Positions 1 through 24,607 of a stretch of DNA of 24,607 nt are shown piece after piece. The notes beneath the pieces are model-generated. The model was not told the origin of the DNA. It was given only the letters and a program-made list of their open reading frames with translations, and ran no database searches. Source of the stretch: a virus; IMG/VR virus record IMGVR_UViG_3300031646_000019, positions 1-24,607 of that record, one strand, 5' to 3'. The first letter of the stretch is position 1. Each line of letters begins with the position of its first letter. The position numbers and the translations under genes are program-made.

Positions 1-8
1 CTGCACGT

Positions 9-71
9 GTTCGTCATGGTTCGTCCTGCTCTATCATGGGTTGGTCATGGGTTCGTCATGGGTCATCCTGG
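9..71. repeat. Iteron-like array of an 11-bp repeat at the left edge
   Basis: The unit TTCGTCATGGG occurs as a degenerate head-to-tail series. The clearest adjacent copies are at 41-51 (one mismatch) and 52-62, with further full or partial copies at 10-19, 20-28, 32-40 and 63-71. An inverted copy (CCATGACGAA) lies at 108-117, and another forward pair is at 206-223. An AT-rich stretch follows at 139-150. Spacing of about one helical turn next to a replication module suggests binding sites for an initiator or repressor, or an origin; this is inference. The array may continue left of the window. Confidence 0.55.
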
Positions 72-223
72 TTGTAAGTCTAGTAACCACAACAACTTAA
101 GGTACAGCCATGACGAAGTATGACCCTTTTGGGGGTAAAGTAATATTAAGGGATGGGCTTAGACTCTCTCTGCTCTGTACGGTAACAAGTCTTTAGGGCT
201 GAAACCGTCATGGTTCGTCCTGC
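12..223 (+). repeat. 18-bp perfect direct repeat (12-29 and 206-223)
   Basis: The sequence CGTCATGGTTCGTCCTGC is found identically at 12-29 and 206-223, 194 bp apart. Both copies are combinations of the 11-bp iteron unit. The stretch 1-239 holds no convincing gene: only very short frames (under 30 codons) are present on either strand. The repeats therefore flank or form part of a regulatory or origin-like region downstream of the nuclease gene. Confidence 0.6.
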
Positions 224-239
224 CCCATAATGACGCACT

Positions 240-758
240 CTAGTCCAGCCGATCCATGAGTCGCTTCCGCAGCCACAACCACTCCCGACGGTAGCACCCT
301 GTCAGGAAACGGGCTGTGAGATCCGTGGCTCTCTTCCTATCCCCTGCAACGGTTACGGGTATCCCCATGCTCATGATCGAGCACAGAGTCCCCTTGACGT
401 GGTTCGGGGTGACCTTGCGGGATCTCCAGCCTCCCATGTCGATCTGATCCCACGAACAGTCAATCATTAGCATGCGGTGCTTGAAGTGCTTGAGGCGGTG
501 CATTTGATCCATGAACCGATCCCTCTGCGAACCCACACACTTGATCAGGTCGTCCAGGGACTTTCTCTCGACTGTCATGTCCGTCTCGAAGTTTCTTACG
601 CTATAATCCCCTGTAACAAGTGCGTGCTTGATCGTAGGGTTCTTGAACTTGTATGGCTTCTGCTCACGGGTGTCAACGACGATAATGCAAGGTGGCGGTT
701 CCTTTGGGATATGTATCAGTGGATCCTCCATGTGTTTTATTAGATCTACATTTGGCAC
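240..758 (-). CDS. ERCC4/XPF-family nuclease
   Basis: This 172-residue protein is a compact ERCC4-type nuclease domain with little else. The VDTREQ motif at residues 28-33 gives D29, R31 and E32. GDY at 50-52 and VERKSLDD at 63-70 match the family signature GD...ERKxxxD, which binds the metal and cuts branched or flapped DNA. Phage members usually act in recombination or replication-fork processing; a role here beside primase-helicase and SSB is inferred. The start is GTG at 758, chosen because AAGGAG at 764-769 lies five bases upstream. The gene has its own promoter (832-860) and a terminator hairpin in its leader (774-813), so expression is probably attenuated. No helicase domain is fused, as is normal for phage versions. 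Confidence 0.88.
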   Translation of the reverse strand: MPNVDLIKHMEDPLIHIPKEPPPCIIVVDTREQKPYKFKNPTIKHALVTGDYSVRNFETDMTVERKSLDDLIKCVGSQRDRFMDQMHRLKHFKHRMLMIDCSWDQIDMGGWRSRKVTPNHVKGTLCSIMSMGIPVTVAGDRKRATDLTARFLTGCYRREWLWLRKRLMDRLD

Positions 759-773
759 GACTTCTCCTTCTGT

Positions 774-813
774 AAGAAAAATGGAGTGCCTCAGAAGCCC
801 ACTGAGACACTCC
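774..813 (-). terminator. Intrinsic terminator / attenuator in nuclease leader
   Basis: Arms at 783-794 and 802-813 form a 12-bp stem with a 7-base loop. In minus-strand RNA the single imperfect position is a G-U wobble, whereas in plus-strand RNA it is a C-A mismatch, so the structure favours the minus strand. It is followed on that strand by A, five U, C, UU (782-774), a normal intrinsic terminator tail. It lies between the minus-strand promoter at 832-860 and the nuclease ribosome binding site at 764-769. A small competing hairpin (CTCC at 817-820 pairing with GGAG at 810-813) could act as antiterminator. Confidence 0.7.
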
Positions 814-828
814 TACGGAGAGTACGTA

Positions 829-1116
829 ATGATTAAACAAAACACTCTGGTCGTTGTCAAGTGGGTCGATATAGTAGGGGACGACTCCTGGACAACTCTC
901 AAGGAAGCACGCCGTATAACCACCCACCCATTCGTGTCCATTGGTTGGGTCCTATCTCACACGAAGACGATGCTGGTGATCACCTCCTGCTATTCCCCCA
1001 AGGACGACACCGTGGGATCAGTGACCTCCATTCCGGCTGGTGCCGTGGAGAAGATCACGGAAATGAACAGGGTAATGAAGCCCGGTCCCCCGGATCCGAC
1101 TAGTCCATCCAACTGA
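829..1116 (+). CDS. Small phage protein of unknown function
   Basis: This 95-residue protein stands alone on the plus strand within a leftward module. It begins with a strand-like stretch (VVVKWVDIVGDDSW, residues 8-21) and a central region THPFVSIGWVLSH followed by MLVITSCYSP. This recalls a loose class of roughly 80-100 residue phage proteins with a KW-D start, a GW-V middle and a basic or IP-rich end; the resemblance is from memory and no function is known. ATG at 829 was preferred over an in-frame ATG at 781 because CGGAG at 816-820 precedes it by eight bases and the upstream extension overlaps the hairpin. The 3' end overlaps the convergent primase gene by 17 bases. No clear plus-strand promoter was found. 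Confidence 0.65.
   Translation: MIKQNTLVVVKWVDIVGDDSWTTLKEARRITTHPFVSIGWVLSHTKTMLVITSCYSPKDDTVGSVTSIPAGAVEKITEMNRVMKPGPPDPTSPSN
832..860 (-). promoter_or_regulatory. Sigma70-type promoter for the nuclease gene
   Basis: On the minus strand TTGACA (860-855) is followed after exactly 17 bases by TTTAAT (837-832), giving 6/6 and 5/6 matches to consensus. Transcription would begin near 825 and run through the terminator hairpin into the nuclease gene. The -10 box abuts the ATG of the opposing plus-strand gene at 829, and the -35 box lies inside that gene. Confidence 0.65.
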
Positions 1117-3298
1117 TACGCTCCTCTTGTTTCTCTGTGATCCCGTGGAGGTACACGTCACCACCCCTCTTGCCCTTGTCGATCCTGCACCGATTGTCGC
1201 CCTCGCCGATCATACGACCGTGACTCAACCGTCCAAAGTTGTTAATGTTCAAGCCGGGCTTCTGACCCCTTCTCCTGCACCATTCAGTGAATGCCTCGTA
1301 GACCTGACTGATACGTACACGCCCAGTACTGAAGGGTTCGTACTTCTCATGGAGGAACACAGAGATCACGTCTTCACTATCCTTGTAGTCTTCCAGTGCT
1401 GCACGGCAGGCTTCAGGCTCCTCTAGCCCCTCTTGAAGGAATCCCTGAGTACCCTCGATTAGCCACGACATGATCTGGTCTCGCTCGTCATCCACCAACC
1501 TGCGCATAAGGCCCCGCTCTTGGGCATGCTCAGGGATAATGACCGGGAAGTGGATCAGGGCCATACGCCTCCATAGGCCGTGCGACATGTCGTTCACGGT
1601 AGGCAGGTAGTTCGACATGATGAGGAAACTGGTCACCGGACGGAAAGAGAAGTGTCTGCCATAAAGATGTCGTCCACTTATCAGAGCCTCACCCCCTGTG
1701 AGCATCTTGAACCGCTCGTCGTTTAACTGCGTGTTGCTGCCGAACTCGTGAACCAGACCCACTCGCTTCCCTTGGAGGCTGGCTACCTTTGTCTCGCCAC
1801 CCTCGCCTCCTGTGAGCGTGCTCGCCGGAACTGGGAAGCAGTACTCGCCCAGGCACCCCTGAAGGATACCAGCCAGCACCGACTTCCCATTCGCTCCGTC
1901 TCCGAACATGATCAGGGCCTTGGAGTCACCTACGTTACCCAGCAGGCATGACCCCAGTCTCTTTTGGAGGTAACGGATAACGTCCGCCTCCCCATTGAAG
2001 ATCTCGTCGAGGAACTTCAGGAAGCCCTCTGGCTTGCCACAACCAGCAGTGTAGTTACTAGGGAGTATGTTAGTTACGTGGTCGTCACGGTTGTGCTCAC
2101 CTTGGTGGTACTTCCCGTCCTCGGTAAAGGTCAGGGTGCAGTTCTGGAAGTTCACCTTCATTGGGTCGTTGTCGAAGTCCTCTGCGTTGATACGACACTC
2201 CCGTACGGTTGAGGAGAGCGCCAGGATATCCTTGATCTTTCGGTATGTAAGGCTTCGGGAGCATAGGCTACTGAGTCTTTCATGAGCACCACCAGCCTCC
2301 CCAGCCTGTAGTCGAAGCATGTTGATGTAAGCACCCACCATGTTCAATGCTTCGTTCTCGTCACGACCCCAGTACTTGCCGTTATAGAGGAGCCACCCCA
2401 GGCCCTCTTCGTACTTGAGGTTGTCTCCACGCTCACTGATAAAGGAGATCGCTATCTCCCTTTCAATCGCCTCGGGGAAACTCGGTTCTTGATCGGTAGC
2501 CCCGGTAGCGTTCTCCTGGTTACGTGCATGGGCGTAGGCAGAGGATACAGTTGTGCCGACCTCCTCCGGGCTGAGTGGTGGACGGCAATAGACCTCGTTC
2601 ATTCCCCAGATAACATTGTATGCAGTGTCCCTGGTGACTCCAAGGTTTCTCTGCCTTACAGCCTCACGGAAGATAGCGTTGTTCCGCTCACCGCTGTTGA
2701 CCACCAAGTCCTTGTCGGGGAATCTGTGTATGGGGTAGGTGTTGCCCCTGGAACACAACATGTGGGTTTCGTATCGTTCCGGTCTCTTCATGTTGACTGT
2801 ACCAGGGATACGCATGATCCGGGCAGGCTCGGCGCATTGAGGGTCCCCAGACATAGACTTCGACAGTATCTGTAGCCTCTTCTTGAAGTCCCCACGCTCG
2901 TCCATGGTACGTAGTGGTGCGGGTTTGTCTAGGCACCAATAGCAGTGTGCGCCACCTCCGGTAGACACGACGACTGTCGGGGCGGGGTATCCCGCCAATC
3001 TAGCACGTTCGTCGAGGGTTTCTAGGGTTATTTCGGGGTCGTCTACGTCAACCCATAGTGCTCTGGAGTGGAGTAGGTTGCCCTGTCCCCCATTCCCTTC
3101 TGCGGATCTACGAACGGCTACACCGAATCCTGAGTTGGACAACTGCGTTTGAGCCCGCTCGACTTGTGTCCATAGTAGGTCGTCGTCACCGTAGGCTAGC
3201 ATTGTGCTGAAGTTGCCTGTCGGGTTTGGGGCCCCGAACCCCCGTACGTTGATTATCTCACCTTCGTTGAATAGGGAATCTAATAGGTCGCTATGCAT
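1100..3298 (-). CDS. Primase (AEP-type)/SF3 helicase, D5-like
   Basis: This 732-residue replication protein combines primase and helicase. The N-terminal archaeo-eukaryotic primase domain shows LWVDVDD at 81-87 (metal-binding acids), STGGGAHCYW at 112-121 (catalytic histidine region) and RIPGTVNMK at 163-171. A PriCT-like helical domain spans about 206-258, and a D5_N-like region about 280-410. The superfamily 3 ATPase has Walker A FGDGANGKS at 465-473, a Walker B-like strand LVHEF at 515-519, motif C LIMSNYLP at 559-566 and a probable arginine finger in GLWRRM at 574-579. It should prime and unwind phage DNA as a hexamer. The ATG at 3298 overlaps the upstream 60-residue gene by eight bases, so translation is probably coupled. 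It converges with the small plus-strand gene. No DNA polymerase is seen nearby. Confidence 0.92.
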   Translation of the reverse strand: MHSDLLDSLFNEGEIINVRGFGAPNPTGNFSTMLAYGDDDLLWTQVERAQTQLSNSGFGVAVRRSAEGNGGQGNLLHSRALWVDVDDPEITLETLDERARLAGYPAPTVVVSTGGGAHCYWCLDKPAPLRTMDERGDFKKRLQILSKSMSGDPQCAEPARIMRIPGTVNMKRPERYETHMLCSRGNTYPIHRFPDKDLVVNSGERNNAIFREAVRQRNLGVTRDTAYNVIWGMNEVYCRPPLSPEEVGTTVSSAYAHARNQENATGATDQEPSFPEAIEREIAISFISERGDNLKYEEGLGWLLYNGKYWGRDENEALNMVGAYINMLRLQAGEAGGAHERLSSLCSRSLTYRKIKDILALSSTVRECRINAEDFDNDPMKVNFQNCTLTFTEDGKYHQGEHNRDDHVTNILPSNYTAGCGKPEGFLKFLDEIFNGEADVIRYLQKRLGSCLLGNVGDSKALIMFGDGANGKSVLAGILQGCLGEYCFPVPASTLTGGEGGETKVASLQGKRVGLVHEFGSNTQLNDERFKMLTGGEALISGRHLYGRHFSFRPVTSFLIMSNYLPTVNDMSHGLWRRMALIHFPVIIPEHAQERGLMRRLVDDERDQIMSWLIEGTQGFLQEGLEEPEACRAALEDYKDSEDVISVFLHEKYEPFSTGRVRISQVYEAFTEWCRRRGQKPGLNINNFGRLSHGRMIGEGDNRCRIDKGKRGGDVYLHGITEKQEERISWMD

Positions 3299-3473
3299 CG
3301 CCTATGAACCTTTCGTGTGGGAGCAGTTGTGCTACAAGTCCCCGTATGTGTAGTTTGGGGACCTGCAACTCGCCGAAGGGCTCGCTGGTGTGTGCCCTAA
3401 AAAGTTGTATCGTGACTGTGTCCTTGTCGATATGCACACGTGTGACAACGTCGTATAGAACGTCACCCATCAT
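3291..3473 (-). CDS. Hypothetical 60-residue protein
   Basis: I do not recognise this protein. It starts MMGDVLYDVV, is mixed in charge, has no cysteine, signal or membrane segment, and looks like one small beta-rich domain (alternating VTRVHIDKDTVTIQLF at residues 10-25). Its first ATG overlaps the stop of the upstream gene as ATGA, and AAAGGG lies four bases upstream of it; the second ATG (3470) would have seven-base spacing. Its stop overlaps the primase-helicase start by eight bases. Both overlaps place it in the leftward replication operon, so a role as a primase accessory factor is possible but unsupported by motifs. Confidence 0.7.
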   Translation of the reverse strand: MMGDVLYDVVTRVHIDKDTVTIQLFRAHTSEPFGELQVPKLHIRGLVAQLLPHERFIGDA

Positions 3474-4063
3474 AGAACCCTTTCTAGAAGTTCCAGGAAC
3501 CTACCCAGGGACTTCGACTTTGCGTGCCTCAGTGCGTGTCGCTTACAGTCGAACCTGTATCCTTCGTCATGGTGTGTGGGATACCAGCCTTTGCCGTCTT
3601 TACTGACAAGGGACGCCCTGGTATGGGAGATTGGGTTGTACCACTTCCTGCCGTACACCTTGTTCCCCTTGTTGGTATACCATTCAGCGAAGTCGGTCTC
3701 GTCACTGGTCCCGCATGCCGCCAACTCCATTTCACGAATGACTTTCCATCTGCGCTTCTGTAGGTTGTTGTTTGACAGGTGGCATATCGCAGCCTCTGAG
3801 GATATGAAGTCTGGCTCGGTGCGGAGTTTAACGAAGTGGTTAATGTAGTACATTAGTCTGGTTCGCCATTGTGGGGAGGTATCCCTGCCGTGGTCGAAGT
3901 GTCGGAGGTAAATCCATTCGAGGTCTTCTGACGACATAAGGGGTGGTACTATTTTACGGAAGTCCTCGATAGAGGGAAGGTTGAACCGGATCATGTGTGG
4001 GGTGACTGGGTAGTGTTCTCCTCTGCCGCACATCTGCTCGAATATGTGGTCTTCTATTTTCAT
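3470..4063 (-). CDS. Hypothetical protein in the replication operon
   Basis: This is a 197-residue protein that I do not recognise. It is rich in basic and aromatic residues, with several tryptophans and histidines and a lysine/arginine-rich C-terminus (CKRHALRHAKSKSLGRFLE), which would suit nucleic-acid binding; that is inference. Only two to three cysteines are present, with no zinc-finger spacing. I chose the ATG at 4063, with AGAAAGA upstream, because the residues before it in the longer frame (GTG at 4099, twelve more residues) do not look like a conserved N-terminus. The gene overlaps the next one by ATGA and lies 65 bases after SSB, so it belongs to the SSB-primase operon. Confidence 0.7.
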   Translation of the reverse strand: MKIEDHIFEQMCGRGEHYPVTPHMIRFNLPSIEDFRKIVPPLMSSEDLEWIYLRHFDHGRDTSPQWRTRLMYYINHFVKLRTEPDFISSEAAICHLSNNNLQKRRWKVIREMELAACGTSDETDFAEWYTNKGNKVYGRKWYNPISHTRASLVSKDGKGWYPTHHDEGYRFDCKRHALRHAKSKSLGRFLELLERVL

Positions 4064-4128
4064 TGAAGTCTTTCTAAGGTTTGGTGGCCACGCATCCACG
4101 GCGCAGCCACCGTCCTTATTCAGCGGGA

Positions 4129-4518
4129 CTAGAAGGGTGTCTCCTGGGTTTCCGGGGCCCGAGTTTTCTTGGGAGCAGCCACGTATTCCTCAGATTCGGC
4201 CCACGCCTTGCACTTGACGAACTGGACATTGTTGCACTCGACAATGACAGCCTTCCGTGGTTCTCCGTCACGAGTCTTGTACTCGTCAATGCGGAGGGTT
4301 CCAGTGATAAGCACTGAGTCGCCTTTCACCAGATACTTCTCGCAGTTGTCGGCTCCCTTTCCGTAGACCGTTACGTCGAGGAAGTTGGTGTGCTTCCTGT
4401 CCGCTGAACCGAGGTTGTTGGCGATCCGGAACTCTGCTACTTTCGTTCCGTTCTTGGTGACGTCCGTCTCAGGGGAACCAACGAGGTTTCCTGAGATGGT
4501 AAGATTGTTGAACTGCAT
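4129..4518 (-). CDS. ssb: Single-stranded DNA-binding protein (SSB)
   Basis: This 129-residue OB-fold protein closely follows bacterial SSB: an N-terminal strand (LTISGNLVGSPE, residues 6-17), VAEFRIANN at 27-35, FLDVTVYGKGADNCEKYLVKG at 47-66 (split by conserved positions) and ITGTLRIDEYKTRDGEPR at 71-88. The tail is short (about 25 residues) and ends ETPF, a reduced form of the acidic PF tip that recruits partner proteins. It would coat single strands at the phage fork. The start is firm: AGGAGG lies eight to nine bases upstream of ATG. A promoter at 4556-4585 precedes it, making it the first gene of the leftward operon. It is slightly shorter than chromosomal SSB (around 150-180 residues), as is common in phages. 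Confidence 0.95.
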   Translation of the reverse strand: MQFNNLTISGNLVGSPETDVTKNGTKVAEFRIANNLGSADRKHTNFLDVTVYGKGADNCEKYLVKGDSVLITGTLRIDEYKTRDGEPRKAVIVECNNVQFVKCKAWAESEEYVAAPKKTRAPETQETPF

Positions 4519-4555
4519 TGCAGTCCTCCTAACTAGGGGTACTAAACGGCGGGAG

Positions 4556-4585
4556 ACCGTACCACGACCCTGACGTCCTTGTCAA
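4556..4585 (-). promoter_or_regulatory. Promoter for leftward SSB-primase operon
   Basis: On the minus strand TTGACA (4585-4580) is followed by 18 bases and TACGGT (4561-4556), with an extended -10 TG at 4564-4563. The start would be near 4549, about 30 bases before the SSB start. The -35 is perfect; the -10 matches only at the most important positions, and the TG helps compensate. It shares TTGACAAGGA with the capsid promoter. Confidence 0.5.
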
Positions 4586-4602
4586 ACATTTTCTGAGAGT
4601 AT

Positions 4603-4803
4603 TCATAAGTCGGTTCTGAACACCAACTTGGAGCCGACTAATCTTCTCGCCCCGTTGTCTGGCCTCTTATCGACGAACGCTTCGATCAGGAGAGCCAGGT
4701 CGTAGGTGCAGACAGGGCAGATGAAGTGGATCTCCGCCACGGCCTTGATAGCGGTGGGTGTGTGGTCGTATACTTCTCGGCAGCGGTCACACTTGAATGC
4801 CAT
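4603..4803 (-). CDS. Small zinc-ribbon protein
   Basis: This 66-residue protein has two CxxC knuckles, CDRC at residues 5-8 and CPVC about 22 residues later, which is the arrangement of a zinc ribbon. The C-terminal half is helical (DLALLIEAF) and then basic. Such phage proteins often contact DNA, RNA polymerase or nucleases, but the partner here is unknown. I chose ATG at 4803 with GGAA six bases upstream; a TTG at 4836 would add eleven residues. Its 5' end overlaps the plus-strand late promoter, and only 25 bases separate its start from that of the small terminase. No clear promoter of its own was found, so transcription may come from within the terminase gene. Confidence 0.6.
   Translation of the reverse strand: MAFKCDRCREVYDHTPTAIKAVAEIHFICPVCTYDLALLIEAFVDKRPDNGARRLVGSKLVFRTDL
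4745..4774 (+). promoter_or_regulatory. Promoter for the late structural operon
   Basis: TTGATA (4745-4750) and TATACT (4769-4774) are separated by 18 bases, each 5/6 to the sigma70 consensus. Transcription would start near 4781, giving a leader of about 48 bases before the small terminase start. It lies inside the opposite-strand zinc-ribbon gene. Confidence 0.55.
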
Positions 4804-4828
4804 GGTAGTTCCAAACGGAAGAGTTAAT

Positions 4829-5365
4829 GTGTCCAATCCAGACCCGCCAAAGGTGAATCCAAATAGGCAGTCCGACTATGAAGACATGATGCTCCGTCTC
4901 GGAGTAAAGAACAAGTTGAAAGAGGCTGTAGAGTCTGGACACTCCTTCGAGGCGGCATGTGAACTGGTCGGAATACCTTATGAGTATGCGTTCTCGGCGA
5001 GCCAGACGGACGATGACTTTCGTGAGATATGGCAGTTATCGAGGGCGAATGGGTCTGTAGATACGCTTCCCTGCCCAAGCACTGTGTGGCGAGACGGCCA
5101 TGAGGTCAAGGCGGAGTTCTTGAACATGTTGGTCGAAGTCGGACTGTTCAATAAACTGGTACACATGGCTGCTCTTGCGGAGCCCGGAACTGTGCAGGGT
5201 GACAAGGTGCTAATGTTTTTCGGCAGGAGCGTTCTACCTCAGGTTCTGCCAAAGAAGGATGAGGACGACAAGAGCGAAGTGCGGCTCAACCAAAAGTCCG
5301 ACAAGGAACTGGTGGAAATGTTGAACTCCTTACAGAGGGGTAGGCTTAGCCTAGATGGAGAATGA
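4829..5365 (+). CDS. terS: Probable terminase small subunit
   Basis: This 178-residue protein is assigned mainly by position, directly upstream of and overlapping the large terminase. It contains a plausible helix-turn-helix early on (KEAVESGHSFEAACELVGIP, about residues 31-50), which suits recognition of the packaging site, a central helical region, and a charged C-terminus (KKDEDDKSEVRL) of the type that contacts the large subunit. GTG at 4829 is preferred because GGAAGAG at 4817-4823 sits five bases upstream and MSNPDPPKVN is a natural-looking start; an in-frame ATG at 4802 lacks a site. It is the first gene of the rightward operon. It could instead be an unrelated DNA-binding protein. Confidence 0.75.
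   Translation: MSNPDPPKVNPNRQSDYEDMMLRLGVKNKLKEAVESGHSFEAACELVGIPYEYAFSASQTDDDFREIWQLSRANGSVDTLPCPSTVWRDGHEVKAEFLNMLVEVGLFNKLVHMAALAEPGTVQGDKVLMFFGRSVLPQVLPKKDEDDKSEVRLNQKSDKELVEMLNSLQRGRLSLDGE
5335..5357 (+). promoter_or_regulatory. Hairpin between ribosome binding site and terL start
   Basis: GAGGGG (5335-5340) is followed by a perfect 5-bp hairpin (5341-5345 with 5349-5353, loop TTA), one base, then the ATG at 5355. Linear spacing of 14 bases is too long for an efficient site; folding brings the two elements together, much as described for T4 gene 25. A weaker AGG inside the hairpin (5342-5344) is the alternative. Confidence 0.35.
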
Positions 5366-6800
5366 AGACCTGCTTCACCTCATTAAGATAGAGGAGGAAC
5401 TGCTCAAGAGAAGGGAGAAGGACCTACTAGGTTCTATCTCTGCGAACGATAGGCAGCGTGACTTCATAAACGCAGACAGCAAGGAGACCATGCTCACTGG
5501 TGCTAACCAGGCGGGCAAGTCTACGGCTCTCATGATGAAGTTCACCTACCACATGACGGGTCTGTATCCTTCATGGTATACGGGCGTGCGCTTCGACAAG
5601 CCGATCCAGGCTGCGCTAGGAGGAGAGACTGCGCAATCAACACGTGACTTGTTAGTCAACCGTCTCATTGGCCCACCAGAAGACAGGGGTGCTGGCTACT
5701 TCCCAAAGGGATCATTTGATCCAGAAAAGGACGTCACCCGCATGACTGGCGGTGTGGCTAATCAGATCGACTACTTCAGGGTCAAGCACTTTGACGCTGA
5801 CGGTGACTTCGACGGATACAGCAAGGCCTATGTGTTTTCTTACTCTACGGGGTGGCGCAGACTCCAGGGCTACTCACTAGACTTGGTAGCGATTGACGAG
5901 GAACCTGAAATGATGGTCTACGAGGAACTGTCTGCACGTACGAATGCTACTGGTGGATACGTAGACATTGCAATGACTCCCCTGCGGGGTGAGACTGAAC
6001 TGTACTTAGTGTTCGAGGCTGCCACGGGCGATATCAAGCGACTGATCAACTACGACATAACTAAGGCTACGCACATGGCTGTGGAGCAGCGTAACCACTT
6101 GTTGAAGAAGTATGAGAACAACCCATTCGCAGAGGCACGTCTGTACGGAAGGCCTGTCGCTAGTCAGGGGTTGATTTACAATGTGCCGCACGAGGTGATT
6201 ACCACTGCGGACTTCCAGGTGGGCACCTACCACAAGCAGATCATAGGGATAGACCTTGCGCACACTACGGGTAAGTGGGCTGCTGTAAAGTTATCGAGCG
6301 ACCCGAACTCTGGCATTACCTACGTGGTTCAGGACTTCAAGTCTGAAAGGATGTCCGTCGCTGATTTTGCTAGTCGTTTGATAGGGATGGGTGGACGTGA
6401 GATCCCTGTGGCGTGGCCCCATGACGCAATGAGGGAGACCTCGTCTGGTACAGTTGTATCACAACTGAGGAAGTTGGGTGTCAATGTTCTTCCGGAGGCT
6501 GCTCATATGATAGACCCCATGACGGGGACTAAGACTCGTGCCTTAATGAGCGTAATAGAGAAGGCCTTGGACATGATGAATCAGGGCAACCTTTTATTCA
6601 TGTTACGTGGAACTAAGGAGATCCTGACAGAGATGCGGAGATATAGGCATAAAAGTGGGAAAATAGTTCCAAGGCAGGAAGATCATTGCATTGACTCCTT
6701 GCACAAGGCGGTTATGATGCTACACCTAGCGAAGCCAGGGAATGCGAGGGCGCAGATGCGATCCTTCAGGCTACCTGAGCAGGACTTCTTTGGAGGTTAG
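5355..6800 (+). CDS. terL: Terminase large subunit
   Basis: This 481-residue packaging motor has an N-terminal ATPase with Walker A TGANQAGKST at 48-57, Walker B LDLVAIDEEP at 175-184 (D181, catalytic E182) and a coupling motif MTPLRG at 207-212. The C-terminal RNase H-like nuclease shows IIGIDLAH at 296-303 (D300), WPHDA at 354-358 (D357) and EDHCIDSLHKA at 442-452, which cut concatemers. The ATG at 5355 overlaps the small subunit gene by 11 bases. Its GAGGGG (5335-5340) is 14 bases away, but a TAGGC-TTA-GCCTA hairpin at 5341-5353 lies between and may shorten the effective distance. The length fits podovirus terminases that lack long extensions. Confidence 0.95.
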   Translation: MENEDLLHLIKIEEELLKRREKDLLGSISANDRQRDFINADSKETMLTGANQAGKSTALMMKFTYHMTGLYPSWYTGVRFDKPIQAALGGETAQSTRDLLVNRLIGPPEDRGAGYFPKGSFDPEKDVTRMTGGVANQIDYFRVKHFDADGDFDGYSKAYVFSYSTGWRRLQGYSLDLVAIDEEPEMMVYEELSARTNATGGYVDIAMTPLRGETELYLVFEAATGDIKRLINYDITKATHMAVEQRNHLLKKYENNPFAEARLYGRPVASQGLIYNVPHEVITTADFQVGTYHKQIIGIDLAHTTGKWAAVKLSSDPNSGITYVVQDFKSERMSVADFASRLIGMGGREIPVAWPHDAMRETSSGTVVSQLRKLGVNVLPEAAHMIDPMTGTKTRALMSVIEKALDMMNQGNLLFMLRGTKEILTEMRRYRHKSGKIVPRQEDHCIDSLHKAVMMLHLAKPGNARAQMRSFRLPEQDFFGG

Positions 6801-6801
6801 A

Positions 6802-8400
6802 TTGACCGAAGTACAAGAACTGTTAGCCAGGTTGAGCACAATGAAGTCTAGTCGGGCGAACCACGAGAACGCTTGGCAGGACATATCGAACTATATGATG
6901 CCCTTTAGGGGCGACATAACAACCAAGAAGGCTAAGGGCTCGCAGAGGGTCCACCCGGTATTTGACTCTACTGCCATGATTGCCGCAGATCAGTTAGTCA
7001 ACTTCATGAAGGGTTCATTGCTACCACCGTCGCAGGACTGGTTGAGGCTTGTTCCCCCATACGACTTCACGCACGACGACGTTGCCAAGAAGACTTTAGA
7101 CATTACGGCTCAGCGAGTGCTCGCTCAACTGGCGGACAGTAACTTCTATAGCGAGGCTACGTCTGTGTTGAGGGATCTGATTGTTCTGGGCAACGGTACT
7201 CTAATGATCGAGGAGGACACGTTAAGTCCTAACTCCAACAACGGTATAACCTTCGAGTCCGTTCCTATAGGTCAGATGTGGTGGTCTCAGGGTAAGGGTG
7301 GTCGTGTCATAATGGTCGCCCGAAGGTACCAGATGCCTGCTATTGACGCAGCCCGTTTCTTCAAGGACCCAGGACCAGACGCATTGCAGAACCTTTCCCA
7401 GGGTAAGCAAATGGAACTTGTTGATTACTATCAGTTTGTGTTCGAGAACGAGAACCGGGTGTTTGGTGGCCTACCTGCAAAAACAACCAAGAAATATCGG
7501 AGTCTTTATGTCAGCGAGACGGGAGGCGGTCGTATACTTAAAGAGGAAGGCTATGACATTCCTCCATTCGTCGTGAGTAGGCTTCACCGTGTAGACGGCG
7601 AGGAGTACGGTCGTGGGCGTGGACACTTGGCCCGTGCGGACGCTAGAGGGCTAAGCGAACTAAGGAGACAAATACTTATTGCCGCAGGCAAGGATCTCAA
7701 CCCGCCCCTAATGGTTGAAGACGACAGTATGGTTGACATGGACCTGACCAGCGGGGGTATGCTAGTAACACGACCACCCGTAAAGATATCCCCGAACTAC
7801 CTCCGCAGTGGCGCTGACTACGCTGCTGCCGACAAGATCGCCAGAGACGACCGTGACCAGATCCGACAAGCGTTCCTCTCCGACGTTCTTGCTGAACCTG
7901 CCAGTCAGCCCCGTTCTGCTGAAGAGTCCAGGCAGCGGCAGGCTAGGAGCCTTCAGAGACTTGCGTCCGCCGCCGATATCATTAACGACGAGTTCCTTGG
8001 TCCAACAGTCCAGTCTGTGATTGGTATCATGGCGAGGAATGGTAAACTCCCCGAAGCGGAGGCTATGGCTTCTGCGGTAGGAGGCGAGGTTCAGGCGGTG
8101 GTGCGATTTGCTTCCCCCTTCTTCTCTGCACAGAAGCAGGAATCGGCTGGACGGGTTATGTCGTTCTTGGAGCGCAGGCTTGCATTGTTCCAGGCGACAC
8201 AGGATCCTGCATATATCGAGGACATTGACCCGGACCGCTTACGCTCCTTTGATAGTAGGATGTCGGACGTTCCGGCGGAAATCTTTAGGAGTCAAGAGGA
8301 GATAGACGAGATCAGGCAGGCACGTGCTGAACGTTCTGCCCAAGAGCGTATGCAGCAAATGGAACAGGACTCACCGCAACAAGGGGGACAGGGTGGATAA
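6802..8400 (+). CDS. Portal protein (podovirus head-tail connector)
   Basis: This 532-residue protein matches the size of T7 gp8 (536) and its layout. The start region has SSRANHENAWQDISNYMMP and FDSTAMIAADQLVNFMKGSL (around residues 16-72), which parallel the T7-type connector opening, followed by PPSQDWLRL. The rest is a helical-beta core, and the C-terminus is glutamine/glycine-rich (QQMEQDSPQQGGQGG). Twelve copies would form the packaging channel and docking site for the tail adaptor. I chose a TTG start at 6802 because GGAGG at 6792-6796 lies five bases upstream; the in-frame ATG at 6742 has no proper site and lies inside terL. The end overlaps the next gene by eight bases. Confidence 0.92.
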   Translation: MTEVQELLARLSTMKSSRANHENAWQDISNYMMPFRGDITTKKAKGSQRVHPVFDSTAMIAADQLVNFMKGSLLPPSQDWLRLVPPYDFTHDDVAKKTLDITAQRVLAQLADSNFYSEATSVLRDLIVLGNGTLMIEEDTLSPNSNNGITFESVPIGQMWWSQGKGGRVIMVARRYQMPAIDAARFFKDPGPDALQNLSQGKQMELVDYYQFVFENENRVFGGLPAKTTKKYRSLYVSETGGGRILKEEGYDIPPFVVSRLHRVDGEEYGRGRGHLARADARGLSELRRQILIAAGKDLNPPLMVEDDSMVDMDLTSGGMLVTRPPVKISPNYLRSGADYAAADKIARDDRDQIRQAFLSDVLAEPASQPRSAEESRQRQARSLQRLASAADIINDEFLGPTVQSVIGIMARNGKLPEAEAMASAVGGEVQAVVRFASPFFSAQKQESAGRVMSFLERRLALFQATQDPAYIEDIDPDRLRSFDSRMSDVPAEIFRSQEEIDEIRQARAERSAQERMQQMEQDSPQQGGQGG

Positions 8401-9280
8401 GTTTGACGCTCTCATAGGCGCTCGCTCCGGCTTCAAGGGTCAGGAGTTAGTGGACTTCAATAAGGGTGCCAAGGAGGCTGCGGCCAAGGGTGCTTTGTCT
8501 GGCTCGGTGACAGCAAGTTATCTAGCGCCTCTACCATTGAATGTCGCATACAAGGCAACGAGAGTGGCGTTCCTTGGTTTAAAGAACTGGAAAGTGGCGA
8601 GAGGCGCCAAGGTGATTGGGGACGCAGCGGCGGCACAGAGCAGACTAAGCAACCCCAAAATGCACAAGGTTATTAGTGTTGCGGGAAAATCCTTAGCAAG
8701 GTTTGGGAAATTTATGGAACGAATGACTAAGGCTGGACGCAATGCAAATGGTCTCCCTAGAGGATCAGGTCCACCTAGAGATCTCCGCCATCGAGTAACC
8801 CAAATGGTAAGCGAAACAGCAACCAGACTCTTGACTGCTCCAAAGCCGTTCGCAATCTTTCGTCCAGGAACCACAGGCGGAAGAACTCTGCAATCGGCCA
8901 CCCAGTTCCATAATAAGGCGAGGTGGGGGCAGAAAATGCCCACTGTACGAGTGATCCCTCAGGGCACCGATCAGGTCGGAATGCTGGTCGCCAGCATTAT
9001 GGGTAAGTCAGATAACCATTTTAAAAGGACCAGGGCGGGGCTAGGTGTACTGGACAAACTATACTATGGGGCTGCCAGGAAAGTCGGGACGTCTGCTCCT
9101 GTTCTTTTCGGTAGGGTCCAGTTAATGCGAGAACACGTTTCCAATAACACGGCTATTGGTGAGATGAATAATAGAAGCCCTCGTCCCGTTTCCCGAGCGT
9201 ATTCTACCCAGCCCCCGTGGTATGACAAGCATATCCCAAATCCAGGCTGGGGATGGAGAGAGAAGAATGTTACTAAATGA
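8393..9280 (+). CDS. Highly basic virion-module protein, unknown function
   Basis: I do not recognise this 295-residue protein. By my count it has about 49 lysine plus arginine against 16 acidic residues. Residues about 32-63 (GALSGSVTASYLAPLPLNVA) are alanine-rich and moderately hydrophobic; the rest has many short basic segments, prolines and glycines and looks extended. A DNA-condensing or packaged core protein is a reasonable inference from charge and position between portal and Bbp19-like genes. The start is GTG at 8393 with AAGGGGG at 8381-8387, overlapping the portal end; 14 bases at the 3' end overlap the next gene. The middle appears more AT-rich by eye than its neighbours, which could mean later acquisition. 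Confidence 0.75.
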   Translation: MDKFDALIGARSGFKGQELVDFNKGAKEAAAKGALSGSVTASYLAPLPLNVAYKATRVAFLGLKNWKVARGAKVIGDAAAAQSRLSNPKMHKVISVAGKSLARFGKFMERMTKAGRNANGLPRGSGPPRDLRHRVTQMVSETATRLLTAPKPFAIFRPGTTGGRTLQSATQFHNKARWGQKMPTVRVIPQGTDQVGMLVASIMGKSDNHFKRTRAGLGVLDKLYYGAARKVGTSAPVLFGRVQLMREHVSNNTAIGEMNNRSPRPVSRAYSTQPPWYDKHIPNPGWGWREKNVTK

Positions 9281-9527
9281 GGCATACCTTGCTGTATTTG
9301 ATAACCCTGCTGGCGTGCGGGTTCTAAAGCACTTAGATTCCATGTTCGGCGCCAGGGACACGCTGGAGCCTGAAGAGTTGATAAACAAAAGCCATGAGTC
9401 TGAGGGGTCTTTGTCAAGAGTCCCTATAGACCCAGTTGCTATGGCTAAGAGGCAAGGATTGCGTTCTGCGTATTGGAAGATATGCGCCATGATAGAGAAC
9501 GCTAGAAAAGAGAAGAGCAGTGGATAA
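9267..9527 (+). CDS. Bbp19-like small structural protein
   Basis: This 86-residue protein begins MLLNEAYLAVFDNPAGVRVL and ends with a helical RSAYWKICAMIENARKE segment. This resembles the short Bbp19-like proteins found beside the portal and scaffold genes in podoviruses such as Bordetella phage BPP-1, whose pattern is an aromatic-VF-x-PxG-xxVL start and an R-x-x-x-x-x-I end; the match is from memory. The ATG at 9267 has GGAGAG at 9255-9260. It overlaps the gene before it by 14 bases and the scaffold gene by eight, so all three are probably coupled. Its exact place in the particle is not known. Confidence 0.7.
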   Translation: MLLNEAYLAVFDNPAGVRVLKHLDSMFGARDTLEPEELINKSHESEGSLSRVPIDPVAMAKRQGLRSAYWKICAMIENARKEKSSG

Positions 9528-10284
9528 TAGCGAGGACCCGGTGGCCGAAGATAAGATCCTGGGCAAGTTTGATAACGTGGACTCTCTTGCTAGGAGTTAC
9601 CAGGAGTTGCAGAGTCGTATGGGTAACTCTGTTCGTATCCCGAATAATGAATCGTCCTCTGAGGAGACAGCGGCGTTTTACCAGAAGATGGGAATGCCGG
9701 AATCTCCTGACGGTTACACAGTGGGTGAGGGTATGGAGGAGATGCTGGAGGGCTTCAAGCCCATGGCGCACTCTGCCAACCTAACGCAGCGACAGTTTGA
9801 CCACTTTGCCAATGCACAGGGTGAGGCAGCAGCAGCGGCGGAAGAGTCACTGAAGGCTTCAGAGGGCCGACTGAAGGGTAAGTGGGGAGACAACTATGAG
9901 ATGTCGCAGGGGGTAGCAGCGGGTGCGGTCGAAGCCCTTTCTGAACACAGTGAGACTCTAGGGGCGGTGCTGGCTGGGGTTGACCTCCGTGACGAGGGAT
10001 CTCATGAGTTATTTACAACCATCGGGCAACTGCTCATGGATGGCAACGCACCAACACAAGGTCAAGGAGACAGCATGGCTGGAGAGACTGATGACATGGC
10101 TATTGCCATTCGTGTCCGGGAACTAATGAAGACGAAGGCGTTTTCTGACATACGGGACCCTGAGCACGAGAAGACTAAGGTTGAGTACTATGAGAAGATC
10201 ACCCAGTTGGTGAACCGTGGCTATGAGGGAGTGTCTGACGCTCGCCTCAAGCCGAACCCGTTCAGGGGGGTGGGACTTGAGTAA
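9520..10284 (+). CDS. Capsid scaffolding protein
   Basis: This 254-residue acidic protein starts with ILGKFDNVDSLARSYQELQ (about residues 13-31) and AAFYQKMGMPESPDGY (about 51-66), the hallmark of phage scaffold proteins that lie just upstream of the capsid gene. The middle is helical and alanine-rich, and the C-terminus (KVEYYEKITQLVNRGYEG, then basic residues) is the likely capsid-contact end. It would direct procapsid assembly and then leave. The GTG at 9520 has only a weak GAAGAG site; GTG at 9541 with GAGG at 9532-9535 is a good alternative and would remove seven residues. Confidence 0.88.
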   Translation: MDNSEDPVAEDKILGKFDNVDSLARSYQELQSRMGNSVRIPNNESSSEETAAFYQKMGMPESPDGYTVGEGMEEMLEGFKPMAHSANLTQRQFDHFANAQGEAAAAAEESLKASEGRLKGKWGDNYEMSQGVAAGAVEALSEHSETLGAVLAGVDLRDEGSHELFTTIGQLLMDGNAPTQGQGDSMAGETDDMAIAIRVRELMKTKAFSDIRDPEHEKTKVEYYEKITQLVNRGYEGVSDARLKPNPFRGVGLE

Positions 10285-10339
10285 CATTAGTGTTGGAAAA
10301 CCTAAAGAGGTACTTGACAAGGATAAGGACAAGAAGTAA
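10277..10339 (+). CDS. Possible 20-residue peptide before the capsid gene
   Basis: A TTG at 10277, overlapping the end of the scaffold gene and preceded by GGGGGGTGGGA, opens a 20-codon frame beginning SNISVGKPKEVLDKDKDKK. The composition is lysine/aspartate-rich. It contains the -35 box and spacer of the capsid promoter, and its stop falls in the -10 box, so it may be coincidental. Confidence 0.25.
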   Translation: MSNISVGKPKEVLDKDKDKK

Positions 10340-10342
10340 TCT
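10314..10342 (+). promoter_or_regulatory. Promoter for the major capsid gene
   Basis: TTGACA (10314-10319) is followed after 17 bases by TAATCT (10337-10342). The -35 is perfect and the -10 keeps the key TA...T positions. The start would be near 10349, about 130 bases before the capsid ATG. A weaker alternative is TTGGAC (10431-10436) with TAATAC (10455-10460). An extra promoter here would raise capsid protein output. Confidence 0.45.
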
Positions 10343-10481
10343 AGCAATGCTCCATAACCTTCGGGCGGGGCTGGCACCAGGGAAGACTGGCGAGTAGGGT
10401 AAGCGTAGTTACCAAGGTAGGCCCATATGTTTGGACAACCTTCCGTAGCAAACTTAATACTTTGTTTGGAGGAAATGTCTA
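10340..10481 (+). promoter_or_regulatory. Untranslated leader of the capsid gene
   Basis: This 142-base gap is the longest in the late operon. It holds short possible hairpins (GGTAA at 10398-10402 with TTACC at 10409-10413; CAAAC at 10449-10453 with GTTTG at 10464-10468) and ends in GGAGGA at 10468-10473, eight bases before the capsid ATG. No terminator with a U tract is visible. Confidence 0.4.
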
Positions 10482-11849
10482 ATGGCATACGTAGGATTTG
10501 GCACTGGTTCTTGGCCCGGCACCACAGGTGACGGCGTCGCTAACAGTGCATCTAATAACTACACACAGTTGTTCAAGACCGCTTATGCGGACATGATTCG
10601 ACTGAAGGCGCAGACCTTACATTCTGCTTTGTCTGATACCTGCATGCCCGAGGTACTTCGTGGTGACCCCCTGATGCTTGACTCGTACAAGTCTGTAACC
10701 CTGACGACCCGTGACCGTGGTCAGCAGTACGGTGCCGACAGTACTGGCGGAGACAAGGCGTACAAGGAAACCGACAACGAGCGTAGAGAACTTCGTCCTG
10801 AGTTCCATGAGTTCGCTGAACTCTTTGATCCTCGTGACGAGCGTGCTCTCATGCGTGCGATCCAGCCTGACGGTGCTTATGTTGCCAACGTGGCAGCGGC
10901 GTTCAACCGCAAGAAGGACGAGGTTATCCTCAATGCCTTCAGGGGTCCCGTGACTGTCAATGGTACGGCTTTCGCAGACAGCACCACCGTTGCGTTGCAT
11001 GCTTTCCGCAAGGACTGCGATCTCGCTTACGGTAGCACGACTGCGATTGCTGGCGGACTGGCAGCGGGTTCTTCTACCGACCTGCTTGGTGGACCCGCCG
11101 ATGCGAGTGCTCCCGATGATAACTCAGCGTCTGGCGACAACATCGGCGGAACTATTGGTGCAGCCGCAGCCGCTGTCCTTGCAGCAGAGACTTACACTGG
11201 CGGAGTGTTACCCGCCTTCTCCCTTACACAGGAGTTTGGTTGTCAGCAGATCGTCGAGGGTGACATTCAGACCATCGGCAGTACTGGCACTGGTGCAGGA
11301 ATCGTTGGTACTGATGCGGCACAAGGGCTTCACATCAAGAAGTTGTTGACTGCCCTCAATGTTCTTCAGACGAACGGTGCTTGGCAGGGACAGCGCATTT
11401 ACGTTGTGCTTCACCCGGATCAGGTAAATGACTTGATGCACGAAGTCCAGTACACCAGTTCAGACTACAACGCACTTCAGCCGCTCATGTACGGGCAACC
11501 TGTTCCGTTCCTGGGTTGTGAGTTCCGTGTCTGCAATCAGATTCCGCAAGAGACTGTTCTCTCCGGCGTTGGTGCTTCGGCTCTCCAGGATCCAGCCTCA
11601 GCCAATAACGCATACGCAACTCTGTCCTTCGAGACGGCCACGAACGGTCGTTACGTTTGGATGTACACGGAGGATGCGAACATCTTCGGCATGGGTGACG
11701 AAATGACGGTTCGATTCGACGAGATCCCAGACCGTGGGTACTCCTTGCAGTGTTACCACGACTTCAGTCTTGGTGCCGTTCGCATGGACCCCAAGAAGAT
11801 GGTTGCGATCCCCTGTCACAAGGGAACTGCCGCAGTAGCCATCGCCTAG
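10482..11849 (+). CDS. Major capsid protein
   Basis: This 455-residue protein follows the scaffold gene and has its own promoter and the best-spaced GGAGGA site in the operon, as expected for the most abundant virion protein. Features typical of podovirus capsid proteins with the HK97 fold include a helical N-terminal arm (YTQLFKTAYADMIRLKAQ), a spine-helix region (ALMRAIQPDGAYVANVAAAFNRKKDEVIL) and the late segment RIYVVLHPDQVNDLM. Residues about 190-240 are a glycine/alanine/serine/aspartate-rich insertion that could be a flexible surface loop. The assignment rests on position, size and overall pattern. No frameshift signal for a longer form is evident at the end. Confidence 0.9.
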   Translation: MAYVGFGTGSWPGTTGDGVANSASNNYTQLFKTAYADMIRLKAQTLHSALSDTCMPEVLRGDPLMLDSYKSVTLTTRDRGQQYGADSTGGDKAYKETDNERRELRPEFHEFAELFDPRDERALMRAIQPDGAYVANVAAAFNRKKDEVILNAFRGPVTVNGTAFADSTTVALHAFRKDCDLAYGSTTAIAGGLAAGSSTDLLGGPADASAPDDNSASGDNIGGTIGAAAAAVLAAETYTGGVLPAFSLTQEFGCQQIVEGDIQTIGSTGTGAGIVGTDAAQGLHIKKLLTALNVLQTNGAWQGQRIYVVLHPDQVNDLMHEVQYTSSDYNALQPLMYGQPVPFLGCEFRVCNQIPQETVLSGVGASALQDPASANNAYATLSFETATNGRYVWMYTEDANIFGMGDEMTVRFDEIPDRGYSLQCYHDFSLGAVRMDPKKMVAIPCHKGTAAVAIA

Positions 11850-11856
11850 TTTGATT

Positions 11857-11868
11857 GAGGGGACCCTC
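11857..11868 (+). promoter_or_regulatory. Small hairpin over a ribosome binding site
   Basis: GAGG (11857-11860), the probable ribosome binding site of the next gene, can pair with CCTC (11865-11868) directly before its GTG. The stem is only four base pairs with a GGAC loop, so the effect would be mild. Confidence 0.25.
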
Positions 11869-12297
11869 GTGACAGGTAAGACACATTACTGGTCGCAAAA
11901 GTGCTTGTCACTGATCGGTGGTGCATCGGTCACGGGGGTCACTACGACATGGATTGCTCTTCTCACTGCGAACCCAACTGGGGACGGTGAGGCTGCAACG
12001 GATTGCCCGGGTCTAACCAGGACCCAGGTATACACGAGTGGCTCCACTGCTCCGTACTGGTCGGCGGTGAAGTCAGAGGGTGACAAGAAGTTAATCGACA
12101 ATGTAGGCACTGTGTCTTGGTTTGCCGGAACAGCCGAGAGTGGTTGGACGCAAGAGATCATTGTGGGCATAGGTATTTACGATGCTGCTACAGTTGGCAA
12201 TCTGCTATACTGGGAAGCACTTGACGCAAACATAACAATAGCGCCATTGGAGGAGTTAGCCTTCGGTACTGGCGCAATAAAAGTGAGGGAAGACTAA
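11869..12297 (+). CDS. Minor virion protein, Gp80-like fold
   Basis: This 142-residue protein has the pattern TTWIALLTANPTGDGEA early, then VGTVSWFAG, GWTQEIIVGIGIYDA and GNLLYWEAL late. It resembles a family of short phage structural proteins (Gp80-like, often labelled tail fibre or decoration protein) with LFTxxPT...W...GIYDA...GNLLYWG. The similarity is from memory and the role is not fixed; a head or head-tail decoration protein is the most likely. GTG at 11869 is chosen with GAGGGG at 11857-11862, six bases upstream. The following gene seems to be a diverged relative. It lies one gene after the capsid, with 19 bases between. Confidence 0.7.
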   Translation: MTGKTHYWSQKCLSLIGGASVTGVTTTWIALLTANPTGDGEAATDCPGLTRTQVYTSGSTAPYWSAVKSEGDKKLIDNVGTVSWFAGTAESGWTQEIIVGIGIYDAATVGNLLYWEALDANITIAPLEELAFGTGAIKVRED

Positions 12298-12298
12298 T

Positions 12299-12808
12299 AT
12301 GGGACTAAGTAACTTAGGCGAGCAGGTTTCACTGAACAGACTGTTCTCTGCGGACCAAACCCCAACAGCAAGTACGGTACAGGAGGATATGGGTCCAATC
12401 GTGGCGTCCCCAAATACTGTAAAATACTTCATTCACTTGCATGCCGCCACGGCTACACCAGCGACCGCCCCAACCGAGTCCGACATGGGGACTACCTATA
12501 CAGGGAGCGCCAACTCTCCTGGCGTGGTGTACGCAGCACAACAACTCACCTTCGATCCGTTGACTGAGGCTACTGGTACTGCCACTAACGTTATTTCCCT
12601 AACCAGCACCGTGACGTTCACGACTTCCGCCGCATCCGACTGGCCTGTTATCGCCTACTACTCGATCCATGCATGTGCAACGGCAGCAGCAGCGGCCACC
12701 GCCAATATGATCTTTTACGGCACCTTCGCCACTCCTGCTACTGTGGGCCTGGGAGATACTGTGCAGATCGTTTCCGGTGGTACTGGACTTGCCATAGCCG
12801 CAGAGTAG
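12299..12808 (+). CDS. Second small virion protein related to the preceding one
   Basis: This 169-residue protein has TVKYFIHLHAATATP, SPGVVYAAQQLTFDP, TSAASDWPVIAYYSIHA and MIFYGTFATPATVGLGD. These segments follow the same order as the short Gp80-like virion family (early strand, aromatic-W region, GIYDA-like segment, GNLLYWG-like segment), so it is probably a diverged relative of its neighbour; that is inference from pattern only. It is rich in alanine and threonine and nearly free of lysine and arginine. The ATG at 12299 has GAGGGA eight bases upstream and starts one base after the previous stop. Its stop codon touches the anti-ribosome-binding-site arm upstream of the next gene. Confidence 0.68.
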   Translation: MGLSNLGEQVSLNRLFSADQTPTASTVQEDMGPIVASPNTVKYFIHLHAATATPATAPTESDMGTTYTGSANSPGVVYAAQQLTFDPLTEATGTATNVISLTSTVTFTTSAASDWPVIAYYSIHACATAAAAATANMIFYGTFATPATVGLGDTVQIVSGGTGLAIAAE

Positions 12809-12834
12809 ACCTCTTGTGGTTGCATAAGGAGGTC
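12808..12834 (+). promoter_or_regulatory. Hairpin hiding the ribosome binding site of the repeat-adaptor gene
   Basis: GACCTC (12808-12813) is a perfect complement of GAGGTC (12829-12834), extended by TT with AA around one bulged G. The 3' arm contains AAGGAGG (12826-12832), the ribosome binding site for the GTG at 12840. The 5' arm starts at the last base of the upstream stop codon, so a terminating ribosome would open the hairpin. This would couple translation of the two genes. Confidence 0.5.
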
Positions 12835-12839
12835 GAGGG

Positions 12840-15665
12840 GTGACTGCACATTTAGGATCCAGGGTATGTGACAGCAGTCGGGCAAACATATCAGGTGTGG
12901 GTCTCGATGCTGACTATACGCTAGTGTCGGGAGATGCTGGCCTGTTCATACTGGCATCCTCTGTAGAGGACGGTGGTTCCGAGTTCCGTGCAGGACAGTC
13001 GCACTCTCTCCAATGGAGGGTGCTTCCTAGCGGAACCTTCGCAACCTTAGCCTTGACGAACGCTACTGGCCCGCACCTTGACAACGCCACTGGAACCATA
13101 ACCAACGGAACCAATGTGGCGACCGGGAACCGAAGAGGCACCCAGGCCGATGGACCTAATAGCGATGGGTTCGTTGCTAGTGGTAAAGAGTTCACAAGTT
13201 CGACCTCGCAAAACTACGGGGCTGAAGTCAAGGACGCACAGACTGAAGCCCAATGGGCGATAGACATGGGGAACTGCCCAGCCAGCACGGCCTATCAGTT
13301 CCAATCTTCATGGGGCTCAAAGAACGACGGAACCGCTACGTTCACCCTCATGACGGTTACAACTGCCGCTGCGGGTGGTACCACACATAGCCTTGCCCAT
13401 ACGACGGGTTCGATAGCGACCACTCATACTTCCTCCGTTACTGTTACATCCACACACAGCCTATCACACACGGCAGGCGCAATAACGACCAGCACTTCCG
13501 CCAGTTCAATAACCGCCGTTCAAACGCACGACCTTGTCCACACGGCAGGCTCGATAGACCTCACTCAAGACACTGCCGATATCACCTCCAAGACTATCCA
13601 TAATCTTTCATCCACGGCCACCAACCGGTACCTAATGGCGGACCATCCGCTCCCTGCCGGGGGTTTCTACTCTCATATCACAATCACCTCGGGTGCTACC
13701 ACACACAGCCTAGCGCACACGACGGGTTCAATAGCGCCCACTCACGACTCCACGGTGAAGTTGACACGCAGCCTTACGCATACGACGGATACGATAGCGA
13801 CCACCCACGACTCCGCAGTGAAGTTGACACGCAGTCTTACGCATACGGCAGGCTCAATAGGAATCACTCAAGGCACCGCCGATATCACTGCCGACCAAAC
13901 CCATGAACTAGCGCACACGGCAGGCTCGATAGACCTCACGCAAGACACTGCTGATATCACTGCCGCCCGCATACACAGCCTTGCACACACGGCAGGTTCA
14001 ATAGCGACCACTCATGACTCCACGTTGAAGTTGACACACAGTCTTACGCATACGGCAGGTTCGATAGCGCCTACCCACACTGCTGATATAACAGCAGTCC
14101 AAACGCACGACCTTGCACACACCGCTGACTCGATAGACCTCACTCAAGACACTGCTGCAATAACTGCCGACCAAACGCACGACTTGGTCCATACGGCCGA
14201 CTCGATAGACCTCACTCAAGACACTGCCGATATCACCTCGACTGGTTCAACAATACGCAGCCTTGCCCACACTACGGGTTCAGTAGAGCCTACTCAGGAT
14301 ACTGCTGCACTCACGGTCACCAGTACGCATAACCTTGCACACACGGCTGGCACGATAACGCCCACCCACGACTCCACGTTGAAGTTGACACGAAGCCTAG
14401 TACACACGACGGACTCGATAGCGCCTACTCATGACTCAACGTTGAAGTTGACGCATAACCTTGCCGTCCGCTTTATATTCGGCGTACCATTCGACTCCGC
14501 CATAAGTATCGGCACAGTTCCGACCGCTGCACTCACGGTCACTAGCACGCACAACCTTGTCCATACTGTCGGCTCGATACGCATCACTCAAAACACTGCC
14601 GCTGCCCTTGTACTTACAATACACCGACTCGCACATACGGCGGGGTTGATAGCGCCTACTCAGACTGCCGCACTCACGGTCACTAGCACGCACAATCTTG
14701 CCCATACGGCTGGCACGATACAGGTCACTCAGGATACTGCTGCTCTCACGGTCACTAGCACTCACAACCTCTCGGCCACCGACTCAATCGAACTGACCCA
14801 TGACGCTGCTGTGGTGTTGATTCACAGCCTTGTACATACGACGGATTCGCTCACGGTGACAGACGACAGTAGAGTTCAAGCGAAGGTGGTTATTAGCCTT
14901 CAGGGAACCGGGACAGTATCAGACCCCACTGACGTATCTCGTATAGAGTCGGCAACATACCTTATATCTGTTACCATAGACGGGGTTGGAGATCTAACCC
15001 ATAACCTGTTGAAGAGGAGCGAGATAATGTCACTAGAGGAAATATGGAATACCGGGCTGACCCAACTAGGTGTTGGTACAGTGGATTCCGCAGTATCAGA
15101 TCAGACGGCGCAGGCAATCCTATTGAGGAAGGTCTGGGACAACTTTAGAAAACAGTTCGTGAGCGACCACGCATGGAATGGCTGCAAGACTACCGCCGCC
15201 CTCACTGCCCTGGCGAACTCGGACTTCAAGGACACCACCCGGTGGGGGAACGTCTTCTCACTGCCGTCAGACTACCTCCGGGCGCTCACTGTGAATGGGC
15301 ACCCGAATCAGGCTGGCAACGCAGAGCGGATCATGTGGGAGATCGAGATCGTATCTGACAGTTCAGGTGCCAAGTCTCGCTGTATCTGCACGAACCAGAG
15401 TACGGTCAAGTTGGAGTATGTCTTCGATCCAGGAGACGCTAACATAGGAACCTTCCTTGCTCCCGCCATGAAGCACGCACTGGGGCTGGCCTTTGCTGCC
15501 TTCGTTGCCCCGAACTTTGGCAAGAGTGCGAACGACATAACCCTGATTGAGCAGAAGGCACGAGAGGCCCTACTCAAGGCACGTGGTATTGACGGTCAAG
15601 AGTCCTCTGGGATCTTCTTCGGCCCGTCCGAACTGGTTGAGTCAAGATACAGGAGTAGTAGTTAA
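12840..15665 (+). CDS. Repeat-fibre/tail-adaptor fusion protein
   Basis: This 941-residue protein joins three parts in one frame. Residues 1-175 form a beta-rich domain (SVEDGGSEFRAGQSHSLQWR, then AEAQWAIDM-like segments) that recalls phage virion sandwich domains. Residues 181-684 are about 21 repeats of 21-24 residues with consensus THxLAHTAGSIxxTQDTA. After a linker (685-729), residues 730-941 are a complete tail adaptor similar to T7 gp11 (196 residues), with IWNTGLTQLGVGTVDSA, KVWDNFRKQFVSDHAWN and a helical ALLKARGIDGQES end. Adaptors form a twelve-fold ring between portal and nozzle, so the repeat part would radiate outward as fibres; this is inference. The GTG at 12840 has a perfect AAGGAGG that is hidden in a hairpin. 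An internal start may also make the adaptor alone. Confidence 0.85.
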   Translation: MTAHLGSRVCDSSRANISGVGLDADYTLVSGDAGLFILASSVEDGGSEFRAGQSHSLQWRVLPSGTFATLALTNATGPHLDNATGTITNGTNVATGNRRGTQADGPNSDGFVASGKEFTSSTSQNYGAEVKDAQTEAQWAIDMGNCPASTAYQFQSSWGSKNDGTATFTLMTVTTAAAGGTTHSLAHTTGSIATTHTSSVTVTSTHSLSHTAGAITTSTSASSITAVQTHDLVHTAGSIDLTQDTADITSKTIHNLSSTATNRYLMADHPLPAGGFYSHITITSGATTHSLAHTTGSIAPTHDSTVKLTRSLTHTTDTIATTHDSAVKLTRSLTHTAGSIGITQGTADITADQTHELAHTAGSIDLTQDTADITAARIHSLAHTAGSIATTHDSTLKLTHSLTHTAGSIAPTHTADITAVQTHDLAHTADSIDLTQDTAAITADQTHDLVHTADSIDLTQDTADITSTGSTIRSLAHTTGSVEPTQDTAALTVTSTHNLAHTAGTITPTHDSTLKLTRSLVHTTDSIAPTHDSTLKLTHNLAVRFIFGVPFDSAISIGTVPTAALTVTSTHNLVHTVGSIRITQNTAAALVLTIHRLAHTAGLIAPTQTAALTVTSTHNLAHTAGTIQVTQDTAALTVTSTHNLSATDSIELTHDAAVVLIHSLVHTTDSLTVTDDSRVQAKVVISLQGTGTVSDPTDVSRIESATYLISVTIDGVGDLTHNLLKRSEIMSLEEIWNTGLTQLGVGTVDSAVSDQTAQAILLRKVWDNFRKQFVSDHAWNGCKTTAALTALANSDFKDTTRWGNVFSLPSDYLRALTVNGHPNQAGNAERIMWEIEIVSDSSGAKSRCICTNQSTVKLEYVFDPGDANIGTFLAPAMKHALGLAFAAFVAPNFGKSANDITLIEQKAREALLKARGIDGQESSGIFFGPSELVESRYRSSS
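13380..14891 (+). repeat. Coding tandem repeats, 63-72 bp, about 21 copies
   Basis: The array encodes units of two alternating kinds: about 24 residues ending TQDTAxIT with a short spacer, and about 21 residues ending THDSTLKLT. Two units are degenerate (near 13600-13690 and 14460-14530). Several copies are almost identical as DNA: the segment encoding SIDLTQDTA recurs near 13550, 13925, 14130 and 14200. This suggests recent copying or recombination rather than only protein-level selection. Confidence 0.9.
15027..15665 (+). CDS. Tail adaptor (tail tubular protein A) from internal start
   Basis: This nested, in-frame frame encodes the last 212 residues of the fusion, beginning MSLEEIWNTGLTQLG, which is exactly where a free-standing T7 gp11-like adaptor would begin. 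GAGGAG at 15014-15019 lies seven bases before the ATG, a better-than-average site for this phage. The product would assemble in a twelve-fold ring under the portal and bind the nozzle protein encoded next. If both starts are used, the ring could mix bare adaptors with adaptors carrying the repeat fibre. Alternatively the site is a remnant from a time when the genes were separate. The stop overlaps the nozzle gene as TAATG. Confidence 0.6.
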   Translation: MSLEEIWNTGLTQLGVGTVDSAVSDQTAQAILLRKVWDNFRKQFVSDHAWNGCKTTAALTALANSDFKDTTRWGNVFSLPSDYLRALTVNGHPNQAGNAERIMWEIEIVSDSSGAKSRCICTNQSTVKLEYVFDPGDANIGTFLAPAMKHALGLAFAAFVAPNFGKSANDITLIEQKAREALLKARGIDGQESSGIFFGPSELVESRYRSSS

Positions 15666-18600
15666 TGGTATGGGTTCCCCAGACGAGTTTCAGGTATGGT
15701 GAGATCAGTCCACGAATGGACGGTCCCTCTGACCCAAAAATCTATGACGCCTCTTGCCGTAAGGTTGAGGGTGCTATCGTGTCGTCGAACGGAACCATTG
15801 AGAAACGAAAGGGAACCTCTTACCGTGGTGAAACTTCGTTCTCTACAACTGAGACGAACTTTACCTCTTCTGCCGTGAAGTTGATACCCTTCAAGTCTGG
15901 CACCGACACCTATGTCCTGGTCTTTGAGGTCATGTCTCAACCTAACTCAGCCTACCCATTCACTAACGCAGACGGGAACATTAACTTCCCCACGCTGACA
16001 TGGGGTGTTATACGTGTGATCAAGGACGACGTTTTTTACACGTCGAATGGGTCTTCCACGTATACGGGTACACAGGTATGGGCGGAGCAATCTGTTTGCA
16101 ACCTACCGTTTAGAACGCAGTCGCCTGCTAACTTGCATCATGACGTTATAGATACAGACTTCCGTCCACCGGGTTCTGACTTATCGTTTTCAAAGATGTT
16201 TGGATGGCACCATTTTACGGCCAAGCAACTACCAGAGGTTAACTACTTCCAGCATGACGACTCCCTGGTAATATGCCACCAAGCAAAGCCGCCAATGGAA
16301 GTGTTTGTAGATACTGATGGGTATCTAGATACACGACAATACCTCATGGAAACTAGGTCTCCAGAGGTTGATCGTCGGGGGCCTCGATTCTCAATGACGG
16401 CAACTCAAAAGGGCGCTACCGCCAACGAGGATTATACGGTAGATACGACAATGAACTGGTTTGAAGACGGAGACATAGGGGCCATATATCGACTAGGATC
16501 TTGTTTGTCCAAACAATCTACGGTGACGTCTGCAAGTCTTGAGAGTCAGGTGCCAACGTCACTTGGAGAACATTCTGACGACCGTGGTGGGTATTTCGCA
16601 ATGGTTACCGAGGTAGTGAATAACAGACAAGCGATAATGACGTCCATCACTGATCTCAATGTCGGCGGACGTGAATATATCGCTTACATATCAGATCCAA
16701 GTGACTGGGACGGGCCGTGGGTGAGCGATAGAGCACTGCCCCCGACAAGTAATCCTTATAGTAGCCAGGCTCGCAACTATGGGCACACACTGCCGGGCCG
16801 AAGACTCATAAGGTACAACCATACCACCACAATAACCAGTGCCAACACAGGTACGTTTTTTGAAGACTGCGCTGCGTCTGAAATAACAATACAGCCGAAC
16901 TACAACGCAGATTACGGCGGTAATGCAACGGGCCCAGGTACAACTATCGGCACAGACACAACGATTCAGCCTACTGACATTGGGTGTATCATTATGAATC
17001 GCCAAGACAACAGGAATGGCGTAACCCCTTCTTGGCTTTTCTCTGCCCCCGTCCTGGACGTGTCTTGTTTTGCATTGATCACAGGGACTTTTACAGTAGG
17101 AGCGGACGTACTGGGGTCTGGCCTACAGCAAACTATGTACAGGGCGCAAATACTTAATGGAGAGCAAGCGCCCACTTCGACCGCTCCAGGGTGGAGGCCA
17201 AGTGTAAGTGGATATCAGGACCCAAACACGGCGTTGTCTACTACCACCGCAGACAGCGCTCGTCTCCCAAGGATGGGTAATACTCAAAATGCAGACGGAT
17301 CCGAAGTACGTGCCCCAATGGGCGGGCACCTCTACCGTTTAAGGAACAAACGGAAGTCTATGGAGGCAATACCCCCGATTGCGATACAAAGAGTATCCGC
17401 AGGGACGCCCCTATCGAACTCCCCCGACTTAACATATTATAAATCAATCGCAGCGGGAGAGACCGTGACTATCGTTGGTGGAGATATCCCAGCCGCACAT
17501 AAAGTCTCTGAGTCCTCGACACCATTTGACTACTCCGTCCGAGGAGAGACTGAAGTCCTTCCAACGCCTCCCGTCTTTCCGCCCTTCGGATATTTGGATG
17601 CTGTACCAACCGCTGGTACCCTGCATGTTAATGGCGGCGTCTTCTCCCATGTGAGACACGACAACGCCTATGGCGTCGGTCCTCTGGTAGAAGACACATG
17701 GCTTGTAATAAAGCCACCCTCCTCCACGGCAATCACAGGTAAGTACGGTCTAGGATGGTCTGAAGCAGTCGGGTTCCCCAGTTGCGGTAGTAGCCACCAG
17801 GGGCGAGTGATCTTCGCTGGATTTGAACATCAAAAGAGAGTGGTTGTCGGTAGCGTGTTAGACGATCCTAGAGACTTCTCAATAGGAGGTGCCTCTTCCG
17901 ACGGCTTCCACTTCCTAGTGAACGACTTGCGTGGCAGCAGGGTACGCTGGCTGTCCTCTGGTGTAGATCTGCTCATTGGGACGACCACAGGTGAGTTCTC
18001 CATTGGAGGCTCTCCACTCTCTGCTCTGTCAGTTGGAGTTGATCGACACTCAGCCTATGGGTCTGCCTCGATCAGGCCAGTGATCATTGGAAATCACCTG
18101 CTATTCGTGCAAAAGGATCGGAAGACGATACGTGCGTTGAAGTTCAACTTCGCTACTCAGAGATACCAAAGCACAAACGCCACGCAGAACCATGCACACT
18201 TGTTTAAGGACGTTGTGATTGAGGAAATGGTTGTTTGGGAAGGCGAAGAGGACCCGGTTCTCCTGTTGAGGCTATCCAACGGTGAGGTTCTATCGTCTCG
18301 TGTTAATGAGATCGAAGGATTCATTGGGTGGTCTCGAATGAAACTCCCACTTTGTTCCTCCATTTGCCAGTCACGCCACCCAATACCTTCGGGTGAGTCA
18401 ACTTCGTACACTGCTGCCGACTCGTTCTATGTGGCCTACGACACCAGTAGTGCAAACAAGTACGCCCTGTCTAAGTACGACGATACCCTGTACCTCGACG
18501 AGGCAGAGATAGCCACGGTGACGGGGACGTTTGCTACTTCTAACTACGCAGCCACGCTTGGATCCACTCGTTTCAATGGGTTGGACGTGTCGGTTGTAGT

Positions 18601-19024
18601 GGACGGCATATATCGGGGTGAGCATACTGTCACTGGTAGCAGCGTTTCCCTGGTTAATATCACCAGCGCAGAGGCGACTTCAGTAATCGTTGGCAAGAAG
18701 ATCAACATGGTCATGCATCCAAGAGTTCCTGAAGTCATATCGGGGACTCGTGTTACTTCCACCCTTGGAAGAATGAAGAACTATTCGTCGGTCGTAGTCA
18801 ATGTCAATGGGAGCAAGGGCGTCAAGGTCAACGGATTGGAAATCGACGGCATACCGCTGGACCTAACTAGCAACCAAATCACTCCACACACGGAACACAC
18901 AGGATGGTTGGAGTGCGTCGCTACGGGTCTGTACGGAATACAGCCGTTGCTTGAGATAAGTTCTGACAGGCCGTACCCAGTGGAGATATGCGGATATACT
19001 GTTGACATGAAGGTGGAGGGCTAA
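15665..19024 (+). CDS. Tail nozzle protein (tail tubular protein B)
   Basis: This 1119-residue protein starts with FRYGEISPRMDG and KVEGAIVSSNGTIEKRKGT (about residues 9-50), the typical opening of gp12-like nozzle proteins (pattern FxxGExSPxxxG ... GxxxRxGT). A later stretch, GRVIFAGFEHQKRVVVGS then FHFLVNDLRGSRVRWL and LLIGTTTGEFSIGG, matches the beta-propeller part of these proteins. It would form the six-fold tube below the adaptor and take part in cell contact. It is longer than T7 gp12 (794), so inserted or extra receptor-facing domains are likely, especially in the middle. The ATG overlaps the preceding stop as TAATG, and CAGGAG lies nine bases upstream. Confidence 0.9.
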   Translation: MVWVPQTSFRYGEISPRMDGPSDPKIYDASCRKVEGAIVSSNGTIEKRKGTSYRGETSFSTTETNFTSSAVKLIPFKSGTDTYVLVFEVMSQPNSAYPFTNADGNINFPTLTWGVIRVIKDDVFYTSNGSSTYTGTQVWAEQSVCNLPFRTQSPANLHHDVIDTDFRPPGSDLSFSKMFGWHHFTAKQLPEVNYFQHDDSLVICHQAKPPMEVFVDTDGYLDTRQYLMETRSPEVDRRGPRFSMTATQKGATANEDYTVDTTMNWFEDGDIGAIYRLGSCLSKQSTVTSASLESQVPTSLGEHSDDRGGYFAMVTEVVNNRQAIMTSITDLNVGGREYIAYISDPSDWDGPWVSDRALPPTSNPYSSQARNYGHTLPGRRLIRYNHTTTITSANTGTFFEDCAASEITIQPNYNADYGGNATGPGTTIGTDTTIQPTDIGCIIMNRQDNRNGVTPSWLFSAPVLDVSCFALITGTFTVGADVLGSGLQQTMYRAQILNGEQAPTSTAPGWRPSVSGYQDPNTALSTTTADSARLPRMGNTQNADGSEVRAPMGGHLYRLRNKRKSMEAIPPIAIQRVSAGTPLSNSPDLTYYKSIAAGETVTIVGGDIPAAHKVSESSTPFDYSVRGETEVLPTPPVFPPFGYLDAVPTAGTLHVNGGVFSHVRHDNAYGVGPLVEDTWLVIKPPSSTAITGKYGLGWSEAVGFPSCGSSHQGRVIFAGFEHQKRVVVGSVLDDPRDFSIGGASSDGFHFLVNDLRGSRVRWLSSGVDLLIGTTTGEFSIGGSPLSALSVGVDRHSAYGSASIRPVIIGNHLLFVQKDRKTIRALKFNFATQRYQSTNATQNHAHLFKDVVIEEMVVWEGEEDPVLLLRLSNGEVLSSRVNEIEGFIGWSRMKLPLCSSICQSRHPIPSGESTSYTAADSFYVAYDTSSANKYALSKYDDTLYLDEAEIATVTGTFATSNYAATLGSTRFNGLDVSVVVDGIYRGEHTVTGSSVSLVNITSAEATSVIVGKKINMVMHPRVPEVISGTRVTSTLGRMKNYSSVVVNVNGSKGVKVNGLEIDGIPLDLTSNQITPHTEHTGWLECVATGLYGIQPLLEISSDRPYPVEICGYTVDMKVEG

Positions 19025-19455
19025 TGTCCGAAGAGGGAGAATACGCCTTACAGGGAGCGCAGTCGGGGGCGGCTCTGGGTACCATGCTTTTACCCGGCAT
19101 TGGAACAGCCGCAGGCTTTATCCTTGGCGGCATCTTTGGTGGACTATCGGGTGCCAAGGCACATGAGAAGAAGAGGGCGATTCGACGGGAAAATGACCGA
19201 CTCAAATCAGTGCAACTCTTCAGTCATGCCTCTGACGAAGGTCGCCTGTCTAGATTCAAGGCGGCAAGCCAGAGAGCGTTGATCGGTGGGGCGGGGTTGT
19301 CCACGAGGTCTGGTTCAGCGTCGGCGGTGGAGTCCGACATAATGGCTGAGTCTGTCCTTCAGCAAGAATCCATACTTGCAGGTTTGCCAAAGTCATATCG
19401 TCGAAAGAACCCTAACTTCGCAACAAACGGTAGTTCGTTTATAAGGCTGGCATAA
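19024..19455 (+). CDS. Small internal virion protein with glycine-rich membrane segment
   Basis: This 143-residue protein has a glycine-zipper-like hydrophobic segment, about residues 11-44 (AALGTMLLPGIGTAAGFILG and GGIFGGLSGA), then a basic helical stretch (AHEKKRAIRRENDRLK), and a polar C-terminus. Proteins of this sort in podoviruses, encoded between the nozzle and the large internal proteins, are ejected with DNA and help form the channel through the cell envelope; the analogy is to T7 gp14 and rests on position and the membrane segment. The ATG overlaps the previous stop as TAATG, with GGAGGG close upstream. It also ends in a TAATG junction with the next gene. Confidence 0.75.
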   Translation: MSEEGEYALQGAQSGAALGTMLLPGIGTAAGFILGGIFGGLSGAKAHEKKRAIRRENDRLKSVQLFSHASDEGRLSRFKAASQRALIGGAGLSTRSGSASAVESDIMAESVLQQESILAGLPKSYRRKNPNFATNGSSFIRLA

Positions 19456-22400
19456 TGGTAGTAGTAAACATTTCTGGTACTGGGCCACGTCCCCGTAAAC
19501 TACAGGTCGATACGTCCAAACTAGAAGACCTACAAGAGGACCTTGCGGATCACGAGTCCACATGGAACTCTATCATGGGCGCAACCAAACTAGCAGCCGG
19601 TTTAATAGAGGGTGCGAGCAATGAGAAGATAAAAGAAGTTGAGACCCGTGTGAAGGCTGGGTTGTCTGCTGTAAGCAACGCCGTCACTGACAGCGCAGTG
19701 GCCGCTGGTAGTGAAGCAGGTCTGGGCGATGGCACGTTTGCGGACGTTGTCTTCAAGGGCGAGGAGTTCCAAAAGCAACGGGACGCCTTGTTCGAGGGCG
19801 ATTTCAAGTGGTATGAGGGTGCCGCAAAGAAAGCCACTGAGGCGGCGAAACTTTCCCTGAAAAACAGCACTAAGACTGAATGGGAAGCAACCGCAAAACT
19901 TGCCTTCGATAACGGACGGCTTGCACGTGGCATAAAAGTTGAGTTAGCAGACGACGATACCCGTTCCGACATTGTAGACAAACTGTGGGTAGGTATCGAA
20001 GGCTTCAAGGCTGACCTACAGACAGGGGCGGGCAAGGAACGTGCCGGGCCTATGCTGACTGAGACGATTGGCCGACACGTAACGGAAATGATAAGAAACC
20101 CATCGGAACTGGTCGAGGATCCAACCCAACTAGAGAGGCTCTTAGATCAGTGGAAAGCAAGCGGCGCACAAGACGCAGACGTAGACCTTGCGAGACGTGG
20201 TGCAGTACAAAACTTCATGAAGCATGCTGCAACGCCCGCCGGGCAAGCGCAAATGACCGCCGTTCTTTCCGACCTAATCAACCCTTCAGACGTGCTAACT
20301 ACGGAAAACTACGGGAAAGAACTAGAGGCCTTAGGGATACAGCCGGAAGCGTTGTCTAGCCTGAAGAACAGTGCTAATGGACAGTACATTGTAAATATGA
20401 TCGACGGCGGTATGCCCATTGCCGAAGCCATGAACGCCTTGGAGTCCCATGATTACTTCCCTGGCGCTGCCGAACTAGCACCCTTCATTAACTTGCCGCA
20501 AGTGTCACTCGACACCCCTGCCGAGGCTCTTCTTGACGTGCTCGGTAAGTATAGCAGTGACGGCGTACTCTGGATCTCCAACACGGAGTGGTCAAGGGTC
20601 GGTCACTGGTTCTCTCTGCAAACAAATGCTGACGCTTGGAACAGGTTGAGCCAGAAGCCTACGATAATGACGGTATCTGAAGGTGGAGTAGCATCCTTAT
20701 GGGGTGGCACTTCGGCAGGCGGCGGTGGTAGCAGCAGTGGTGGAAGTGCCCAGGCCGATCCTGCTTTCTCGTCAGGATACTACGGGACTGGAAGTAGATC
20801 AGATTACGATCCAGACGCTGTCCTTCACGGCGCCAATCTAAGGGCTGCACTAGGGGATGCTTTGGAGCCTCTTGGTATTGACTTAGGGAAACTTAATCCC
20901 GGCAGGAGACAACACCTACTCGATCAGGTCTTGAATGGTGGCCTGGGCTTCACGCTGGACTTATCCAAGAACATGGAGGAGACCTCAGCAGCGCTGGTAC
21001 TCGGCATTGATCAGTCGGGACTCAAGGCTACCAAGGGCGGCGGTGGGTTCTACCTTGATCCATTGAACGTCAACGACCTTCCCCAAGAGGACCTACTTAA
21101 GATCTTTGGGGCACAAGCAGAGGACGGAGAAGTGTTCGCTGCTGTCACCACCGTGAATGGGCAGAAGACCTATGAGTTGCGTAGATCGGGCGGAGTCAGA
21201 GGAGAGGCTTCTATGCCCCTGTCGGTCCCGACTATAGGCCTTGAGAAGTTGTCCAAAATAAGGGAGCAACGACCAGCCAAAATGATGGAGCAACGACCAG
21301 CCGATGAGGGCCACTCTGGTGAGAGTTACCGGGCGATTAAAGCACATATTGGTGCAGTAGAACGCCTAGTCCAACCACCCACACCAGAGGATCCAGACGC
21401 ACCAGCACCCACCGTCACGCCGGAGGATCCAGACGCACCAGCACCCACCGTCACGCCAGAGGATAAGGCAGCAGACCTAGAGTTGCAAGAGGGCATAGAA
21501 CAAGGCAAGGCCATGTTCTTCACAGATATGGCAGACATTGGGTTTGCTAGTTCGTACATGGCGTACGGTGCGTACAAGTGGAACAAGGCGGCGGAGAATG
21601 TAGCGACGAGAATGCTTGGCCCTAAGGGGAAGTTCATGGAACAAGCCGGGATGTCATTCCAAAGCCAACCACCCAAGGGCTTGAGGGGTGCTGACGGAAG
21701 GTTCGTAACTAGTTACAGCGGGCGTTCACAGAAACTGCTTGATAACATCTATAAGGTACTTGATGTGCCAATGGGTGAGCGGATAAAGATCGACGAGTAC
21801 TTATCTCAGCCATCAAAACAAAAGAAGCGGTTCGAGAAGGAACTGAAACGATTGCACAAGAAGTACGGCGAGGAGGTGATCCGCAAGGCCATTAAGAAAG
21901 AGGCGTGGGATAAGGGTGCCAAGGTTGCGGCCAGCAGGCTCGGACGTAACTTAAAGAAGTTGACTGGTGGGGCAGCGGGTTTGGTCCTGCTTGCCGGTGA
22001 CTTGTTGGCGTTCGGATTGTCTGACGAGGAGTCTTACGAGGCACAGGACGAGATATTTGCGCCCTTTGAGGAGGGGTTTGACAAGATCAACCCATACGGC
22101 ATATTTGACCTGGGAGCGTCATTCGACTACACCCCTGCACCGGATAATGCCGGGTACATAGGCACAGCACTCCACTATGTAGGCCAGTGGGGAGTGGGCA
22201 TGCTTCGTCACATGTCAACAGGAGAGGGCGCTGCTGGTACGGTTAGGTCTGTATTCCGTAGCGCTACTAACATCCTTGGCGAGCGTGAAGTAGCATTTGG
22301 CTTCTCAGTATTCGAGGCGGCTAGTCAACAAGGCACAGCAGTCTTGAATGGTCTTGCTAATCTAAACCGTCCCGCTGACCACGAAGCCGCTTGGCAAGCA

Positions 22401-24323
22401 AGCGACAGCAACCTAGTAAATAGCCTTGGGCAAACAGCAGTGAGCATAGGCGTACTCCGTGACTACAACACATTGTTCTCTGCGTTCGACGGTGACTCAC
22501 GAGGACGCTTCATGGATGCTATACGAGGGCCAGTAACCGAGATGCGTGGGCTTGAGAAACTTTCCAAGGTAGTGAAGTTGGACGACCCACAAGAGTCCAT
22601 GATCCTAAGTGAACTTATACGAGGGTCAGGAGAGTTTGGCGGAGATTTCCATGAGAAATACATGGGATACAACAGTACGTTCATGGATACCGTTGATCCA
22701 GATGGCGATCACGCTGACGAGTTGCATAGGATGAAGGTCAATGGTGGAGTGTTCTGGAGTGACCGGGCAGGCACAGGCCACTTCAATCCCGAAGCAGGGC
22801 AACTTCTCGTGGGCAACGCTGACATGGGTGGTGTCATAGGCTTCCTGGAAGTTGTGAACAGAGATCAAGACAACCTACGATACACACGACAAGAGGTTAT
22901 GGCTGCTAGGAAGTTCCTACTAGACCGGGACGAGATACCGCACGGCGCCCACCGCCTCATGAACACGGTACAGGACTTAATGGGGGACAAGCACCTTAGT
23001 AACCTTGATGCTGACGAAATACTTGGTGGCTGGCACGAGTTTAATCAACTACTACCTGGAGGTGACCCGCTTGAGTTTGCCGACGACTGGTACGATCACG
23101 CCCTAGCCTCTAATAAGAACATGCCGGAAGGTATGGTAGAGCAGTACGCTGACACAGTAAAGGACTACCTCGACTGGGCTAGGTCGAGCCCAAACATCAA
23201 GGAATCCCTACCGTCTATGGACCTGGAGGGGCTCAGTAATCGTCAGAAACTAACCATTGATCTCATGTCGTGGATCAGCATAGGTGCCCCCTCTGCCCAT
23301 TCGGGAGAGCCACAAAGGAACAAGAAACTTTCGGACTTCTTCCCGACTACAGCGGAAGACCTAGTAACCGGGGCGAGTTTCCTTAGAGCAACGGGCATGT
23401 ACATCAATACAGTGAGCGATGCGTATGGGTATAGGTTTGAGTTGAACCACGATACCCCGGAGTTCTTGATCCACTTGAGGGACGAGGGCATAGTGCCAAA
23501 GAACCAGGCTGAGTGGTCAACTGAGTACGGACTATTCTCTTCACGTCTGCCCAGGACGGTACGCAGTAGGTCTGGTGATTATGGAAAGTCAACCCGTGAG
23601 TTCCTAGCGGGGAATCTGGGCATAGACACACGTGGCGTGGGGAGAATAGAGCACATAGACCCCTCCCTTACTGGGCCTGACGAACTTGGTAAGGTCCAAG
23701 AGAACAGGGTTAGACCGTACTCCAAGGAAGAAATGAAGGTCCTGACTGAAAAAGCACTCAGGTATGAACTCGCAATACTAGTCGATGACCCCACGATACT
23801 TGCGGATTTGAAGATCCCTTCACTGCCGTTCGCAACGAGAGGCATAGGGCACCGTACGAAAGTGGGCGGCCCTGATATCTGGATGCAAGACGAGCCGCAA
23901 GAGATGGGCATGGGTGCGTTCGCTAAGCCTGAACCAAAGAGTCGAGGACTTACCGGGGCAGAGGTAGTTGACGCACTCAGTGGAAGAAACGATATCCCTA
24001 ACTGGGATAAGCACATGTCTGCACCACTGAATCCGGAGCAAATCCTTGGGGACATTGCACAGAAGCAGTTTGACGTAAACGAGCAGATGGAACGGTATCG
24101 TATACGACGAGACCAAGGCGAGGTTAGCCACCAATGGTGGTACCTCAAGAATGAAAGGCTGAAGCGTCAGTACGGGAGGCTGGAGAAGATGGTCCGTATG
24201 GTCCAGGTACATGGGCTATACTTAGAGCAGGTAGATAGAATGCCGTCCAGAGGGATATACAATGCCTCATGGGAGCACCATGCCAAGACGGTTGAGAAGA
24301 TATTAAGGGAGATCAGTGACTGA
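19455..24323 (+). CDS. Large internal virion protein
   Basis: This 1622-residue protein has the size and position of podovirus internal core proteins (T7 gp16 is 1318) that are ejected into the host. The N-terminus is helical (residues 15-130). A GGGGSSSGGS linker at about 422-431 separates two large parts; a proline/aspartate repeat occurs at 644-667. Two hydrophobic stretches, about 687-709 and 838-856 (GGAAGLVLLAGDLLAFGL), could insert in membrane. I looked for a lytic transglycosylase signature (E...S.NP.A.S..GA.G) and saw none, so a peptidoglycan-cutting role is not supported. The ATG overlaps the preceding stop as TAATG with AAGG eight bases upstream. The long C-terminal 600 residues are unrecognised. 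Confidence 0.8.
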   Translation: MVVVNISGTGPRPRKLQVDTSKLEDLQEDLADHESTWNSIMGATKLAAGLIEGASNEKIKEVETRVKAGLSAVSNAVTDSAVAAGSEAGLGDGTFADVVFKGEEFQKQRDALFEGDFKWYEGAAKKATEAAKLSLKNSTKTEWEATAKLAFDNGRLARGIKVELADDDTRSDIVDKLWVGIEGFKADLQTGAGKERAGPMLTETIGRHVTEMIRNPSELVEDPTQLERLLDQWKASGAQDADVDLARRGAVQNFMKHAATPAGQAQMTAVLSDLINPSDVLTTENYGKELEALGIQPEALSSLKNSANGQYIVNMIDGGMPIAEAMNALESHDYFPGAAELAPFINLPQVSLDTPAEALLDVLGKYSSDGVLWISNTEWSRVGHWFSLQTNADAWNRLSQKPTIMTVSEGGVASLWGGTSAGGGGSSSGGSAQADPAFSSGYYGTGSRSDYDPDAVLHGANLRAALGDALEPLGIDLGKLNPGRRQHLLDQVLNGGLGFTLDLSKNMEETSAALVLGIDQSGLKATKGGGGFYLDPLNVNDLPQEDLLKIFGAQAEDGEVFAAVTTVNGQKTYELRRSGGVRGEASMPLSVPTIGLEKLSKIREQRPAKMMEQRPADEGHSGESYRAIKAHIGAVERLVQPPTPEDPDAPAPTVTPEDPDAPAPTVTPEDKAADLELQEGIEQGKAMFFTDMADIGFASSYMAYGAYKWNKAAENVATRMLGPKGKFMEQAGMSFQSQPPKGLRGADGRFVTSYSGRSQKLLDNIYKVLDVPMGERIKIDEYLSQPSKQKKRFEKELKRLHKKYGEEVIRKAIKKEAWDKGAKVAASRLGRNLKKLTGGAAGLVLLAGDLLAFGLSDEESYEAQDEIFAPFEEGFDKINPYGIFDLGASFDYTPAPDNAGYIGTALHYVGQWGVGMLRHMSTGEGAAGTVRSVFRSATNILGEREVAFGFSVFEAASQQGTAVLNGLANLNRPADHEAAWQASDSNLVNSLGQTAVSIGVLRDYNTLFSAFDGDSRGRFMDAIRGPVTEMRGLEKLSKVVKLDDPQESMILSELIRGSGEFGGDFHEKYMGYNSTFMDTVDPDGDHADELHRMKVNGGVFWSDRAGTGHFNPEAGQLLVGNADMGGVIGFLEVVNRDQDNLRYTRQEVMAARKFLLDRDEIPHGAHRLMNTVQDLMGDKHLSNLDADEILGGWHEFNQLLPGGDPLEFADDWYDHALASNKNMPEGMVEQYADTVKDYLDWARSSPNIKESLPSMDLEGLSNRQKLTIDLMSWISIGAPSAHSGEPQRNKKLSDFFPTTAEDLVTGASFLRATGMYINTVSDAYGYRFELNHDTPEFLIHLRDEGIVPKNQAEWSTEYGLFSSRLPRTVRSRSGDYGKSTREFLAGNLGIDTRGVGRIEHIDPSLTGPDELGKVQENRVRPYSKEEMKVLTEKALRYELAILVDDPTILADLKIPSLPFATRGIGHRTKVGGPDIWMQDEPQEMGMGAFAKPEPKSRGLTGAEVVDALSGRNDIPNWDKHMSAPLNPEQILGDIAQKQFDVNEQMERYRIRRDQGEVSHQWWYLKNERLKRQYGRLEKMVRMVQVHGLYLEQVDRMPSRGIYNASWEHHAKTVEKILREISD
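21384..21455 (+). repeat. Two 36-bp tandem repeats (PEDPDAPAPTVT)
   Basis: Two copies differing at a single base (CCA or CCG for the first proline) encode PEDPDAPAPTVT, followed by a truncated third start (PED). They form a rigid, acidic, proline-rich linker in the internal virion protein. Just upstream, GAGCAACGACCAGCC is also duplicated, encoding EQRPA twice. Confidence 0.85.
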
Positions 24324-24607
24324 TGGAATAGAACAGCCGGGCATCTATAGCAGACGTCCAGGCTACGCTATACCTCCAGGTGAACGACTAGACATGATCG
24401 ACGCCGCCAAGGATGGGCCGTCGTTCTTCTCCACCTTTGCTGCACACAACCGTGAGTACCTTGGCGTAGGTGGCGTAGTGTCACGAGCCTATACCAACCC
24501 TGACTTGCTTCTCACGGGAAACGAGCCAGTGGTTACTGGTGTATACGAGTGGGGCAGGGACTTCCTGTCACACATGACTGCGGGCACTGATCAGCACGTT
24601 GCTGAAG
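24316..24607 (+). CDS. Partial gene, probable further internal virion protein
   Basis: A frame of 97 codons without a stop runs from GTG at 24316 to the right edge. AAGGGAG at 24304-24310 lies five bases before the GTG, and the start overlaps the end of the large internal virion protein gene by eight bases, just like other junctions in this operon. The visible part begins MTDGIEQPGIYSRRPGYAIP and includes FFSTFAAHNREYLGVGG and GVYEWGRDFLSHMTAG; no domain is recognised. Its position suggests another ejected or tail-associated protein. The rest lies outside the window. Confidence 0.75.
   Translation, partial: MTDGIEQPGIYSRRPGYAIPPGERLDMIDAAKDGPSFFSTFAAHNREYLGVGGVVSRAYTNPDLLLTGNEPVVTGVYEWGRDFLSHMTAGTDQHVAE

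Follow-up and report, generated by a model that had tools for sequence, protein, structure and literature searches.

A 24,607-nucleotide stretch of viral DNA (IMG/VR record IMGVR_UViG_3300031646_000019; hereafter the window) carries a gene in which a podophage-type tail adaptor forms the end of a far longer protein, which raises the questions of whether this fusion is real and what such a gene would make. The frame is open on the plus strand from a GTG to a TAA (12840..15665) and encodes 941 aa, comprising a head domain, 21 repeats, a linker and the adaptor, rather than a free-standing adaptor of ~200 aa with its own start and stop and no large extension. The first-pass annotation had described the adaptor as the uninterrupted C-terminus of this frame, preceded by about 21 short repeats. 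Indeed, no stop separates repeats and adaptor in the translation of the window, the open frame is kept in all 18 related contigs, and a motif count gives 21 repeats, at aa 183-662. By sequence reading, the ribosome-binding site of the long form is an AAGGAGG at 12826..12832 (+), which is the longest Shine-Dalgarno match among the 11 window gene starts scored. It is followed by a head domain of type A, predicted to be beta-rich (aa 1-180; 12840..13379, +; alignments A4 and A6, AF2), the repeat block (13380..14888, +, with an approximate end) and an aligned, conserved linker, ISVTIDGVGDLTHNLLKRSEI, which connects the repeats with the adaptor (14964..15026, +).

The C-terminal domain (15027..15665, +) had been assigned to the T7-like tail adaptors, and a phage-family profile and two solved connector chains uphold this assignment. 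The profile phrog_394 (tail protein) matches aa 731-937 over profile positions 3-189 of 190 (E 2.8e-23), and the 211-aa C-terminal piece matches it on its own (E 2.7e-24). With a profile of eight adaptors (A2) as the query, the solved connector chains 8ck1_E (E 1.1e-24) and 9efk_T (12 chains, E 1.1e-17) were matched. In an AF2 model of low confidence, the adaptor has the order helices, four strands, helices. The adaptor stop is overlapped by the start of the gene for the nozzle (tail tubular B-like, 1119 aa; 15665..19024, +; phrog_376 'tail protein', E 2e-67), so that the adaptor gene directly precedes the nozzle gene. Upstream lie the major capsid protein (10482..11849, +; PF19821, phrog_3437) and a product at 6742..8400 (+, start uncertain) that matches phrog_332 (E 2.9e-89), a profile of the connector category that bears the label 'head-tail adaptor'; by its size and place, we read this product as the portal. 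The window holds no tRNAs and no Rfam match at gathering score.

Two genes for gp80-like proteins (podophage GP4 fibre I family, PF23140) lie immediately upstream of the fused gene. The first (11869..12297, +) was given a start of our choosing, a GTG after GAGGGG, within an ORF at 11851-12297 that matches PF23140 with E 6.6e-17, and it is also found in relatives; the second (12299..12808, +; E 7.2e-6) falls just below the family cut-off, at 26.8 of 27 bits. PF23140 matches these two ORFs only and not the fused protein. When the window's gp80-like protein was compared with solved chains by phmmer, the best match was only E 0.43 (8jou_a).

A search for the same fusion in related phages, proposed in the first-pass annotation, found that the frame stays open across the junction in all 18 related viral contigs, whose adaptors are 49-100% identical to that of the window; in two of them (L106 and L117) the frame leaves the contig at its upstream edge. 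Since the junction has 10 different sequences among the 18, these contigs are not copies of one assembly. In distant adaptors (24-29% identity) the fusion was absent (0 of 75, one of them open at its contig end), with a longest stop-to-match stretch of 55 aa. Likewise, 15 phage records matched the adaptor, and all six of the six inspected have a free gene of 186-193 aa. Each of 10 records, including three of 39.6-41.5 kb, had a single adaptor match, and a sibling contig covering the whole circle also has one adaptor. On a tree of 14 of the 18 fused contigs and 32 free rows, fused and free rows were separated by one branch (support 100/99), and the fused/free state changed once, compared to a mean of 12.2 changes after shuffling. 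No relatives with adaptors between 49% and 29% identity were seen in the last viral scan (A9), which returned the same 18 contigs, and genome contigs scanned with A3 yielded 64 pattern stretches and no relatives; all of these scans rely on short patterns and may overlook relatives. Thus, the fusion is real and conserved, and it is not an error.

The linker bears on whether the fused frame is translated. All 10 representatives retain both glycines of its IDGxG motif, each of which is encoded by four different codons, and conservation at the protein level extends to the junction among adaptors that are only about 50% identical. Synonymous changes beneath a conserved linker protein show that the frame is translated. 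Variation occurs in a few contigs: serine replaces the asparagine of NLL in L118-L122, L119-L122 have an insertion, and L121 and L122 have ITG instead of IDG. Judging from these alignments, the linker is under protein-level selection.

Within the fused gene, a putative internal ribosome-binding site, AGGAG (15015..15019, +), lies 7 nt upstream of an in-frame ATG at 15027, from which a free 212-aa adaptor is predicted. In alignments, this internal start falls on the initiation codon of free adaptor genes, and this ancestral first codon is a start codon in all 18 contigs (12 ATG, 6 GTG). All four GTG representatives fall in one five-row tree group, which also includes the GTG row L106. AGGAG occupies the same place, seven bases ahead of the internal start, in 17 of the 18; in L105 the residues at this place are changed, and GGAG is present 5 nt before the ATG. 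We compared codon usage in 10 representatives of the 18 contigs at the 58 columns in which at least nine share an amino acid that is at least four-fold degenerate. The arginine codon AGG within AGGAG was the sole single-codon column among them (9/9), and two further columns came near (9/10 each). Since the representatives are related, the invariant AGG does not amount to nine independent events. Shine-Dalgarno-like scores of at least 5 were found at 16 of the 347 internal in-frame start codons in the window, so the internal site alone proves little and the case rests on its conservation. At least one of those 16 high-scoring starts, at 6802, resembles a true gene start. The fused gene has the sequence marks of a nested in-frame pair, a conserved internal ribosome-binding site and an in-frame start, which argue that the free 212-aa adaptor is made too. 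From these features we think that one gene yields an armed adaptor and a plain 212-aa adaptor, and if the free adaptor is also made, the ring is probably a mixture of armed and plain subunits.

The part of the protein upstream of the linker is far more variable. The adaptors of L115 and L116 are 97% identical and their repeats 91%, while their heads have no match; conversely, L108 and L105 have heads that are 90% identical on adaptors of 49% and repeats of 25% identity. By these comparisons, heads are swapped independently of the adaptor. Heads of types A, B and C had no tblastn match in phage records (BLAST low-complexity filter on), and viral contig scans with heads B and C returned group members and one extra contig, L139, which ends in the head. 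The AF2 model of the head (mean pLDDT 52, pTM 0.59) contains strands only and had no convincing structural match: the best Foldseek E values were 0.017 (PDB) and 0.13 (viral), and the best VIA Z score, 7.8, may according to the tool merely reflect a common arrangement. Neither AF2 model of the arm, this one included, was reliable (mean pLDDT 36.8 and 52), and the model of the full-length protein was of too low quality for a structure search. Neither Pfam nor PHROGs gave a match to a fibre family for the window protein or for five relatives.

Repeat spacing is 20-35 aa and mostly 21 or 24 aa, corresponding in the DNA to arrays of 63- or 72-nt units, with a 204-nt period (a sum of units) also detected. 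The repeats are poorly conserved in sequence, their block has an estimated length of 403-750 aa in 13 aligned members, and they had no tblastn match in phage records with the low-complexity filter on. The description of the repeats as histidine-rich fits the window, whose block contains 8.8% histidine, but not the family, since the blocks of L113, L108 and L105 contain 0.3-0.5%. We therefore rejected histidine as a family-wide functional trait (metal binding), its content ranging from 0.3 to 8.8% across the 13 aligned members. A CVNH match on the repeats, scoring below the family cut-off, was disregarded; the repeats of L004, L005, L007 and L024 have PHROG matches of unknown function.

We propose, with about an even chance of being right, that two in-frame products sharing the adaptor domain form a mixed ring with host-contact arms. 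Translation from 12840 would give the armed adaptor, with an exchangeable N-terminal head, a stalk of ~21 beta-type repeats, the linker and the adaptor domain, the last serving as its anchor on the portal; initiation at 15027, where the old start of the adaptor retains a ribosome-binding site of its own, would give the plain form. Both would join the same ring, presumably of 12, beneath the portal, with the ratio of the two starts setting the number of arms. The arms would project from the head-tail junction and serve host contact, with the C-terminus as virion anchor and the N-terminus as variable tip, which reverses the orientation of an ordinary tail fibre. We infer the production of both forms, the mixed ring, the outward projection and receptor binding. 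Two results make a host-contact (adsorption) arm plausible: head exchange does not follow the adaptor, and the late genes scanned of the sibling contig covering the whole circle include no recognised ordinary tail fibre. Of the earlier interpretation, a real, conserved and translated fusion and the identity of the adaptor stand. An arm on every one of the twelve subunits is not supported in that form, since conservation of the ribosome-binding site and the start codon inside the frame argues that a free adaptor is also made.

Could the long protein nevertheless be the only product, with all twelve ring subunits armed and the internal AGGAG and ATG as remnants? In favour of this, all 18 contigs conserve the open frame, and the AGGAG bases double as Arg-Ser codons of the conserved linker, but remnants would not readily account for an arginine AGG that alone of 58 comparable columns uses a single codon, nor for a start position limited to ATG or GTG in 18 contigs; we regard this explanation as unlikely. 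The opposite arrangement, in which the ring is mainly internally initiated adaptor, the upstream part is a separate virion protein arising by proteolysis or abortive synthesis, and loss of the stop is tolerated, fits the conserved internal start, the independent evolution of the upstream modules and the insertion tolerated in the linker of L119-L122. However, if the fusion were useless, one or more of the 18 contigs would be expected to have lost the frame, and the linker protein stays conserved as far as the junction where adaptors share only about 50% identity, which makes such an arrangement quite improbable.

An arm that is a structural or assembly element (a capsid-vertex clamp, scaffold or stabilising collar), with no part in host contact, would agree with a block length that stays at 403-750 aa in 13 aligned members while repeat sequence varies, and has a parallel in phage Milano, for which the part of PMC10491603 consulted describes a collar without fibres and of unknown function. 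In contrast, whole-head exchange between lineages is what one would expect of host-range modules, and the genes scanned include no other recognised fibre gene; we consider a purely structural arm very doubtful. Repeats are difficult to assemble, and all six inspected head-domain contigs beyond the 18 stop in or before the repeats, as might be expected if assembly or sequencing had fused two genes. Yet all 18 other contigs have an open junction, and among them the junction has 10 different sequences and the repeat blocks are of several kinds. We therefore rejected an artefact or missed stop, the former having hardly any probability; a stop or frameshift at the repeat-adaptor junction, named at the outset as what could overturn the fusion, is very unlikely.

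The proposal of two products in a mixed ring can be extended, tentatively and at a rather low probability, to a nested gene that tunes the number of covalent arms and an N-terminal tip that takes the place of separate tail fibres as the main, exchangeable module for host recognition. If true, fibres would be attached covalently and appendage dose set by translation initiation, a layout that to our knowledge has been described in no podophage. The variable tip would be the N-terminus and not the C-terminus, and the arrangement would point to host-range determinants in an uncultured group of short-tailed phages without a recognised tail fibre gene. A mixed ring, if true, would provide a direct test of the heterogeneity that an adaptor ring tolerates.

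Like the podophage tail adaptors (T7 gp11, P22 gp4, 'tubeA'), the window's C-terminal 212 aa match phrog_394, and their gene sits between the capsid and nozzle genes; compared to the free adaptors of six phage records (186-193 aa), the window protein has 729 extra N-terminal residues. In T7, the channel is lined by a helix bundle, and fibres that are proteins of their own leave the tail at the adaptor ring (excerpt of PMC6702177), as they do in phage SU10 (excerpt of PMC9509320), whereas the window arm is covalent to the adaptor. The likeness to podophage GP4 fibre I, an adaptor-docked appendage, is one of Pfam name and reference title only. T4 wac and XM1 gp40 (collar whiskers, spikes) are collar proteins in their own right (excerpt of PMC10491603); the place that the window arm would share with them is the neck. 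With the ordinary podophage tail fibre (T7 gp17 type), the arm would share its role, an elongated, modular form and an exchangeable tip. Ordinary fibres keep an N-terminal anchor and exchange the C-terminus (excerpt of PMC10386132), whereas in the window protein the conserved part is C-terminal, the variable part N-terminal, and the anchor would be the ring protein itself. The same excerpt describes two adaptor kinds per virion in Sulfitobacter phage phiGT1 and Bcep22-like phages, encoded by two divergent tubeA genes, and discusses two rings or one heterodimer ring. The window, by our reading, would instead have one gene with two starts. We know of no nested in-frame pair for a tail adaptor, and a literature search noticed no report of one. 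Nested in-frame genes are familiar from lambda C/Nu3, where an internal start gives long and short products with a common C-terminus, as is predicted for the long and short products of the window.

On its + strand, the window encodes the structural module of a short-tailed phage, with genes for a terminase large subunit (phrog_2), a portal (phrog_332, labelled a connector), a major capsid protein (PF19821), two relatives of the GP4 fibre I protein gp80 (11869-12297, PF23140; 12299-12808, PF23140 just below the family cut-off), the fusion protein (12840-15665), a nozzle (15665-19024, phrog_376), a 143-aa protein and a 1622-aa late protein. A 36-nt tandem repeat (2.4 copies, 21380-21464) lies within the last of these and encodes a Pro/Asp/Ala/Thr-rich peptide. 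The fusion frame begins with a GTG behind AAGGAGG and continues without a stop until 15665, encoding 941 aa: a head of ~180 aa is followed by 21 repeats, mostly of 21 or 24 aa (DNA units of 63 or 72 nt), a linker, and an adaptor of the T7 gp11 type that occupies the last 212 residues. Residues 731-937 match phrog_394 (E 2.8e-23), and a profile of eight adaptors matches the solved connector chains 8ck1_E (E 1.1e-24) and 9efk_T (E 1.1e-17). The uninterrupted run from repeats into a C-terminal adaptor, proposed in the first-pass annotation, is thus borne out; its description of the repeats as histidine-rich holds for the window (8.8% of the repeat block) and fails for the related contig loci L113, L108 and L105 (0.3-0.5%).

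The same annotation had called for a search for this fusion in related phages. Four scans of viral contigs with the adaptor, of which the final two returned an identical set, recovered 18 related contigs with adaptors 49-100% identical to the window's, and in all 18, which are not mutually independent (10 different junction sequences), a long repeat protein leads into the adaptor in one frame; in 2 of them this frame is cut by the upstream edge of the contig. Where both ends are closed, the frames measure 830-1187 aa from stop to stop. The fusion was absent from at least 75 distant adaptors (24-29% identity) among the matches listed in a wider scan; the longest stretch from preceding stop to match among these 75, one of which is open at the contig end, was 55 aa. 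Of 15 matching annotated phage records, the 6 examined all have a free adaptor gene. When 14 of the 18 fused contigs were placed on a tree with 32 free adaptors (27 of the 75 contigs and 5 of the 6 records), a single branch parted fused from free (support 100/99), while shuffles needed a mean of 12.2 changes. At 2.19 this branch is long, the program flags it as a meeting point of long branches, and the root is a midpoint only; the viral contig scans also found no adaptors between 49% and 29% identity. Judged by its conservation, the fusion is real and old. Six contigs with the head domain (L124, L126, L128, L131, L132 and L133) end inside the head or repeats, probably because the repeats break assembly, and such fusions may therefore be under-represented in viral collections.

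The linker directly before the adaptor reads ISVTIDGVGDLTHNLLKRSEI in the window; L024 (L105), the member most remote from it, has AKIDGKGSVVSNLLTNGEL. A 7-row alignment shows no variation at IDG, the following G or NLL; among ten representatives both glycines are kept in 10/10, each with four codons, the Asp in 9/10 and the Asn in 7/10. The linker is thus under selection as protein, which means that ribosomes reach the adaptor in the fusion frame. Some members depart from the common linker: in L119-L122 it is lengthened in frame by ~13 aa (L119 ~6001-6040, L120 ~4766-4826, L121 ~4200-4257), Arg/Gly-rich (e.g. NRGGVLSQRRN) and immediately ahead of the conserved internal start, and L121 and L122 have ITG instead of IDG.

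That internal start, ATG 15027 in the window, is preceded by AGGAG (15015-15019, + strand) and corresponds in the alignment to the codon with which free adaptor genes begin. All 18 contigs have a start codon here (ATG in 12, GTG in 6), with AGGAG at equal distance in 17. Because 16 of the window's 347 internal start codons have a Shine-Dalgarno-like site of comparable strength ahead of them, the argument lies in the conservation of the site and not in its presence. We examined codon use in 10 representatives at the 58 columns where 9 or more agree on an amino acid of at least four-fold degeneracy. Among these rows, which are related (all four GTG representatives fall in one five-row tree group), exactly 1 of 58 columns used a single codon, namely the Arg AGG within AGGAG (9/9), and two further columns were nearly single-codon (9/10). 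The adjoining Ser is always AGT or AGC, and the surrounding Leu, Lys, Glu and Ile codons vary. L024 has Asn-Gly in place of Arg-Ser, yet retains GGAG five bases ahead of its ATG. On this conservation, we read the fusion frame as a nested gene with two putative products, an armed adaptor with head and repeats and a plain adaptor without them.

The part of the protein upstream of the adaptor is modular, as 16 author-chosen segment pairs show. L115 and L116 share 97% identity in their adaptors and 91% in their repeats, with no match between heads; the window and L115 are 96% identical in adaptors and 30% in repeats, again with no match between heads. Conversely, the heads of L108 and L105 are 90% identical, versus 49% for adaptors and 25% for repeats, and the L126 head is 97% identical to the window's with a different repeat next to it. 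Three head types are counted by these comparisons. Downstream, L003 and L005 have adaptors 95-99% identical to the window's and nozzles that begin on the adaptor stop (8636 and 8633, respectively) and have diverged much further, with 11-67% identity per 100 residues over residues 1-900, the middle being most variable (in L003 the gene is truncated by the contig end). Breakpoints of module exchange seem to lie on either side of the adaptor.

In T7-like gene order, the tail fibre gene stands after the internal virion proteins. The sibling contig that holds L001 is 40.5 kb long and classed linear. From its base 203 it follows the window from 19444 onward, and its far end corresponds to window 19769; the two ends overlap (84% over 522 nt), and the contig therefore covers the full circle. 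A scan limited to its late ORFs of 150 aa or longer past the nozzle, leaving aside most of the replication region and 0.8 kb in the terminase region, gave no tail fibre or tailspike family. Its 1683-aa internal virion protein carries an endolysin domain (phrog_342), its 1610-aa protein had no Pfam match above cut-off, and three smaller late proteins had no significant family. In L136, three small proteins without significant family, two of them visibly Lys/Arg-rich, follow the internal virion proteins (10647-13284). Further candidate appendages are the variable middle of the nozzle and the gp80-like proteins, whose genes were found in 7 of 9 relatives; both exceptions are contigs that start no more than 0.7 kb from the fusion frame. 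Each of 10 records examined has one adaptor match, so the fusion gene alone supplies the ring, as far as seen.

Given the continuous frame, its conservation, linker selection, the conserved internal start, head exchange and this single adaptor match, we consider it most likely that one message would yield armed and plain adaptors, which would assemble together on the portal as a mixed ring, with arms projecting outward and their heads presented to the host for receptor binding. AF2 structure prediction of the arm was poor (mean pLDDT 36.8 for the whole protein; head 52, pTM 0.59), and fold searches with the head returned only generic beta-sandwich similarity. The adaptor is described as bearing a fibre dock in T7 and SU10 (PMC6702177, PMC9509320), and its helix bundle forms the channel in T7 (PMC6702177); outward projection is neither proven nor excluded by this.

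By sequence, the fusion protein is a member of the adaptor family that is neither a free-standing adaptor nor an ordinary tail fibre. Tail fibres usually have a constant N-terminal anchor and an exchanged C-terminal tip, according to PMC10386132, whereas the fusion protein is the mirror image, with a variable N-terminus and a conserved C-terminal part. Among the openly licensed papers searched, we noticed none that describes an arm joined to an adaptor or an adaptor that exists as two products. The closest published idea we came across comes from phiGT1, whose dual tubeA arrangement has been discussed as two rings or one heterodimer ring (PMC10386132). The proposed two-form armed adaptor would be an unusual mechanism, and a testable one.
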